DNA of 64,000 nucleotides from Mycolicibacterium gilvum. Lineage in GTDB: Bacteria > Actinomycetota > Actinomycetes > Mycobacteriales > Mycobacteriaceae. The stretch is taken from NCBI RefSeq assembly GCF_900454025.1, contig NZ_UGQM01000001.1, positions 3,968,001 through 4,032,000 of the forward strand, written 5' to 3'. The notes under the pieces are model-generated. The model was not told where the DNA came from, ran no database searches, and was given only the letters and a program-made list of their open reading frames with translations. Positions 1 through 64,000 of this stretch are shown one piece after another. The position numbers and the translations under genes are program-made. Every line of letters starts with the position of its first letter. The stretch's first letter is position 1.

Positions 1-3000
1 CGGTCATGATCGAGTCGACGCCCGTTTCGACCAGCGGCACCCGCGGATCGACATCCGTCTCGGACAATCCGAGTTCGGCGGCGACGGCCTCGATCACCTG
101 TTGCGCCACCCACTCGCCGAGGTCGGCGTCACCGGGACCCGCCGCGACATCGCCACCGTCACTCTGGTCCGTGGGCGCGACATCGGCGAGCATCGGCACC
201 GCCGAGGCCTCGGGAAGCACCGGCAGCACAACCACATTGGGATCCTGACCGCGCATCGCGGAGTCGAGGGCGCGGAACGCGTCATCGGCACCGACCGTCC
301 CCATCCCCAGCGCCTCGAGCTGGGCCGCGACGAAGCCGGACGTGGACCCCATGCCCAGGCCCCGCCATGCCGTCCACGCGATGCTGACCGTGCGGTCCCC
401 CAGGCTCCGCCGGTGCCGCGCGGCGGCGTCGAGAAACGCGTTGGCACAGGCGTAGGCGCCCTGACCCGGAAACCCGGCGAGGTACCCACACGACGAGAAC
501 AGCACCATCCAGTCCAGCTGCCCGGGTGGGAACAACTCGTGCAGGGTCAGCGTCCCGGCGACCTTCGGCCGCATCGCCGCGTGAAGGTCGGCAGCAGATG
601 TGGTGAGCAGCAGCGCACCGGCTTCCACGCCCGCGGCATGGACGACCCCCCGCACGGCGGGCAGCTCCCGCAGGATCGTCCTGAGCTGATCGCCTGCGCC
701 GGGCGCTCCGATGTCGACCGCCGCGATGTGCACGGTCACACCGCGCTCCTCCAGCGCCGTCACCGCCCGGACCGCGTGGTCACCGCTGTCCGCCCACTGC
801 GTGCGGTGCGGCACGCCGGACCGCGACAGCAGCACCAGACGTCGCGCGCCGAGGTCGGCCAGCCGCTGCGCGATCCGCAGCCCCAGCGCGCCCGTACCGC
901 CGGTGATCAGATACGTACCGCCCGGCGTGCACGCCATCGCGTCGCCACCGGCGGGCCGCGCGGGCGTCAACCGCGCCGTACACGCCCGCCCGTCCCGGAA
1001 CACCACGACGCCGTGCCCGGCCATCGAAGCCAGCACGCCGACCGGCAGCGGACCGTCGGCGACGTCGAGCACCCCGCCCCACAGCTGCGGATGCTCGGCG
1101 GCGGCGACCCGCGCCAATCCCCACAGCGGCGCATGCACGAGGTTCGCGCCTTCCTGCACCCGCCGGGTCAGCACCCACAGCGGAGCCTCGGACCCCTTGG
1201 CGTGCAACACCTTCAGACTGTTCAGCACCAGCTCGGCCGACGCCTCGGGTGACGCGTCGACAGGCGGGACCAGCAGCACGACCGCGCCTGGCTCGAGCGT
1301 GTCCGACACCTCGTCGACCGTCGAGTGGACGTCGACCGGCACCCCGGCGGCGAGGAGATCCCGCTGGACCTCGGCGCTGTCCCCGCCTGCGACCAGAGCG
1401 ACCTCGACTGGGCGCGCCTCGACGTCGTAGCATGTTTCATGCCACGCCACGTGGTGCATCATGCGCGAGAGATCCACTCCCGCTGGACTTTCCAGTTCCT
1501 CGAAGGTCATGCCGGCGATGAAGGCGCGCACGGCTCCGGACTCGTCGGCGATCGTCACATCGGTGGTGGTGCCTCCGCGGTGCCGCACGTGCAGCAGCGC
1601 CACCGCAGGCGGATCAGCGCAGACGTGCACGCGCTCGATGTGCGCGGGCATCCGCAGCCGCGGCGGACCGTCGAACACCGTGGACGCGGCCGAGGTCGCG
1701 GCATCGAGCAACCCCGCCCAGGTCTCGGGCGCCGAGCCGTCCTCCTGCGCCGAAACCCGAAGCATGAGTTCACCGCTTCCCCGGCGCATGTCGCGCACCT
1801 GCCAATCGAAGCCCATCGCCGCCACCCCGACTCCGGCGAGCGTGTCGACGACATGACCCGCCGGCAAGGACTCGGCGCACCGGGTCCAGACGCGCTCGTC
1901 GATCGGCTCGCCGAACTCCTCGTCGGTGGCGACGACAGCGCTGCTGTGGGTGAGCCATCCGTTCTCGACGGCCTCGGTCCCGGTCAGGCGCGACGACAGC
2001 CGCAGCGAGCGCCCCTGCAAGACCACCTGAATGTCGCGGGTCCGCCCCGGCGGCACGGGGGTGCGCAGCCGGACATCGGCCAACCCGGCGCCGGCGGCGT
2101 TCAGGAAGGTGTTCAGAAGCACTGCGGCGGGGACGATCTCGGTCTGCTGCACCGGATGGTCTCCGGGATAGGGCCGGTTGCCCATGTCGAGCCTGGTCTG
2201 CCAGACCCGGGCCGGCACCTCCCCGGTCACGTCGGCGACGCCACCGAGAAGCGTGTGCGAAGCGGGGTCGTGCAGTGCGGCCGTGCCGGGGGGCGGTGTC
2301 GGGGTGCGCCAGAACCGGCGGTGCTGCCACTGCGTGCCGGGAAGATCGGCCGCCCAGCGCGTCGTCGGGGTGAGGCCGTGCGCGACAGGCGCGCCGTGGC
2401 AGTACAGGCCGGCGACGGCGGCGCCGACCGCGCGTCGCTCCGGCTGGTCCCGCCGCAGCACCGGCAGCACCGCGTGCTCCCCGACACCGAGGCCGAGCAG
2501 CGTCTCGGCGATCGAGTGCGACACCACCGGATGTGCGGACACCTCCAGGAACAGCCGGTGGCCGTCCTCGGCGGCCGCGCGGACCGCCTCGGCGAAACGG
2601 ACCCGGCCCCGCAGGTTCACCGCCCAGTAGTCGGGCCCCCTGGGCACCGTGGAGCGCGGATCTTCCAACGCGGTGGTGTAGAGGGGTATGTGTGCCGAAT
2701 CCGGGTGCGGCAGCTGCGCAACCATCGCTGCCAGGTCGGCGGTGAGCGCGTCCATCGCCGGGCTGTGGAAGGCCACGTCGGTGTTGACCCGACGCACCGT
2801 CATGCCGTCGGCCGTCCATGCGTCGACGATCCCGTCGACGGCGGCGACCGTGCCCGATACCACCGTCGACTCGGTCGACGCGCTGATGGCGGCAACGACG
2901 TCGGTGCGTCCGGCGAGGCGGCGTTCGGCCTCGTCGAACGGCAGCCGCACCAGCGCCATGGCCCCCTTGCCCATCACCGATCGGAAGCCCCGCGCGCGAT

Positions 3001-5062
3001 GACAGGCGACGGCGGCGCCGTGCGCCAGGTCGAACACACCCGACACGACGCACGCCGCGACCTCGCCGACCGAGTGTCCGATCACCGCGGCGGGTGTCAC
3101 CCCCCGGCTTTTCAGCACCGCGGCGAGACCGACCTGCATCGCGAAGGTCAGTGCCTGCACCCGGTCGGTACCGCCGAGGTCCTCGGCCGTCAGGGCAACG
3201 CGTGCGGAAAAGCCGAGTTCCCGGGCGAACACGATGTCGACCTCGTCGATGGTCGCGGCGAACGCCGGCTCGGTCATCAGCAGCTCACGCCCCATGCCCG
3301 CCCAGTGCGATCCGTGACCCGAGAACACCCATACCGCACCGGTTTCCGCGCCGGGCACGACATGGCCCGTGACGACACGGGCGTCACGGCCGCGCGCGGC
3401 GATCACATCGAGCGCGGCGACGGCGGCCTCCGCCGCCTGAGCGCCGGAGAGTCCGTCGGTGACGACAGCACCCCGGACGGGATCGTGGGAGCGCCGTGTC
3501 CACATCGTGGCCGCCACATCGCCGACGGCGAACGCCGCCTCCCGCAGGTGGCCGGCCAGCGCATCGGCGGCAGCGGCGAGCCGGGCCTCCGAGCGCGCGC
3601 TCAGCGGAATGAAAGTGGTTGAGGCCGTGGCGGTATCGGGATCCGATGCAAGGGGCGCCTCTTCGAGCAGCACGTGGGCGATGGTGCCGCCGTAGCCGTA
3701 ACTGCACACCGCCGCCCGGCGCGGGGCGCCCCCGCGGGGCCACGGCTGCGCCTCGGTCGGCACGCGCAACCCGCTGCCGGCCCAGTCCACGGCGGTGGTC
3801 AGCGTGCGCACACCGGCAGTCGGCGGCAGCATCTCGTGGTGCAGCGCGAGGACCGTCTTGATGAGACCGACGACGCCGGCGCCGCCTTCGAGGTGGCCGA
3901 CGTTGGGCTTGACCGAACCCAGCGCACACGGGTCGTCGGCACGTCCGTAGACCTCGGACAGCGCGCCCACTTCGACGGGATCCCCTGTCGGAGTGCCGGT
4001 TCCGTGTGCCTCCAGATAGCCGACGCTCTCGGGCGAGACGCCGGCGGCACGACAGGCGAGCCGGAACAGATCGGCCTGCGCCTCACCGTTTGGAGACATG
4101 ATGCCGACCGTCCTGCCGTCCTGGGCGACCGCTCCGCCGCGCACCACCGCGAGCACCCGGTCACCGTCGCGCAGGGCGTCGGCGAGGCGTTTGAGCACGA
4201 CGACACCGGCGCCTTCGCCGCGTCCGTAGCCGTCGGCGGCGTCGTCGAACGTCTTGCACCGGCCGTCCGGGGCGGTCGCGCCCGCGACGTCGAGCACCCG
4301 CGTCAGCCCCGGACCGATCAGCGCGCTGACCCCACCGGCGAGCGCGAGTGACGTCTCACCGGCCCGCAGAAGCTGGCACGCCTGGTGCACGGCGACCAGC
4401 GAGGCGGCGCACGCGGCGTCCAGCGCGACGCTGGGCCCGCGCAGATCGAGCAGGTGCGACACCCGGTTGGCCACGCCGCACAGCGAGGTCCCGATGCCCG
4501 TCCACGCCTCGATGCCCGCGAGGTCCTCCATGATCAATTTGCCGTAGTCGTCGGAGTTGACTCCCATCAGCACCGCGGTGTCACTGCCGGCGAGCGAGCG
4601 CGGCGGGATGCCCGCGTGTTCGAGCGCCTCCCAGGACACCTCCAGCGCCAGCCTCTGCTGGGGGTCCATCAACTCGGCCTCGCGCGGGGACACCCCGAAG
4701 AACTCGGCGTCGAAACCGGGCAGGTCGTCCAGGAATGAGCCCCACCGGGTGGTCTCCCGGAGCACGGCCGCGTTGCGGGGATCACGGTGCAGGTAGGGCT
4801 CCCACCGCTCCGGCGGGACCTCGGTGACCGCGCTGTCGCCGGCGAGCAGGAACGAGAAGAACTCGCCGGGGGTACTGATGTCTCCCGCCAGACGGCAGCC
4901 GATCCCGACGACGGCGATCGGCTCGGCGGCGTCCGCGCCGTTCACCCCCACGTCGGCCGTGCCGGCGACGACGTGTGGATAGCCTTCCCTAACCTTGGCT
5001 TCGGCATGGCGAACATCCTGGCACAACCCAGGAGCCGGCGGGGCATCACCCCGGGGTGTCAC
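1..5062 (-). CDS. Iterative type I polyketide synthase, MSAS-type (partial, C-terminus beyond window)
   Basis: The 1687 visible codons give the order KS-AT-DH/TH-KR-ACP, which is the 6-methylsalicylate/orsellinate-type iterative synthase architecture. KS: EPIAVVGIGCRL near residue 48, nucleophile Cys218 in DAACAASL, histidines in EAHGTGT (about 352) and NVGHLEG (about 388). AT: GHSVGE with Ser664 and a VAFHS motif, the malonyl-selective type. Dehydratase/thioester-hydrolase-like region: His969 in HPVQQTEIVP. KR: TGGTGALG near 1385 and YACAN near 1538. ACP: GVDSIMT with phosphopantetheine Ser1684, three residues before the edge, so the whole protein should be about 1720 aa, the MSAS length. 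The GTG start overlaps the TGA of the upstream SnoaL-like gene (GTGA), suggesting coupling. Internal GTGs at 4951 and 4945 are alternatives. The product is inferred to be a small aromatic polyketide; the exact compound cannot be read from the sequence. Confidence 0.85.
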   Translation of the reverse strand, partial: MTPRGDAPPAPGLCQDVRHAEAKVREGYPHVVAGTADVGVNGADAAEPIAVVGIGCRLAGDISTPGEFFSFLLAGDSAVTEVPPERWEPYLHRDPRNAAVLRETTRWGSFLDDLPGFDAEFFGVSPREAELMDPQQRLALEVSWEALEHAGIPPRSLAGSDTAVLMGVNSDDYGKLIMEDLAGIEAWTGIGTSLCGVANRVSHLLDLRGPSVALDAACAASLVAVHQACQLLRAGETSLALAGGVSALIGPGLTRVLDVAGATAPDGRCKTFDDAADGYGRGEGAGVVVLKRLADALRDGDRVLAVVRGGAVAQDGRTVGIMSPNGEAQADLFRLACRAAGVSPESVGYLEAHGTGTPTGDPVEVGALSEVYGRADDPCALGSVKPNVGHLEGGAGVVGLIKTVLALHHEMLPPTAGVRTLTTAVDWAGSGLRVPTEAQPWPRGGAPRRAAVCSYGYGGTIAHVLLEEAPLASDPDTATASTTFIPLSARSEARLAAAADALAGHLREAAFAVGDVAATMWTRRSHDPVRGAVVTDGLSGAQAAEAAVAALDVIAARGRDARVVTGHVVPGAETGAVWVFSGHGSHWAGMGRELLMTEPAFAATIDEVDIVFARELGFSARVALTAEDLGGTDRVQALTFAMQVGLAAVLKSRGVTPAAVIGHSVGEVAACVVSGVFDLAHGAAVACHRARGFRSVMGKGAMALVRLPFDEAERRLAGRTDVVAAISASTESTVVSGTVAAVDGIVDAWTADGMTVRRVNTDVAFHSPAMDALTADLAAMVAQLPHPDSAHIPLYTTALEDPRSTVPRGPDYWAVNLRGRVRFAEAVRAAAEDGHRLFLEVSAHPVVSHSIAETLLGLGVGEHAVLPVLRRDQPERRAVGAAVAGLYCHGAPVAHGLTPTTRWAADLPGTQWQHRRFWRTPTPPPGTAALHDPASHTLLGGVADVTGEVPARVWQTRLDMGNRPYPGDHPVQQTEIVPAAVLLNTFLNAAGAGLADVRLRTPVPPGRTRDIQVVLQGRSLRLSSRLTGTEAVENGWLTHSSAVVATDEEFGEPIDERVWTRCAESLPAGHVVDTLAGVGVAAMGFDWQVRDMRRGSGELMLRVSAQEDGSAPETWAGLLDAATSAASTVFDGPPRLRMPAHIERVHVCADPPAVALLHVRHRGGTTTDVTIADESGAVRAFIAGMTFEELESPAGVDLSRMMHHVAWHETCYDVEARPVEVALVAGGDSAEVQRDLLAAGVPVDVHSTVDEVSDTLEPGAVVLLVPPVDASPEASAELVLNSLKVLHAKGSEAPLWVLTRRVQEGANLVHAPLWGLARVAAAEHPQLWGGVLDVADGPLPVGVLASMAGHGVVVFRDGRACTARLTPARPAGGDAMACTPGGTYLITGGTGALGLRIAQRLADLGARRLVLLSRSGVPHRTQWADSGDHAVRAVTALEERGVTVHIAAVDIGAPGAGDQLRTILRELPAVRGVVHAAGVEAGALLLTTSAADLHAAMRPKVAGTLTLHELFPPGQLDWMVLFSSCGYLAGFPGQGAYACANAFLDAAARHRRSLGDRTVSIAWTAWRGLGMGSTSGFVAAQLEALGMGTVGADDAFRALDSAMRGQDPNVVVLPVLPEASAVPMLADVAPTDQSDGGDVAAGPGDADLGEWVAQQVIEAVAAELGLSETDVDPRVPLVETGVDSIMT

Positions 5063-5436
5063 CTGGGCGGTTGAGCTCCCGGATCGTCCGGATCCACCTC
5101 GACCGCGTAGGACGTGATCGTCGCGATCTGCTCGCCGTCGAACTCGTAGATCGCACAGCTGGCCACGGCGGTGACGCCGTCGGGTCGCACGTAGCGGACC
5201 ACCGTGTCGACCGCGATGACGTCGCCGCCGTCGGCGACCACGCACCGGTCGAACTCCACCGTGGTGCCTTCCAGGCTCGCCGTGGTGTCCCGGCACGTCG
5301 CGCGCACGGCGTCCGCACCCTCCAGCACCATGCCGCCGACGATCGTCCACGTGACGTCCCGGGCGAGATGATCCAGCGCGTCCTCGAAGCGATGCTCGGA
5401 GAACGCGCGGGCCACGGCGCCGGGATCGAATGCCAT
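5059..5436 (-). CDS. SnoaL-like / NTF2-fold protein
   Basis: This 125-residue protein starts MAFDPGAVARAFSEHRFEDAL and has the alpha+beta cone pattern of the SnoaL/ketosteroid-isomerase superfamily: an N-terminal helix pair, the DVTWTIVGG strand, then GTTVEFDRCVVADGGDVIAVDT and YEFDGEQIATITSYAVE strands. Members include polyketide cyclases, isomerases and many catalytically uncharacterised proteins. Its stop codon overlaps the GTG of the polyketide synthase by the GTGA arrangement, so the two are probably co-translated and this protein may act on or protect the polyketide product. It is divergent from the F420-dependent oxidoreductase with about 48 bp between starts. The superfamily assignment is fairly safe; a cyclase role is only inferred from context. 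Confidence 0.8.
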   Translation of the reverse strand: MAFDPGAVARAFSEHRFEDALDHLARDVTWTIVGGMVLEGADAVRATCRDTTASLEGTTVEFDRCVVADGGDVIAVDTVVRYVRPDGVTAVASCAIYEFDGEQIATITSYAVEVDPDDPGAQPPR

Positions 5437-5484
5437 GAGCACGACCGTAGCGCCCCGGCCGCCCGGCACGGTATGAGTAGACAT

Positions 5485-6345
5485 ATGAATCTGTCGGGTG
5501 TCGGTCTGTGGAGTTCTCAACTGCGATACGGAAATCCGGAGGAGGCCGCCGAGGCCGCCGCCGAACTCGACGGGTTGGGGTTCACCGCGCTGTGGATTCC
5601 CGACGTCGGCGGTCCCGTGCTGGATTCGGTGGAGAACCTGCTGGGGGCCACGCAGAAGACCGTGATCGCCACCGGCATCCTGAACCTCTGGATGCATGAG
5701 CCCGCCGAGGTCGCGGCCCGCTACGCCACCCTCACCGACAAGCACGGCGAGCGGTTCCTGCTCGGCATCGGTGTCAGCCACGCGCCGCTGATCGACTCCA
5801 AGGAACCGGGCCTCTACCGCAAGCCGCTGGCGGCGACGGAGAAGTTCCTCGACGCGATCGACGCCTCCGAACAGCCGGTGCCGAAGGCCAACCGGGTCCT
5901 CGCCGCGCTCGGCCCGAAGATGCTGCAGCTGTCGGCGACCAAGGCGGGCGGGGCGCACCCGTACCTGTCCACGCCGACGCACACGGCGCAGGCCCGCGAG
6001 GTCCTCGGCGACGGACCGCTGCTGCTGCCCGAGCAGACGGTGCTGCTCACCGACGACCGCGACAAGGCGCGTGAGATCGGAACCGATTGGCTGCGTTCGT
6101 ATCTCGCGTTGCCGAACTACGCCAACAACCTTCTGCGTCTCGGCTTCACCGAGGAGGACCTCTCCTCGGTCAGCGACCGGGTGTTCGACGCGCTGATCGC
6201 CTGGGGCGACGAGGACGCGGTCCGCAGCCGGGTCCAGGAGCACCTCGACGCGGGCGCGAACCACGTCTGTGTGCAGGTGCTCACCGCCGATCCGCGGGAG
6301 TTCCCGCGCGAGCAGTGGCGCAGGCTGGCCTCGGCTCTGTTGTAG
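5485..6345 (+). CDS. LLM-class F420-dependent oxidoreductase (TIGR03620-like)
   Basis: The 286-aa protein begins MNLSGVGLWSSQLRYG and matches the luciferase-like monooxygenase TIM-barrel family that uses coenzyme F420 in actinobacteria. Visible landmarks are GFTALWIPDVGG, the IATGILNLWMHEP segment, the RFLLGIGVSHAPL strand (the usual F420-contact region) and C-terminal DAGANHVCVQVL. It most resembles the short mycobacterial subfamily called TIGR03620. An in-frame ATG at 5473 would add four residues. The substrate is unknown. It is divergent from the SnoaL-polyketide synthase operon, so a shared control region of about 48 bp lies between them. Its 3' end carries a 17-bp tandem duplication shared with the end of hemW. 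Confidence 0.85.
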   Translation: MNLSGVGLWSSQLRYGNPEEAAEAAAELDGLGFTALWIPDVGGPVLDSVENLLGATQKTVIATGILNLWMHEPAEVAARYATLTDKHGERFLLGIGVSHAPLIDSKEPGLYRKPLAATEKFLDAIDASEQPVPKANRVLAALGPKMLQLSATKAGGAHPYLSTPTHTAQAREVLGDGPLLLPEQTVLLTDDRDKAREIGTDWLRSYLALPNYANNLLRLGFTEEDLSSVSDRVFDALIAWGDEDAVRSRVQEHLDAGANHVCVQVLTADPREFPREQWRRLASALL

Positions 6346-6365
6346 AACCGGCTCTGTTGTAGATC
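6332..6365. repeat. 17-bp tandem duplication at convergent gene ends
   Basis: The unit CGGCTCTGTTGTAGAAC (6332-6348) is followed directly by a second copy with one mismatch (6349-6365). The duplication contains the TAG stop of the F420-dependent oxidoreductase, giving two successive TAG codons, and runs into the last codon of hemW on the other strand. It looks like a replication-slippage event at the gene junction. Confidence 0.8.
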
Positions 6366-7560
6366 AGGTCAGCAGGTCGCGCACGACCGCGTCGGCGAGC
6401 AGTCGGCCGCGGTCGGTGAGCACGAAGCTCTGTCCGTCGGCGCGCAGCAGTCCGTCGGCGACCGCGACCGCGGCACGCTCGCGTTCGCGCGCCGACAGCG
6501 TGGCGGCGGGCAGTCCGGTGCGCAGCCGCGTCTTCAGCATCACCTCTTCGACGTGCGAGGTCTCGGCGTCGATCGCCTCGAGGTCGGCGACGGGCAGCGC
6601 GCCCGTCTCCAGCGTAGCGGCATAAGCGTTGGGGTGCTTCACATTCCACCACCGGGTGGCATCGACGTAGCCGTGCGCTCCGGGTCCGGCGCCCCACCAC
6701 TGCCCGCCGTCCCAGTAGCCGAGGTTGTGGCGGCACTCGCCGTCCGGCCGACTCCAGTTGGACACCTCGTACCAGGTGAAGCCGGCGTCGGTGAGGCGGC
6801 GGTCGAGCAGCTCGTAGCGGCGCGCGTGCACGTCGTCGTCGGGTCGTGCGATCTCGCCGCGCCGGACGCGGCGCGCGAGCGCGGTGCCGTCCTCGACGAT
6901 CAGCGCATAGCCCGACACGTGGTCGACGCCGGCCTCGACGGCGGCGTCGGCCGAGCGCAGCAGATCGTCGTCGGTCTCGCCCGGTGTGCCGTAGATGAGG
7001 TCGAGGTTCACGTGGTCGAAGCCCTCGGCGCGCGCCTCCCGGGCCGCGTCCACCGCGCGCCCGGGCGAGTGCACCCGGTCCAGCGCTCTGAGGACGTGGG
7101 GGGCGGTGGACTGCATGCCCAGCGATACGCGGGTGTATCCGGCGGCGCGCAGCCCGGCGAAGAAGCGGGGCGAGGTCGACTCCGGGTTGGATTCGGTGGT
7201 GATCTCGGCGTCGGGGGTCAGCGTGAAGTCGGCGCGGACGGCGTCGAGCACCCGCGCCAGCCCGGCCGCGCCGAGCAGCGACGGGGTTCCCCCGCCGACG
7301 AACACCGTCGACACCGGCGGCGGCTCGCCGAGGTGGGCGGCGGCCATCTGCAGCTCGGCCCGCAGGGCCGTGAGCCAGCCGTCGGGGGTCGCGCCCCCGG
7401 CCCCCAGCTCGGCGGGCGTGTAGGTGTTGAAGTCGCAGTAACCGCAGCGTGTCGCGCAGAACGGGACGTGGATGTACACCCCGAACGGTCTGTCCGCGGG
7501 AGCCGTCAGCGCGGGGAGCGCGGGCCGCCGGGCAGCGGCGGCGGAAGGGCCGACGGACAT
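6364..7560 (-). CDS. hemW: Radical SAM heme chaperone/coproporphyrinogen oxidase-like HemW
   Basis: The 398-aa protein has the radical-SAM cluster motif CATRCGYC (CX3CX2C) near residue 40, followed by the glycine-rich VFVGGGTPSLL and the ESNPES, SLGMQS and LDLIYGTPGET segments typical of HemW/HemN-like proteins, with a HemN C-terminal domain (EEVMLKTRLRTGL). Family members hold a [4Fe-4S] cluster and SAM. Many annotated as oxygen-independent coproporphyrinogen III dehydrogenase act instead as heme chaperones; the CX3CX2C motif without the extra HemN cysteine points to HemW. The start at 7560 fits the alignment at GVYIHVPFC; longer upstream readings look non-coding. It corresponds to M. tuberculosis Rv2388c and is divergent from the sulfite reductase operon. 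Confidence 0.9.
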   Translation of the reverse strand: MSVGPSAAAARRPALPALTAPADRPFGVYIHVPFCATRCGYCDFNTYTPAELGAGGATPDGWLTALRAELQMAAAHLGEPPPVSTVFVGGGTPSLLGAAGLARVLDAVRADFTLTPDAEITTESNPESTSPRFFAGLRAAGYTRVSLGMQSTAPHVLRALDRVHSPGRAVDAAREARAEGFDHVNLDLIYGTPGETDDDLLRSADAAVEAGVDHVSGYALIVEDGTALARRVRRGEIARPDDDVHARRYELLDRRLTDAGFTWYEVSNWSRPDGECRHNLGYWDGGQWWGAGPGAHGYVDATRWWNVKHPNAYAATLETGALPVADLEAIDAETSHVEEVMLKTRLRTGLPAATLSARERERAAVAVADGLLRADGQSFVLTDRGRLLADAVVRDLLT

Positions 7561-7639
7561 GCTGACCAGTGTGTCAGAGCGACTTCCGCGCACGGTGAAC
7601 GCAAATAACCGCCGGTTAGGGCATTGCCGGTGTTCGTGG

Positions 7640-7645
7640 CACAAT
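7640..7645 (+). promoter_or_regulatory. Probable -10 box of the sirA operon leader
   Basis: CACAAT lies exactly 7 nt upstream of the GTG at 7653, the spacing of a mycobacterial leaderless promoter in which the first transcribed base is the start codon. The hexamer is a weak match to TANNNT and no clear -35 is visible, which is common in mycobacteria. Confidence 0.45.
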
Positions 7646-7652
7646 GGCCGAC

Positions 7653-7757
7653 GTGATCGACGCCCGCACCCTTTCCACCCGCGTTGTGCTGGTGGCTCGG
7701 CGTCACGTCGACTTCAAGCGCGTCTGCACGTGCTGTTGTCCGCTTTGTCGCGTCTGA
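7653..7757 (+). CDS. Polycysteine leader peptide (cysteine-responsive attenuator) of sirA-cysH operon
   Basis: This is a 34-codon frame (GTG start; an in-frame ATG at 7644 also exists) whose last codons encode CTCCCPLCRV before TGA: five cysteines in eight positions (TGC ACG TGC TGT TGT CCG CTT TGT at 7725-7748). Cysteine is rare in high-GC mycobacterial proteins, so the cluster is striking. The frame ends 107 nt before the sulfite reductase start. Leaderless polycysteine short ORFs that tune downstream cysteine-biosynthesis operons are published for M. smegmatis, and this matches that architecture. The expected behaviour is ribosome slowing at Cys codons when cysteine is low, raising expression of sirA. 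The start choice rests on the -10 spacing. Confidence 0.78.
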   Translation: MIDARTLSTRVVLVARRHVDFKRVCTCCCPLCRV

Positions 7758-7842
7758 TCCAGGACCCAGCCCACCCGTTTCAGCTGGCCGCCGGATCTGC
7801 GCCGCCGGACAGCCACCGGTGACAGCGCGCGGTCCCCACGCC

Positions 7843-7859
7843 GGCTCCGACCGAGAGCC
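7843..7859 (+). promoter_or_regulatory. Possible RBS-sequestering hairpin before sirA
   Basis: GGCTC (7843-7847) can pair with GAGCC (7855-7859) around a 7-nt loop. The 3' arm includes part of the purine-rich GAGAG that sits 7 nt before the sirA ATG. Such a stem could hide the ribosome binding site and be remodelled by ribosome stalling in the upstream polycysteine leader. This is an inference from base pairing only. Confidence 0.35.
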
Positions 7860-7864
7860 ACATC

Positions 7865-9547
7865 ATGACGACAGCCAAGACACCCCCCGCCAAACCGGCG
7901 AAGCGCCCCCGCGGCGAAGGCCAGTGGGCGCTGGGCTACCGCGAGCCCCTCAATCCGAACGAACAGTCCAAGAAGGACGACAACCCGCTCAACGTGCGGG
8001 AGCGCATCGAGAACATCTACGCCAAGAACGGCTTCGAGAGCATCGACAAGGGCGACCTGCGCGGACGTTTCCGCTGGTGGGGGCTCTACACACAGCGCAA
8101 GCCCGGGTACGACGGCACCTGGACCGGTGACGAGAACACCGACATGCTCGAAGATGAGTACTTCATGCTGCGGGTCCGCAGCGACGGCGGGGCGCTGACC
8201 GCCGCGGCGCTGCGCACCCTGGGCACCATCTCCACCGAGTTCGCCCGGGACACCGCCGACATCTCGGACCGCCAGAACGTCCAGTACCACTGGATCGACG
8301 TCAAGGACATGCCGGAGATCTGGCGCCGGCTCGACGAGGTCGGCCTGCAGACCACCGAGGCGTGCGGCGACTGCCCGCGCGTGGTGCTGGGTTCGCCGCT
8401 GGCCGGTGAGTCGCTCGACGAGGTGATCGACGGCACGCCCGCGGTCAACGAGATCGTCAAGCGCTACATCGGCAAGAAGGAGTACTCCAACCTGCCGCGC
8501 AAGTTCAAGACCGCGATCTCGGGTCTGCAGGACGTCGTGCACGAGGTCAACGACGTCGCGTTCATCGGCGTCAACCATCCCGAGCACGGTCCCGGCTTCG
8601 ACCTGTGGGTCGGCGGCGGCTTGTCGACCAACCCGATGCTGGGTCAGCGTGTCGGCGCCTGGGTGCCGCTCGACGAGGTGCCCGATGTGTGGGAGGGCGT
8701 GGTCAGCGTCTTCCGCGACTACGGCTACCGGCGCCTGCGCGCCAAGGCCCGGCTGAAGTTCCTGATCAAGGACTGGGGCGTGGAGAAATTCAGGCAGGTT
8801 CTCGAAGAGGAATACCTGAAGCGTCCGCTGATCGACGGACCGGCGCCCGATCCGGTGACCCGGCCGATCGACCACGTCGGCGTGCAGAAGCTCAAGAACG
8901 GCCTCAACGCCGTCGGTGTCGCGCCGATCGCGGGCCGGGTGTCGGGCACCATCCTGACCAAGGTGGCCGACCTCGCCGAGGCTGCGGGCAGCGACCGGAT
9001 CAGGTTCACGCCGTACCAGAAGCTGATCGTGCTCGACGTCCCCGACGACAAACTCGACGAGCTGCGCGCCGGCCTGGACGCGCTGGGTCTGCCGTCCACC
9101 CCGTCGCACTGGCGGCGCAACCTGATGGCCTGCACCGGCATCGAGTTCTGCAAGCTGAGCTTCGCCGAGACCCGCAGCCGCTCGCAGGTGCTGGTCCCCG
9201 AGCTGGAGAAGCGCCTGGAGGACATCAACGCCCAGCTCGACGTGCCGGTCACGATCAACATCAACGGCTGCCCGAACTCGTGCGCGCGCATCCAGGTCGC
9301 CGACATCGGCTTCAAGGGCCAGATGGTCGACGATGGCGACGGCCCCGAAGAGGGGTTCCAGGTTCACCTGGGCGGGAGCCTGGGTCTCGACAGCGGTTTC
9401 GGCCGCAAGCTCCGTCAGCACAAGGTGGTCGCCACCGAGCTCGGCGACTACATCGAGCGGGTTGTCCGCAACTTCGTGAAACAACGCGAGCAGGGTGAGC
9501 GTTTCGCTACGTGGGCGTTGCGAGCCGACGACGCGGACTTGAGGTAG
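7865..9547 (+). CDS. sirA: Ferredoxin-dependent assimilatory sulfite reductase
   Basis: This 560-aa siroheme/[4Fe-4S] enzyme reduces sulfite to sulfide with six electrons from ferredoxin. It is closely similar to M. tuberculosis Rv2391 (NirA/SirA). The sequence shows two ferritin-like nitrite/sulfite reductase half-domains, the cluster/siroheme ligands CTGIEFC (CX5C) and CPNSC (CX3C), the basic RRLRAKARLKFLIKDWG segment, and Tyr75 (GLYTQ) plus the Cys in TTEACGDCPR that correspond to the covalent Tyr-Cys pair next to siroheme in the M. tuberculosis enzyme. It is the first gene of a tight operon with cysH (2 nt gap) and a sirohydrochlorin chelatase-like gene that can supply siroheme. The polycysteine leader upstream ties it to cysteine supply. 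Confidence 0.95.
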   Translation: MTTAKTPPAKPAKRPRGEGQWALGYREPLNPNEQSKKDDNPLNVRERIENIYAKNGFESIDKGDLRGRFRWWGLYTQRKPGYDGTWTGDENTDMLEDEYFMLRVRSDGGALTAAALRTLGTISTEFARDTADISDRQNVQYHWIDVKDMPEIWRRLDEVGLQTTEACGDCPRVVLGSPLAGESLDEVIDGTPAVNEIVKRYIGKKEYSNLPRKFKTAISGLQDVVHEVNDVAFIGVNHPEHGPGFDLWVGGGLSTNPMLGQRVGAWVPLDEVPDVWEGVVSVFRDYGYRRLRAKARLKFLIKDWGVEKFRQVLEEEYLKRPLIDGPAPDPVTRPIDHVGVQKLKNGLNAVGVAPIAGRVSGTILTKVADLAEAAGSDRIRFTPYQKLIVLDVPDDKLDELRAGLDALGLPSTPSHWRRNLMACTGIEFCKLSFAETRSRSQVLVPELEKRLEDINAQLDVPVTININGCPNSCARIQVADIGFKGQMVDDGDGPEEGFQVHLGGSLGLDSGFGRKLRQHKVVATELGDYIERVVRNFVKQREQGERFATWALRADDADLR

Positions 9548-9549
9548 AT

Positions 9550-10272
9550 ATGACGGACACCATGACCGAAACGGCACTGCAGGAGCTGGCCGAGCGCGGA
9601 GCTGCCGAGCTGGGTGAGCATGCGACGGCGCAGGATCTGCTGCGCTGGACCGACGAGAACTTCGGCCCCGCCAGCGGACGGGGGAACTACATCGTCGCGT
9701 CCAACATGCAGGACGCCGTGTTGGTCGATCTGGCGGCGAAGGTCCGTCCGGGCGTGGACGTGTTGTTCCTCGACACCGGCTACCACTTCGTCGAGACGAT
9801 CGGCACCCGCGATGCCGTCGAGGCGGTCTACGACGTCAACGTCGTCAACGTCCGCCCCGAGCATTCGGTGACCGAGCAGGACGCGATGCTGGGGCGCAAC
9901 CTGTTCGAGCGCAACGCCAACGAGTGCTGCCGGCTGCGCAAGGTGGTGCCGTTGTCCAAGGCGCTCAGCGGCTATTCCGCCTGGGTCACCGGGATCCGTC
10001 GCGTGGAGGCGCCGACGCGCGCCAACGCCCCACTGATCAGCTGGGACAAGGCGTTCGGGCTGGTGAAGATCAACCCGCTGGCGGCGTGGAGCGACGACGA
10101 CATGCAGGACTACATCGACGCCAACGGCATCCTGGTCAATCCGCTTGTCGACGAGGGATATCCGTCGATCGGATGTGCCCCCTGCACCCACAAGCCCGTC
10201 GAGGGCGCCGATCCGCGCAGTGGCCGCTGGCTCGGCCAGTCCAAGACGGAGTGCGGGCTGCACGCCTCGTGA
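9550..10272 (+). CDS. cysH: Adenylyl-sulfate (APS) reductase
   Basis: This 240-aa thioredoxin-dependent reductase converts APS to sulfite and AMP. The N-terminal part has the PP-loop-like nucleotide region (NYIVASNMQDAVL, LFLDTGYHF). The [4Fe-4S] ligands are the NECCRL pair and the later GCAPC pair, the signature of bacterial APS rather than PAPS reductases. The catalytic cysteine is in the C-terminal KTECGLH. It begins 2 nt after sirA, and its stop overlaps the next start (GTGA), so the three genes form one translationally coupled operon that carries APS to sulfide and supplies the siroheme metal-insertion step. It is orthologous by order and motif to Rv2392. Confidence 0.95.
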   Translation: MTDTMTETALQELAERGAAELGEHATAQDLLRWTDENFGPASGRGNYIVASNMQDAVLVDLAAKVRPGVDVLFLDTGYHFVETIGTRDAVEAVYDVNVVNVRPEHSVTEQDAMLGRNLFERNANECCRLRKVVPLSKALSGYSAWVTGIRRVEAPTRANAPLISWDKAFGLVKINPLAAWSDDDMQDYIDANGILVNPLVDEGYPSIGCAPCTHKPVEGADPRSGRWLGQSKTECGLHAS

Positions 10273-10973
10273 CGCTCATCCTGACCGCGCACGGCAGCGC
10301 CGACCCCCGGTCGGCGGCGACGGCGCGTTCCATCGTCGAGTGCATCCGGCGCCTGCGGCCCGGCTTGGATGCGCGAATCGCGTTCTGCGAGCAGAACTCT
10401 CCGAATCTGCGTGACGTCCTGGCCGACCTGCCCGGCCGCCACGGTGTCGTCGTGCCGCTGCTGCTGGCCGACGCGTATCACGCCCGCGTCGACATCCCCC
10501 AGATGATCGCCGACTCCGGCGCCGACGTCCGGCAGGCCGCTGTGCTCGGTGAGGACGAACGGCTGATCCACGTTCTCCGGCAGCGGCTCGAACATGCCGG
10601 GGTGTCCCGGCTCGACGCCCGGGTCGGGATCCTGGTGACGGCCGTCGGGTCGTCGCGTGCGGCCGCCAACGCGAACACCGAGGCCGTCGCCCGGGAACTG
10701 ACGTTGACCACGCGGTGGGCGGCGACGACCGCATTCGCCACAGGTCCGCAGCCCTCGCTGACCGACGCGGCCGCGCACCTGCGCGCGCTGGGCGCCTCAC
10801 GACTGGTCATCGCGCCGTGGTTCCTCGCGCACGGCCGGATCACCGACCGGGTGGCCGCGTTCGCCCGCGCGCACGACATCCCGATGTCCGCGCCGCTCGG
10901 GGCGCACCGCCAGGTGGCCGAGACGGTGCTCGACCGCTTCGACGCCGCGCTCGTGCACCGGGCGGCCGCCTAG
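10269..10973 (+). CDS. Sirohydrochlorin chelatase (CbiX/SirB family)
   Basis: The 234-aa protein begins LILTAHGSADPRS, the HGS metal-binding motif of CbiX/SirB-type class II chelatases, and has a duplicated half (GILVTAVGSSR, then RLVIAPWFLAHGRITDRV with a second HG). These enzymes insert Fe(II) or Co(II) into sirohydrochlorin. Next to sulfite reductase the likely role is making siroheme for SirA. It starts with GTG overlapping the cysH stop. It is equivalent to Rv2393 by position. The metal cannot be decided from the sequence, although context favours iron. Confidence 0.88.
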   Translation: MTLILTAHGSADPRSAATARSIVECIRRLRPGLDARIAFCEQNSPNLRDVLADLPGRHGVVVPLLLADAYHARVDIPQMIADSGADVRQAAVLGEDERLIHVLRQRLEHAGVSRLDARVGILVTAVGSSRAAANANTEAVARELTLTTRWAATTAFATGPQPSLTDAAAHLRALGASRLVIAPWFLAHGRITDRVAAFARAHDIPMSAPLGAHRQVAETVLDRFDAALVHRAAA

Positions 10974-11046
10974 AATCGGTAGATTGGTCGCAAACGCACC
11001 TCACGAGCTAGGACTTGATGCAACCTCATAGACCCGGGGCGGTCGC

Positions 11047-12414
11047 ATGCTGACCGCCCTTCTCGGGATTCTCGCCGGCTTTGTCGTCGTACTCCTCATC
11101 ACCGCCCTGACCGGTTATTTCGTCGCGCAGGAATTCGCCTACATGGCCGTGGACCGCTCCCGGCTCAAGGCCCGCGCCGAAGCCGGTGACGCCGCGGCCG
11201 CTCGCGCGCTGACCGTCACCCGCCGCACGTCGTTCATGCTCTCGGGCGCCCAGCTCGGGATCACCGTGACCGGGCTGCTCGTCGGTTACGTCGCCGAACC
11301 GTTGATCGGGCAGGGGCTCGAAACCCTCCTCGGGGGCACCGGCATACCCACCGCGGTGGCCATCGGCATCGGCGGTGTCGTCGCCATCGGATTCTCGACG
11401 ATCGTGCAGATGCTGTTCGGCGAGCTGTTCCCGAAGAACCTCGCGATCGCCCGGCCCGAACCGCTCGCCCGGTGGCTGGCGAGGTCCACCACGGTGTACC
11501 TGAAGCTCTTCGGATGGCTCATCTGGCTGTTCGACCAGTCGTCGAATCTGCTTCTGCGCGCGCTGCGCATCGAGCCGGTCCACGACGTCGAGCACTCGGC
11601 CACCCCGCGCGACCTCGAGCACATCGTCGCGGCCTCCCGCGAGGCCGGCGAGATCCCGCGCGAGCTGTCGGCGCTGCTCGACAGGATTCTCGACTTCCCC
11701 ACCAGCACAGCCGAACACGCGATGATCCCGCGATCCCGGGTCGACGCGATCCCCGCCGACGAGCCGGTGGCCGCGGTTCTGAGCCGGATGGCCAGCGGCC
11801 ACACCCGCTACCCGGTCACCGGATCCCATCCCGACGACGTCGTCGGTGTCATCCATCTGCACGACCTGCTCGGCGACACCCGCACCGCCGACCTCGCCGG
11901 TGACCGCTGCCGGCCGGCGGTGATCGTGCCGGAGACCTTGCCGCTGCCCAACGTGGTCCGCGAACTCGAGCGCGGCGACGACGAGATGGCGGTCGTCATC
12001 GACGAATACGGCGGTTTCGCCGGCATCGTCACCATCGAGGACCTCGCCGAGGAACTGGTCGGCGAGATCGACGACGAGCACGACACCGACACCGAGGCCG
12101 ACGTCGTCGCCGACGGGGACGGCTGGCTGCTCGCCGGCGACCTCCCGCTCGACGAGGCCGAGCGCACCCTCGACCTGACCCTGCCGCCCGGTGACTACGA
12201 GACCGTCGCCGGGATGGTGATCGCGCATGCCGTCGGGTTGCCCGCAGTGGGCGACGAGGTCGTCATCGACCTCCCCGGAGACCCCGCCGACCTGGTCAAC
12301 GAGGGCACGCCGCCGATCCGACGACTGGTGGTCGAGGTCCGTTCGATCGAGCGGCGGGTTCCGGCAACGGTTTTCGTGACCGAACGTATCGACGAGGAGG
12401 ATGGCGATGAGTAG
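11047..12414 (+). CDS. CNNM/CorC-family membrane protein with CBS pair and transporter-associated domain
   Basis: The 455-aa protein has an N-terminal DUF21 membrane domain: a hydrophobic helix at residues 5-27, further helices around 65-82 and 100-125 (VAIGIGGVVAIGFSTIVQMLFGELFPKNLAIA, read in part), and the conserved LFGELFPKN motif. A cytosolic CBS pair (ARYPVTG-like and MAVVIDEYGGFAGIVTIEDLAEELVGEI) and a CorC_HlyC domain (DGWLLAGDLPLDEAERTL) follow. Family members are divalent-cation or polyamine exporters or their regulators. It overlaps the following paralogue by 8 bp with a shared GAGGAGG ribosome site, forming a pair like Rv1842c-Rv1841c. In M. tuberculosis that pair lies elsewhere, so its place beside the sulfur genes is a rearrangement. 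Confidence 0.85.
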   Translation: MLTALLGILAGFVVVLLITALTGYFVAQEFAYMAVDRSRLKARAEAGDAAAARALTVTRRTSFMLSGAQLGITVTGLLVGYVAEPLIGQGLETLLGGTGIPTAVAIGIGGVVAIGFSTIVQMLFGELFPKNLAIARPEPLARWLARSTTVYLKLFGWLIWLFDQSSNLLLRALRIEPVHDVEHSATPRDLEHIVAASREAGEIPRELSALLDRILDFPTSTAEHAMIPRSRVDAIPADEPVAAVLSRMASGHTRYPVTGSHPDDVVGVIHLHDLLGDTRTADLAGDRCRPAVIVPETLPLPNVVRELERGDDEMAVVIDEYGGFAGIVTIEDLAEELVGEIDDEHDTDTEADVVADGDGWLLAGDLPLDEAERTLDLTLPPGDYETVAGMVIAHAVGLPAVGDEVVIDLPGDPADLVNEGTPPIRRLVVEVRSIERRVPATVFVTERIDEEDGDE

Positions 12415-13405
12415 CCCGTGGGTGATCGCCGGGATCACCGCAGGTCTCATCGGGTTGAGCGCGTTCTTCGTCGCGGTGGAGTTCGCGCTGATCGCCGCGC
12501 GGCGCAACAGGCTCGAGGACGCGGCCGCCACCAGCGCGGCCGCGCGGGCGGCGCTGCGCAGCGCGGGTGAGCTCTCGCTGCTGCTCGCCGGCGCCCAGCT
12601 CGGTATCACCGCCTGCACGCTGCTCCTCGGCGCGATCACCAAACCCGCTGTGCACCACGCGATCACACCGGCGATCGGCGATCTCGGCGCACCGGGATGG
12701 GTGGCCGACGTCGGCGGCTTCGTACTGGCCCTGCTGATCGTGACGTTCCTGCATCTGGTGATCGGCGAGATGGCGCCCAAGTCGTGGGCGATCGCCCATC
12801 CGGAACGGTCGGCCACGCTGCTGGCACTGCCGATGCGGGGCTTCATGTTCCTGACCCGCCCGATGCTGCGCGCGCTGAATCGCGCCGCGAACTGGTGCCT
12901 GCGCCGCGTCGGGGTCACACCCGTCGACGAGCTGGCCGACAGCCAGGATCCCGACGCGCTGCGCCAGCTGGTCGAGCATTCGGCCACGGTCGGCACACTC
13001 GACGAGCGCTATCACGCCAACCTGGCCAGCGCGCTGGAACTCGAAGCGCTCACCGTCGGTCAGGTGGCACGCCACGACGCCCGCTACAGCGACGTCCCCG
13101 TCGACGCGACGCCCGCGCAGATTCAGGAGACGGCCAGGGCGACGGGGCATCTGCGCCTGCTGGTTCGTGACGGCGGCGCGACCGTGGGTGTGGTGCACGT
13201 CCGCGACTGCCTGACCGGCGACGCGACCGCGCGCGAGTTGATGCGGCCGGTGTTGACGATGCCCGACAGCACCCCGGTCTACGAGGCGCTGCAGCTCATG
13301 CGGCAGACCCGCACTCACCTGGTCGTGGTGGACGGCCCCTCGGGCCCGGGCCTGCTGACCCTGACCGACCTGATGTACCGCCTGCTTCCGACCGAGGCGG
13401 CCTGA
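12407..13405 (+). CDS. CNNM/CorC-family membrane protein (second of pair)
   Basis: The 332-aa DUF21/CBS protein has helices at about 5-27, 55-80, 95-122 and 130-150, the conserved FLHLVIGEMAPKSWAIA motif, and a CBS pair (VARHDARYSDVPVDATP and LVVVDGPSGPGLLTLTDLMYRLL). It lacks the C-terminal CorC_HlyC domain of its upstream partner, so the two may form a heteromer with one regulatory domain. ATG 12407 is chosen over ATG 12401 because GAGGAGG at 12394-12400 sits 6 nt before it; the 12401 start would have no spacing. The start lies inside the upstream gene, indicating coupling. Substrate is unknown; divalent cation or polyamine export is the family expectation. Confidence 0.82.
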   Translation: MSSPWVIAGITAGLIGLSAFFVAVEFALIAARRNRLEDAAATSAAARAALRSAGELSLLLAGAQLGITACTLLLGAITKPAVHHAITPAIGDLGAPGWVADVGGFVLALLIVTFLHLVIGEMAPKSWAIAHPERSATLLALPMRGFMFLTRPMLRALNRAANWCLRRVGVTPVDELADSQDPDALRQLVEHSATVGTLDERYHANLASALELEALTVGQVARHDARYSDVPVDATPAQIQETARATGHLRLLVRDGGATVGVVHVRDCLTGDATARELMRPVLTMPDSTPVYEALQLMRQTRTHLVVVDGPSGPGLLTLTDLMYRLLPTEAA

Positions 13406-13423
13406 CTCAGGACGCGGTGACAC

Positions 13424-14458
13424 TCACGGGACGGCGACCGGATCGTCGGTCGGCAGCGAAGGCACCCTCGTCGCGCGCACGTAGACGGTGTCGCCCTCCC
13501 TGAGACCCAGCGCCTCGGCGTCGCCCCGGGTGATCTGCGCGGTGAACGGCGTGTGCGTCGCGGCGTTGAGCAGTTCCACCCGGACCTCGAAACCGAGCAT
13601 CACGATGCGCTCGATGACCGCGCGGGTGACGCCGGTCGACTGGATCGAGTTGTCGGTCGTCGCGATCGCCATATCGGGGTTCCGGCCGACGCGGATGTCG
13701 TGCGGGCGCACCAGAACTCCGTTGAGCGAGGACACCGCGCCGAGGAACGACATCACGAACGCGTTCGCCGGCGCGTCGTACACCTCGCTGGGCGACCCGA
13801 CCTGTTCGATGCGGCCCTTGTTCAGCACGGCGATCCGGTCGGAGATGTCGAGCGCCTCGGACTGGTCGTGGGTGACGAGCACCGTCGTCACGTGCACCTC
13901 TTCGTGCAGACGCCGCAGCCACGCCCGCAGGTCTTCGCGGACCTTCGCGTCGAGGGCGCCGAACGGCTCGTCGAGCAGCAGCACCTCCGGATCGACGGCC
14001 AGCGCGCGCGCCAGCGCCATCCGCTGGCGCTGCCCGCCGGAGAGCTGGTTGGGGTAGCGGCCCTGGAAGCCCGCCAGACCCACGACCTCCAGCAGGTTGT
14101 CGACCTTCTCCTTGATCTCGGCCCTGGGCTTCTTGCGGATCTTGAGGCCGAACGCGACGTTGTCGCGCACCGTCAGGTGCTTGAACGCCGCATAGTGCTG
14201 GAACACGAACCCGATGCCCCGCCGCTGCGGCGGCACGTTCGTCACGTCGCGGCCGTTGATGATCACGGTGCCGGTGTCGGGATCGTCGAGCCCCGCGATC
14301 GCGCGCAGCAGCGTCGACTTCCCCGATCCACTCGGACCGAGCAGCGACGTCAGAGAACCCTTGGGCACCGTGAAGTCGACGTCGTCCAGCGCCGCGAAGT
14401 CGCCGAAACGCTTGTTGGCGCCCTTGACCTCGATGGCCAGTTCGCTCGTGGCAGACAT
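13424..14458 (-). CDS. cysA: Sulfate/thiosulfate ABC transporter ATP-binding protein
   Basis: This 344-aa ATPase energises sulfate uptake. Walker [10 protein letters not shown] at about 41-49, Q-loop FVFQHYAAF, signature LSGGQRQR, Walker B VLLLDEP and H-loop VTHDQ are all present. The C-terminal TOBE-like regulatory region (VRPHDIRVG onward) is typical of CysA. It is last in the subI-cysT-cysW-cysA operon. A strong GGGGAGAG ribosome site lies just before the ATG, 14 nt after cysW. It ends convergently, 18 bp from the CNNM gene. Confidence 0.95.
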
Positions 14459-14472
14459 GGGCTCTCCCCTGC

Positions 14473-15291
14473 TCAATCGTCGGTCCGGGTGCGTGTGCGC
14501 TGGGCGTCGAACACGATCTGGGCGATGAGCACCGTCACCGCCACGGCCATCAGCACGGTCGAGATGGTGTAGGCGCCGTAGTCGTCTCCACGGGTGTAGC
14601 GGTCGTGCACCAGCAGCGTCATGGTCTGGGACTGCCCCGGCAGGTTCGACGACACCACGAGCACGGCGCCGAACTCTCCGAGTGTGCGCGCGACGGTGAG
14701 CACCACACCGTAGGTCAGGCCCCACCGGATCGACGGCAGGGTCACGCGCCAGAACGTCTGCCACGCGTTGGCCCCCAGGGTCGCCGACGCCTCCTCCTGG
14801 TCGGTGCCGATCTCGTGCAGCACCGGTTCGACTTCGCGGATCACGAACGGCAACGTCACGAAGATGCTGGCCAGCACGATGCCCGGGAACCCGAAGATGA
14901 CCGTCACCCCGAAGTCGTTCTGCACGAAGCCGAACAGCCCGGCGGTCCCCCACAGCGCGATCAGCGCCACACCGACCACCACCGGTGACACCGCGAACGG
15001 GAGGTCGATCGCGGCCTGCAGGGCGTTCTTGCCGCGGAACCGCCTGCGCGCCAGCACCAGCGCCGTGGACACACCGAACACCACGTTGAGCGGCACGACG
15101 ATGGCGACGACGAGAAGCGACAACGACAGCGCGGACTGGGCCGCCGGCGTGGTGATGGATGCCCAGAAGGCGCCCAGCCCCGGAGCGAACGTCTGCCACA
15201 GGATCGCGCCCAGAGGGACGATGAGCAGCGCGATCACATAGAAGAGCGCGACGATCCGCAGGATCAGCCGGGTGCGCAGCGACAGGATCAT
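14473..15291 (-). CDS. cysW: Sulfate ABC transporter permease CysW
   Basis: This 272-aa inner-membrane permease shows about six hydrophobic helices (residues 10-33, 60-82, 100-120, 132-150, 190-212, 240-262) and the EAA-loop segment [21 protein letters not shown] that contacts the ATPase, plus the [17 protein letters not shown] motif (read here as [13 protein letters not shown]). It pairs with CysT to form the channel for sulfate or thiosulfate. It starts 10 nt after cysT and precedes cysA. A near-cognate upstream frame gives only a four-codon peptide, so ATG 15291 is used. Confidence 0.93.
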
Positions 15292-15301
15292 TTCGCGCTC
15301 A

Positions 15302-16132
15302 TCACGCTGTCGCCTCCCGCTTGGCCGCCCTGGCCCCGAAGTACCGCAGCACGAACAGCACGGCGAACGAGATCATCAGCAGCACAATCGAAATAGCGGC
15401 CGCACCGGCCGGGTCGTCGTTCTCGATGAGCGTCCTGATCCACTGCGAGGACACCTCGGTCTCCCCCGGGATCGCGCCGCCGATCAACACGATCGATCCG
15501 AATTCGCCGATGGCCCTGGAGAACGCGAGGCCGGCACCCGAGAGCAGTGACGGCGCCAGCGCCGGCAGGATCACCGAGAAGAAGATCGTCGCGTTGTTGG
15601 CGCCGAGCGACGCGGCCGCCTCCTCGACCTCCCTGTCGAGTTCCAGCAGCACCGGCTGCACGGCGCGGACGACGAACGGCAGCGTCACGAACGCCAACGC
15701 GACCCCGACGCCCCACGCGGTGTGCTGGATGTGGATCCCCACCGGGCTGGACGGTCCGTAGAGCGCGAGCAGCACCAAGCTGGCCACGATCGTGGGCAGC
15801 GCGAACGGCAGGTCGATGATCGCGTCGAGGATCCGCTTGCCGGGGAACTCGTCGCGCACCAGCACCCACGCGATCAGCAGGCCGAACACCAGGTTCACCA
15901 GCGTCACGATGATCGAGATCGTCAACGTGACCTTGAAGGACGCGATGGCCGACGGCGAGGTCACCGCCGACACGAACGCGTCCCAGCCGCCTTTGGCGGC
16001 GATCCACACGATCGCCGCCAGCGGCAGCAGCACGATCACCGACAGCCACATCACCGCGACGCCCACCTGCAGCGAGGCGCCACCCGGCCGGCGTGAGAGC
16101 GCCGGATTCGGAGCGGCCACCGGAGAGGTCAT
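15302..16132 (-). CDS. cysT: Sulfate ABC transporter permease CysT
   Basis: The 276-aa permease has six predicted helices (about 28-50, 72-95, 105-130, 140-160, 200-222, 246-268), the EAA loop EEAAASLGANNATIFFSVILP and the IGEFGSIVLIGGAIPG motif of sulfate permeases. ATG 16132 overlaps the subI stop (ATGA), showing translational coupling. A longer upstream reading in the same frame translates the shadow of subI and was rejected. It acts with CysW, CysA and the SubI lipoprotein. Confidence 0.93.
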   Translation of the reverse strand: MTSPVAAPNPALSRRPGGASLQVGVAVMWLSVIVLLPLAAIVWIAAKGGWDAFVSAVTSPSAIASFKVTLTISIIVTLVNLVFGLLIAWVLVRDEFPGKRILDAIIDLPFALPTIVASLVLLALYGPSSPVGIHIQHTAWGVGVALAFVTLPFVVRAVQPVLLELDREVEEAAASLGANNATIFFSVILPALAPSLLSGAGLAFSRAIGEFGSIVLIGGAIPGETEVSSQWIRTLIENDDPAGAAAISIVLLMISFAVLFVLRYFGARAAKREATA

Positions 16133-17166
16133 CCAGTGGCCTGCTTGTAGATCTTGGTGATGGTCCCGTTGTCCTTGTCGAACAGCTGGGTGTCGACGTT
16201 CTTCCAGCCACCCAGGTCGTCGATGGTCCACAACTTCTCGGGCGCCGGGAACTTGTCGGCGAACTCGGCCTGCACGGCCGGGTCCACCGGCCGGAATCCG
16301 GCCTCGGCCCACAGCTTCTGACCTTCCGGGGTGAACTGGAAGTCGACGAAGGCCTGCGCCTTGTCCAGGTGCCGGCTGGTGTTGACCACCGCGGTCGGGT
16401 TCTCGATCTTGAAGGTCTGCGCGGGATTGACGTGCTCGAGGTCGAAGTTCAGCGCCTCGTTCTCGTAGGCGAGCAGCACATCGCCACTGCCCTGCCGGAA
16501 CACGTCGGTGGCCTCACGGCCCGAGCCGGGACGCAGCTTCACGTGCTCGGTGACGAGCTTGTTGACGAACTCGATGCCGGCCTCGGGGTTCTGCCCACCG
16601 TTGCTGGCATAGGCGTACGGCGCCAACAGGTTCCATTTGGCGGCGCCCGAACTCAGCGGGCTCGGCGTGATGACCTCGATGCCGGGCTGCAGCAGATCGT
16701 CCCAGGTGCGGATGTTCTTCGGGTTTCCGGGGCGCACCGCGAACGTGACGATCGAACCGAACGCGATGCCCTTGTTGGGCCCGGCGTTCCAGTTCTCGTC
16801 GACCTTTCCGGCCTTGACCAGGCGGGTGATGTCGGGCTCGACCGAGAAGTTGACGACGTCGGCCGGCTTGCCCGACTCGACGCTGCGCGACTGGTCACCG
16901 GAGGCGCCGTAGGACGCGGTGACCTCCACACCCTCACCCTCCTCCGTGGCCGAGAACGCGGGCGCAGCCTTCGACCAGCCCGGCTCGGGCACCGCGAACG
17001 CGACCAGGGTCAGCGTCGTCTCCGCGCTGCCGCTGCCACCACTGTCACCCGCCACGTCGCTGGCACCGCCACCGCACGCGGCGAGCAGGGTCGTCGTGAC
17101 CGCGAGCGCCGCGGCGGTACGCCGGCGCGGCGGCGATTTCAGGAGGTTTCGCACGGGGTTCAGCAT
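16129..17166 (-). CDS. subI: Sulfate-binding lipoprotein
   Basis: This 345-aa extracytoplasmic solute-binding protein has a basic N-terminus, a hydrophobic core and the lipobox LLAAC with the acylated cysteine near residue 31, so it is a membrane-anchored lipoprotein. The mature part follows the sulfate-binding fold: AFAVPEPGWSKAAPAF, SYGASGDQSRSVESG (sulfate-contact loop), ADVVNFSVEPDI, and WNLLAPYAYAS. It is first in the subI-cysT-cysW-cysA operon and corresponds to Rv2400c. A polycysteine leader frame lies 122 nt upstream on the same strand, so expression probably responds to cysteine supply. Confidence 0.94.
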   Translation of the reverse strand: MLNPVRNLLKSPPRRRTAAALAVTTTLLAACGGGASDVAGDSGGSGSAETTLTLVAFAVPEPGWSKAAPAFSATEEGEGVEVTASYGASGDQSRSVESGKPADVVNFSVEPDITRLVKAGKVDENWNAGPNKGIAFGSIVTFAVRPGNPKNIRTWDDLLQPGIEVITPSPLSSGAAKWNLLAPYAYASNGGQNPEAGIEFVNKLVTEHVKLRPGSGREATDVFRQGSGDVLLAYENEALNFDLEHVNPAQTFKIENPTAVVNTSRHLDKAQAFVDFQFTPEGQKLWAEAGFRPVDPAVQAEFADKFPAPEKLWTIDDLGGWKNVDTQLFDKDNGTITKIYKQATG

Positions 17167-17288
17167 CGGGGGCCTCTCGACAGGGGTGACGGATTCTTGC
17201 GGGGTGACCCGGTCGCAGAAAGGCAGGTGGAGTCCTGAGGCGGAGCGCCCCAGGCGTCACCGACGCCGAGCCACGAGCGGGCAGGGTG

Positions 17289-17381
17289 TCAGCGACAACA
17301 ACAGACATCAGCAACGGCAGCAAAACCCACGGCAATGAGGGCCACGATGTGACCACCCTTGTTGCCGGACGCCGGATGCAT
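17289..17381 (-). CDS. Polycysteine leader peptide (cysteine-responsive attenuator) of subI-cysTWA operon
   Basis: This is a 30-residue frame from ATG 17381 that ends ADVCCCR followed by TGA: three consecutive TGT codons directly before the last codon. A -10 box TATTCT lies exactly 7 nt before the ATG, so the message is predicted to start at the A of ATG (leaderless). The stop is 122 nt before the subI start. The design matches the leader before sirA in this window and the published leaderless polycysteine attenuators of mycobacteria, but the two peptides share no obvious sequence apart from the terminal cysteines. No protein role is expected beyond sensing charged Cys-tRNA through translation. 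Confidence 0.75.
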   Translation of the reverse strand: MHPASGNKGGHIVALIAVGFAAVADVCCCR

Positions 17382-17388
17382 GGCGCGA

Positions 17389-17394
17389 AGAATA
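17389..17394 (-). promoter_or_regulatory. -10 box of subI operon leader
   Basis: TATTCT on the minus strand (17394 to 17389) fits the TANNNT mycobacterial consensus and is followed by a 7-nt gap to ATG 17381, the leaderless geometry. A -35 element is not evident. Confidence 0.6.
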
Positions 17395-17428
17395 ACAGAT
17401 GTCCACCGACGTCCCGGCTCAGAACGCG

Positions 17429-17515
17429 TCAGCGCGTGAGCAACCACATCACGATGACGAGGACGAGCAACGCGACCAGCGCCAACGTCACCCGCGAACG
17501 CGGCATCCCGGTCAT
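17429..17515 (-). CDS. Small single-pass membrane peptide
   Basis: The 28-residue reading frame starts MTGMPRSRVT and continues with one hydrophobic helix (LALVALLVLVIVMWLL) before a basic end (TR). Its ATG overlaps the TGA of the upstream 68-aa membrane protein (ATGA), which supports real translation. No family is recognised. It lies between that gene and the subI leader. It may be a small membrane-protein partner; otherwise it is an unverified short frame. Confidence 0.5.
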   Translation of the reverse strand: MTGMPRSRVTLALVALLVLVIVMWLLTR

Positions 17516-17718
17516 GTCTCGCCCCTCTCGGCGTCTTCTGGGGTGTGCCGGATCCGGTGCAGAATCCGGATGCTGCTGCCCAGCAGCAGGTCGAGCAGCA
17601 CAGCCGTGCCGAACGCCAGGGCCAGCACCACCGGCATCACCACCAGCGTCTGCGCGATGAACGGCAGTCCGGACAGCCACAGCTCCACTGAATCCCACCA
17701 GTTGAGGAAGCCGTCCAC
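17512..17718 (-). CDS. Small membrane protein (Rv2401A-like)
   Basis: The 68-aa protein begins MDGFLNWWDSVELWLSGLPF and has a long hydrophobic stretch (about residues 18-48, PFIAQTLVVMPVVLALAFG then LLDLLLG) followed by a charged tail RHTPEDAERGET. Its position between subI and the GH15 trehalase matches the small conserved membrane protein Rv2401A of M. tuberculosis. Function is unknown. Its stop codon overlaps the start of a 28-residue membrane peptide. It starts 86 bp from the divergent trehalase gene. Confidence 0.7.
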   Translation of the reverse strand: MDGFLNWWDSVELWLSGLPFIAQTLVVMPVVLALAFGTAVLLDLLLGSSIRILHRIRHTPEDAERGET

Positions 17719-17804
17719 GAAGCCAGACTATGCGCCGCCGCACCCGGCAACACACGGGGCCGTTCCGGTAGACGCCGAGGTGTCGGACAGTCGATGATGA
17801 GCAA

Positions 17805-19823
17805 ATGGCCTTGCAGCAGTCCGAAGCCTCCGACGCGTTGTCGACCAACGGCGAGTCGTCGAGCCAGCCCTCCGCGCTGGATCTGCCGTCAGCGACGCCG
17901 AACTACAGCCCCGGCCCGCTGCGGAACCCTTTCCCGCCGATCGCCGACTACGCGTTCCTGTCCGACTGCGAGACGCAGTGCCTGATCTCGTCGGCCGGGT
18001 CGGTGGAGTGGCTGTGCGTGCCGCGTCCCGACTCACCGAGCGTGTTCGGCGCCATCCTGGACCGCGGCGCCGGCCATTTCCGTCTCGGCCCGTACGGGGT
18101 CTCGGTGCCCGCCGCGCGCCGCTACCTCCCGGGCAGCCTGATCCTGGAGACGACGTGGCAAACCCACACCGGGTGGGTCATCGTGCGCGACGCGTTGGTG
18201 ATGGGCCCCTGGCACGACCTGGAGACCCGCTCGCGTACCCACCGCCGCACCCCGATGGACTGGGATGCCGAGCACATCCTGCTGCGGACCGTGCGCTGTG
18301 TCAGCGGCACCGTCGAGCTCGTGATGAGCTGCGAACCGTCCTTCGACTACCACCGCACCAGCGCGCACTGGGAGTACTCCGCGCAGGCCTACGGTGAGGC
18401 GATCGCACGCGCCACGAAGAACCCCGACTCGCATCCGACGCTGAGGTTGACGACGAACCTGCGGATCGGTCTGGAAGGTCGCGAGGCCCGCGCGCGTACC
18501 CGGCTCAAGGAGGGTGACAACGTCTTCGTCGCGCTGAGCTGGTCCAAGCATCCCGCGCCGCAGAACTTCGAAGAGGCCACCGACAAGATGTGGAAGACCA
18601 GCGAATGCTGGCGGCAGTGGATCAACGTCGGTGATTTCCCGGACCATCCGTGGCGGGCCTACCTGCAGCGCAGCGCGCTGACGCTGAAGGGACTGACGTA
18701 CTCGCCCACCGGCGCACTGCTGGCGGCGCCGACCACGTCCCTGCCGGAAACCCCTCAGGGCGAACGCAATTGGGACTACCGCTATGCGTGGGTGCGCGAT
18801 TCGACATTCGCGCTGTGGGGTCTCTACACGCTGGGCCTGGACCGCGAGGCCGACGACTTCTTCGCGTTCATCGCCGACGTGTCCGGCGCCAACAACGGCC
18901 AGCGCCACCCGTTGCAGGTGATGTACGGCGTCGGCGGGGAGCGCACGCTCGTCGAAGAGGAGCTCAACCACCTGTCGGGCTACGACAACTCGCGTCCGGT
19001 CCGCATCGGTAACGGCGCCTTCGACCAGATGCAGCACGACATCTGGGGCACCATGCTCGACTCGGTGTACCTGCACACCAAGTCCCGCGAGCAGATCCCC
19101 GAAACCCTGTGGCCGGTGCTCAAGGAGCAGGTCGAGGAGGCCATCAAACACTGGCGCGAACCCGACCGCGGCATCTGGGAGGTCCGCGGCGAACCGCAGC
19201 ACTTCACGTCCAGCAAGATCATGTGCTGGGTCGCGCTCGACCGCGGATCCAAGCTGGCCGACCTCGAAGGCGAGAAGACCTACGCCCACCAGTGGCGTGA
19301 GATCGCCGACGAGATCAAGGCCGACATCCTCGAACACGGGGTCGACGAGCGCGGCGTGCTGACCCAGCGCTACGGCGACCCGGCGCTGGACGCGTCGCTG
19401 CTGCTGGCGGTGCTGACGCGGTTCCTGCCGCCCGACGATCCGCGGATCCGCGCGACGGTCAACGCGATCGCCGACGAACTCACCGAAGAAGGCCTCGTGT
19501 TGCGCTACCGCGTCGAGGAGACCGACGACGGGCTCTCCGGCGAGGAGGGCACCTTCACGATCTGCTCGTTCTGGCTCGTGTCGGCACTGGTCGAGATCGG
19601 CGAGATCCACCGCGCCCGGCATCTGTGCGAACGTCTGCTGTCGTTCGCCAGCCCGCTGCATCTCTACGCCGAAGAGATCGAACCGCGCACCGGCCGGCAT
19701 CTGGGCAACTTCCCGCAGGCGTTCACCCACCTGGCGTTGATCAACGCCGTGGTCCACGTGATCCGGGCCGAGGAGGAGGCCGACAGCTCCGGGGTGTTCC
19801 AGCCGGCCAACGCGCCGGTGTGA
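17805..19823 (+). CDS. Glycoside hydrolase family 15 trehalase
   Basis: This 672-aa protein is orthologous by sequence type and position to Rv2402, the mycobacterial GH15 trehalase that hydrolyses trehalose to two glucose molecules. The N-terminal beta-sandwich domain (FPPIADYAFLSDCETQCLIS, GSVEWLCVPRPDSPSVFGAIL) precedes the (alpha/alpha)6 catalytic barrel. Landmarks are GERNWDYRYAWVRDSTFAL, containing the conserved WDYRYxWxRD motif, and EEGTFTICSFWLVSALVEIGE, where the second GH15 glutamate is expected. The first 40 residues are Ser/Pro-rich and probably disordered. It is cytoplasmic, with no signal peptide seen. It is convergent with lppR with a 10-bp gap. Confidence 0.9.
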   Translation: MALQQSEASDALSTNGESSSQPSALDLPSATPNYSPGPLRNPFPPIADYAFLSDCETQCLISSAGSVEWLCVPRPDSPSVFGAILDRGAGHFRLGPYGVSVPAARRYLPGSLILETTWQTHTGWVIVRDALVMGPWHDLETRSRTHRRTPMDWDAEHILLRTVRCVSGTVELVMSCEPSFDYHRTSAHWEYSAQAYGEAIARATKNPDSHPTLRLTTNLRIGLEGREARARTRLKEGDNVFVALSWSKHPAPQNFEEATDKMWKTSECWRQWINVGDFPDHPWRAYLQRSALTLKGLTYSPTGALLAAPTTSLPETPQGERNWDYRYAWVRDSTFALWGLYTLGLDREADDFFAFIADVSGANNGQRHPLQVMYGVGGERTLVEEELNHLSGYDNSRPVRIGNGAFDQMQHDIWGTMLDSVYLHTKSREQIPETLWPVLKEQVEEAIKHWREPDRGIWEVRGEPQHFTSSKIMCWVALDRGSKLADLEGEKTYAHQWREIADEIKADILEHGVDERGVLTQRYGDPALDASLLLAVLTRFLPPDDPRIRATVNAIADELTEEGLVLRYRVEETDDGLSGEEGTFTICSFWLVSALVEIGEIHRARHLCERLLSFASPLHLYAEEIEPRTGRHLGNFPQAFTHLALINAVVHVIRAEEEADSSGVFQPANAPV

Positions 19824-19833
19824 CCGCGCGCCG

Positions 19834-20556
19834 CTACCCGGCGGCGTTCCTGATCATCGCGTCGGCGATCCGGGCCGCTTCGTCGGTGATGTCATAGCCG
19901 CACGCCCACGCCTCGACGGTCACGTTGGACACCAGTGACAAGGCGTGCTGGCACGACCACCCGTCGGCCCCCTCCTGCGTCGTCACCTGGGTGAGCATCA
20001 GGTCGGCGGCCTCGACAGCACCGAGTTCCCAGAGGTAGTCACCGACGCCGAGAGCGTTGTTCGCGCAGTCCCGCCAGACGGCCTGCGAGGACTCGAGGAA
20101 GTCCCGGGCGTTGCGCTCCTCCGGATACAGCACCACCGCCTGCTCGACCCAGTGGTCGTTGCCCGCGCCCGGTTCGCGCGCGACCTGGTCTCGCACAGCC
20201 GTCCAGTCGGTGCCCTCGTACACCGGGGCCTCCGCACCGTAGACCGCACCGAGGCAGTCCGGATCCGAGACGTCGGCGGAGTGGTCGCTCATCTCGTCGA
20301 GCTCGCCCGTGACTTCCATCCCGGTGGCGCCCATGATGCTGTTGATCTCGTCGATGCCCACCAGCACGGAGTCGAGCCGGGATTCGTCGAGCGGCGCGAC
20401 GTCGGTCAGCCCGGCGCCGTGGCCGCGCAGAGCAGTGCCGTCGACGGTCTCCACACAGGCGGTCATCGGCAGCATGAGCGCCGTCATCGCGGCAAGCACC
20501 CAGGCCCGGCGACGGTCGACGCGCGATCTCACCGAGCCATTGTGCATGACGTCCAC
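19834..20556 (-). CDS. lppR: Lipoprotein with PknH-like extracellular sensor domain (LppR)
   Basis: The protein of up to 240 aa has a basic start, hydrophobic core and lipobox LPMTAC, so it is a predicted lipoprotein. The mature domain resembles the PknH_C sensor fold. It has four cysteines after the lipobox (DPDCLGAV, WRDCANN, WSCQHAL, AWACGYD) in the spacing that forms two disulfides in PknH. Position between trehalase and lepA matches Rv2403c. Starts at 20556, 20547 (ATG) or a GTG at 20535 are possible; the signal peptide is complete with any of them. Ligand is unknown. A paralogue follows directly upstream (20572-21312). Confidence 0.85.
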   Translation of the reverse strand: MDVMHNGSVRSRVDRRRAWVLAAMTALMLPMTACVETVDGTALRGHGAGLTDVAPLDESRLDSVLVGIDEINSIMGATGMEVTGELDEMSDHSADVSDPDCLGAVYGAEAPVYEGTDWTAVRDQVAREPGAGNDHWVEQAVVLYPEERNARDFLESSQAVWRDCANNALGVGDYLWELGAVEAADLMLTQVTTQEGADGWSCQHALSLVSNVTVEAWACGYDITDEAARIADAMIRNAAG

Positions 20557-20571
20557 GGCGGGACGCAGAGC

Positions 20572-21312
20572 TCAGCGCGACGCGGCGATCTTGTCGAGGA
20601 TGACGTCGGCGACCGCGACCGCCCCGCGCGGCGGGCCCTCGGCGCGCGGATCGGTCAGTTCCACCTCCACGATGCAGTCCCCTGCCAGGCCGAGCGCCCG
20701 CATGGCGGTCGGCGACGCCGTGCCCGCCGAGGTGTGCAGCACGCTCGCAGAGACGACGCGCTCGTCGAAGGTGACGTCGGTGATCCGGCTCAGCTCACCG
20801 ACTCCCCGTTCCGGCGACTGCAGGGCGACCGTCTGGCTGTTGCAGTGACGCCACTGCTCGGTGGTGGCGGCGAAGAACTCCTGGGCGGCAGCGGGGCTCG
20901 CCATCTGCACGACCCCGAAGAAGCCTGACACCGGCGGTCCGTCGAACGCGCCACCCGCCCACGTACTGCTCGCCACCGAACGCACCGGGCTGTCGTCGTA
21001 GACGATCTCCTGGAGCCGGTAGGCGGCGCTGACGCAGTGCGCGGGGGTCGCGTGGGCGTCGGCGACGCCGCTCAGCAACACGTCGGAGTCCCCTTCGACC
21101 GGCGGCGCCATCAACGCGTTCGGCCCCGTTCCCAGCGTCGCGGACAGTTCGGCGGCGGTGGGCAGGAACGGGCCGAGCGGGATCGCCACGGACGGCTGGG
21201 CGGCCTCGACGATCCGCACGACGGGGCGATCATCGACCGGGGCACCCGCGCAGCCCGACAGGGTCACGGCGAGGCACACCGCACCTCCCACACCGGCCCG
21301 TCTCGACACCAC
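20572..21312 (-). CDS. Lipoprotein, PknH-like sensor domain paralogue
   Basis: The 246-aa protein has the lipobox LSGCAG at residues 18-23 and a sensor-like domain related to its neighbour: PAHCVSAAY, FFGVVQMASPAAAQEFFAATTEQWRHC (in part) and AGDCIVEVEL. Only three cysteines follow the lipobox; the third position of the PknH four-cysteine pattern is replaced within TASPTAMRAL, so the second disulfide cannot form in the usual way. It starts with GTG (21312, or GTG 21309) and lies 15 bp upstream of lppR, so the pair is probably an operon produced by duplication. Ligand and partner kinase are unknown. Confidence 0.8.
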   Translation of the reverse strand: MVSRRAGVGGAVCLAVTLSGCAGAPVDDRPVVRIVEAAQPSVAIPLGPFLPTAAELSATLGTGPNALMAPPVEGDSDVLLSGVADAHATPAHCVSAAYRLQEIVYDDSPVRSVASSTWAGGAFDGPPVSGFFGVVQMASPAAAQEFFAATTEQWRHCNSQTVALQSPERGVGELSRITDVTFDERVVSASVLHTSAGTASPTAMRALGLAGDCIVEVELTDPRAEGPPRGAVAVADVILDKIAASR

Positions 21313-21379
21313 ACTTGAGTAGCACGCCGCGCGCCGCCGCGCGAGCCGGTTCAGAGAACCCTCAGTGTCGTGCGGGCGT

Positions 21380-23284
21380 CTACTTCTTCGGCTTGTCCGC
21401 GGCGGACTCGGTCGACAGTGCCGCGACGAAGGCCTCCTGCGGCACCTCGACCCGGCCGATCGTCTTCATCCGCTTCTTGCCTTCCTTCTGCTTCTCCAGC
21501 AGCTTGCGCTTACGAGTGATGTCACCGCCGTAGCACTTCGACAGCACGTCCTTGCGGATCGCCCGGATGTTCTCTCGCGCAATGATTCTCGAGCCGATCG
21601 CGGCCTGCACGGGCACCTCGAACTGCTGGCGTGGGATCAGTTCCTTCAGCTTGGTCGTCATCTTGTTGCCGTACGCCGCGGCACCGTCCTTGTGGACGAT
21701 GGCGCTGAACGCGTCGACGGCTTCGCCCTGCAGCAGGATGTCGACCTTGACCAGGTCGGCCTCCTGCTCGCCCGCCTCCTCGTAGTCGAGGCTCGCGTAG
21801 CCGCGGGTGCGGGACTTCAGCGAGTCGAAGAAGTCGAAGATGATCTCGCCCAGCGGCATCGTGTAGCGCAACTCGACCCGCTCGGGCGACAGGTAGTCCA
21901 TGCCGCCGAGCTCGCCACGGCGCGACTGGCACAGCTCCATGATCGTCCCGATGAACTCACTCGGCGCGATCACCGTCGTCTTGACGACCGGCTCGAACAC
22001 CGACCGGACCTTGCCCTCGGGCCAGTCCGACGGGTTGGTGACCGTGAGCTCGCTGTTGTCCTCTTTGATGACGCGGTAGACGACGTTGGGCGCGGTCGAG
22101 ATCAGGTCGAGGTTGAACTCGCGTTCGAGCCGCTCGCGCGTGATCTCCATGTGCAGCAAGCCCAGGAAGCCGCAGCGGAATCCGAACCCGAGCGCGACCG
22201 ACGTCTCCGGCTCGTAAGTCAGTGCCGCGTCGTTCAGCTGCAGTTTGTCGAGCGCCTCGCGCAGCACCGGGTAGTCCGAGCCGTCGACGGGATACAGGCC
22301 GGAATAGACCATCGGCTTGGGCTCGCGGTAGCCGGTCAGCGCCTCGGTGGCGCCCTTGCGTGCCGTCGTCACCGTGTCGCCGACCTTGGACTGACGCACG
22401 TCCTTCACGCCGGTGATCAGGTAGCCGACCTCGCCGACACCGAGACCGACCGACGGCTTGGGGTCCGGCGAGACGATGCCCACTTCGAGGAGTTCGTGCG
22501 TCGCGCCGGTCGACATCATCGCGATGCGCTCACGCGGGGTGATCCTGCCGTCGACGACGCGCACATAGGTGACGACTCCGCGGTAGATGTCGTACACCGA
22601 GTCGAAGATCATCGCGCGCGCCGGAGCGTCCGGGTCGCCCTGCGGCGGCGGGATCTCCCGGACGACGTGGTCGAGCAGGTCGCCGACGCCGGCGCCGGTC
22701 TTGCCCGACACCCGCAGCACATCCTCCGGTTCGCAGCCGATGATGTGCGCGATCTCACCGGCGTAGCGGTCGGGGTCGGCGGCGGGCAGGTCGATCTTGT
22801 TGAGCACCGGGATGATTGTCAGGTCGCGATCCAGCGCCAGGTACAGGTTCGCCAGGGTCTGCGCCTCGATGCCCTGGGCGGCGTCGACCAGCAGCACCGC
22901 ACCCTCGCAGGCCTCCAGCGCGCGCGACACCTCGTAGGTGAAATCGACGTGGCCAGGGGTGTCGATCAGATGCAGGACGAACTCTTCGCCGTTGACGACC
23001 CACGGCAGGCGCACGTTCTGCGCCTTGATCGTGATGCCGCGTTCCCGCTCGATGTCCATCCGGTCCAGGTACTGCGCCCGCATGTCCCTGTCCGCGACCA
23101 CACCGGTGAGCTGCAGCATCCGATCGGCCAGGGTGGACTTGCCGTGGTCGATGTGGGCGATGATGCAGAAGTTCCTGATCTGCGCCGGCGCAGTGAACGT
23201 CTTGTCGGCGAAGCTGGCGATGGGAATCTCCTGGTGAGCGGGGTCTGTCGGCCTGAGCAGGCCAGTCCAGAGTATCGAGCGCAT
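21380..23284 (-). CDS. lepA: Elongation factor 4 (ribosome back-translocase GTPase)
   Basis: The 634-aa translational GTPase includes AHIDHGKST (P-loop), ERERGITI (switch I), DTPGHVDF (G3), NKIDLP (G4), then the EF-G-like domains and the LepA-specific C-terminal domain ([23 protein letters not shown], read in part). It acts on the ribosome during elongation and initiation stress. A TTG at 23299 would extend it by five residues, but ATG 23284 is preferred. The N-terminal extension before [20 protein letters not shown] is short and variable, as in other mycobacteria. It is divergent from the PemK/MazF-like gene with 61 bp between. Confidence 0.96.
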
Positions 23285-23331
23285 CGGCCCGCAGCCCAAT
23301 CGAGCCTCGTTCGCGCCGGCGACGCAGCCCC

Positions 23332-23337
23332 TATGCT
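23332..23337 (+). promoter_or_regulatory. -10 box before the PemK/MazF-like gene
   Basis: TATGCT is placed 8 nt before ATG 23346, suggesting a leaderless or nearly leaderless transcript. There is no ribosome binding site between them. Confidence 0.5.
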
Positions 23338-23345
23338 TGGCGGGT

Positions 23346-23957
23346 ATGGCGTCACCGTCATGGAATCTGAAGGCGTTTCAGCGCTTCTTGGTGAAGGGCA
23401 CCGAGAACCTGGTGTTCAACGAGGCACCCAAAATCGTGCGACAACTCCAGCGATCGGACACGCTACAGCGCGGGATCGCGCAGGGCATCCGCATCGGACT
23501 CGACGTGCTGTCCGGGCCCGCGCCGTCGAACACCCCGGCGCTTCCGGCCGGACGTCCGGTCTCGCGCAACTTCGTGCCGACCGCGCACCGGGCCCGCAAG
23601 GTCTCCTACTCGCCCGATCTCGACGGGCGCGCCGACCCGGGCGAGATCGTGTGGACGTGGGTCGCGTTCGAGGACGATCCGACCCGCGGGAAGGACCGTC
23701 CGGTGCTGGTGGTCGGCCGTGACGGTCGGGTGCTGCTCGGCCTGATGCTGTCGAGCCAGGACCACCATCGCGGCGACCCCCAGTGGGTCGGCATCGGTAG
23801 CGGCACCTGGGACTACGAGGGACGGTCGAGCTGGGTGCGGTTGGACCGCGTGCTCGACGTCCCGGAGGAGGGCATCCGCCGCGAGGGGGCGATCCTGGCG
23901 CGCGAGGTGTTCGACGTCGTCGCCGCGCGACTGCGCGCCGAGTACAGCTGGTCCTAG
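23346..23957 (+). CDS. PemK/MazF-like fold protein (Rv2405-like), no adjacent antitoxin
   Basis: The 203-aa protein has an N-terminal helical region (about 1-60, [20 protein letters not shown]) and a C-terminal domain with PemK/MazF-like beta-barrel landmarks: [38 protein letters not shown] and [11 protein letters not shown]. Toxins of this fold are about 110 aa, so this is a longer derivative. No antitoxin gene lies next to it: the upstream neighbour is divergent lepA and the downstream neighbour is a convergent acetyltransferase. It is conserved at this position in M. tuberculosis (Rv2405), which suggests a housekeeping rather than addiction role. Function is unknown. Confidence 0.75.
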
Positions 23958-23968
23958 CCCGGCCGGCT

Positions 23969-24577
23969 CTATCCGGGCTGCCGCCACATCTGCCACATCG
24001 TCGGGCCACCGCCCGGGACGGTGATCTCGCCGGTCACCTCGAAGCCGAAGCGCAGGTAGTACGGGACATTGGATTCCTTGCTGGACTCCAGGTAGGCGGG
24101 GGCGCCCTCGGCGTCACAGCGGTCCAGCCGCGACCGCATCAGCGCGTGTCCGAACCCGCCGCCGCGCACGTCGGGGTCACTGCCGATCACGGCGAGATAC
24201 CAGTGCGGCTCCTCGGGATGGTGTTCCTTCATCATCTCGGCGACGCCCATCCCGCGGCCGACCTTCAGGCCCATGGCCAGCAGGAAGGCGGGCATCATCC
24301 GCAGCTCCTCGCGCGGGGTCTGTTTCCACCTGCCCGGCGGATCCCACAGCGCCGCCGCCCCCACGGTGCCGGCGCGTCCCGCGACCTCGACGGCGTCGTT
24401 GCCCATGAAATGGTGGCGCGCCATCGCACCGAAGATCCGGGGCAGCGCGCGGGCCCGCTTGGCGTCGTCGGGCACCATCCACATCATCACGGGATCGTCG
24501 AAGAAGGCGCGGCCCAGCGTGTGGGACAACTGCTTCACATCCCGCTTCTGTGCGAAGCGGACATCGACCTCGTTCAC
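23969..24577 (-). CDS. GNAT-family N-acetyltransferase
   Basis: The 202-aa protein has the GNAT fold: DVRFAQKRDVKQLSHTLGRAF at the N-terminus, WYLAVIGSDPDVRGGGFGHALM containing the acetyl-CoA pyrophosphate-binding motif (R/Q-x-x-G-x-G/A), and the C-terminal YLESSKESNVPYYLRFGFEVTGE motif. The acceptor substrate is unknown. It lies 7 bp after the CBS-domain gene on the same strand and may be co-transcribed with it. It is convergent with the PemK/MazF-like gene (11-bp gap). Confidence 0.85.
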   Translation of the reverse strand: MNEVDVRFAQKRDVKQLSHTLGRAFFDDPVMMWMVPDDAKRARALPRIFGAMARHHFMGNDAVEVAGRAGTVGAAALWDPPGRWKQTPREELRMMPAFLLAMGLKVGRGMGVAEMMKEHHPEEPHWYLAVIGSDPDVRGGGFGHALMRSRLDRCDAEGAPAYLESSKESNVPYYLRFGFEVTGEITVPGGGPTMWQMWRQPG

Positions 24578-24584
24578 CGCCCGA

Positions 24585-25013
24585 TCAACCCTGCGTGATG
24601 TAGGCCTGGAGCCGCTCGTGTTCGTGCTCGAGCTCCTCCATACGGGTCTTCACGACGTCGCCGATGCTCACGATCCCGGCGAGTCGGCCGTCGACCACGA
24701 CCGGCACGTGCCGGACCCGGTTGTTGGTCATCAGCGCGCTGAGACTGTCGACGGAATCGTCCGGTGTGCACGTCGCCACGAGCGTCGTCATGATCTCCGA
24801 CACCGGACGCCGCAGAAGGTCGGCACCCATGTCGTGGAGCTTACGGACGATGTCGCGCTCGGAGACGATGCCCTGCAATCCGTCGGGCGAGACGACGACC
24901 ATCGCACCGATGTTGCGCACGGACAGCTCGGTCAGCAGCCCGGCTACGGACGTCTCGGGCGTGATCGTGGCGACCGCCGCACCCTTGCTGCGCAGCACGT
25001 CGGAAATTCGCAT
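24585..25013 (-). CDS. CBS-domain pair protein (Rv2406c-like)
   Basis: The 142-aa protein is almost entirely a Bateman module: the first CBS at about 8-60 (VATITPETSVAGLLTELS, GIVSERDIVRKLHD) and the second at about 70-128 (VATCTPDDSVDSLSALM, RVRHVPVVVDGRLAGIVSIGD), then a charged C-terminal helix (KTRMEELEHEHERLQAYI). Stand-alone CBS pairs bind adenosine nucleotides or NAD and regulate partners. Start ATG 25013 (MRISDVLRSKG) is favoured by length and resemblance to Rv2406c; an upstream in-frame extension is unsupported. It is divergent from RNase Z. Confidence 0.85.
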   Translation of the reverse strand: MRISDVLRSKGAAVATITPETSVAGLLTELSVRNIGAMVVVSPDGLQGIVSERDIVRKLHDMGADLLRRPVSEIMTTLVATCTPDDSVDSLSALMTNNRVRHVPVVVDGRLAGIVSIGDVVKTRMEELEHEHERLQAYITQG

Positions 25014-25134
25014 CGGCTTCACTCCTGAATGACCCGGCTCGTGAGTGACCCAGCTCACGTCAGGTTACTCCTCGGCGGGTGCCACAACGCCGTTTACCGC
25101 CCACTTTCTCCGCTGGGCCGGTATATGTGGGCGC

Positions 25135-25995
25135 ATGATCGAAGTCACGCTGCTCGGTACCGGAAGCCCGATCCCCGACGCCCGTCGCGCGGGACCCTCC
25201 ACGCTGGTGCGCGCGGGTGGTCAGACGTTCCTCGTCGACTGCGGCCGGGGCGTGCTGCAGCGCGCCGCCGCGGTCGGCGTGGGCGCCAACCAGATCTCGG
25301 CGCTGCTGCTCACCCACCTGCACAGTGACCACATCGCCGACCTCGGTGACGTGCTCATCACCCGCTGGGTCTCGAACTTCGCACCGGACCTGCCCCCGCT
25401 TCCCATCATCGGCCCACCCGGTACCGCCGAGGTGGTGGAGAACATGTTGAAGGCGTTCAGCTTCGACATCGGCTACCGCATCGCACACCACGACGACCTG
25501 ACGACACCCCCACCGGTGGAGGTGGAGGAGGTCACCGACGGAGTGGTGTGGGGTCGCGACGAGGTGTCCATCCGGGTCGGCCCCACCGACCACCGGCCGG
25601 TGACACCGACGATCGGCTTCCGCATCGAACACCACGGCGCCTCGGTGGTGCTCGCCGGGGACACCGTGCCGTGCCGGGGTCTCGACGAGCTCGCCGCGGG
25701 AGCAGGGGCATTGGTACACACCGTGATTCGGCGCGACCTGATCGAGGCGCTGCCGATGCAGCGCATCCGGGACATCTGCGACTACCACTCCTCGGTGGAG
25801 CAGGCAGCCGAGACCGCGACCCGCGCCGGTGTCGGGATCCTGATCCTCACCCACTACGTGCCGACGCTGCAGCCCGGCCAGGAGGACGACTGGCGGGCAC
25901 TGGCGGCCACCCGGTTCGACCGCCAGATCGAGATCGGCGACGACCTGCACCGCGTGCAGGTCCACCCGGGGGTGTGCGCTAAGCCAGCCGGGTGA
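25135..25995 (+). CDS. rnz: Ribonuclease Z-like metallo-beta-lactamase hydrolase (Rv2407-like)
   Basis: The 286-aa protein of the tRNase Z/MBL family contains [15 protein letters not shown] (HxHxDH zinc motif near residue 60), VLAGDTVPC (metal-bridging Asp) and LTHYVP (last His). RNase Z cleaves tRNA precursors 3' of the discriminator base. Start ATG 25135 places [11 protein letters not shown] at the very N-terminus, where the family has it. GTATAT about 9 nt upstream could be the -10 of a leaderless transcript. Its 3' end overlaps the convergent transglutaminase-like gene by 17 bp. Some close relatives are arylsulfatase-like MBL enzymes, so tRNA specificity is likely but unproven. Confidence 0.85.
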
Positions 25996-26818
25996 TCTCG
26001 ACGATCACGTCGAGGTCGGTCGACCCCTCGCCGGAGTAGATGCCCTTCAGCGGCGTGACGTCCGAATAGTCCCGGCCCACACCGACGCTGATGTACTGCT
26101 CGTTGATCTCGGCGTCGTTGGTCGGGTCGTAATAGCGCCACTCCCCCGTCCACGCCTGGATCCAGGCGTGACTCTGCCCGTCGACGGTGTCCCCGACCTT
26201 CGCGTTCTTCTTCGGGTGCAGGTACCCCGATACGTACCGCGACGGAATCCCCATGCCGCGCAACACCATCAACGTCAGGTGTGCGAAGTCCTGGCACACC
26301 CCTTTGCCCTCGCGCAGCGCGTCCACACCGGAGGTGTGCACACCCGTCGTGCCCGGCACGTACTGCAGCTCGCCCTGCACCCAGCGCGCGGCCTCGATCA
26401 CCGCTTCGCCGGGCTCGTGATACTTGGCGATCCGCCGGCCCACCCGCTCGATGCGCTTGCTGGCGGGCACGTAGTGCGTCGGAGCAAGAACCTCGTCGTA
26501 GCGGTCGATCACCGCCTCGCTCGAGAGGTCCTCCCAGGTGACCTTCACGTCGGGCTGTTCAGGCTTGTCCGTCTCCACCACCGAGGATGCCGTCACCTCG
26601 AGCTCGGTGTGCGGAGCATGCAGATCGAAGGCCGTCACCGCCGTGCCCCAGTAGTCGACATAGCGGTACGACCTTGTCGCGGGAACGGTTTCGACGCGGT
26701 TGAGGATCACGTTCTGCCGGGAGTCCGACCGCGGCGTCAGGCGCGCCTCGTTGTAGGAGGCGGTGACCGGCGACTTGTAGGCGTAACCCGTCGAGTGCAC
26801 CACTCGCATCCGCCACAT
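25979..26818 (-). CDS. Transglutaminase-like cysteine peptidase/amidase (Rv2409c-like)
   Basis: The 279-aa protein has an N-terminal beta domain ([27 protein letters not shown]) and a transglutaminase core with the catalytic triad visible as GVCQDFAHL (Cys), SHAWIQAW (His) and YDPTND (Asp). Bacterial members of this type hydrolyse or transfer amide/peptide bonds. It is the last gene of a tight three-gene operon with an alpha-E protein (3-nt gap) and a circularly permuted ATP-grasp protein, a combination predicted from comparative genomics to make and edit a peptide or amide-linked product. The substrate is unknown. Confidence 0.88.
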
Positions 26819-26821
26819 GAC

Positions 26822-27796
26822 CTAGATCTCCCCTTCTTCGATCACCAATGCGTTGCGCCCGGCATCCGTCCACGCCACCCACGGCGCGGAGTGGAAGTAC
26901 TGCAGCGCCAACGCTTCTCCGACGTCGAAACACGTCTTCTGGAGGTCGGCCAGCCGAGTCTCCAGCGAATCCAGGAGCGCCCCCGGCTGCAGGAACTCCA
27001 GCTCGCTGCGGGCCCGGCCGAGCAGCCGCTGCGCCTCGGCGGTCGCGCCGAGCCGGTTGTGCGGACGGTTCATCAGCTCGTCGAGGCTGTGTTCGGCCAG
27101 CCGCAGCGAGTAGAAGATCGACCGCGGGAACAGCCGGTCGAGCATCATGAACTCGACGACCCTCCCGGCGTCGAGGACGCCGCGGTAGGTCCGCAGATAG
27201 GTGTCGTGCGCGCCGGCCGAGCGCAGCAGCGTGACCCACGCCGGCGACGACGCACTGTCACCGACACGCGACAGCAGCAGACGCACCGTCATGTCGACGC
27301 GTTCGAGAGCCCGCCCGAGCACCATGAATCGGTAGCCGTCGTCGCGGCTGAGCGTCGAATCGGCCAGCCCGGCGAACATCGCCGCCCGGCCCTCGACATA
27401 GGACAGGAACTCGTGCGGGCCCAGTCGCTTGGCGGCGCGTTCCCGCTCGGCGAGCGCATTGTAGGTCGTGTTCAGACACTCCCAGATCTCGGTGGAGGTG
27501 ACTTCTCGTGCACCGCGGGCGTTTTCCCGCGCAGCCGAGATCGCGTCGACGATCGAGCAGGCTCCCACGCTGTCGCGACTGAAGGCCACGATGTCGGTCA
27601 GCGACCACACGTCGAGCGCTCCGTCGGGCGGGTCGATCCCGAGCACCTTGAGCAGTGTCCGCGACGCCTGGTCGGGGTCCACGCTCGAATCTTCGAGCAG
27701 TTGGTGCACCGTCACGTCGAGGATCCGGGCCGTGTCGTCGGCGCGCTCGACATAGCGGCCGATCCAGTACAGCGATTCCGCGTTTCTGGCCAACAT
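26822..27796 (-). CDS. Alpha-E domain protein (DUF403)
   Basis: The 324-aa all-helical protein starts MLARNAESLYWIGRYVERAD, the hallmark of the alpha-E (DUF403) family, and ends HSAPWVAWTDAGRNALVI. Conserved acidic/arginine positions (YVERADDTARI, RALERVDMTVRLLLSRV) are present. Its activity is unknown. The family is nearly always encoded beside a circularly permuted ATP-grasp enzyme and a transglutaminase, as here (15 bp and 3 bp gaps), so it probably works in the same amide-ligation pathway. It corresponds to Rv2410c. Confidence 0.9.
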   Translation of the reverse strand: MLARNAESLYWIGRYVERADDTARILDVTVHQLLEDSSVDPDQASRTLLKVLGIDPPDGALDVWSLTDIVAFSRDSVGACSIVDAISAARENARGAREVTSTEIWECLNTTYNALAERERAAKRLGPHEFLSYVEGRAAMFAGLADSTLSRDDGYRFMVLGRALERVDMTVRLLLSRVGDSASSPAWVTLLRSAGAHDTYLRTYRGVLDAGRVVEFMMLDRLFPRSIFYSLRLAEHSLDELMNRPHNRLGATAEAQRLLGRARSELEFLQPGALLDSLETRLADLQKTCFDVGEALALQYFHSAPWVAWTDAGRNALVIEEGEI

Positions 27797-27811
27797 CAGA
27801 TGGTCACCGCC

Positions 27812-29446
27812 CTACTGCTGTTGCTGCTGTTGTTGATCGAGCGTGCTCTCGGCCCTGCTGCTCTTGCCGACCGTCTTGCTCGACGGCGCCTTCGGCAGGG
27901 AACGCACCACTTCGGCGGCGGCGAGCTCGCGGTCGGCCACCGAGGTCCGCGACGCCAGCACCCAGGTGTCCTTCGAGCCACCGCCCTGGCTGGAGTTGAC
28001 CACCAGCGACCCCTCGGGCAGCGCCACCCGGGTCAGCCCACCCGGCAGCACCCACACGTCGTTGCCGTCGTTCACCGCGAACGGGCGCAGGTCGACATGG
28101 CGCGGCGCCAGGGAGTCCCCGATCTGCGTCGGCACCGTCGACAGCTGCATGACCGGCTGCGCGATCCAGCCGCGCGGATCGGCGATGATCTTCTTCGTGA
28201 TCGTCGCCAGCTCCTTCTCCGACGCGTCGGGACCGAACACGATCCCGTAGCCGCCGGACCCCTCGACGGGTTTGATCACGAGTTCGTCGACGCGGTCGAG
28301 CACCTCCTCGCGCTCGTCGTCGAGCCAGCACCGGAATGTGTCGACGTTGGCCAGCAGAGGTTTCTCCCCGAGGTAATACTCGATGATGGTCGGCACGTAG
28401 GTGTAGACCAGCTTGTCGTCGCCGACGCCGTTGCCCACAGCGCTGGAGATCACGACGTTGCCGGCGCGGGCCGCATTGAGGATGCCTGCGACGCCGAGCA
28501 CCGAGTCGGGCTTGAACACCATCGGGTCCAGAAACTCGTCGTCGATGCGGCGGTAGATCACGTCGACCTGGCGCTCACCTTCGGTGGTGCGCATGTAGAC
28601 GGCGTTGTCGCGGCAGAACAGGTCACGGCCTTCGACCAGTTCGACACCCATCTGCCGGGCCAGCAGCGAGTGCTCGAAGTAGGCGGAGTTGTAGACGCCG
28701 GGGGTGAGCACGACGACGGTCGGGTCGGCGACGTTGTTGGCCGCCGCGTTGCGCAGCGCCCGCAACAGGTGCGACGCGTAGTCGCCGACCGCACGCACCC
28801 GATGGGTGGCGAACAGGTTCGGGAACACCCGCGCCATCGTGCGGCGGTTCTCCATCACGTACGAGACGCCGGACGGCGAGCGCAGGTTGTCCTCCAGGAC
28901 GCGGAAGTTGCCCTGCTCGTCGCGGATCAGGTCGATGCCGGCGACGTGGATGCGCACCCCGTTGGGCGGCACGATGCCCACCGCTTCGCGGTGGAAGTGC
29001 TCACACGAGGTGATCAACCGGCGCGGGATCACGCCGTCGCGCAGGATCTCCTGCTCGCCGTAGATGTCGTCGAGGTACATCTCCAGGGCCTGCACCCGCT
29101 GACGGATCCCGCGCTCCAGGCGCGTCCACTCCGCCGCCGAGATCACCCGCGGAACCAGATCGAGCGGGAACGGCCGCTCCTGCCCCGACAGCGAGAAGGT
29201 GATCCCCTGGTCGGTGAACGCCCGCCCGAGCGCCTCCGCGCGCGCCTCCAGGTCGGACACGTCGGCGGGGCCGAGTTCCTTGTGGATGCCCTTGTACGGA
29301 CCGCGCACGTTGCCCTGGGCGTCGAACATCTCGTCGAAGGCCTGGGAATACGAACCGAGCTTGTTGTAACCACCGAAGACGCCGTCGTGCCGCTTGGCGT
29401 TGCGGGCGGCGCTGCTGCGCACGGTTCGTATGGTTTCGGTCGCCAA
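27812..29446 (-). CDS. Circularly permuted ATP-grasp protein (DUF404/407) with polyglutamine tail
   Basis: The 544-aa protein is of the CP_ATPgrasp type: FDEMFDAQGNVRGPYKGI near the start, MYLDDIYGEQEILRDGVIP, NGVRIHVAGIDLIRDEQGNFRVLEDNLR (in part) with acidic metal-binding residues, and VIKPVEGSGGYGI, the permuted P-loop-like lysine/glycine motif. It is predicted to form amide bonds using ATP. A TTG start at 29446 is chosen because AGGGGAA lies just before it and no ATG/GTG fits; the length then agrees with Rv2411c. The last seven codons before the stop all encode Gln (CAA/CAG mix), an unusual homopolymer. It is first in the operon with the alpha-E and transglutaminase genes. Confidence 0.88.
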   Translation of the reverse strand: MATETIRTVRSSAARNAKRHDGVFGGYNKLGSYSQAFDEMFDAQGNVRGPYKGIHKELGPADVSDLEARAEALGRAFTDQGITFSLSGQERPFPLDLVPRVISAAEWTRLERGIRQRVQALEMYLDDIYGEQEILRDGVIPRRLITSCEHFHREAVGIVPPNGVRIHVAGIDLIRDEQGNFRVLEDNLRSPSGVSYVMENRRTMARVFPNLFATHRVRAVGDYASHLLRALRNAAANNVADPTVVVLTPGVYNSAYFEHSLLARQMGVELVEGRDLFCRDNAVYMRTTEGERQVDVIYRRIDDEFLDPMVFKPDSVLGVAGILNAARAGNVVISSAVGNGVGDDKLVYTYVPTIIEYYLGEKPLLANVDTFRCWLDDEREEVLDRVDELVIKPVEGSGGYGIVFGPDASEKELATITKKIIADPRGWIAQPVMQLSTVPTQIGDSLAPRHVDLRPFAVNDGNDVWVLPGGLTRVALPEGSLVVNSSQGGGSKDTWVLASRTSVADRELAAAEVVRSLPKAPSSKTVGKSSRAESTLDQQQQQQQ

Positions 29447-29641
29447 GATTTCCCCTACTCTTTCCCGGACGCACGGTGCGCGAGTATCCGAATGACATGC
29501 TGCAGCATGCTGGCCGTTTCGGCAGGCCAGTCCCTCTCGCTTTGGGGGTTTTACCCACTCGCTGCTACCCTGAACAGTCGCTGGCCCCGTGCGGCCGCCC
29601 ACAGACTCAAGTAACCCTGTCGATCTTTAGAAGGAACACGC

Positions 29642-29902
29642 GTGGCCAACATCAAGTCGCAGCAGAAGCGAATCCTCACCAACGAGCGCCGTCGGCTGCG
29701 CAACAAGTCGGTGAAGTCGTCGCTGCACACCGCGGTTCGTGGCTTCCGCGAGGCCGTCGAGTCCGGTGACAAGGAGAAGGCAGGCGAACTGCTTCTCGCG
29801 ACCAGCCGCAAGCTCGACAAGGCCGCCAGCAAGGGCGTGATCCACAAGAACCAGGCCGCCAACCGCAAGTCGGCGCTGGCCCGGGCCCTCAACAAGATCT
29901 GA
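29642..29902 (+). CDS. rpsT: 30S ribosomal protein S20
   Basis: The 86-aa, Lys/Arg-rich protein starts (GTG) [21 protein letters not shown] and ends [11 protein letters not shown], which is S20 without doubt. It binds 16S rRNA early in 30S assembly. AGAAGGA a few nt upstream is a good ribosome binding site. It is divergent from the ATP-grasp operon and convergent with holA. Confidence 0.97.
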
Positions 29903-29927
29903 GCTCCAAGCTCCGAGTTTCTACCGA

Positions 29928-29989
29928 CCGCTCAGTCGCTGACCAGCGCTCCAGCTGTTTACTCGCTGACCAGCTCGGCGACTGAGCGG
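29928..29989. repeat. Inverted and direct repeats between rpsT and holA
   Basis: CCGCTCAGTCGC (29928-29939) is perfectly inverted at 29978-29989, with the second arm inside the last codons of holA. Within the loop, CGCTGACCAGC occurs twice in direct orientation (29937-29947 and 29964-29974). Such symmetric structure between convergent genes could terminate both transcripts, but there is no T-tract, so termination is only suggested. Confidence 0.5.
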
Positions 29990-30918
29990 ACTGCTTTCTC
30001 CAGCGCGTAGTCGGCATCGGCCGCCGCGCCCTTCACATCGGCATTGAGCGCCGCCACCACCCGCACCGCCTCGGCCACCGAGTCACGCGACCACCGCCGC
30101 GCCTGCTTCTGCGCTTTCTGAACACGCCACGGCGGCATGCCCAGCTCCCCGGCCAATCGGTACGGGTCACCGGACAGCGGCCCCACCCGCGCGATGGTGT
30201 GCACCGCCTCGGCCAGCGCGTCGGCGAGGACCACGTGCGGCTCGCCGGCCATCATCGCCCAGCGCAGCGCTTCGGCCGCACCGGCGACGTCGCCGAGGAC
30301 CGCCTTGTCGGCGATGTCGAAGCCCTTCACCTCGGCCCGTCCCGAGTGATAGCGGCGCACCGCCGCCGCATCGACCGATCCCCCGGTGTCGGCCACCAAC
30401 TGCGAACACGCCGCGGCGAGTTCGCGGATGTCAGATCCCACGGCGTCGAGCACCGCGGTCACGGTGTCGTCGTCGACCTTGACGCGCAGGGACCGGAATT
30501 CCTTGCGGACGAAGTCGGCACGCTCGGATGCCTTGGCGATGCGGGCGCACGGATGGACCTCCGCGCCGAGCTTCTTGACATGGTCGGCCAGCGCCTTGGC
30601 CCGGCCACCCCCCGAGTGCACGATCACCAACAGGGTGCCGGCGGGCAGATCCGCCGCGGCCGACTGGATCAGTGCGACGGCCTCCTTGCCGGCCTCGGCG
30701 GCGGATTCGAGGACCACGACGCGTTCGTCGGCGAACAGGGACGGACTGAGCAGCTCGGCGAGTTCACTGACGCTGACCTCGCCGGCGCGGAGCCGGTCGA
30801 CCGGCACATCGGCGGTGCCCGCCGACTTACGCGCGGACTTGAGCACGGCCGCGACCGCACGTTCCACCAGCAGTTCCTCGTCGCCGAGAACCAGGTGCAG
30901 GGCGCTCTGTTGAGTCAC
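29959..30918 (-). CDS. holA: DNA polymerase III delta subunit
   Basis: The 319-aa clamp-loader delta protein begins [20 protein letters not shown], has the AAA-like N-terminal fold, central [23 protein letters not shown] and C-terminal collar domain ending with [13 protein letters not shown]. It opens the beta clamp in the clamp loader. The GTG start at 30918 overlaps the comEC stop (GTGA), so comEA-comEC-holA is one translationally coupled operon, as in M. tuberculosis (Rv2415c-Rv2413c). Confidence 0.93.
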
Positions 30919-32384
30919 CGCATGATCGTTTCACGTCGCCCCGACACGACCCGATGCCACACCGCCGCAACCGCCACGGCGAGCACGGCGACCGTCAGCA
31001 CCCCGGCGATCCCCGACGGCACCGGCACCGTCGCCGCGGGCATCCGCGCGGCCCACCGGGCCACGGTCAGCAGCCACCACACCTCCGGCCCGGTGAACCG
31101 GATCAGCAGCTCCGCGCCCGAAGGCCACAGCGCACACAGCGCTGCGGCGGCGGTCCCGAACACCGTGATCGGCGGAATCACCGGCGCGACCGCCAGATTC
31201 GCCAGCACTCCCACCAGGCTCACCGAACCGGAGATGCCGGCCACCAACGGTGCCGTCACCAACTGCGCGGCCAGCGCGACGCTGACGGCATCGGCCGGCG
31301 GTTTGGGCCACCCCCGCTCGGTGAGGCGCCGCGACCAGGCCGGGGCGATGACGACCAGCGCCGCGGTGGCCGAGACCGACAACGCGAAGCCGACGTCGAC
31401 CGCGAGTTCCGGAGCTCCGACCATCAGGGCGATGACGGTCGCCGACAGCGCGGGCAGTGCCTGCCGACGGCGGTGAGACAACACCGCCAGCAGCGTGATC
31501 GCCCCCATCACCGCGGCGCGCAGCACGCTCGGTGACGGCTGCACGACGACGACGAACGCCAGCAGCGTGATCGCGGCCAGACCGACGGCTGCCCGCGGTC
31601 CGATCAGCACCGCGGACAGCAGCACGGCGCCGCAGACGATCGTCACGTTGGCGCCCGAGACTGCCGTCAGATGCGCCAGGCCCGACGCGCGGAACTCACC
31701 GGCGATGCGCGCGGGCACCGCCGTGGTGTCGCCGAGGACCAGGGCGGGCAGCATCGCGGCCGGATCCGCCGCGAGAGCCAGGCGCGCGGCATCCGCGAAC
31801 TCTGTGCGCAGACCGTGGGCGGCCCGGTGGATCGGCGCGGCGTCGCCCGCGACGGGCCGGCCCTGCGCGGAGAGCACCGCGACCGTCAGGTCCCGTCGCG
31901 TCGGACGGGAGACCCGGGCCCGGAATGCGGCGGACTGGCCGGCCGACAGACGCGCGTAGTCACCCGCCGCGGCGAAGACCACGACGTCGCCCGATGACGG
32001 TGCCCCGTCGAGGCGCACCAGCGTCCCGCGGATCATCGTGCGGCCACCGGCGAGAACCCGCGGAGTGTCGGCGGGCGTCACCGTCACCTCGACCACCGAA
32101 CCGACACGGCCGGTGATCGGGTGGTCGCCGGCCGCGTCCACCCGGGCCGTCACCGCGACGGCGAAGCCGGCGCCGATCAGCGCCACCGCCACCGTGGCGG
32201 CGGCCCGCCCCCGGCGCGGCGCCTCCGCCGCGGTGCGGCGTGCCGCCCACCACCCCACCGCCGCGGTGACGCCCACCGCGACAGCGAGCACGGCGAGCGC
32301 ACCGGCCCACAGCCAGAGGATGCCGGCCGCGGTCACCAGCCAGCTGGTCAGTGCCGCCGGGACGAGGCGCAGGTCCACGGCCAT
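30915..32384 (-). CDS. comEC: ComEC/Rec2-family membrane protein lacking the MBL domain
   Basis: The 489-aa polytopic protein has two or three N-terminal helices, an OB-like periplasmic segment with [15 protein letters not shown], and the competence domain ([42 protein letters not shown]) with about eight further helices. In naturally competent bacteria ComEC forms the DNA uptake channel. The C-terminal metallo-beta-lactamase domain found in full-length (about 750-aa) ComEC is absent, as in Rv2414c. ATG 32384 overlaps the comEA stop (TGATG); a GTG at 32387 is an alternative. Confidence 0.88.
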
Positions 32385-33175
32385 CACACACGGACGAGGT
32401 CGCGCAGCTTGTCGAGTCGCGCGGGACCGATACCGTCGACGTCGCCGAGTTGGTCGACGCTGGTGAACCTGCCGTTGGCGTCCCGCCAGGCCACGATCGC
32501 GGCGGCGGTCACGGGACCGACGCCGGGCAACGTGTCGAGTTGCTCGACGGTCGCGGAGTTCAGATCCACCAGACCCGGTGAGCCCGGGCTGTTCTCGGGC
32601 ATCGCGCCACCGCCGGGCGAACCGGCGTCCGCCACCACCGCGCTCCCCATCCGCGTCGGCTGCCCCGGCGGCGCACCGAGGCCCACCACGATCTGCTCAC
32701 CGTCGGCGACGCGGCGCGCCATGTTCAGGCCGAGCATGTCGGCGCCGTCGAGCGCCCCGCCGGCCGCATCGAGCGCATCGGCGATCCGGGACCCAGGAGG
32801 CAGCGTGACCAGCCCGGGCGTGTGCACCAGACCGACCACGCTGACCACCACGGGCTCCGCCGGTGCCGGGGCGCCCGGTGCCGCTGACGACGCCATGTCC
32901 ACCGGCGGCAGCTTCGCCGAGACCACCGCCGGCGGACTGTCTCCGATCAGCGTCAGCACCGTGACCAGAACCGCGACGACGCCGACGACACCGAGCGCGA
33001 TCACGCCGGCACGACCGGGATCGGCACGGATCCTCGTCAGCCACGCCGACGGACCGCTCGGCTCGTCGGCGGGCAGCCACCGCGACAGCGACGTGTCCGG
33101 TGCGTCGTCCTCGGCGGTGTCGGGGTCGGATCCGAGACGCCGTCGCAGCCGGTCAGCGGGCAGTTCGGTGGACAT
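32384..33175 (-). CDS. comEA: ComEA-family DNA-binding protein
   Basis: The 263-aa protein has a cytosolic N-terminus (about 1-60), one membrane helix (VIALGVVGVVAVLVTVLTLI), a SLBB-like region (VSVVGLVHTPGLVTLPPGSRI) and a C-terminal helix-hairpin-helix pair (VDLNSATVEQLDTLPGVGPV and VDQLGDVDGIGPARLDKLRDL) that binds double-stranded DNA. A glycine/proline linker (AGSPGGGAMPENSPGSPG) joins the last two. Start ATG 33175 (MSTELPADRLRRRLG) is chosen; upstream in-frame sequence is low quality. It lies first in comEA-comEC-holA and is divergent from a membrane protein gene. Confidence 0.9.
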   Translation of the reverse strand: MSTELPADRLRRRLGSDPDTAEDDAPDTSLSRWLPADEPSGPSAWLTRIRADPGRAGVIALGVVGVVAVLVTVLTLIGDSPPAVVSAKLPPVDMASSAAPGAPAPAEPVVVSVVGLVHTPGLVTLPPGSRIADALDAAGGALDGADMLGLNMARRVADGEQIVVGLGAPPGQPTRMGSAVVADAGSPGGGAMPENSPGSPGLVDLNSATVEQLDTLPGVGPVTAAAIVAWRDANGRFTSVDQLGDVDGIGPARLDKLRDLVRV

Positions 33176-33282
33176 GCGCCGACGGTATGGCGGCTCGGCG
33201 ACAGCGGAGCCGCGTTCGGGACCCGGCGGCTGCGGCCTGTGGATGAACTCGGCATTGTGGATGGCAGCTAGCATTGCGGCGC

Positions 33283-33945
33283 ATGAACCGCCGAGCCCCG
33301 TTGATCGCAGGTGTGGCGTTCGCAGTGCTCTACGCGACGGCCGTGCTGCTGATCCCGTCTCTGCCCGGACCGGACGCCGGACTCGTCCGCACCCAGGCCC
33401 TGCTTCTGACCTTCTCGGCGCTGGCCGTCGTCGTCGTCCTCGCGTTCGCCAGGGACCGGCTCGCCGGCCCGGCGGCGCATCTGTTCACCATCGGATCCGC
33501 GGTGACGGTCACGCAGCTGTGCGTATCGGTCTGGTTCATCGCGGGTTCGGCGCTGCGGCCCGGACAGGTGACCGTCGGCACGGCACTGGCCATCGACGAT
33601 GTCGGCGCCATGTGGCTGCCCGTCGTGACCGTCGCGAACATCCTGGTGGCCGCGCCGATTCTGCTGGCCGCCAACGAAGGCGAGCTGCCCCGCTGGCTGG
33701 GAACCGCCGCCGCGGTCTTCACCGTGGAACAGCTCATCGAGACCATCACCATCATCGGTCCGCCCGGCAGCTTCATCTCCCCCGGCGGACCGATGAACCA
33801 CTACCTCGGCGGCACGCTGACCGCGGCGTTCTACCTGGCGCTCGGAGTCGCGCTCGCACTCCCGGACCGTCCCGCCGCCCAGGCGCCGCACAGCGCCTCC
33901 ACCGACGGCCCGGCGACCGAGATGTCCGCCGCCGACCCGGCTTAG
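33283..33945 (+). CDS. Polytopic membrane protein of unknown function
   Basis: No family is recognised for this 220-aa protein. It is mostly hydrophobic, with five to six likely helices at about 5-25, 40-58, 68-90, 110-132 and 175-195. The C-terminal 25 residues (AQAPHSASTDGPATEMSAADPA) are hydrophilic and probably disordered. A conserved-looking loop PPGSFISPGGPMNHYLGG precedes the last helix. It is divergent from comEA and overlaps the convergent short-chain dehydrogenase by 4 bp. It lies in a short block that differs from M. tuberculosis, where eis occupies this interval. Confidence 0.7.
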   Translation: MNRRAPLIAGVAFAVLYATAVLLIPSLPGPDAGLVRTQALLLTFSALAVVVVLAFARDRLAGPAAHLFTIGSAVTVTQLCVSVWFIAGSALRPGQVTVGTALAIDDVGAMWLPVVTVANILVAAPILLAANEGELPRWLGTAAAVFTVEQLIETITIIGPPGSFISPGGPMNHYLGGTLTAAFYLALGVALALPDRPAAQAPHSASTDGPATEMSAADPA

Positions 33946-34760
33946 CGCACCACGACCGCGCTCGGGGTTCGCGGTTCGCCCAGCATGCCCCGATGCGACG
34001 GAGGTGTCCTGCCGCCCTCGTCGGTGATGCCGTATCGCGCGGCCAGCTCGGCCCCGATCACCGTGTGCCCACTGAGGTCGGCAAGGCCGGGGTCGCGGAA
34101 CAGCGCGTCGATCACATGCCCGGTGAACTCCGGGGTCTCGGCGTGCGCGGCGAACGCCGCGAGCGCATCGGGATCGCTGTCGAAGGCGCCCCGCAGCTTC
34201 GCGGTGAGCAAGATCCCCATCCACACCGAGACCGTCGCGACACCGGTGCCGCGGAAGTCGACGGCCATGTCGGCGGCCATCTTGTCGACGCCCGCCTTCT
34301 GGGCGCCGTACGCCGGGCCGTGCATGTAGCAGACCGACCCGGGCGAGGACGTGAACGCGATCAGCGCCCGGTCCTGCGCGGCCAGCAGCGGCGCGGCATA
34401 CCAGGAGGCGATGTAGGACGAGCGCAGACCGACGGTGAGCACGTCGGCCAGATCGCGCGGTTTCTCCCAGAACGGCGCCGCGCTCACCAGGTTGTCCGAG
34501 ATCGCGGCCGCGTTGTTGACCAGCAGGTCCAGCCGACCGGCCTCGGCGCCGACCCGGTCGAACACCCGTCCGACCGCATCGTCGTCGCGGTGATCGACCC
34601 GGATGCCGGTGCCCCACGCGGGATCCTCGGCGATGCCGCGTCCCGTGCCGTACACGCGCCAGCCGTGGGCAGCCAGCGCGGTCGCGATGCCCAGGCCCGC
34701 GCCGCGGCCGGCACCGGTCACGACGGCTACCGGGCCGGTCACCGGCGCGATGTCGCTCAT
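33942..34760 (-). CDS. Short-chain dehydrogenase/reductase
   Basis: The 272-aa Rossmann-fold oxidoreductase contains VAVVTGAGRGAGLGIA (TGxxxGxG cofactor motif), LLVNNAA (NNAG-type), the Ser in IAFTSSPG and the YGAQKAG (YxxxK) catalytic pair. The arginine after the second strand (YGTGRG) suggests NADP(H). The substrate is unknown. It is divergent from the dihydrodipicolinate-reductase-like gene (59 bp between starts), with which it may share regulation. Confidence 0.88.
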   Translation of the reverse strand: MSDIAPVTGPVAVVTGAGRGAGLGIATALAAHGWRVYGTGRGIAEDPAWGTGIRVDHRDDDAVGRVFDRVGAEAGRLDLLVNNAAAISDNLVSAAPFWEKPRDLADVLTVGLRSSYIASWYAAPLLAAQDRALIAFTSSPGSVCYMHGPAYGAQKAGVDKMAADMAVDFRGTGVATVSVWMGILLTAKLRGAFDSDPDALAAFAAHAETPEFTGHVIDALFRDPGLADLSGHTVIGAELAARYGITDEGGRTPPSHRGMLGEPRTPSAVVVR

Positions 34761-34819
34761 GCGGCCACCTTAGAGGCAGTAGCTTGCTGGGTGACCGACA
34801 CTCGACGAGGAGGGCATCG

Positions 34820-35881
34820 ATGCCACCGACCACCACAACCGATCGGCCACTGCGGGTGATCCAGTGGACCACCGGCAACATCGGTCGGCGATCGCTGCAC
34901 GCGATCATCGGCCGTGACGACATGGAGCTGGTCGGTGTGTTCGCCCACGGGGCCGACAAAGTCGGGGTGGATGCCGCCGATCTGGCCGGCCGGCCGGAGC
35001 CGACCGGCGTGAAGGCCACCGACGACATCGAGGAGCTGGTGGCACTGCGACCCGACGCGTGCTGCTACAACCCGCTGTGGCCGAGCATCGACGAACTGGT
35101 GCGGCTACTGGAATCGGGGATCAACGTGTGCTCCAGCGCAGCCTGGATCACCGGCGGCAAGCAGAGCCCCGAGGACCTGGATCGCATCCGGAAAGCCTGC
35201 GAGACAGGCAATTCCACGATCTTCGGTAGCGGCGCCCATCCCGGGATGAGCAATCTGGTCGGGATGGTGCTCTCCGGTGCGTGCGAGCGGGTCGACGAGA
35301 TCCGGATCACCGAGTCGGTGGACTGCTCGACCTACGAGTCCGCCGGCACCCAGACCGCGATGGGCTTCTCCCAGGACCCCGACACCCCCGGCCTCGCCGA
35401 GAGCGTGCGCAGGGAGAGCGAGGTGTTCGCCGAGTCCGCGGCGATGATGGCCGACGCGATCGGCGCGACGCTGGACCGCATCACCTTCGACGTCACCTTC
35501 ACCGCTGCCACCGCGGACAGCGACCTCGGGTTCATGCAGATCCCGAAGGGCACCGTCGCCGGTGTGCACGGTTACCACCGCGGCTGGGTCGGCGATCACA
35601 ACATCGTCAGCGTCGGCTTCAACTGGATCATGGGTGAGCACGTCACCCCGCCCAAACCGCTGGAGCACGGGCACGTCGTCCAGGTCTTCGGGCTGCCCAA
35701 CATGCGCACCGTCGTGCACTGCCTGCCGCCCAGGGACTGGACCGAACCCGGGTTCATGGGTCTGGGGATGATCTACACCGCGATGCCGGTCACCAATGCC
35801 GTGCCGGCGGTGGTGGCCGCGCCACCGGGCATCGTCACCCTCGCCGACCTACCGCCGATCACCGGCCGTTCGGCCGTCTGA
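34820..35881 (+). CDS. DapB-like NAD(P)-binding oxidoreductase (2,4-diaminopentanoate-dehydrogenase-like)
   Basis: The 353-aa protein begins RVIQWTTGNIGRRSLHAI, a Rossmann glycine motif of the dihydrodipicolinate-reductase-like superfamily that actinobacteria encode in many copies. Other landmarks are VCSSAAWITGG, FGSGAHPGMSNLVGMVLSG and SVDCSTYESAGTQTAMGFSQ. Members act on amino or keto acids with NAD(P)H, but most mycobacterial copies are uncharacterised. ATG 34820 has a strong GAGGAGG 7 nt upstream. Its last 23 bp overlap the convergent degV-family gene. Confidence 0.8.
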   Translation: MPPTTTTDRPLRVIQWTTGNIGRRSLHAIIGRDDMELVGVFAHGADKVGVDAADLAGRPEPTGVKATDDIEELVALRPDACCYNPLWPSIDELVRLLESGINVCSSAAWITGGKQSPEDLDRIRKACETGNSTIFGSGAHPGMSNLVGMVLSGACERVDEIRITESVDCSTYESAGTQTAMGFSQDPDTPGLAESVRRESEVFAESAAMMADAIGATLDRITFDVTFTAATADSDLGFMQIPKGTVAGVHGYHRGWVGDHNIVSVGFNWIMGEHVTPPKPLEHGHVVQVFGLPNMRTVVHCLPPRDWTEPGFMGLGMIYTAMPVTNAVPAVVAAPPGIVTLADLPPITGRSAV

Positions 35882-36707
35882 CCTGGACGGCGACGCCGAC
35901 CGCCCCACCGCCGACGTGCACCGACAGCAACGGACCCATGTCGGCGACGGTGAGCGACGACAGCTGCGGAAGTCGTTGCGTCAGAGCGGCGCCGAGTTCA
36001 TCGGCGGCATCGTGATTGTCGACGTGGTGCACGACGAGCTCGGCGGGCCGCTCCCCGACCACGTCGGCGACACGCGTCACCATGGCCGCGTGCGCCTTGG
36101 TGGCCGTACGGATCCGCTGATCGAGCACGAGGCGGCCGTCGACGTCCAGACACAGCAGCGGTTTGAGTGCCAGCGCGGTGCCCAGCCACGACGCCGTGGT
36201 GCGGATGCGTCCGCTCCGGCGCAGGTTGTCGAGCCGGTGCACGACGAGGAAGACGTGGGAGCCGGCGATCGCCGAGCGGGCGGCGGCTTCGACGGTGTCC
36301 AGATCACCGCCGGCCTGCGCGCAGCGCGCCGCAGCCGTGGCGATGAACCCCACCCCCATCGCCGCCGACCGCGAATTGACCACGCGCACAGCGGGTCCGA
36401 ACTCTCGCGCCACGGTGGCGGCAGCACTGTAGGTACTCGACAACGCCCCCGACAGATGCACCGCGACGACACCGTCACCGCCGCTGTCGGCCAGGGCCTG
36501 CCGGTAGACCTCGGACAGTTCTGCCGGGGATGCCCCCGCCGTCGTCACCTTCGGGCGGTCGTGGATGTCGTACGGGATGTCGTCCACGCCGTCACGCAGG
36601 TCGACGCCGTCGACCAGCACGTGCAGCGGAACCTCACGAATTCCCCACCGGCGCCGTTGTTCGGGCTGCAGGCGTGACGACGAATCGCTCACCACGACGA
36701 CGGGCAC
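35859..36707 (-). CDS. DegV-family fatty-acid-binding protein
   Basis: The 282-aa protein (GTG start) begins VVVVSDSSSRL, the DegV first strand with the Ser loop that holds the fatty-acid carboxylate, followed by GVVAVHLSGALSSTYSAA, VVNSRSAAMGVGF and FLVVHRLDNLRRSGRI, all characteristic. FakB-type DegV proteins present fatty acids to a kinase in Firmicutes; mycobacteria lack a clear FakA partner, so the role is uncertain. It is the last gene of the nadD-rsfS-gpgP-octT-degV run (Rv2421c-Rv2417c) and lies 6 bp after octT. Confidence 0.9.
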   Translation of the reverse strand: MPVVVVSDSSSRLQPEQRRRWGIREVPLHVLVDGVDLRDGVDDIPYDIHDRPKVTTAGASPAELSEVYRQALADSGGDGVVAVHLSGALSSTYSAAATVAREFGPAVRVVNSRSAAMGVGFIATAAARCAQAGGDLDTVEAAARSAIAGSHVFLVVHRLDNLRRSGRIRTTASWLGTALALKPLLCLDVDGRLVLDQRIRTATKAHAAMVTRVADVVGERPAELVVHHVDNHDAADELGAALTQRLPQLSSLTVADMGPLLSVHVGGGAVGVAVQVRRPNGR

Positions 36708-36713
36708 GGGTGA

Positions 36714-37463
36714 TCACTGACCGTCCGCGGCGGAGGCCGGCACGCCCGCCTCCGCCAAACCCTTGAGCATCAGGTCGGCGACGGCCTGATGCGCCTCGAA
36801 GTTCCAGTGGATCCCGTCGGGATTCCCCCTGCCGCTCATCACCTCCTCGCCGACCGCGGCCTTGAGGTCGACCAGCGGCACACCGTGCTCGGCCGCCCAG
36901 GCGCTGATCGCCGCCACGGTGCCCGGCCGTCCGCGATGGGACATGCCGTAGGTCGGCGCGATGTGCACCGACGGCAGCGACGCCACGACCGGGATCCCGG
37001 GGCGGTTGAAGTCGATTGCCGCCCTGGTCATCTCGAGGTACTCGACGGTCAGATGCGGGGGCAACGCCGGCCGCGCGATGGGCGAGAGGCGCGGCTGCAG
37101 CCAGCCGTACCCGTCGCGCGCCCACCGGCGCAACCGTGGCGGGCGGACGTAGCGGATCAGCTCACGCAGGGCGGTGGGCAGCGGAGAGGGCAGTGAGTCC
37201 ATGCCCGACGTCGCGAAGATCACCGCCCCGGCCCGGGGCAGCGCCGCCCACGACCGCGGGTCCTGCGTGGCGGCCCACCACACGTCGCGACTCGTCCAGC
37301 CGATGCGGCCGATCAGCTCCACATCCCAGTCGAGTTGTCCGGCAACGAGATTCGGCCAGATGCGGGGATCGTCGGACGGGAGTCCGCCGGTGGGTCCGTA
37401 GTAGGACAGCGAATCGCAGAAGATCAGCAGTGTCCTGCGGACGCCGGTGGGGTCAGAGGACAT
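36714..37463 (-). CDS. octT: SGNH-fold diglucosylglycerate octanoyltransferase
   Basis: The 249-aa SGNH/GDSL-like protein has the block-I motif FCDSLS with nucleophile Ser18 (the usual Gly of GDSL is Cys here) and the C-terminal DGIHWN (DxxH) catalytic pair. The gene matches Rv2418c by position and sequence type. That enzyme, OctT, was reported to octanoylate diglucosylglycerate, an early intermediate of the cytoplasmic methylglucose lipopolysaccharides that regulate fatty-acid synthesis. The adjacent gpgP acts one step earlier, which supports the call. ATG 37463 lies inside the end of gpgP; an ATG at 37472 adds three residues. Confidence 0.85.
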
Positions 37464-38127
37464 CGCCGGCAACCTGCGCCGAGGCGTTCCACACGTCGAG
37501 ACGCCACCGGATGTCGTCGAAGGATGCCGGATCGCCGTCGGCCCGGGTGTGGCCGGCCAGCTGCACCCAGCTCGCGTTACCCATGCCGCCCAGTACCGGC
37601 CAGTTGTCGGCGGGCAGCCCGAGCAGTGCCGCCGTCAGCGCGGCGATGAGCCCGCCGTGCGCGACGAGCACCACCGGCCGGTCCCCCGCCGATCCCCACT
37701 CGGTCTGCTGCGTCACCAGCTCGCGCACCAGAGGCAGGCTCCGCCGGGCGACATCGATGCGGCTCTCGCCGCCGTGCGGGGCCCAACGGGCGTCGTCGCG
37801 CCACGCCAGCCGCGCGCCGGGCGCGACCTCGTCGACCTCCAGATGCGTCATCCCCTGCCAGTCCCCGAGGTGCGTCTCACGCAGCCGGGCGTCGATGCTG
37901 ACCGGTTGTCCGCACCGGTCGCCGAGCACGACCGCGGTGTCGAGGGCGCGCCGCAGATCCGAGGACACGATCAGCAGCGGGTGGCGTTTGGCCAGGGCAT
38001 CGGCCGCGGATGCGGCCTGCTCTCGGCCCAGATCGCTGAGATCGGTGTCGAGTTGGCCCTGCATGCGGCTTCCCGCGTTGTACTCGGTCTGGCCGTGCCG
38101 GAGCATGACCAGCCGCCGGATCGTCAC
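37453..38127 (-). CDS. gpgP: Glucosyl-3-phosphoglycerate phosphatase
   Basis: The 224-aa histidine-phosphatase protein has LRHGQTEYN (phosphorylated His near residue 10), [24 protein letters not shown] and the second catalytic VAHGG. It corresponds to Rv2419c, characterised as GpgP, which dephosphorylates glucosyl-3-phosphoglycerate to glucosylglycerate at the start of methylglucose lipopolysaccharide synthesis. The GTG start overlaps the rsfS stop (GTGA) and the end overlaps octT, giving tight coupling. Generic annotation would call it a phosphoglycerate mutase; the operon partner favours GpgP. Confidence 0.88.
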
Positions 38128-38486
38128 GCCCGGTCCTCGGAGTCACCTGCGGGGCTGTCGAGATCCACCGGCACGATCGGGCAGTCCCGCCAGAGCCGGT
38201 CCAGCGCATAGAAGTTGCGTTCGTCCTGGTGCTGGACGTGCACGACGATGTCGACGTAGTCGAGCAGCGTCCAGCGCCCTTCCCGGGTGCCCTCGCGGCG
38301 CGCCGGCTTGTACCCGGCGCGGCGCATCTTCTCCTCGACCTCGTCGACGATCGCGTTGACCTGCCGGTCGTTGCTCCCGGAGGCGATGACGAAGCAGTCG
38401 GTGATGACCAGTTGCTCGGAGACGTCGATCACGACGACGTCCTCGGCGAGCTTGGCCGCGGCCGCGCGGGCGGCGATCGTGGCCAT
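38124..38486 (-). CDS. rsfS: Ribosomal silencing factor RsfS
   Basis: The 120-aa DUF143 protein contains VVVIDVSEQLVITDCFVIASG, NDRQVNAIVDEVEEKM, EGRWTLLDYVDIVVHVQ and NFYALDRLW. RsfS binds L14 on the 50S subunit and blocks joining to 30S in poor nutrition. The reading frame remains open upstream of ATG 38486 with codons for TATAEAID, which resembles the N-terminus of the M. tuberculosis protein (MTANREAID). The only start available there is a CTG at 38513 overlapping the nadD stop (CTGA), so the true start may be CTG. Confidence 0.93.
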   Translation of the reverse strand: MATIAARAAAAKLAEDVVVIDVSEQLVITDCFVIASGSNDRQVNAIVDEVEEKMRRAGYKPARREGTREGRWTLLDYVDIVVHVQHQDERNFYALDRLWRDCPIVPVDLDSPAGDSEDRA

Positions 38487-38509
38487 GTCGATGGCTTCAG
38501 CTGTGGCGG

Positions 38510-39151
38510 TCAGGGACGCTCTCCTTCACCTGCGGGGTTCTGGTTGCGATAGAGATCGCGCTTGGCGACGTACTGAACCACGCCGTCGGGGACCAGATAC
38601 CAGATGGGACGGGACTGCTCGGCACGGAGCCGGCAGTCGGTGGACGAGATCGCCAGGGCAGGGACCTCGACGAGATGCAGCGCGTCGGCGGGCAGCTCGG
38701 CCATCGCGGCCGAGATGTGCTTGCCGTCCAGTTCGTACCCGGGTCTGCTGACCCCGATGAACCGGGCGATCGCGAACATCTCCTCCCAGTTCTGCCACGA
38801 CAGTATCGAGGCGAGCGCATCGGCGCCCGTGATGAAGTAGAGGTCCGCGTCCGGATTCTGGGCGCGCAGGTCACGCAGGGTGTCCTTGGTGTAGGTCGCC
38901 CCGCCGCGGTCGATGTCGACCCGGCTCACCGAGAAGCGGGGGTTGGACGCCGTCGCGATCACGGTCATCAGGTAGCGGTCCTCTGCGGGCGTGACGGGCC
39001 GGCTGCGCTTCTGCCAGGGCTGGCCGGTGGGCACGAACACCACCTCGTGAAGGTCGAACAGATCGGCGACCTCGCTCGCCGCGACGAGGTGTCCGTTGTG
39101 GATGGGATCGAACGTCCCACCCATCACCCCGATACGCCGCCGCGATTGCAC
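38510..39151 (-). CDS. nadD: Nicotinate-nucleotide adenylyltransferase
   Basis: The 213-aa enzyme joins nicotinate mononucleotide and ATP to give deamido-[21 protein letters not shown] carries the nucleotidyltransferase (H/T)xGH motif and [11 protein letters not shown] the second ISST signature. The GTG start at 39151 ([12 protein letters not shown]) is chosen over longer forms. TAAGCT lies 8 nt upstream (39165-39160), giving leaderless geometry. It is first in nadD-rsfS-gpgP-octT-degV and precedes rsfS by a 23-nt gap, or overlaps it if rsfS starts at CTG. Confidence 0.93.
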
Positions 39152-39192
39152 GAATAGCGAGCTTACGGGAGCGTCCCGCCCGGGTTCGGACC

Positions 39193-39963
39193 TCAGACCG
39201 CCGACAGACGCTGCGACCGCAGTTCCTCGGACACCTCGAACGCCGCGCGATCGGCGCGGTAGACGTCGCGGGCGTACTCCACACACCGATCGGCGCTGTC
39301 ATAGGTGGTGCGGGTGAGCAGCGTCCCGGCCGATCCGGCCCGCACACCCAACTGCACGCTCGACGCGTCATCGAGCACGATCGACTCGAGCACCGCGGTC
39401 GTCCGGGCCAGCTCGATGGCGTACTTCGACCTCAGCACCGCCCACAGCGATCCGTCCTCGGTCATATCGAGGATCCCCGGTGTCAGTTCCGCGGGCAGGA
39501 ATGTCGTCTCCAGCGCGAAGGGCACCTCGTCGACGCTGCGCAACCGGTGGAAGACGTGCACGGCGGCACCCTCATCGAGGCCCAGCGCCCGGCGCACCGC
39601 GGGCGTCGCAGCCTGGTGTTCGGCCCACAACAGTTGCGCGGCGGGCCGACGCCCCATCCGCGCGACCTCTTCGGAGAAGCTCCCGATGTGGAAGCGCACG
39701 CGCGGTTCGGCGACGAAGGTGCCGCGGGGCGGCTTGCGGTACACCACCCCTTCGCTCTCCAGCAGAGACAATGCCTGACGTGCGGTCATCCGGCTGACCC
39801 CGTGCTGTTCGGCGAGCTCCCGCTCGGACGGCAACAGTGTGTGCGGCCCCAGCGCTTCGCTGGCTATCAGATCGCGGACATCGGACGCGATCGACATGTA
39901 GAGGGGCGTGCCAGCGGGCATCTTTGCAGAGTAACCACGTAAGTCGGCTTCGGTCGTCGACAT
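39193..39963 (-). CDS. GntR-family (HutC/DasR subfamily) transcriptional regulator
   Basis: The 256-aa regulator has an N-terminal winged helix ([30 protein letters not shown], in part; R-x-T-x-R-Q recognition helix) at about 20-90 and a UTRA effector-binding domain ([17 protein letters not shown] through [19 protein letters not shown]). HutC/DasR-type regulators bind TGGTCTAGACCA-like sites and are released by small phosphorylated sugars or other metabolites. It is divergent from the permease-kinase-oxidoreductase operon, and a matching half-site pair sits in the intergenic region. It most likely represses that operon and senses its substrate or an intermediate. Confidence 0.88.
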
Positions 39964-40033
39964 CCGCTGTGTAAAAAGCTTGTGACATCGGTGACGCGAT
40001 GCCGGCCCGATCCGCTACCTTGGTTCAACCACA

Positions 40034-40045
40034 TGGTCTATACCA
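40034..40045. promoter_or_regulatory. dre-like operator for the adjacent GntR regulator
   Basis: TGGTCTATACCA has perfect TGGT/ACCA outer arms and differs by one central base from the core of the DasR consensus (TGGTCTAGACCA). It lies 24 bp before the permease start and about 70 bp from the divergent gntR start, where bound repressor would block permease-operon transcription. No second copy was seen in this intergenic region. Confidence 0.6.
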
Positions 40046-40068
40046 AGACTCCGAGACGAGGTACCTCG

Positions 40069-41559
40069 ATGTCAGCACTGCCCACCGGGGACGGATCCGC
40101 CGATGCCGCCGAACTCGCCCAGTTCGGCTACACGCAGTCGTTGGAGCGCCGGACCGGCAAGTTCGCGTCCTTCGCCGTGGCGTTCGCGTTCGTCTCCATC
40201 GCGACCGGAATCTTCACCACGTACGGATCGGTGCTCAACAGCTCCGGCCCGGTCGGCATCTGGACGTGGCCGATCGCGGTCATCGGACAGTTGGCGGTCG
40301 CGTTCGTGCTCGGCGCGCTGGCCTCCCGGATCCCGGTCACCGGCTACCACTACCAATGGATGTCACGCCTGGCCAACCCGGTCCTCGGGTGGATCATCGG
40401 CTGGATCTCGTTCACGTTCCTGGCCGTCGTGGTGTGCGCGGTCGACTACACGATCGCCTCGACGATCCTGCCCGTGCTGCTCAACTACGAGAGCACCGCG
40501 ACCATCGCGTGGGTGATGACGGCCGTGGTGCTGCTGCTGCAGGCACTTCTGGTGGCGTTCTCGACACCATGGGCCGAACGGGTCAACAACGGCCTGGTCA
40601 CCCTGGAGTTGATCGGCATGGTCGCGTTGACGGCACTGCTGCTGGTGGTGGCCGCGGTGCGCGGCGACATGGACTTCTCGAACCTGTTCAGCAAGGGTGC
40701 CGTGCCGAGCGAGGGATTCTGGAGCTTCGGCGACTGGACCTCGGCGGGACCCTGGATGCTGGGCTTTCTGCTGGGCGCGTTCACCATCGTCGGATTCGAA
40801 TCCGCGGCCAACCTCGCCGAGGAGACCCACGACCCCGAACGCGTGGTCCCGCGCGCGATGTGGCAGGCCGTACTCGCCTCGGGCGTCCTGGGTTTCGTGT
40901 TCCTCGTCGCGGTGACGCTCGCCGCCGGCGACCCGGTTGCGCTGGCCGAATCCGGCACCCCGATCGCCGACGTGATCGACAGGACGCTCGGTTCGGCCGT
41001 CGCGACCCTTCTGCTGCTGATGGTCGTGCTGGCCATCTTCGCGTGCGGCCTGGTCATCATGATCACCGGCGTGCGGCTCACCTGGGCGATGTCGCGTGAC
41101 GAGCGTTTCCCGGGCTGGCAGCAGTGGAACCAGATCTCGCCCCGCTTCCACACCCCGCTCAAGGCGACCGTGCTCTACTTCTGCCTGGCCCAGCTGATCC
41201 TGGCGATCTTTGCGCACTCCGAGACCGCACTGTTCACCCTGTTCGGTGCCGCGACACTGCTGCCCGCGGTCATGTACGCCTCCACCGTGGTGCTGTACTT
41301 GATCAAACGCAAGAGCCTGCCGAACAACCACAAGTTCGACCTCGGCGCGTGGGAGGTTCCGATCCTGGTGGTGGCGGTCGTGTGGCTGGCCTTCGAGCTC
41401 GCGCTGTTCCGCGACGCCGCGTTCAAGGAGGCATGGCTGTATGTCCTCGTGATGGTCGCGATCGGTGCCGCCTACCTGGCCTACCTGTTGATCCGGCGCG
41501 GCAGCAAGGGCCTGTCGATGCCGGACATGCACTCGATCGACGCCGAACTGCGGGAGTGA
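40069..41559 (+). CDS. APC-superfamily amino acid/amine permease
   Basis: The 496-aa polytopic transporter has about twelve helices, starting with ASFAVAFAFVSIATGIFTTYG (helix 1 with the unwound GxG-type region) and including GWIIGWISFTFLAVVVCAVDY, AFTIVGFESAANLAEETHDPERVVPRAM (helix 6 plus the conserved E-E loop of the amino-acid-choline family) and C-terminal ILVVAVVWLAFELALF. Such permeases import amino acids, choline, GABA or ethanolamine-like amines by proton symport. It opens a four-gene operon with a sugar-type kinase and two FAD oxidoreductases; the kinase start is 11 nt downstream. The pairing with a FGGY kinase is unusual and suggests an amine or amino-polyol substrate. Confidence 0.88.
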   Translation: MSALPTGDGSADAAELAQFGYTQSLERRTGKFASFAVAFAFVSIATGIFTTYGSVLNSSGPVGIWTWPIAVIGQLAVAFVLGALASRIPVTGYHYQWMSRLANPVLGWIIGWISFTFLAVVVCAVDYTIASTILPVLLNYESTATIAWVMTAVVLLLQALLVAFSTPWAERVNNGLVTLELIGMVALTALLLVVAAVRGDMDFSNLFSKGAVPSEGFWSFGDWTSAGPWMLGFLLGAFTIVGFESAANLAEETHDPERVVPRAMWQAVLASGVLGFVFLVAVTLAAGDPVALAESGTPIADVIDRTLGSAVATLLLLMVVLAIFACGLVIMITGVRLTWAMSRDERFPGWQQWNQISPRFHTPLKATVLYFCLAQLILAIFAHSETALFTLFGAATLLPAVMYASTVVLYLIKRKSLPNNHKFDLGAWEVPILVVAVVWLAFELALFRDAAFKEAWLYVLVMVAIGAAYLAYLLIRRGSKGLSMPDMHSIDAELRE

Positions 41560-41570
41560 CGGACCAACCG

Positions 41571-43040
41571 ATGCACCACATCCTGGCCATCGACCAGGGC
41601 ACCTCGGGCACCAAGGCCGTCGTCGTCGACATCCGGGACGGCACGGCCGGACGTGTCCTGGCCACCGCCGAGGTTTCCCTGCGCCCCGACTACCTGCCCG
41701 GCGGCGGGGTCGAACAGGACCCCGAGGCCCTGTTCGCTTCCGTCGTCACCGCGGGACGGCAGGCCCTGCAGCAGGCCGGGGTGCCGGTCGCCGCGGTCGC
41801 ACTGGCCAACCAGGGCGAGACGGTGCTCGCCTGGGATCGACACACGGGCACACCGCTCACCCCGGCGATCGTGTGGCAGGACCGGCGCGCCGAAACACTC
41901 TGTGCCGCACTGGCAGAACACGCCACCACGGTGGCCGGGCGCACCGGCCTGGTGCTCGACCCGTACTTCTCCGCCCCGAAGATGGCATGGATCCGGGCGA
42001 ACCTGACCCGCGACGGCGTCGTCACCACCACCGACACGTGGTTGGTGCATCGCCTGTGCGGCGCGTTCGTCACCGACGCATCCACCGCCAGCCGCTCGCT
42101 GCTGACCTCGCTCGACGATTCCCGCGGGCAGCGCTGGGACCCGGACCTGCGGGCGCTGTTCGGACTCGACGCCGAGGAGATGCCCGAAATCGTCGCCAGC
42201 GACGAGATCGTCGGCACCACCGACGTTTTCGGCACCACGCTGCCGGTGGCAGGCCTGATCGTCGACCAGCAGGCGGCGCTGTTCGCCGAGAGTTGCCTCC
42301 ACGCGGGGTCGGCGAAATGCACCTACGGCACCGGCGCCTTTCTGTTGGCACAGCTGGGAACCGAGCCGGTGCGGTCGAGTTCGGGGCTCACGACGTCGGT
42401 GGCGTGGCGGCTGCGCGGACAGACGTCGTACTGCATCGACGGCCAGGTCTACACGGCGGCGTCGGCGATCCGGTGGGCCGTCGATCTGGGCCTGATCCCG
42501 TCGGCCGATCAAATCGATTCCGCCGCAGCCGAATCCAGTGACGGGGTGGTCTGCGTTCCGGCTCTCGCCGGGCTGGCGGCGCCGTGGTGGGACTCGGCGG
42601 CCACCGCCTCGTTGTCGGGAATGACGCTGTCCACCGGTCGCGGCCAGCTGGTCCGGGCCATGGTGGAAGGCATCGCCGCGCAGGTTGCGGCGCTCACCGA
42701 CCTGGTGTCGGCCGACCTCGGCCGCCCGCTGACCCGGCTGCGCGTCGACGGTGGGCTGACGCGCTCGGAGGCGCTGATGCAGGCACAGGCCGACCTGTCG
42801 CAGATCCCCGTCGACGTGTACCCGTCCCTGCACGCGACCGCGCTGGGCGCCGCGGCCTGCGCACGGCTGGCCCTCGAACCCGGTCTCTCCCCCGCCGACG
42901 CCGCCGGGACATGGTCGCCGCGGCGGACATACGAACCACACTGGTCGGCCGACCGCGCCGCGGACTTCCTGGCGCGCTGGCGCAGGGCCGCCGAAAGCAC
43001 GCTCGCCCCACCACATCAGCGCAAGGAGTCGATGTCATGA
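41571..43040 (+). CDS. FGGY-family carbohydrate (glycerol-like) kinase
   Basis: The 489-aa actin-fold kinase begins ILAIDQGTSGTKAVVVD (phosphate-1 loop), then VALANQGETVLAWDRHTGTPL, AIVWQDRRAE (WQDxR substrate loop), a catalytic aspartate in LIVDQQAALFAESC, KCTYGTGAFLL and LRVDGGLTRSEALMQAQADL (adenosine motif). It resembles glycerol kinases, but the GlpK allosteric features are not clear, so another polyol is possible. It overlaps the next gene by ATGA. In the operon its phosphorylated product would feed the GlpA-like dehydrogenase. Confidence 0.87.
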   Translation: MHHILAIDQGTSGTKAVVVDIRDGTAGRVLATAEVSLRPDYLPGGGVEQDPEALFASVVTAGRQALQQAGVPVAAVALANQGETVLAWDRHTGTPLTPAIVWQDRRAETLCAALAEHATTVAGRTGLVLDPYFSAPKMAWIRANLTRDGVVTTTDTWLVHRLCGAFVTDASTASRSLLTSLDDSRGQRWDPDLRALFGLDAEEMPEIVASDEIVGTTDVFGTTLPVAGLIVDQQAALFAESCLHAGSAKCTYGTGAFLLAQLGTEPVRSSSGLTTSVAWRLRGQTSYCIDGQVYTAASAIRWAVDLGLIPSADQIDSAAAESSDGVVCVPALAGLAAPWWDSAATASLSGMTLSTGRGQLVRAMVEGIAAQVAALTDLVSADLGRPLTRLRVDGGLTRSEALMQAQADLSQIPVDVYPSLHATALGAAACARLALEPGLSPADAAGTWSPRRTYEPHWSADRAADFLARWRRAAESTLAPPHQRKESMS

Positions 43041-44434
43041 GACCGGAGGACGTCTCGGACGTCGTCGTCATTGGCGCCGGAATCGTCGGCTGCGCCATCG
43101 CCCGGGCGCTGGCGGGCACACATCTGTCGGTGACGCTGGTCGAGGCGCGCGACGATGTCGGCGACGGCACGAGCAAGGCCAACACGGCCCTGCTGCACAC
43201 CGGGTTCGACGCGACCCCGGGCACATTGGAGTCCCGGCTGGTCGCCCGCGGGTATCACCTGCTCGGTGAGTACGCCGAGCAGACCGGCATCCCGGTGGAG
43301 CGCACCGGGGCGATGCTCGTCGCGTGGACCGACGAGGAAGCCGACGCGCTCCCGGGTCTGATGGTCAAGGCCGAACGCAACGGCTACCGCGACTGCGATC
43401 TGGTGCGGTCCGAGGAGGTGTACCGGCGGGTCCCCGACCTCGGGCTGGGGGCGCTGGGCGGGCTCGGTGTGCCGGGCGAGTCGATCATCTGCACCTGGAC
43501 GACCAACCTCGCGCTGGCCACCGATGCGGTGGCCCGCGGCGCGCGGCTGCTGCGCGGGGCCCGGGTGACGGGCGTTCAGCCGGGCCCAGAACACACCACG
43601 CTGCACACCACCGCGGGCGACGTGCGCGGCCGCTGGATCATCAACGCGGCCGGCCTGGGCGCCGACCACCTCGACACGGAGTTCGGCCACCGGCGATTCA
43701 CCGTGACCCCGCGACGCGGCGAGCTACTCGTGTTCGACAAGCTCACCCGGCCGATGGTGCCGCTGATCGTGCTCGCCGTACCGTCCTCGCGGGGCAAGGG
43801 GGTGTTGGTCAGCCCGACCATCTACGGCAACGTGATGGTCGGCCCGACCTCGGAGAACCTCGACGACCGCACCGCGACCGGCACTTCCGAGCACGGCTTC
43901 GAGTTTCTGGTGTCGAAGGGACGTGCGCTGATGCCGGCACTGTTCGAGGAGGAGGTCACCGCGACCTACGCGGGGTTGCGTGCCGCCGCCGACCACGACG
44001 ACTACCTCATCGATCTCGATGAACGCCTGCGCTACGTCCTCGTCGGTGGAATACGTTCCACCGGACTGACTTCGGGGATGGCCGTCGCCGAATACGTCTC
44101 CGGCCTGCTGGCCCGCGCGGGGGTCGCGGTCGACGAACGCGACGACCTGCCTCCACCGCCACGGATGCCCAACATCGGCGAGGCGGGACTGCGCCCGTAT
44201 CAGGACGCGGACCGGGTGGCCGCGGACCCCGAGTACGGCCGCATCGTGTGTTTCTGCGAACGGGTCACCGCCGGGGAGATCCGCGACGCGTTCGGATCCC
44301 TGATCCCGCCCGCGGACCTCGACGGGCTACGCCGACGCACCCGGGTGATGAACGGCAGGTGCCAGGGGTTCTACTGCGGCGCACACACCGAGGCCCTTCT
44401 TGAGGCCCTCCTTGAGACCGGAGCGCTCCGATGA
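43037..44434 (+). CDS. GlpA-like FAD-dependent dehydrogenase with C-terminal [2Fe-2S] BFD-like domain
   Basis: The 465-aa protein begins DVVVIGAGIVGCAIARAL (FAD dinucleotide fold) and has the glycerol-3-phosphate-dehydrogenase/DAO-type middle with NAAGLGAD and LVGGIRSTGLTSGMAVAEYV. At the C-terminus IVCFCERVTAGEI followed by GRCQGFYCG gives CxC...CxxxxC ligands of a BFD-like iron-sulfur domain, as in anaerobic GlpA. It probably oxidises the phosphorylated product of the upstream kinase and passes electrons to the next protein. Start and stop overlap both neighbours (ATGA each), so translation is coupled. Confidence 0.87.
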   Translation: MRPEDVSDVVVIGAGIVGCAIARALAGTHLSVTLVEARDDVGDGTSKANTALLHTGFDATPGTLESRLVARGYHLLGEYAEQTGIPVERTGAMLVAWTDEEADALPGLMVKAERNGYRDCDLVRSEEVYRRVPDLGLGALGGLGVPGESIICTWTTNLALATDAVARGARLLRGARVTGVQPGPEHTTLHTTAGDVRGRWIINAAGLGADHLDTEFGHRRFTVTPRRGELLVFDKLTRPMVPLIVLAVPSSRGKGVLVSPTIYGNVMVGPTSENLDDRTATGTSEHGFEFLVSKGRALMPALFEEEVTATYAGLRAAADHDDYLIDLDERLRYVLVGGIRSTGLTSGMAVAEYVSGLLARAGVAVDERDDLPPPPRMPNIGEAGLRPYQDADRVAADPEYGRIVCFCERVTAGEIRDAFGSLIPPADLDGLRRRTRVMNGRCQGFYCGAHTEALLEALLETGALR

Positions 44435-45675
44435 GCCACGTCGCCGTGGCCGTCATCGGCGGCGGACCGTCCGGCCTCACCGCCGCCGCGGCTCTGGCGT
44501 CGACCGTCGACGGCGAGGTCCTGGTGCTGGAGCGGGAAGCGCAGACGGGTGGAATACCGCGCCACAGCGACCATCTGGGCTACGGGATGCGGGACCTGCA
44601 CCGGTTCATCTCGGGGCCCGCCTATGCCCGCCGCCTGACGACCCTGGCCACCGACGCCGGAGCCGTACTCGAGACCGAGGCGATGGTGACCGGGTGGGCC
44701 GGCGAGCGCACGCTGCAGGTCACGTCGCCGCGCGGGGTGCGCACCGTGACCGCCGACGCGGTGGTGCTGGCCACCGGCGCGCGCGAACGGCCCCGCTCTG
44801 CCCGGCTGGTTCCGGGTGACCGACCCGACGGCGTGTACACGACGGGGCAGCTGCAGAACCTCGTGCACCTGCATCACCGCGCGCCCGGAACGCGCGCGGT
44901 CGTCGTCGGCGCGGAATTGGTGAGCTGGTCGGCGGTGCTGACATTGCGCGAATCCGGTTGCGCCACCGCGGCGATGGTGACCTCCCACCCCCGCGCCGAG
45001 GCGTACGCCGCGTTCCGCTCCGCGGGCCGGTTGCTGATGGACGGGCCCGTGCTGACCGGCAGCCGCGTCGTGGGCATCCACGGCAGGGGCCGCGTCAGGT
45101 CGGTGACAGTCGAGCATGCGGCGACGGGCCAACGGCGCGAGATCGACTGCGACACCGTGGTGTTCACCGGCGACTGGATACCCGATCACGAACTCGCCCG
45201 GACGGCGGGCCTGCAGATGGATGCCGCGACCCGCGGCCCCGTCGTCGACACCGCACTACGGACCAGCCGGCCAGGGGTGTTCGCGGTGGGAAACCTGTTG
45301 CATCCGGTCGACACCGCCGACGGCGCCGCGCTCGACGGGAGACACGTCGCCTCCGCGGTGCGGCAATGGCTCGGAAACCCCGCCGCCGCCTCCGCCGCAC
45401 CGACGGCGGCCCGGATCCGCGCCGACCGGCCGTTCCGATGGGTGACCCCGCAACTGGTCCCCGACGACGGCAAAATACCGGCCCGGGGCGATCTGCTGCT
45501 GTGGACCGAGGAATACCGCCGGTTCCCGAAGCTGCGCGCCGTACAGGACGGTCGGGTACTGGCCGAGAGGCGCACGGCGTGGCCGGCCGCGCCCGGGCGG
45601 ATCTACCGGGCGCCGTGGTCGTTGGTCTCCGATGCGAACCCGCAGGGCGGGACGGTCACCCTGTCGCTGGTGTGA
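44431..45675 (+). CDS. NAD(P)/FAD-dependent oxidoreductase (GlpB/HcnB-like partner)
   Basis: The 414-aa flavoprotein has VAVIGGGPSGLTAAAALAS (FAD fold), VVLATGARERPRSARLVPGDRP, VVVGAELVSWSAVLTL (second dinucleotide fold) and the late FAD segment TSRPGVFAVGNLLHPVDTAD. A roughly 80-residue C-terminal extension (FRWVTPQLVPDDGKIPARGD onward) resembles no domain that I recognise. Proteins of this type sit next to GlpA-like dehydrogenases in glycerol-type operons, normally followed by a DUF1667 protein; that gene is not seen here. It ends the operon, 18 bp before a disrupted gene. Confidence 0.85.
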   Translation: MSHVAVAVIGGGPSGLTAAAALASTVDGEVLVLEREAQTGGIPRHSDHLGYGMRDLHRFISGPAYARRLTTLATDAGAVLETEAMVTGWAGERTLQVTSPRGVRTVTADAVVLATGARERPRSARLVPGDRPDGVYTTGQLQNLVHLHHRAPGTRAVVVGAELVSWSAVLTLRESGCATAAMVTSHPRAEAYAAFRSAGRLLMDGPVLTGSRVVGIHGRGRVRSVTVEHAATGQRREIDCDTVVFTGDWIPDHELARTAGLQMDAATRGPVVDTALRTSRPGVFAVGNLLHPVDTADGAALDGRHVASAVRQWLGNPAAASAAPTAARIRADRPFRWVTPQLVPDDGKIPARGDLLLWTEEYRRFPKLRAVQDGRVLAERRTAWPAAPGRIYRAPWSLVSDANPQGGTVTLSLV

Positions 45676-45693
45676 ACGCCCGACGGTGACGGC

Positions 45694-45878
45694 TCACCAG
45701 TCGCCGAGGGGCGGACCGACCGGGTAGGAGCCCAGGTATCCCTTGGCCTTGTCACCCGGGACGGCCTTGACGCTGTCGCGGACCTCGGTCGACGAGGATC
45801 CCTCCGCCTCGATCACTCCGGCGTCGGCCAGCCGGGCCTCCGAGATTCCGCCTGCGACGCCCAAGTCGTTGATGCGGA
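45694..45878 (-). pseudogene. 3' fragment of IS-disrupted small secreted-protein gene
   Basis: This open segment reads RINDLGVAGGISEARLADAG at its start and ends YPVGPPLGDW before TGA at 45694. Its first 40 bp are the left copy of the direct repeat that flanks the insertion element. The matching 5' part lies beyond the element at 47520-47739. Joined across one repeat copy, the two would give a small (about 100-aa) exported protein. Function is unknown. Confidence 0.8.
45839..45878. repeat. 40-bp target-site duplication, left copy
   Basis: It is identical over 40 bp (starts TCCGAGATTCCGCC, ends TTGATGCGGA) to 47520-47559, and the match breaks at both ends. Long, variable target duplications are a known property of IS1634/IS1549-family elements. 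Confidence 0.9.
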
Positions 45879-47519
45879 CCCGAGTTGGCTCAATTTAGTG
45901 TTCAAGTCGGGGCACTGATTTTGGCGAGGGCCACGCGGAGCTCGTCGGGCAACGGATCGGCGGCCGTGAGGAGCTGGCGGCCTGCTTTGATCTGGACGGT
46001 GCGGTAGCGGCGGGCGGTACGCACGAACTTCTTGATGCTCCAACCGGTTTGGGTTTCGATGTAGTGGCTGACGGCCATGGCGGCGACCACGATGCTCAGG
46101 TGGGCCTCGATCGACTCGCGCAGGTGATGGTAGATCGGGCGGGCGGCCAGGTCGTGCTTGGACATCCGGAAGCTCTTCTCGATGCGCCAGAGCTGGTGGT
46201 AGGCGCCGATGACGAAGTCAGCGGGCTGGTCGACCAGGTTGGTGGTGTAGCCCTTCCAGCCGGCCAGAGCGCGGTTCTTGGCTTCCAACTCGCGGTTGAC
46301 CGTCTTGGTGGCACCGGTGAGCTTGATGAACCGGTTGCGCTTGACCGGAGCATGACCATCGACAGCCTTCTGGGCCTTGGCGACCTGCTCATCGATGCCG
46401 CGCAGGGTGCGCCGGGCCCGGTCATTGCGGTACTGGTAGTAGACGACGCGATCGGGGATGCCGCGAGTCTTCTCCGAGCTGCTGGCCGGCCAGGGCTGGG
46501 TCAACACCAGCTGATCAGGAACGGCCTCGTCGGGGTGTTGATCGCGCCATTCGCGGACCACATCGGGCAGGAACGGAATCCGGGTGCCCAGGATGAATGA
46601 CAACCCCGCGGCTTGCAGGGCGACCTGGTTGGATTCGGAGATCATCCCGGCATCGGCGACGACGGTGACATCGCTCAACTGGTGGGCGGCCTTGAACGCG
46701 TTGATGACTGGAAGCATGGTGGCGGTCTCGGCCCGGTTGCCCTCGAAGGCCTCTACCGTGAGCGGGAACCCCGAGGCGTCGGTGAGCAACCCGAGGGTGA
46801 TCTGCGGTTCCAACCGGCGTTCCTTGGAGAACCCAGGTTCGCGGAATCCGTCACCGGTATCGGTCTCGAAGTACAGCGTCGACACGTCGTAGAGCACTAG
46901 TGAGGCCGGCCCCAGCCGGGCATGCCGTGCTGTTGCCGCAGCCAGGGATTGCCGCCAGGCGGGTGTGGCATAGATCGGCAGCCGACGCTTGAGGGTGGCA
47001 TAGGAGGCCGCGTCGACGCCGACTTCGCTCAACACCCGTGCGGTGTCGATCTTGCTGGTCGGCTCGATGATCCGGGCAAGTACGAGATCGCGAAACACGT
47101 TGTCGCCCTGGGTGACCGCTTCGAATCCCAGTGCACGGTAGGCGGCGCACAGGCCGCCCCACAGATGCGTCATCTGCGAGGAGGTGATCGGCAGCGTCCC
47201 CGGCTCGAGGCCACCAGACAGGCCCAAGTCGAGTTCAGTTTGTCCGGCCGCCAAGCGGGCGGCCGCAGCGGACTTCAATGCCGCGAGCTCAACATCATCG
47301 TGGGCCGATCCGATGTGCTCGATCGAGCGTGACCCCCGCCGCCAGGACCACACGATCTGCACTGCAGTCGCCCCCGAGGCGGTCTTCACGGTCCGGATGT
47401 AGGCCACCAGCGCAGCCTACGACCACACTTTAGTGTGCAAATTCCGGCCGATCTACAACTAGAACCGCAGGTCAGAACGCTGCAGTCAGGCCCGAACCCG
47501 AAAAGTGAGCCAAGTCAGG
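45879..47519. mobile_element. IS1634/IS1549-family insertion sequence, 1641 bp
   Basis: The element is bounded exactly by the two 40-bp direct repeats. Its ends are imperfect inverted repeats: left CCCGAGTTGGCTCAATTT and right (reverse complement) CCTGACTTGGCTCACTTT, 15 of 18 matching. It encodes one intact transposase on the minus strand. Size (about 1.6 kb), single ORF and long target duplication fit IS1549 of M. smegmatis and the IS1634 group. A 6-bp-arm palindrome (CACACT/AGTGTG) at 47425-47438 lies upstream of the transposase and may belong to its promoter. The intact ORF and perfect target repeat suggest a recent insertion. Confidence 0.9.
45902..47407 (-). CDS. IS1634-family (IS4-type DDE) transposase
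   Basis: The 501-aa protein has an N-terminal DNA-binding region, then the DDE catalytic core: VLYDVSTLYFETDTG (first Asp), VTVVADAGMISESN (second Asp) and AYHQLWRIEKSFRMSKHDL, the E-x6-K part of the YREK-type motif with the catalytic Glu. C-terminal YHHLRESIEAHLSIVVAAMAVS is typical of the IS4/IS1634 group. It is uninterrupted from ATG 47407 to TGA 45902, so probably functional. It fills nearly the whole element. Confidence 0.93.
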   Translation of the reverse strand: MAYIRTVKTASGATAVQIVWSWRRGSRSIEHIGSAHDDVELAALKSAAAARLAAGQTELDLGLSGGLEPGTLPITSSQMTHLWGGLCAAYRALGFEAVTQGDNVFRDLVLARIIEPTSKIDTARVLSEVGVDAASYATLKRRLPIYATPAWRQSLAAATARHARLGPASLVLYDVSTLYFETDTGDGFREPGFSKERRLEPQITLGLLTDASGFPLTVEAFEGNRAETATMLPVINAFKAAHQLSDVTVVADAGMISESNQVALQAAGLSFILGTRIPFLPDVVREWRDQHPDEAVPDQLVLTQPWPASSSEKTRGIPDRVVYYQYRNDRARRTLRGIDEQVAKAQKAVDGHAPVKRNRFIKLTGATKTVNRELEAKNRALAGWKGYTTNLVDQPADFVIGAYHQLWRIEKSFRMSKHDLAARPIYHHLRESIEAHLSIVVAAMAVSHYIETQTGWSIKKFVRTARRYRTVQIKAGRQLLTAADPLPDELRVALAKISAPT

Positions 47520-47559
47520 TCCGAGATTCCGCCTGCGACGCCCAAGTCGTTGATGCGGA
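47520..47559. repeat. 40-bp target-site duplication, right copy
   Basis: It is an exact copy of 45839-45878 and abuts the right end of the insertion sequence at 47519. Confidence 0.9.
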
Positions 47560-47739
47560 TGACCGCGTTCGTCGACGCCTGCCGGCTGGTCACGGCGGGG
47601 CGGGGGCGACCTCGTCGACGTCCGCGTGCGCGGTGCCGACGCTGAGCGTGGCGAAGGCTGCGGCCGCACACAGCGCGGCCAGGCCGACAACACGGGGTTT
47701 CCTCGGTCTGCGCGCAAGCGCGCGGGCGTGCATGGCCAT
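47520..47739 (-). pseudogene. 5' fragment of IS-disrupted secreted-protein gene, with frameshift
   Basis: ATG 47739 follows a good AAGGAG site and encodes a signal peptide (basic MAMHARALARRPRKPR, hydrophobic VVGLAALCAAAAFATLSVG, cleavage after TAHA) and then DVDEVAPAPP before an in-frame TGA near 47590. The coding sense clearly continues in another frame, SRQASTNAVIRINDLGVAGG, which runs into the right target repeat and matches the 3' fragment. A one-base loss in the CCCCGCCCCGCC tract would explain it. The gene therefore has two lesions, a frameshift and the insertion. A sequencing indel cannot be excluded for the first. Confidence 0.78.
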
Positions 47740-47992
47740 GGTGACTCCTTCGAGCGGAAGGGACGATCTGCCCCGCAGGTGTCGGGAGCACGGCCAGATT
47801 AGCGAGCGAGGCTGGGACGGACCTGCCAACGCGAAGACGGCCCGCCTGGGAGAATGCTCGGTCGTCGTATCGTGGCCATCGCCGAAATAGGTTGCGATGA
47901 ACCAGAATTCCCAGATCGACCGGCTCGGCGTGGCTGGCCGTGCGCTGGTGGGTTCCTGACAGTTGGCTACCAACCCGCCGCCGCGGCCGGAG

Positions 47993-49426
47993 CTACACCG
48001 GCAGGAGCGCGTCGATCACCGAGGCCAGCTGTTTGGCCGAGCGGCACTCGTGCATCGTGATGATGTCCTGATAGCGAGGCACGGCCGAGTCGCCGCTGCC
48101 CCACAGGTGCTTCGGCTCCGGGTTGAGCCAGTGAGCGTGCCGGGCGGCATTGACCATGTGGGCGAGCAGATCGGTCTCCGGGTTGCGGTAGTTGTTGCGG
48201 CCATCCCCGAGCACCAGCAGGGAACTGCGCGGCGACAGCACGTTCGGGAACTTGTCGAGGAACGACACGAAGGCGTGACCGTAGTCGGAGTGGCCGTCGC
48301 GGGTGAACACGGCCGCCTCCCGGGTGATGCGCTGCACGGCGACCGCGAGGTCGGAGTCGGGCCCGAACAACTCGGTGACCTCGTCGGTGGTGTCGATGAA
48401 GGCGAAGACGCGTACGCGTGAGAACTGCTGCCGCAGAGCATGAACCAGCAACAGGGTGAAATGGCTGAAGCCCGCCACCGATCCCGACACGTCGCAGAGC
48501 ACCACGAGTTCGGGCCGCGCCGGATGCGGCTTCTTGAGCACGACGTCGATCGGCACCCCGCCGGTGGACATGGACTTGCGCAGCGTCTTGCGCAGATCGA
48601 TCTCCCCGGCGCGCGAGCGTCGCCGGCGTGCCGCGAGCCGGGTGGCCAGCGTGCGGGCCAGCGGCCCGACCACCCGTCGCATCTGACGCAGTTGCTCGCC
48701 GGACGCCCGCAGGAACTCCACGTTCTCCGAGAGCTGGGGCACGCCGTACATCTGGACGTGATCGCGACCGAGCTGCTCGGCCGTCCGGCGCTTGGTCTCA
48801 CCTTCGACCATCTTGCGCAGCTGCGCGATGCGCTGGGCGGCAATCGCTTTGGCGATCTGCTCCTGCGTCGGTGTGGGTTCGTCGCCGTAGGGCGCCAGCA
48901 ACCCGGCGAGCAGGCGGCCCTCCAGGTCGTCCAGGCTCATCGCCTTGAGCGCCTGATACGACGAATACGAGGGTCCCCGGCTGGAGTTGTAGCGGCCGTA
49001 GGCCTCCACGATCTGGGCGATCATCGCGGCCAGCCGCTCGTCGATGTTCGCGAGTTCCTCGTTATCCGCCAGGAGATCGACCAGCGCGCTACGCAAGGCC
49101 TCGATGTCCTCGGGCGGCAGTCCCTCGCCGTCTTCGTCGTCGTCGAGCACCGTTTTGGCGCCCAGCGCCGCAGGGAAATACAGGTCGAACAGCGCGTCGT
49201 AGGTCTCGCGGTGATCCGAGCGCCGCAACACCGCGCACGCGAGTCCCTCGCGCAGCACATTGCGGTCGGACAGACCGAGGGTGGCCATCACCTGACCGGC
49301 ATCCACCGTCTCCGACGGACCCACCGCGATCCCCTGCTTGCGCAGGGCCTCCACGAATTCGACGAGGTGGCCGGGGATCCCGTGGGGGGCCGGTGGCTGC
49401 GGGGGTCGGGTGCGGCGGGGCGGCAT
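47993..49426 (-). CDS. vWA-domain (CoxE/YeaP-type) protein partner of MoxR ATPase
   Basis: The 477-aa protein has a helical N-terminal half (FVEALRKQGIAVGPSETVDA, CoxE-like) and a C-terminal von Willebrand A domain with the MIDAS motif CDVSGSVAGFS (DxSxS) and the conserved GDGRNNYRNPE and WLNPEPKHLWGSGDS segments. MoxR/vWA pairs act as chaperone-like complexes that help insert metals or assemble large proteins. It starts by a one-base TGATG overlap with the MoxR gene. It corresponds to Rv2425c. Its client is unknown. Confidence 0.88.
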   Translation of the reverse strand: MPPRRTRPPQPPAPHGIPGHLVEFVEALRKQGIAVGPSETVDAGQVMATLGLSDRNVLREGLACAVLRRSDHRETYDALFDLYFPAALGAKTVLDDDEDGEGLPPEDIEALRSALVDLLADNEELANIDERLAAMIAQIVEAYGRYNSSRGPSYSSYQALKAMSLDDLEGRLLAGLLAPYGDEPTPTQEQIAKAIAAQRIAQLRKMVEGETKRRTAEQLGRDHVQMYGVPQLSENVEFLRASGEQLRQMRRVVGPLARTLATRLAARRRRSRAGEIDLRKTLRKSMSTGGVPIDVVLKKPHPARPELVVLCDVSGSVAGFSHFTLLLVHALRQQFSRVRVFAFIDTTDEVTELFGPDSDLAVAVQRITREAAVFTRDGHSDYGHAFVSFLDKFPNVLSPRSSLLVLGDGRNNYRNPETDLLAHMVNAARHAHWLNPEPKHLWGSGDSAVPRYQDIITMHECRSAKQLASVIDALLPV

Positions 49427-50301
49427 CAGTTGAGTCTCAGCTCCCCGGCGGCCTTGATCTGATCGGACTGGTGCTTGAGCACGACGCCGAGCGTCGCGGC
49501 GATCACCTCGTCGTCGATGGTGTCCATGCCCAGAGCCAGCACGGTGCGGGCCCAGTCGATGGTCTCGGCGACCGACGGCAGCTTCTTGAGCTGCATGCCG
49601 CGCAGCACCCCGATGATCCGCACGAGCTCCTCGGCCAGGCGCTCGGGCAGCTCGGGAACCCGGGAGAGCAGGATGCGCCGCTCCAGGTCCGGGTCGGGGA
49701 AGTCGATGTGCAGGAACAGGCAGCGGCGTTTGAGGGCTTCGGACAGTTCCCGCGTCGCGTTCGAGGTCAGCACCACCAGCGGCCGGCGCTCGGCGGTGAT
49801 CGTGCCGAGCTCGGGCACCGTCACCGCGAAGTCGCTGAGCACCTCCAGCAGCAGGCCCTCGATCTCGATGTCGGCCTTGTCCGTCTCGTCGATCAGCAGC
49901 ACCGTCGGCTCGGTCCGCCGGATCGCGGTGAGCAGCGGGCGGGTCAGCAGGAACTCCTCGGAGAACACGTCGTCGCGGGTCTGATCCCAGTCGCCGTGCC
50001 CCGCCTGGATGCGCAGGATCTGCTTGGCGTGGTTCCACTCGTAGAGTGCGCGGGACTCGTCGACCCCCTCGTAGCACTGCAGCCGCACCAGACCCGACCC
50101 GGTGGATTGGGCGATGGCACGCGCCAACTCCGTCTTGCCGACACCGGCCGGGCCCTCGACGAGCAGCGGCTTGCCCAGCCGGTCGGCGAGGAACACCGCG
50201 GTCGCGGTGGCGGTGTCAGGCAGATAGCCCGTCTCGGCCAGCCGGCGCGCGACATCGTCGATGTCGGCGAACAGCGGCTGGATGCTCGCGGGAACACTCA
50301 A
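49426..50301 (-). CDS. MoxR-family AAA+ ATPase
   Basis: The 291-aa ATPase shows LLVEGPAGVGKTELARA (Walker A), VLLIDETDKADIEIEGLLLEVL (Walker B with the following Asp/Glu), VVLTSNATRELSEALKRRC (sensor 1 and arginine finger) and a short helical lid. It is coupled with the vWA gene by a one-base overlap and is equivalent to Rv2426c. The TTG start at 50301 is supported by GAGGAGA 7 nt upstream. It lies 22 bp downstream of proA and may be transcribed with it. Confidence 0.9.
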   Translation of the reverse strand: MSVPASIQPLFADIDDVARRLAETGYLPDTATATAVFLADRLGKPLLVEGPAGVGKTELARAIAQSTGSGLVRLQCYEGVDESRALYEWNHAKQILRIQAGHGDWDQTRDDVFSEEFLLTRPLLTAIRRTEPTVLLIDETDKADIEIEGLLLEVLSDFAVTVPELGTITAERRPLVVLTSNATRELSEALKRRCLFLHIDFPDPDLERRILLSRVPELPERLAEELVRIIGVLRGMQLKKLPSVAETIDWARTVLALGMDTIDDEVIAATLGVVLKHQSDQIKAAGELRLN

Positions 50302-50323
50302 GATTTTCTCCTCGGACTCGGGC

Positions 50324-51571
50324 TCAGGCCGGACGGGTGTGGCCGTCGCCCCACACGATCCATTTGGTGGACGTCAGTTCCGGCAGGCCCATCGGCCCCC
50401 GGGCGTGCAGCTTCTGGGTGGAGATGCCGATCTCCGCTCCGAAGCCGAACTGTTCTCCGTCGGTGAACGCGGTGGACGCGTTGACCATCACCGCGGCCGC
50501 GTCCACCCGTTCGGTGAACCGTTGCGCGGCAGCGAGATCGGTCGTGACGATGGCTTCGGTGTGACCGGTGCCGTACTCGTTGATGTGACTGATCGCTCCG
50601 TCTACTCCATCAACAATGGCCAGCGCGATGTCCATCGACAGGAACTCGGCGCGCAACTCGTCCTCGGTCGGGTCGATGTGCACGGTCACGCCGGCGGCCT
50701 GGAGCGCATCGGTCAGCCGCGGCACCGCGACGTCGGCGACCGCCGCGTCGATCAGCAGCGATTCGGCAGCGTTGCACACGCTGGGCCGGCGGGTCTTGGC
50801 GTTGAGCACGATGCTCTCGGCCGTGTCGAGATCCGCCGAGGAGTGCACGTAGACATGGCAGTTACCGACGCCGGTCTCGATGGTCGGGACCTGGGCGTCG
50901 CGCACCACCGCGTCGATCAGCCCGGCACCGCCGCGCGGGATGACCACGTCGACGAGCCCCCGGGCCTGGATCAGGTGCGTGACGCTGGCGCGGTCCGCGC
51001 TCGGCAGCAGCTGCACCGCGTCGACGTCGAGCAGCTCCGTCGCGAGTGCGGCGCGCAACGCGTCGACGAGTGCGGCATTGGAGCGCGCGGCCGACGAACT
51101 GCCGCGCAGCAGAACGGCGTTGCCCGATTTCAGCGTCAAACCGAACGCGTCGACGGTGACGTTCGGGCGACCCTCGTAGACGATGCCGACCACCCCGAGG
51201 GGCACCCGCTGCTGGCGCAGTTGCAGGCCGTTGGGCAGCGTGCGGCCGCGCAGCACCTCGCCGACGGGATCGGGCAGCCCGGCGACCTGCCGCAGACCGT
51301 CGGCGATCCCCTCGACGCGCGCCGGGGTCAGCGCGAGCCGGTCCAGCATCGCCTCCGGGGTGCCCGACGAGCGCGCCGTGTCCAGGTCGGCCTCGTTGGC
51401 CTCCAGGATGGCGCGCGTGTTCATCAGGACGTGGTCCGCGGCGGTCCGCAACGCCCGGTCCTTGGTGTCGGTGCTCAGCGTCGCCAGCCCGCGGGCGGCG
51501 CTGCGGGCGCGCCGGGCGGCGTCGTGGACCTGCTGGCGCAGGTCGGGGACGGAAGGTGCCTGGACACTCAT
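50324..51571 (-). CDS. proA: Glutamate-5-semialdehyde dehydrogenase (gamma-glutamyl phosphate reductase)
   Basis: The 415-aa second enzyme of proline synthesis reduces gamma-glutamyl phosphate with NADPH. It has [25 protein letters not shown] (in part), the catalytic cysteine in [10 protein letters not shown], and [31 protein letters not shown] (in part). It is separated from proB (57511-58623) by other genes, as in M. tuberculosis (Rv2427c vs Rv2439c). The start ATG 51571 is clear. Confidence 0.96.
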
Positions 51572-51657
51572 CAGGCCAGCGTATCGAACCTGCGTGAGTC
51601 GTTCGACACGTGTCTAGCCCCACGACGAGGGCTTGCGCGAGGAGCCGGCCCGATCGG

Positions 51658-51663
51658 TAGATT
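51658..51663 (+). promoter_or_regulatory. -10 box before the ribokinase-like gene
   Basis: TAGATT is followed by 8 nt to ATG 51672, with no ribosome site between. Leaderless transcription is predicted. Confidence 0.5.
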
Positions 51664-51671
51664 GCACGGTC

Positions 51672-52532
51672 ATGGCGACGCGGCTGTGCGTGGTGGGGAG
51701 CGTGAACGCCGACCTGACGTTCACGGTGGACGCGCTGCCTCGTCCGGGCGAGACCGTGCTGGCCGACGCGCTGGCCTGCGCACCCGGTGGCAAGGGCGGC
51801 AACCAGGCCGTGGCGGCCGCGCGTGCCGGCGCCGATGTCCAGCTCGTCGCCGCCCTCGGCACCGACGCGTCCGCGGAGCAGCTCCGTGACCATCTGCGCG
51901 CGAACTCGGTGGGCTTGGACGCGGTGGTGGCCGTCCCCGGCCCCAGCGGCACGGCCGCGATCCTGGTCGATGCCGGCGCCGAGAACTGCATCGTCGTCGC
52001 CCCCGGGGCCAACGCTCATCTGAGTCTGGCCTCGCCGGTCGTGCGGTCTGCGATCGCCGACGCCGACGTGGTGCTCCTCTCGCTGGAGATCCCGATCGAC
52101 ACGGCGGTCGCGGCGGCGCGCGCCGGGCGTTACGCCGGGGCGACCGTCATGCTCAACGCATCGCCGACCCCGCGCGAGGTCGGCACCCTCGCGGCGCACG
52201 TCGACGTCGTCGTCGTCAACGAGACCGAGGCCGACGCCTGGCGCGACGGTGACCGCATCCTGGTCCCGCATCTGGTCGTCACCCACGGGGCCCGCGGCGC
52301 CACCTGCGTCGGGCAGTGCCACCTGGAGGTCCCCGCACCGGCCGTCGAGGCGGTCGACACCACCGGCGCCGGCGACGTGTTCGCCGGTGTGCTGGCGGCG
52401 AACTGGGAGCAGGGAGTCGAGTTCGCGATGGCTCGGGCCTGCGCGGCCGGGGCGTTAGCGACGCTGGTTCCCGGTGCCGGCGACTGTGCGCCCTCCCGCG
52501 AGGCGGTGGAGGACGTGCTGGACGCGTTGTGA
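51672..52532 (+). CDS. rbsK: PfkB-family carbohydrate kinase (ribokinase-like)
   Basis: The 286-aa kinase has CVVGSVNADLTFTVDALPRPGETV, the APGGKGGNQAVAAARAGA substrate motif (GGKGxNQA) and DTTGAGDVFAGVLA with the catalytic Asp and anion hole (DTxGAGD). Ribokinase converts ribose to ribose-5-phosphate. Position matches Rv2436 (rbsK). An upstream in-frame GTG-like extension was rejected because TAGATT at 51658 fits leaderless start at ATG 51672. Ribose specificity is plausible but unproven. Confidence 0.88.
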   Translation: MATRLCVVGSVNADLTFTVDALPRPGETVLADALACAPGGKGGNQAVAAARAGADVQLVAALGTDASAEQLRDHLRANSVGLDAVVAVPGPSGTAAILVDAGAENCIVVAPGANAHLSLASPVVRSAIADADVVLLSLEIPIDTAVAAARAGRYAGATVMLNASPTPREVGTLAAHVDVVVVNETEADAWRDGDRILVPHLVVTHGARGATCVGQCHLEVPAPAVEAVDTTGAGDVFAGVLAANWEQGVEFAMARACAAGALATLVPGAGDCAPSREAVEDVLDAL

Positions 52533-52563
52533 CGGTACTGCTCACGCCGCGGTCCGGGCTGCC

Positions 52564-54606
52564 TCACTCGCTGGGGATCGACCGCTCGATCTCGTCGAGC
52601 CACGTGCGGGCCGACATGTCCGACGGGGCGCGCCAGTCCCCGCGCGGCGACAGGGAACCCCCGGCCGACACCTTCGGCCCGTTGGGGAGTGCCGAGCGCT
52701 TGAACTGGCTGAACGAGTAGAAACGCTGCGCGAAGACCTGCAGCCAGTGCCGAATCTCCTTGAGAGAGTAGGACGGTCGCTCGTCCTCGGGGATCCCGGT
52801 CGGCCAGTCGCCGCGTTCGGGGTCATGCCAGGCATGCCAGGCGAGGAACGCGACCTTCGACGGCCGGAACCCGTAACGCAGCACCTGGAAGAGCGAGAAG
52901 TCCTGCAGCACATAGGGACCCACCTTGCTCTGGCTGCTCTGGATCTCCTCGTCCTCACCGGCCGGTACGAGCTCGGGGCTGATCTCGGTGTCGAGCACCG
53001 ACTGCAGCACCTCGTTGACCACGTCGTCGAACTGATTCGACGAGATCACCCAGCGGATCAGGTGCTGTATCAACGTCTTCGGGACACCGCCGTTGACGTT
53101 GTAGTGCGACATCTGGTCGCCGACACCGTAGGTCGACCAGCCCAGCGCGAGCTCGGAGAGGTCACCGGTGCCCAGCACGATGCCGCCGCGGTGGTTGGCC
53201 AACCGGAACAGGTAGTCGGTCCGCAGCCCCGCCTGCACGTTCTCGAAGGTGACGTCATAGACCTTCTCGCCCCGGGAGAACGGATGGCCCAGCTCCTTGA
53301 GCATCAGCTCGGCGGTCTCGGTGATGTCGATCGTCTCGAAGGTGACGCCGAGGGCCTCGGCGAGGCGCGTCGCGTTGTTCCTGGTGCGCTCACCGGTGGC
53401 GAACCCCGGCAGGGTGAACGCCAGGATGTCACTGCGGGGACGCTCTTCGCGGTCCATCGCGCGGGCCGCGACGATCAGCGCGTGGGTGGAGTCCAGACCG
53501 CCGGAAAGGCCGAGGACCACCTTCGGGTAATGCAGCGCGCGCAACCTCTGTTCCAGGCCCGAGACCTGGATGTTGTAGGCCTCGTAGCAGTCCTGTTCGA
53601 GACGCGCCGGATCGGCAGGCACGAACGGGAAGCGTTCCACCTCGCGCATCAGCCCGGTGTCGCCGTCGGGTGGATCGAGCACGAACGAAATGTGCCGGTA
53701 GGAATCCTCGTCGATCAGATGATGACGGCGGTTGTCGTCGAAGGTGCCCATCCGCAGCCGCTCGTTGAGCAGCAACTCGACATCGACATCGGCGGTCGAG
53801 CGGCGCTCACCCTTCGGGAAGCGTTCGGACTGGGCCAGACACACGCCGTTCTCCCAGATCATCGTCTGGCCGTCCCACGCCAGATCCGTCGTCGACTCCC
53901 CTTCGCCGGCGGCGGCGTACACGTAGGCGGCCAGGCAGCGCGACGACGCCGAGCGCGCCAGTAGGCTGCGGTCCTCCGCGCGCCCGATGGTGATCGGGCT
54001 TCCCGACAGGTTCGCCAGCACCGTCGCGCCCGCCAGTGCCGCCTCCGCGCTCGGCGGTACCGGGACGAACATGTCCTCACAGATCTCCACGTGCAGCACG
54101 AACCCCGGCACGTCGGTGGCCTCGAACAGCAGGTCGGGACCGAACGGGACGTCGGCGCCGCCGAGGCGGATCTCGCCGCTCTCGTCGTCACCGGCGGCGA
54201 TCTGGCGCTTCTCGTAGAACTCGCGGTAAGTGGGCAGGTAGGACTTCGGCACCACCCCCAGGATCCGGCCGCGGTGGATCACGACGGCGGTGTTGTACAC
54301 CCGGTGCCGGAACCGCAGCGGGGCTCCGACGACCAGGACCGGCAACAGATCGGCCGACCCGGCCGCGACCTCGAGAATCGCCTCGCGGACGGCCTCCAGC
54401 AGCGCGTCCTGCATTACGATGTCCTCGATCGAATACCCGGACAGCGTCAACTCGGGGAACACCGCGAGCCCGACGTGGTCGTGGTGGCATTCGCGCGCCA
54501 TCCGAAGCACGGATTCGGCGTTAGCCGCGGGATCGGCGATGGCCACGTGCTGCGTGCAGGCCGCGACCCGGACGAACCCGTGCCGGTAGACCGAGTAGAA
54601 ATCCAT
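52564..54606 (-). CDS. nadE: Glutamine-dependent NAD+ synthetase
   Basis: The 680-aa two-domain enzyme has an N-terminal nitrilase-like glutaminase with triad Glu52 ([10 protein letters not shown]), Lys ([18 protein letters not shown]) and Cys ([13 protein letters not shown]), and a C-terminal synthetase with the PP-loop [18 protein letters not shown]. Ammonia is channelled between the two to amidate deamido-NAD. Length and numbering agree with the M. tuberculosis enzyme (Rv2438c). Together with nadD in this window it completes the last two steps of NAD synthesis. It is divergent from the sirtuin, an NAD consumer. Confidence 0.97.
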
Positions 54607-54689
54607 GCCTCATTGTTGCCCGCGACCGCTGCGGATATGCATCAGCCCCTGGCTGATCTGGCCGAACGCGGTACCCGTCGGCAATCGCC

Positions 54690-54695
54690 TACATT
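54690..54695 (+). promoter_or_regulatory. -10 box before the sirtuin gene
   Basis: TACATT is followed by exactly 7 nt to GTG 54703, a clear leaderless arrangement. This spacing decides the sirtuin start. Confidence 0.6.
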
Positions 54696-54702
54696 CGGTG
54701 AG

Positions 54703-55545
54703 GTGGAGGCACCCGAACTGGTGGCGTTGCTCGCGGGCAGACGCGTCGCGGTGCTGACCGGCGCGGGGATGTCCACCGACTCCGGGATCCCCGACTACCG
54801 CGGGCCGGATTCACCGCCGAGCAACCCGATGACGATCCGGCAGTTCACCTCCGACCCGGTGTTCCGCCGCCGGTACTGGGCGCGCAACCATCTCGGCTGG
54901 CGGCACATGGACGACACGCAGCCCAACGCCGGACACCGGGCGCTGGCCGCACTGGAGCGTGCCGGCGTCGTGACCGGGGTCATCACCCAGAACGTGGACC
55001 TGTTGCACACCAAGGCCGGCAGCGAGCGGGTCATCGATCTGCACGGCACCTATGCCCGGGTCATCTGCCTGCAGTGCCACCGCACCATGTCGCGGGCGTC
55101 ACTGGCCGACCTGCTCGAGGCGGCGAACCCGGGATTCAGCGACCGGGCCGCCGCGGTGGGCGGCATCGCGGTGGCTCCCGACGCCGACGCCGTCGTGGCC
55201 GACACGTCGTCGTTCCGGATCGTCGACTGCCCGTCGTGCGGTGGGATGCTCAAGCCCGACATCGTGTACTTCGGGGAGAACGTTCCGAAAGAGCGTGTGG
55301 ACGAGGCCTATTCGCTGGTCGACGGCGCCGAGGCACTATTGGTGGCCGGCTCGTCGCTGACCGTGTATTCGGGCTTCCGGTTCGTGCGCCACGCCTCGGC
55401 CAAGGGCATACCCGTCGCGATCATCAACCGGGGGCACACCCGCGGCGACGACCTCGCGACGGTGAAGATCGACAACGGCTGCTCGCCGATGCTGGCGTTG
55501 CTCGCCGACGAACTCCCGGCTGCCGGGGCGACTCTCACCAGGTGA
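54703..55545 (+). CDS. SIR2-family NAD-dependent deacylase (sirtuin)
   Basis: The 280-aa sirtuin contains VLTGAGMSTDSGIPDYRGPD (GAGxS...GIPDFR-type NAD loop), ITQNVDLLHTKAG, the catalytic His in DLHGTYARV, zinc cysteines CLQC and CPSC, LKPDIVYFGENVP and AGSSLTVYSG. The sequence pattern is closer to class II (SIRT4-like) than to CobB, so the acyl preference is uncertain. It starts at GTG 54703 by leaderless geometry; an upstream ATG at 54637 would add 22 residues. It is divergent from nadE and convergent with the P450 (11-bp overlap). Confidence 0.9.
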   Translation: MEAPELVALLAGRRVAVLTGAGMSTDSGIPDYRGPDSPPSNPMTIRQFTSDPVFRRRYWARNHLGWRHMDDTQPNAGHRALAALERAGVVTGVITQNVDLLHTKAGSERVIDLHGTYARVICLQCHRTMSRASLADLLEAANPGFSDRAAAVGGIAVAPDADAVVADTSSFRIVDCPSCGGMLKPDIVYFGENVPKERVDEAYSLVDGAEALLVAGSSLTVYSGFRFVRHASAKGIPVAIINRGHTRGDDLATVKIDNGCSPMLALLADELPAAGATLTR

Positions 55546-56812
55546 CGGGCATCCTGCGCACCGCATGGATGAAATTGCCCGCCACGAAAGACGGTTCGCC
55601 GGCCGCCAGATCGGGGAGCTGCGTGAGCAGTTCACCGATGATCGCGCGCAACTGTGCCCGCGCCACATGTGCGCCGAGGCAGAAATGGCGTCCGCCGCCC
55701 CCGAAGCCCAGGTGTGGATTCGGGTCGCGGCCGAGGTCCAGCAGGTCGGGACGGTCGAACACCGCGGTGTCGCGGTTCCCCGAGGAGTAGAACATCACGA
55801 CCTTCTCCCCCGCCGCGATCTGCTGGCCGCCGAGCACGTAATCGGTTGCCGCCGTGCGCCGGAACGTCATCACCGGCGACGCCCACCGGATGAACTCCTC
55901 GACCGCTCCGCCGATGCGGTCGTCGAACGACGCCGTCAGCCAGGCCCGCTGCTCGGGATGGTCGGTCAGCGCCTTGATCGCGTGGCTGGTGGTCTGTCGG
56001 GTGGTGTCGTTGCCCGCCACCGCGAGCAGGACGAAGAACGCGGCGATCTCCGCATCCGTGAGACGGGCGCCTTCCACCTCGGCGTGCACGAGCGAGCTGA
56101 ACAGGTCGTCGCCGGGGTTGTCACGGCGTTCGGCCGCCAGACCCAACGCCACCTGGTGCAGGTACATCTGGCTGGAGAACAACACCTCCAACGGGTTGCG
56201 ACCGTCGAGGTACTCGGGGTCACCCCAGCTCACCATCGCGTCCGCGGCGTCGGCGACGGCGTGGCGCTCCGAGTCGGGGATACCGACCATGTCCGCCAGC
56301 GTGCGCACGGGAAGCTCTTTGGCGCAGTGGCTGACGAAGTCGACGCCGCTGCCGGCCGCCCGCAGCTCGGTCACGATGTCGCGGGCATTCGCCCTGATCG
56401 AGTCCTCGATGCGGCGGACCTGGCGCGGGGTGAACGCGGCGTGCACGACCTTGCGGATCAGCGTGTGCCGCGGCGGGTCCATCGCCAGGAACGACTGGCT
56501 GGCCTCGAGAAGCTCCTCGGGCACATTCTCGAACAGCACGCCCTTTCCGGACAGGAACACCTCGCTGTTGCGGCTCACCTCGACGATGTCGGCGTGCCGG
56601 GTGACCGCCCAGAAGCCGGAATCGTCGGCGTCCGGCATCAGGGCGTCCTCGACGGGCGGATGCCAGCTCAGCGGACGGGCCTCCCGCAGTTGGGCGAACG
56701 ACGCCTCCCGCTGGTCTGCGGTTCCGGCCCAAAAGGCGCGCGAGGACAGGTCGACGGGATCGTAGGGGCGACCCGCAGAAGCCGCGGGAGGTGTGTGCGC
56801 GGTCACAGTCAT
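55535..56812 (-). CDS. Cytochrome P450
   Basis: The 425-aa heme monooxygenase has the I-helix motif VLLAVAGNDTTRQTTSHA (A-G-x-D-T), the ExxR pair in EEFIRWASPVMTFRRTA, and the heme loop LGFGGGGRHFCLGAHVARAQLRA (in part) with the axial Cys. It is soluble, typical of actinobacterial CYPs that act on lipids, sterols or xenobiotics. The substrate is unknown. It is divergent from a TetR gene with a strong palindrome in the 66-bp gap, which should control it. In-frame upstream residues (MSSRSVGV) would start inside the operator, so ATG 56812 is preferred. Confidence 0.93.
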   Translation of the reverse strand: MTVTAHTPPAASAGRPYDPVDLSSRAFWAGTADQREASFAQLREARPLSWHPPVEDALMPDADDSGFWAVTRHADIVEVSRNSEVFLSGKGVLFENVPEELLEASQSFLAMDPPRHTLIRKVVHAAFTPRQVRRIEDSIRANARDIVTELRAAGSGVDFVSHCAKELPVRTLADMVGIPDSERHAVADAADAMVSWGDPEYLDGRNPLEVLFSSQMYLHQVALGLAAERRDNPGDDLFSSLVHAEVEGARLTDAEIAAFFVLLAVAGNDTTRQTTSHAIKALTDHPEQRAWLTASFDDRIGGAVEEFIRWASPVMTFRRTAATDYVLGGQQIAAGEKVVMFYSSGNRDTAVFDRPDLLDLGRDPNPHLGFGGGGRHFCLGAHVARAQLRAIIGELLTQLPDLAAGEPSFVAGNFIHAVRRMPVTW

Positions 56813-56826
56813 GACGCCGACACTAC

Positions 56827-56847
56827 GACTAGACACTATGTCTAGTC
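56827..56847. promoter_or_regulatory. TetR operator between P450 and tetR
   Basis: GACTAGACA (56827-56835) and TGTCTAGTC (56839-56847) form a perfect 9-bp inverted repeat with a 3-bp centre CTA. The palindrome lies 14 bp before the P450 start and 31 bp before the tetR start, so one dimer (or two) could repress both genes. Confidence 0.85.
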
Positions 56848-56878
56848 AACGTGCAGATCGCTTCGCTACGCTCGACGA

Positions 56879-57514
56879 ATGCCTTCGGTGACCAGAAAGG
56901 CGCAGGCCACTCGGCAGGAGCGTCGCGAGCAGATCGAGCGGCGGCTGCTGGAGGCCACCGACCGTCTGATGGCCGATGGGGCGAGTATCACCGAGCTGAG
57001 CGTCGACCGGCTGGCGTCGGAGGCCGGCATCTCGCGGGCGAGTTTCTACATCTACTTCGAGGACAAGGGCCATCTGCTGCGCCGGCTGGCCTCGCAGGTG
57101 TTCGGCGATCTCGCCGACGCCGCACAGCGCTGGTGGTCGGTGGCGTCGCGGCTGGACCCCGAGGACGTGCGGGTCGCGATGGCCGCGATCATCGCCGCCT
57201 ACCGGCAGCATCAGCCCGTCCTGGTCGCGCTCAACGAGATGGCGCCCTACGACCCCGCGGTCGCCGAGACCTACCGCGACCTGATCGCCGAAGTCAGCAC
57301 CAGGTTTGAGGCCGTCATCGTCGAGGGGCAGAAGGCGGGGACGATCCGGCCGCAGCTGCCGCCCGACATCACCGCCCACACGCTGGTATTGATGGTCGAG
57401 CGCACCTGCCAGCAGAACCTACCGTCGAGACCGACCTCGTTCGACACCGAGCTCGCCGACGTCCTGACCGAAATCGTCTGGGGCAGCTTGTATCTGACGA
57501 ATCCGGCGGGCTAG
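56879..57514 (+). CDS. TetR-family transcriptional regulator
   Basis: The 211-aa regulator has the N-terminal helix-turn-helix [16 protein letters not shown]...[29 protein letters not shown] at about residues 20-65 (the SxxxFYxYFxxK signature) and a divergent ligand-binding C-terminal domain ([23 protein letters not shown]). The TACGCT 6 nt upstream of the ATG may be its -10. It presumably represses the divergent P450 and itself through the palindrome between them. Its effector is unknown, perhaps the P450 substrate. It overlaps the proB end by 4 bp. Confidence 0.9.
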
Positions 57515-58623
57515 ACCGCGACCAGGTCGTCGGCGTGCACCGCGGGCCGGCGCATCTCGGCGGGCAGATCCGAGGTGGACCGGCCCAGCATCGTCGCCAG
57601 TTCGGCCTTGTCGTACGCGACGACGCCGCGGGCCACCATCGCGTTCTCCTGATCACGCAACTCGACCACGTCACCGCCGAAGAATCGTCCGGACACAGCG
57701 CTGATACCGGCCGGAAGCAGTGAGCGACGTTGCTGCACAACGGCTCTCACCGCCCCGTCGTCGAGGGTCAGTGTGCCGGAGGCCTCGGCGGCGTAGCGCA
57801 CCCAGAACCGGCGGGCCGACATCCGCTCGGGCCGGGGCGCGAACACCGTGCCCACCGACGCGTCGCCCAGCGCCGAGGCGGCGTCGGCGGCGGCAGCCAG
57901 CAGGACCGGCACGCCCGCGTCGGCGGCCAACAACGCCGAGGACAGTTTCGAGACCATGCCGCCGGTGCCCAGGTGGCTGCCGCGCCCGGCCGTCACATCG
58001 GCGAGGTCATCGGGCCCGGACACCTCGGAGATGAATCGCGCCGGATTGTCCTCGGGCGCCTTGCGCGGATCGCCGTCGTACAGACCGTCGATGTCGGACA
58101 ACAGGATCAGCGCATCGGCGCCCACGAGATGGGCGACCAGCGCCGAAAGACGGTCGTTGTCACCGAATCTGATCTCGTTGGTCGCCACGGTGTCGTTCTC
58201 GTTGACGATGGCCACCGCGTGCAGCGCACGGAGCCGGTCCAGGGTGCGTTGAGCGTTGTTGTGCTGCACCCGCATCGAGATGTCGTGCGCGGTGAGCAGC
58301 ACCTGCCCCACGGTGCGGTCGTAGCGCCCGAACGCCGCACTCCACGAGTTGACCAGCGCCACCTGCCCGACACTGGCGGCGGCCTGCTTGGTCGCGAGGT
58401 CGGCGGGCCGTTTCGTCAATTTGAGCGGCTCGATGCCGGCGGCGATCGCCCCCGAGGACACGATCACCACATCCGAGCCGGCCTTCATCCGCGCCTCGAT
58501 CGCGTCGGCGAGGTAGTGCAGCCTGCCCCTGTCGAACACGCCCGACGGTGTGGTCAGCGCGGTGGTGCCGATCTTCACCACCACCGAGCGCGCGCCACGG
58601 ATGGCGTCCCGGTGAACACTCAC
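57511..58623 (-). CDS. proB: Glutamate 5-kinase
   Basis: The 370-aa first enzyme of proline synthesis has an amino-acid-kinase domain ([67 protein letters not shown]) and a C-terminal PUA domain ([26 protein letters not shown], in part). Proline feedback inhibition is the family rule. The GTG start lies 4 bp after obg, in an obg-proB pair as in M. tuberculosis. Confidence 0.95.
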
Positions 58624-58627
58624 CGCG

Positions 58628-60076
58628 TCACTCTTCGCCGTCGTCGCTCTGCCGGCGGGCCTTCCGCGCGGCCTTGCGCTCGTCGGCGCCGACCCGGTCG
58701 GTCTGTTCGAGACGGACGTCGGTGCCGCGTCCCGACAGGTGCACGTCGACCCCGGCCGGGGTCTGCGGCTCCCAGTCGAAGGTCATGTCGCCGATCGTGA
58801 CCGCGCAGCCGGGCCGCGCACCCAGCTTGAGCAGTTCGTCCTCGACACCGAGGCGTGCCAGCCGGTCGCCGAGATATCCGACGGCCTCGTCGTTGTCGAA
58901 GTTGGTCTGCGCGACCCAGCGCTGGGGCCGGGTGCCTTTCACGACGAACCCGCCCTGCCCGTCGGGCACGACGCTGAACGCGGTCTCGTCGACGGGGATC
59001 GGCCGGATCACCGGTCGGCGCGGCACCGCGGCGGGCTGCGCCGCGCGATAGGCGGCCACGATGTCCCACAGCGCGAAGATCAACGGACGCAGGCCTTCTC
59101 GCGCGACCGTGGAGATCTCGAACACGGGCCAGCCGAATCTGGTCTCGACGTCCTCGCGGACGAAGTCGGCCAGTTCGCGCGCCTCGGGCACGTCGATCTT
59201 GTTGAGCACCACCGCCCGGGGGCGCTCGGCGAGGTCGCCCAGCGTCGAATCGCCCTGCAGGGTCGGCGTATACGCCGCGATCTCGGCTTCCAGTGCCTCG
59301 ATGTCGGAGATCGGGTCGCGGCCCGGTTCGAGCGTCGCGCAGTCGACGACGTGCACCAGCACCGCGCAGCGCTCGATATGGCGCAGGAAATCCAGGCCGA
59401 GACCGCGGCCCTCGGAGGCTCCCGGGATGAGCCCCGGCACGTCCGCGACGGTGAAGGTGTGCTCCCCGGCCGACACAACGCCGAGGTTCGGAGCGAGCGT
59501 GGTGAACGGATAGTCGGCGATCTTCGGTTTGGCCGCGGAGATCGTCGACACCAGTGAGGACTTACCCGCCGAGGGGAACCCGACGAGGCCGACGTCGGCC
59601 ACCGTCTTGAGTTCCAGCGTGAGTTCGCGGACCTCACCCTGCTCGCCGAGCAGCGCGAAGCCGGGGGCTTTACGGGCCCTCGATGCGAGTGCGGCGTTGC
59701 CCAGCCCGCCGCGCCCGCCGGCGGCGGCTTCGAAGCGGGTCCCCGCGCCGATGAGGTCGGCGAGGATCTGGCCGCGTTCGTCGAGGACGACGGTCCCGTC
59801 GGGGACCTTCACCTCGAGGTCGGCCCCGGCGGCGCCGTCGCGATTGCTGCCGGCGCCCTGCTTGCCGGACGGCGCCACGACGTGCGGGTGGAAGTGGAAA
59901 TCGAGCAGCGTGTGGACCTGCGGGTCGACGACGAACACGACGCTGCCGCCGCGTCCGCCGTTGCCGCCGTCGGGACCACCGAGTGGCTTGAACTTCTCGC
60001 GGTGGACCGACGCGCAGCCGTTGCCGCCGTTACCCGCCCGCGCGTGAACGACGACACGGTCGATGAACCGGGGCAT
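58628..60076 (-). CDS. obg: GTPase Obg/CgtA
   Basis: The 482-aa ribosome-assembly GTPase begins with the glycine-rich Obg fold ([38 protein letters not shown]), then the G domain with [12 protein letters not shown] (G1), [18 protein letters not shown] (G3) and LNKIDVPEA (G4), and a C-terminal OCT domain plus charged tail ([17 protein letters not shown]). It helps mature the 50S subunit and is usually essential. ATG 60076 follows AAAGGA; a GTG at 60079 is also possible. Confidence 0.96.
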
Positions 60077-60162
60077 CACAGGTCCTTTCCATGACGAAAT
60101 CTACGTTTTGCCGGCCAGAACGCGAGGGCCGTCGGTGCAAAACGTCGATCTCGACGTAGGAC

Positions 60163-60429
60163 CTAGGCCTCGCTGCGAACAGTACGGACGATGTTGACGT
60201 ACTTGCGGCCACGCTTGGTGCCGAACTCCACGGCGCCCGGGGCGGTCGCGAACAGGGTGTCGTCGCCGCCACGGCCGACGTTGACGCCGGGGTGGAAGTG
60301 CGTGCCGCGCTGGCGGACCAGGATCTCGCCGGCCTTGACGACCTGGCCGCCGAACCGCTTGACGCCGAGTCGCTGCGCGTTGGAGTCACGACCGTTGCGT
60401 GAGCTGGAAGCGCCCTTCTTGTGTGCCAT
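60163..60429 (-). CDS. rpmA: 50S ribosomal protein L27
   Basis: The 88-aa protein starts [20 protein letters not shown] and contains [15 protein letters not shown], unambiguous L27. It sits close to the peptidyl-transferase centre. It follows rplU by 17 bp in the usual rplU-rpmA-obg order. Confidence 0.97.
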
Positions 60430-60446
60430 GTCTGTCGCTCCCGTCT

Positions 60447-60770
60447 CTACTTGATGCCGGTGACCTTGAGGACCGTCAGCTGCTGACGGTGCCCCTGCCG
60501 CTTGTGATAGCCGGTCTTGTTCTTGAACTTGTGGATGCGGATCTTCGGGCCCTTGGTGTGCTCCAGGACCTCACCGGTGACCGCGACCTTCTCCAGCGCC
60601 TTCGCGTCGGTGGTGACGTTCGCACCGTCGACGACCAGCGCGACCGGCAACGAGACCGAGGCGCCGGGCTCTACGTCGAGCTTCTCCACCTTGACGATGT
60701 CGCCGGCCGCGACCTTGTACTGCTTGCCACCGGTCTTGACGATCGCGTACGTGGCTGATTTGGCTGCCAT
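60447..60770 (-). CDS. rplU: 50S ribosomal protein L21
   Basis: The 107-aa protein starts (after MAAKSAT) [19 protein letters not shown] and contains the L21 signature region [16 protein letters not shown] near the C-terminus. It binds 23S rRNA. It is first in rplU-rpmA, downstream of rne; the 157-bp gap before it holds a strong hairpin. Confidence 0.97.
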
Positions 60771-60850
60771 CGCTGGGTCTTCCTCTGCTTCGCGTGCGGG
60801 CGCGCATCACCTGGGTGTGCGTGCGGGTCTGGGTGCGGGATCTTCGTCCC

Positions 60851-60883
60851 GTCTCCGGCCCGCCGTAGGCAGGCCCTGGAGAC
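60851..60883 (-). terminator. Strong hairpin between rne and rplU
   Basis: GTCTCC/GGAGAC and GGCCTGCC/GGCGGGCC arms form a near-continuous stem of about 14 bp with a 3-nt loop. It lies about 45 nt after the rne stop and 80 nt before rplU. No T-run follows, so it may be a mycobacterial non-canonical terminator of rne or an RNA processing or leader structure for rplU. Confidence 0.45.
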
Positions 60884-60927
60884 AACTGGTCAAGGGTACG
60901 TGACCAGCGGGTAGAGAATCAAACCGC

Positions 60928-63900
60928 TCAGTCTCGGATCGGCGGACCCGCCGGACGCGCCGCGGCGCGCCTGCGGTGCCTGCCCACCGGAGCGGCGGCT
61001 ACGGGCTCCTCCTCATCGTCCTCATCGGAGTCCTCATCCTCGTCGTCGTCGTCGTCGAAGTCGGAGTCGTCATCCTCGTCGTCGTCCTCGTCGTCGGAGT
61101 CCTCGTCCTCGTCGAGTTCATCGATGTCGTCGTCCTCGTCCTCGTCGTCATCGTCGAGGTCGATCTCGTCCACATCGGAGTCCTCGTCGGAGTCCTCGTC
61201 CTCGGAGTCCTCGTCCTCGGAGTCGTCGTCCTCGGAGTCGTCGCCGAACTCGTCGTCGGTGTCGGCCACCGTCGGTGTCGCATCGGCGTCGATCTCGGCG
61301 ACCTCCTCCGGCGCCAGCGAGACGTCGTCGCGTTCCTCGCCGTCCTGGCCGTCCTCGCCGTCCTCGTCCTTGCCGTTGGCTGCAGCCATCGCCTTGAACA
61401 TCGGATGCTCTCCCGGCAGATGGGCCGGGACCTTCGTGACCTGGACCTCGGGCTCGGGCTTCGCGCCGCGCTTGCCGCGCCGGCTGCGACGGCCACTGCC
61501 ACCGCCCCCGCCGCCGTTGCCGCCGCCCCCGGAGTCGGCCTTGCGACCGTTGGAGCCCGACGACGAATCGACCGGATCACCGTGCAGCATGATGCCCCGC
61601 CCGGAGCAGTGCGTGCAGGTCGTCGAGAAGGCCTCGATCAGGCCGGTGCCCAGACGCTTCCTGGTCAACTGGACCAGGCCCAGCGACGTCACCTCCGACA
61701 CCTGGTGGCGGGTGCGGTCCCGGGCGAGGGCCTCGGTCAGCCTGCGCAGCACCAGGTCGCGATTCGACTCCAGCACCATGTCGATGAAGTCGATGACGAC
61801 GATGCCGCCGATGTCACGCAACCGGAGCTGCCGCACGGTCTCCTCGGCGGCCTCCAGGTTGTTCCGGGTGACCGTCTGTTCGAGGTTGCCCCCCGAACCG
61901 GTGAACTTGCCGGTGTTGACGTCGACGACCGTCATGGCCTCGGTGCGGTCGATCACCAGCGTTCCGCCCGACGGCAGGTACACCTTGCGGTCCATCGCCT
62001 TGGCCAGCTGTTCGTCGATGCGGTGTACGGCGAAGACGTCGGGGGCCGTGCCGGCTTCGGGAGATCCGGCAGGTTCGTACCGGGTGATCCGGGGCAGCAG
62101 CTCCGGGGCCACAGCGGTCACGTAGTCGTCGATCGTCTTCCAGGCCTGGTCACCGGAGACGATCAGGTTCGAGAAGTCCTCGTTGAACAGGTCGCGGATG
62201 ACCTTGACGAGAACATCGGGTTCCTCGTAGAGCGCGACCGCTGCCCCGGCCTTCTTCGCCGTGACCTCGGCGGCCTTGGCCTCGATGTCGGTCCACCTCT
62301 TCTGCAGGCGTTCGACGTCGGTACGGATGTCGTCTTCTTTGACGCCCTCGGACGCCGTGCGGATGATGACGCCGGCGTTGGACGGGACGACCTCGCGCAG
62401 GATCTCCTTCAACCGTTGCCGCTCGGTGTCGGGCAGCTTGCGGCTGATGCCGGTCGACGATGCACCCGGCACGTAGACGAGGTACCGCCCGGCCAGGGAC
62501 ACCTGGGTCGTCAACCGGGCGCCCTTGTGACCGACGGGGTCCTTGCTGACCTGGACGACGACGTAGTCGCCCGGCTTGAGCGCCTGTTCGATCTTGCGCT
62601 GGGCGCCGCCGAGACCGGCCGCCTCCCAGTTCACCTCACCGGCGTAGAGCACGCCGTTGCGGCCGCGGCCGATGTCGACGAACGCCGCCTCCATCGACGG
62701 CAGCACGTTCTGCACGATGCCGAGGTAGATGTTGCCGACCAGTGACACCTGGGCTGCCGACGTCACGAAATGCTCGACCACCACGCCGTCTTCGAGGACC
62801 GCGATCTGGGTGTACCGCGCGCCTTCGTGCGGGGGCTCGGTGCGGACCTTGTCCCGGACGACCATCGTGCGTTCGACGGCTTCGCGCCGGGCCAGGAACT
62901 CGGCCTCCGACAGGATCGGCGGTCGGCGTCGTCCCGCGTCGCGCCCGTCCCTGCGGCGCTGACGTTTGGCCTCCAGGCGGGTCGAACCGCTGATCCCCTG
63001 GATCTCGTCGCTCTTGTCGCCCTTGTCGGCCCGTCCGGATTTCCGCGGCTCACGCTCGTGGACGACGGTGTTCGGGGGGTCGTCGGGTGATCCGCCGGAA
63101 CCGTTGTCGTCGTCGGATCCGGACTTGCGCCGGCGGCGGCGGCGCCGTCTACGGGTGCCGGCGTCACCGCCCGCGCCGTCGTCATCGCCGTTGTCGTCCT
63201 CGCCGTTGTCGTCCTCGGAGTCGTCCGACCGGGCCTTCTCCGTTTCGGCGTCACCGTCTGAATCGCCGTCGGCGTCGGAGGGCTCGTCGCCGTTCTGTTC
63301 GCCGCGTCCGCGCCCACGACCGCGCCGGCCGCGCCGGCGCCGCTTGGCCGCGGGCCGACCCGACTGGTCGTCATCGGAGTCGGAATCCGAGTCGTCGGAA
63401 TCGTCGGAGTCGGACGCGTCCTCATCGTCGTCATCGCTGTCCTCGTAACGGTCCTCGAACCGGACCGGTTGGGGCGCGACGAACAGCGGCAGGTAGTCGG
63501 CAGGCTCGGCGGTCGACGGTGCGGACGGCGTCTCCAGGATCAGCCGGGACTCCGGCTCCTCCTCGGCAGGTGCCTCCGGGGCCGGCGCCTCAGGCCCGGG
63601 CTGGGGCTGGGCTTGGGCTTCGGACTGGGCCTGGGCTTCGGGCTGGGGCTCGGCCTGGGCTTCGACGGCGTCGGTGGCGACCTCGGTCACCTGCTCCGGG
63701 GTGGTCTCCGGTTCCGGAGCGGCCAACACCTCGCGCACCCGGTCGGCCTCGTCGGGACCCACCGTCGAATGCGCGCTGCGGGCCCGGCCGTCGAGCTCGG
63801 CCAGTGCGTCGATGATGCGACGGCTCGTGGTGCCCAGCACCCGCGCCAGCGAATGAACCCGGAGCTTCTCGGACGCCGGAGCGCTCTTCGCCTGCGAGGG

Positions 63901-63972
63901 CGTCTCAGCTAAGCGCTGGGGCTCTTCCCCAAGTTCGTGGTTCGAATCCTGCAAGTTCTCATTGTCAGCCAC
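60928..63972 (-). CDS. rne: Ribonuclease E/G with long acidic tails
   Basis: The 1014-aa endoribonuclease has its core near residues 360-840: S1-like DGVVVEHFVTSAAQVSLVGN, IYLGIVQNVLPSMEAAFVDIG, the catalytic region VVDVNTGKFTG and IVVIDFIDM with metal-binding Asp residues, and the CTHC zinc link (TTCTHCSGRGIML). An N-terminal helical motif LRVHSLARVLGTTSRRIIDALAEL resembles the IF2-N type. The flanks are extreme low-complexity: Glu/Gln/Pro/Ala and Asp/Ser runs with Arg-rich GRRGRGRGRG before the core, and about 100 residues of Asp/Glu/Ser at the C-terminus ending in [12 protein letters not shown]. The GTG start follows GAGGAGAATAC. It leads mRNA decay and rRNA processing. Confidence 0.95.
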   Translation of the reverse strand: MADNENLQDSNHELGEEPQRLAETPSQAKSAPASEKLRVHSLARVLGTTSRRIIDALAELDGRARSAHSTVGPDEADRVREVLAAPEPETTPEQVTEVATDAVEAQAEPQPEAQAQSEAQAQPQPGPEAPAPEAPAEEEPESRLILETPSAPSTAEPADYLPLFVAPQPVRFEDRYEDSDDDDEDASDSDDSDDSDSDSDDDQSGRPAAKRRRRGRRGRGRGRGEQNGDEPSDADGDSDGDAETEKARSDDSEDDNGEDDNGDDDGAGGDAGTRRRRRRRRRKSGSDDDNGSGGSPDDPPNTVVHEREPRKSGRADKGDKSDEIQGISGSTRLEAKRQRRRDGRDAGRRRPPILSEAEFLARREAVERTMVVRDKVRTEPPHEGARYTQIAVLEDGVVVEHFVTSAAQVSLVGNIYLGIVQNVLPSMEAAFVDIGRGRNGVLYAGEVNWEAAGLGGAQRKIEQALKPGDYVVVQVSKDPVGHKGARLTTQVSLAGRYLVYVPGASSTGISRKLPDTERQRLKEILREVVPSNAGVIIRTASEGVKEDDIRTDVERLQKRWTDIEAKAAEVTAKKAGAAVALYEEPDVLVKVIRDLFNEDFSNLIVSGDQAWKTIDDYVTAVAPELLPRITRYEPAGSPEAGTAPDVFAVHRIDEQLAKAMDRKVYLPSGGTLVIDRTEAMTVVDVNTGKFTGSGGNLEQTVTRNNLEAAEETVRQLRLRDIGGIVVIDFIDMVLESNRDLVLRRLTEALARDRTRHQVSEVTSLGLVQLTRKRLGTGLIEAFSTTCTHCSGRGIMLHGDPVDSSSGSNGRKADSGGGGNGGGGGGSGRRSRRGKRGAKPEPEVQVTKVPAHLPGEHPMFKAMAAANGKDEDGEDGQDGEERDDVSLAPEEVAEIDADATPTVADTDDEFGDDSEDDDSEDEDSEDEDSDEDSDVDEIDLDDDDEDEDDDIDELDEDEDSDDEDDDEDDDSDFDDDDDEDEDSDEDDEEEPVAAAPVGRHRRRAAARPAGPPIRD

Positions 63973-64000
63973 GTATTCTCCTCAAGCCCCCGGGCGCGTC

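Follow-up and report, generated by a model that had tools for sequence, protein, structure and literature searches.

The sulfate-uptake genes subI-cysTWA of Mycolicibacterium gilvum lie directly 3' of a short frame that ends in a run of cysteine codons, as would be expected of a polycysteine leaderless attenuator. This raises the question of whether the frame is a cysteine-responsive leader, how it would act on subI, and whether its cysteine codons are all that matters. Here we argue that it is probably an Ms4533A-type cysteine-responsive leader of the sulfate-uptake operon, acting by translational attenuation. The window referred to below is the whole 64-kb stretch of DNA that was analysed.

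A cysteine-ending leader upstream of subI

The leader frame is found on the minus strand, where it runs from an ATG (17381-17379) to a TGA (17291-17289), has Cys-Cys-Cys-Arg-stop as its C-terminus and is separated by 122 nt from the subI ATG at 17166 (Table 1). The first-pass annotation of this DNA had described a TATTCT box followed by 7 nt and an ATG, a 30-residue frame with three TGT codons and one arginine codon before the stop, and a distance of 122 nt to subI, and direct reading agrees with that description throughout. The same annotation spoke of a textbook leaderless promoter. This goes too far: the -10 box is conserved, but a sigma-70 scan at the subI leader did not find a -35/-10 pair. 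The start site is presumed to lie at 17381.

Table 1. Position of the leader, its parts and the neighbouring sulfur genes in the window
Feature	Position	Strand	Basis
-10 box TATTCT (TANNNT)	17389..17394	-	direct reading; 7 nt 5' of start codon
Leader frame MHPASGNKGGHIVALIAVGFAAVADVCCCR (then stop), 30 codons, Ms4533A family, presumed leaderless	17289..17381	-	direct reading; NF042937 match
Conserved body ALIAVGxxAVADV, codons 14-26, 1 to 13 residues before first Cys codon	17304..17342	-	codon comparison, 36 leaders
Three TGT cysteine codons (codons 27-29)	17295..17303	-	direct reading
RNA segment 1: Cys codons, Arg, stop, next bases	17284..17303	-	inferred from pairing with segment 2
RNA segment 2 CCCGCTCGTGGCTCGGCGTCGGTGACGCC: first part potentially pairs with segment 3, second with segment 1	17253..17281	-	duplex/alignment analysis
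RNA segment 3 GCCTTTCTGCGACCGGGTC: potential partner of segment 2 or of the Shine-Dalgarno	17206..17224	-	duplex/alignment analysis
RNA segment 4, including subI Shine-Dalgarno GAGAGG (17178-17173)	17172..17184	-	duplex analysis; minimum-energy fold
subI, sulfate-binding protein	16129..17166	-	TIGR00971, 161.1 bits (cut-off 155.5)
cysT, sulfate permease	15302..16132	-	TIGR02139, 277.8 bits (cut-off 246.1)
cysW, sulfate permease	14473..15291	-	TIGR02140, 345.7 bits (cut-off 329.1)
cysA, sulfate transport ATPase	13424..14500	-	TIGR00968, 417.3 bits (cut-off 342.75)
Second leader, 34 codons, GTG start, ...CTCCCPLCRV (then stop), before nirA-type reductase at 7865	7653..7757	+	NF042936

The frame matches the NCBIfam model NF042937, "Ms4533A family Cys-rich leader peptide", with 41.7 bits (cut-off 31). 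The leader is already known as a kind, being an ordinary member of a published and catalogued regulatory type. The models with neighbouring numbers, NF042935 and NF042938, were considered as related leader families and set aside, both being unrelated families, and no Rfam family reaches its gathering threshold within the window.

A second leader sharing the cysteine-codon design, noted before as lying ahead of a nirA-type reductase gene, is indeed present on the plus strand, from GTG 7653 to the TGA that ends at 7757. It carries CACAAT 7 nt upstream of the GTG and reads ...RRHVDFKRVCTCCCPLCRV before its stop; it scores 43.4 bits against NF042936 (leader_Ms4527A), slightly below the cut-off of 45, and 17.8 bits, a weak match, against the general NCBIfam model cis_reg_atten (cut-off 27). 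Elsewhere in the same genome, at C1:5080798, there is an Ms5788A-type leader (54.0 bits, cut-off 45). Upstream of two cysK-like genes (L217 and L218, both below the cysK cut-off) no leader with a cysteine run was found by our rule.

Conservation within the genus

Each of the 60 genomes of the genus that were searched, that of the window among them, has SubI, and the region upstream of subI was read in 59 of them, G008 being left out. A frame behind a TANNNT box, with adjacent cysteine codons near its end, lies upstream of a subI copy in 58 of these 59 genomes (own genome included). The sole exception, G044 (locus L022), has lost the whole leader interval and has about 50 nt of intergenic DNA between the upstream gene and subI. 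The first-pass annotation had proposed to compare this same interval in other genomes of the genus, and had named a lack of conservation of the cysteine codons in relatives as the outcome that would speak against a leader; in mycobacteria, the leader and its adjacent cysteine codons turn out to be kept. A second subI copy in G031 (L080) retains the leader cysteine codons and the RNA blocks described below without a TANNNT box, and a distant subI-like paralog (L081, 43% identity) has no cysteine leader.

The features of the leader were collected from 71 non-duplicate leaders, 69 of them mycobacterial and two of Rhodococcus type (L044 and L045), all chosen by the TANNNT/adjacent-cysteine rule. 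The spacing between box and start codon in these leaders, which were preselected for the box, is 7 nt in 66, 6 nt in four and 8 nt in one. The start codon is ATG in 65 and GTG in six, and the last codon and stop read NGC TGA in 66 of the 71.

Conservation of the peptide body

As judged by codon comparison, the body ALIAVGxxAVADV is held by amino-acid selection while most of its codons drift. The comparison used all 36 leaders of exactly 30 amino acids, a set that was not chosen by motif and is unbiased in this respect. In these leaders ALIAVG and AVADV are nearly invariant, with 0 to 0.03 nonsynonymous differences per site (pN), and pS in the body is 0.4-1.2 except at codons 15 and 17. For the two residues between the motifs pN is 0.58, and it lies between 0.2 and 0.6 over most of the N-terminal part; A4, G6 and H11 are also conserved.

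These data bear directly on the view that the leader is a pure codon counter, in which only the cysteine codons and the RNA pairing would count, and conservation of the body would reflect RNA constraints or common descent. This view is opposed by the variation of synonymous sites over most of the body, whose residues stay constant, and the two Rhodococcus-type leaders, L044 and L045, point in the same direction: compared with the window's leader they have changed 10 and 9 of 11 body codons, respectively, and have kept 10 of the 11 residues. Moreover, the ratio is reversed, at about 2.3, when the same bases are read out of frame in a set of 39 selected by motif. On the other hand, 30 of the 69 mycobacterial leaders do without all or part of the body motif, 26 lacking both motifs as written and four more the first, and yet keep their cysteine codons, which shows the body to be dispensable in those 26 leaders. 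The RNA blocks are visible in the aligned leaders that lack all or part of the motif, and in mycobacteria there is hardly any variation at two codons of the body, CTC (15) and GCC (17), as codon counting would have it. Taken together, we consider pure codon counting possible, if somewhat doubtful.

The leader family outside the genus

A search of 298 genomes of the order gave 31 matches with E <= 3e-6, each of which has subI just downstream. Within the family, 165 of 301 genomes match the family model (151 above cut-off; 20 of 31 genera); within the class, 40 of 394 do (36 above cut-off; 5 of 137 genera), and 17 of these 40 belong to a single genus of another order. The leader of that genus, approximately MS...IELALIGVxxxxVADIxCR followed by the stop, lies upstream of a binding protein with a lipobox, whose frame was read directly in 16 of the 17 loci; the one locus that was scanned gave SBP_bac_5. 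The last codon and stop read NGC TGA in 17 of 17 leaders of this other order, and do not in several other genera.

The number of cysteines at the end of the leader differs between these groups. Of the 38 distinct rows that come from other genera of the order, 11 end in a single cysteine; of the 15 distinct rows from the other order 13 do so (seven of the 13 having an earlier cysteine in the matched stretch), and of the 51 mycobacterial leaders that have the body none does. The cysteine codon three positions after the conserved aspartate is TGT in all 105 rows (one row counted twice) of a codon table that was gathered with a motif fixing several residues, which makes the low pN of that table partly built in. 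Among its 39 "other" rows, L148 is the window's own leader, missorted, and L115 comes from another family of the order; the leader of G758, a class-level match (29.9 bits, below cut-off; locus L211), was not found by the motif and was left out. On these alignments, the depth of conservation is greater for the body and one UGU codon than for the cysteine run or the downstream gene.

The first-pass annotation had inferred, from the two leaders in the window, a regulon built by translation of cysteine codons. The shared design and the published type support that part of its view. However, the cysteine codons alone leave the conservation unexplained, because the body is under amino-acid selection and the leaders of other genera often end in a single cysteine.

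Two loci deserve mention in their own right. L210 (G498:C1:2911000-2918500), from another genus, contains two tandem subI genes, each with its own family leader, one ending in CCR and the other in a single cysteine; several genomes of the genus of G498 have two family matches. L115 (G099:C22) has the same body upstream of subI, and an upstream ATG behind the Shine-Dalgarno-like GGAGAGG suggests that its frame is perhaps not leaderless.

Preference for TGT codons

The terminal cysteine runs of the 71 leaders contain 161 TGT and 13 TGC codons, compared with 7 TGT and 42 TGC among the cysteine codons of 15 window genes. At the same loci, the lipoprotein cysteine of subI, used as a control, is encoded by TGC in 42 and by TGT in 12 of the 54 cases found among the 71, and the lipobox cysteine of the binding protein in the other order is TGC in all 13 cases found among the 17 loci. 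Pairing between segments 1 and 2 (Table 1) was considered as the cause of the preference and rejected: in the other order (17 loci), duplex energies fall above and below those of shuffles without a consistent gain, and thus the pairing does not explain TGT. Nor is the preference general among such leaders, since the run that ends the third leader of this genome, of Ms5788A type (L134 1495-1584; G000:C1:5080798), mixes TGC and TGT. The exact 12-base pattern TGTTGTYGYTGA occurs at 12 genomic places, as against 2 for the reversed control, and was discarded as a regulon marker: by our own rule, the subI leader is the only one of the 12 places that starts behind a -10 box.

RNA segments between the leader and subI

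The stretch from the leader stop to subI contains recurring blocks, namely CCCGTNCGCGGT, GGTGTCGGTGACGG, CCTTTCCGNNNNNACGGG and a Shine-Dalgarno, GGAAAGG. The possible pairings are 1:2 (the cysteine codons with GTCGGTGACGGC), 2:3, and 3:4 (CCTTTCCG with the Shine-Dalgarno). They were analysed in 60 of 74 leaders, after setting aside nine loci without a subI start by our rule, the duplicates L032, L036 and L040, and L044 and L045. Duplex energies favour same-species over cross-species partners for all three pairings, permutations as good being obtained in 0 of 5000 cases for 2:3, 26 of 5000 for 3:4 and 143 of 5000 for 1:2; the control pairings 1:4, 2a:4 and R2:4, with 1654, 3965 and 3222 of 5000, show no such advantage. 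The permutations ignore phylogeny.

The cost of opening the Shine-Dalgarno in these 60 leaders averages 6.64 kcal/mol when a ribosome stands upstream, 5.16 when it is on the cysteine codons, 6.26 when it is two codons past the stop and 6.55 without a ribosome. With the ribosome at the stop codon it is 5.13, as low as on the cysteine codons, and therefore equilibrium folding does not distinguish stalled from terminating ribosomes. The control with shuffled intergenic sequence is flat (5.43 upstream, 5.36 on the cysteine codons, 5.38 at the stop, 5.50 two codons past it). Counted per leader, the cost on the cysteine codons is more than 0.5 lower than upstream in 38 of 60 and higher in four, whereas shuffling of the intergenic part gives 21 and 18 of 60. 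The cost in the window's own genome (L001) is nearly flat: it is 7.7 upstream and stays at 6.7-7.0 for all later positions, those past the stop included. The minimum-energy fold of this RNA has the Shine-Dalgarno pairing with segment 3. The whole leader RNA is no more stable than its shuffles (z -0.92; 34 of 200 as stable).

Covariation was assessed in an alignment (A2) of 45 of the 60 leaders, the omission of 15 poorly aligning ones favouring structures. The 2:3 columns have 92.3% of their cells paired (best slid version 60.6%), with only four doubly changed cells; the 3:4 columns 68.9% (65.5%), with double changes not above shuffles; and the 1:2 columns 83.6% (70.1%), with zero double changes. 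Column-wise covariation in these 45 leaders is too weak to serve as proof of an RNA switch, and we discarded it as such. We regard the pairings of the segments as partly supported. An RNA switch at the subI leader is likely on these energy calculations, and we have moderate confidence that the modelled four-segment arrangement fits translational attenuation via the subI Shine-Dalgarno.

A stalled or missing ribosome could instead decide whether RNA polymerase terminates before subI, either through Rho or at an intrinsic terminator. Rho was proposed for the mycobacterial cys leaders in the available part of Seliverstov 2005 (PMC1262725), which saw no conserved hairpins capable of termination, and the accessible text of PMC13236596 reports transcription attenuation for ilvB1 in M. 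tuberculosis. At the present locus, however, a consensus scan from 17288 to 17167 gave no intrinsic terminator between the leader and subI; the sole terminator-like site lies inside the leader frame (17347-17327), one site where 0.3 are expected. Segments complementary to the Shine-Dalgarno region, moreover, recur across species, and we consider transcription attenuation unlikely.

Still less likely, in our opinion, is that the released peptide is a functional micropeptide, acting for instance on the transporter, with the leader doubling as its gene. Its hydrophobic stretch and strong residue conservation would suit such a role, but the stretch is short for a membrane helix and contains an invariant aspartate, the body is absent in a large part of the genus, and the downstream gene is a different one in another order. 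That the leader is a chance frame without function has nothing found in its favour and a negligible probability, being refuted by the conservation in 58 of 59 genomes and by the fact that none of 20000 dinucleotide-preserving shuffles of the 262-nt region gave a comparable frame (TANNNT, 6-8 nt, RTG, 8-60 codons, at least two adjacent cysteines in the last eight residues).

A possible mechanism

For translational attenuation we propose the following scheme, in which the start site, the pausing, the cysteine response and the role of the peptide are inferred. The transcript would start at or next to the leader AUG, allowing direct loading of ribosomes. With ample Cys-tRNA the leader would be read fast, segment 1 would pair with segment 2, and segment 3 would pair with the subI Shine-Dalgarno in segment 4, keeping translation of subI low. 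When Cys-tRNA is scarce, the ribosome would pause on the TGT codons and cover segment 1; segment 2 would then take segment 3, the Shine-Dalgarno would be freed, and the operon would be made. The nascent ALIAVGxxAVADV in the exit tunnel may strengthen the pause or make it more dependent on cysteine.

Such a nascent-peptide role for the leader body is plausible on the pattern of conservation, and assistance of the pause by the nascent peptide would be the simplest account of the deep conservation of the body and the UGU codon. The strongest counterpoint, which weakens this idea, is provided by the 26 of 69 mycobacterial leaders without both body motifs and the four more without the first; the body may be replaceable by extra cysteine codons or by changes in the RNA. 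We put forward, as a serious but tentative possibility, that the Ms4533A leader is a cysteine-responsive arrest peptide and not a mere codon counter, that a tunnel sequence of about ELALIxVxxxxVADIxC primes the pause at one UGU, and that this device is of sufficient age to be found ahead of a sulfate-binding protein in Mycobacteriaceae and, in another order, ahead of a binding protein of peptide type. The polycysteine run would then have arisen as an elaboration in mycobacteria, one that later allowed part of the genus to lose the body. If the body matters, a textbook-looking codon-counting attenuator would turn out to combine the effects of codon supply and nascent peptide. Natural variants exist with a single cysteine and the body, with several cysteines and the body, and with several cysteines and no body.

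Comparison with known systems

Leaders of this kind have been described before. The available part of Seliverstov 2005 (PMC1262725) describes leaders with cysteine runs, without conserved hairpins, upstream of mycobacterial cys operons; those operons may exclude subI, and the four-segment switch proposed here is for a leader type that the accessible text presents without other attenuator elements. As far as their available text goes, Shell 2015 (PMC4633059) reports conserved cysteine-rich small frames upstream of cysA2, Rv0485 and nirA, Smith 2022 (PMC9094748) six predicted cysteine-responsive frames in M. tuberculosis, and both PMC13236596 and PMC9031893 cite Canestrari 2020 for cysteine-responsive attenuation. 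In the part available of the Streptomyces lividans reannotation (PMC8079986), a table lists eight leader peptides, none of them carrying a body of the ALIAVGxxAVADV type. A conserved body or nascent-peptide role of this leader was not found described in our literature search, which did not extend to Canestrari 2020, and we claim no priority.

The present leader belongs to the same peptide family as the members of NF042937, with subI following it here; nothing was found that distinguishes this copy, which looks like an ortholog. The model also covers leaders with a single terminal cysteine, and "Cys-rich" fits only part of the family. Trp-type leader attenuation likewise uses amino-acid codons as the sensor and competing 1:2, 2:3 and 3:4 pairings. 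The sensor codons and competing pairings are thus alike, but the output here would be the Shine-Dalgarno and not a terminator, a terminator-like site being absent between leader and gene. TnaC and the Erm leaders are reportedly regulators of the arrest-peptide type. As in these, residues within about 14 positions of the pause site are conserved while their codons vary; unlike in these, the body is absent in part of the genus, and arrest is hypothetical here.

The closest relatives are the polycysteine leaderless attenuators. Canestrari 2020 is said to have found that stalling of ribosomes in the polycysteine tract blocks structures in which the downstream ribosome-binding site is hidden, and reportedly coined the term "ribulon". 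We take these attenuators (those of Canestrari 2020; Ms5788A, Ms4527A and others) to share with the present leader cysteine codons before the stop and a sulfur gene downstream and, as presumed for the present leader, a leaderless start and sequestration of the Shine-Dalgarno. Adjacent cysteine codons near the end of the subI leader are kept in 58 of 59 genomes. To this design, the present analysis adds, for the subI leader, a conserved peptide body and the proposed four-segment pairing scheme.
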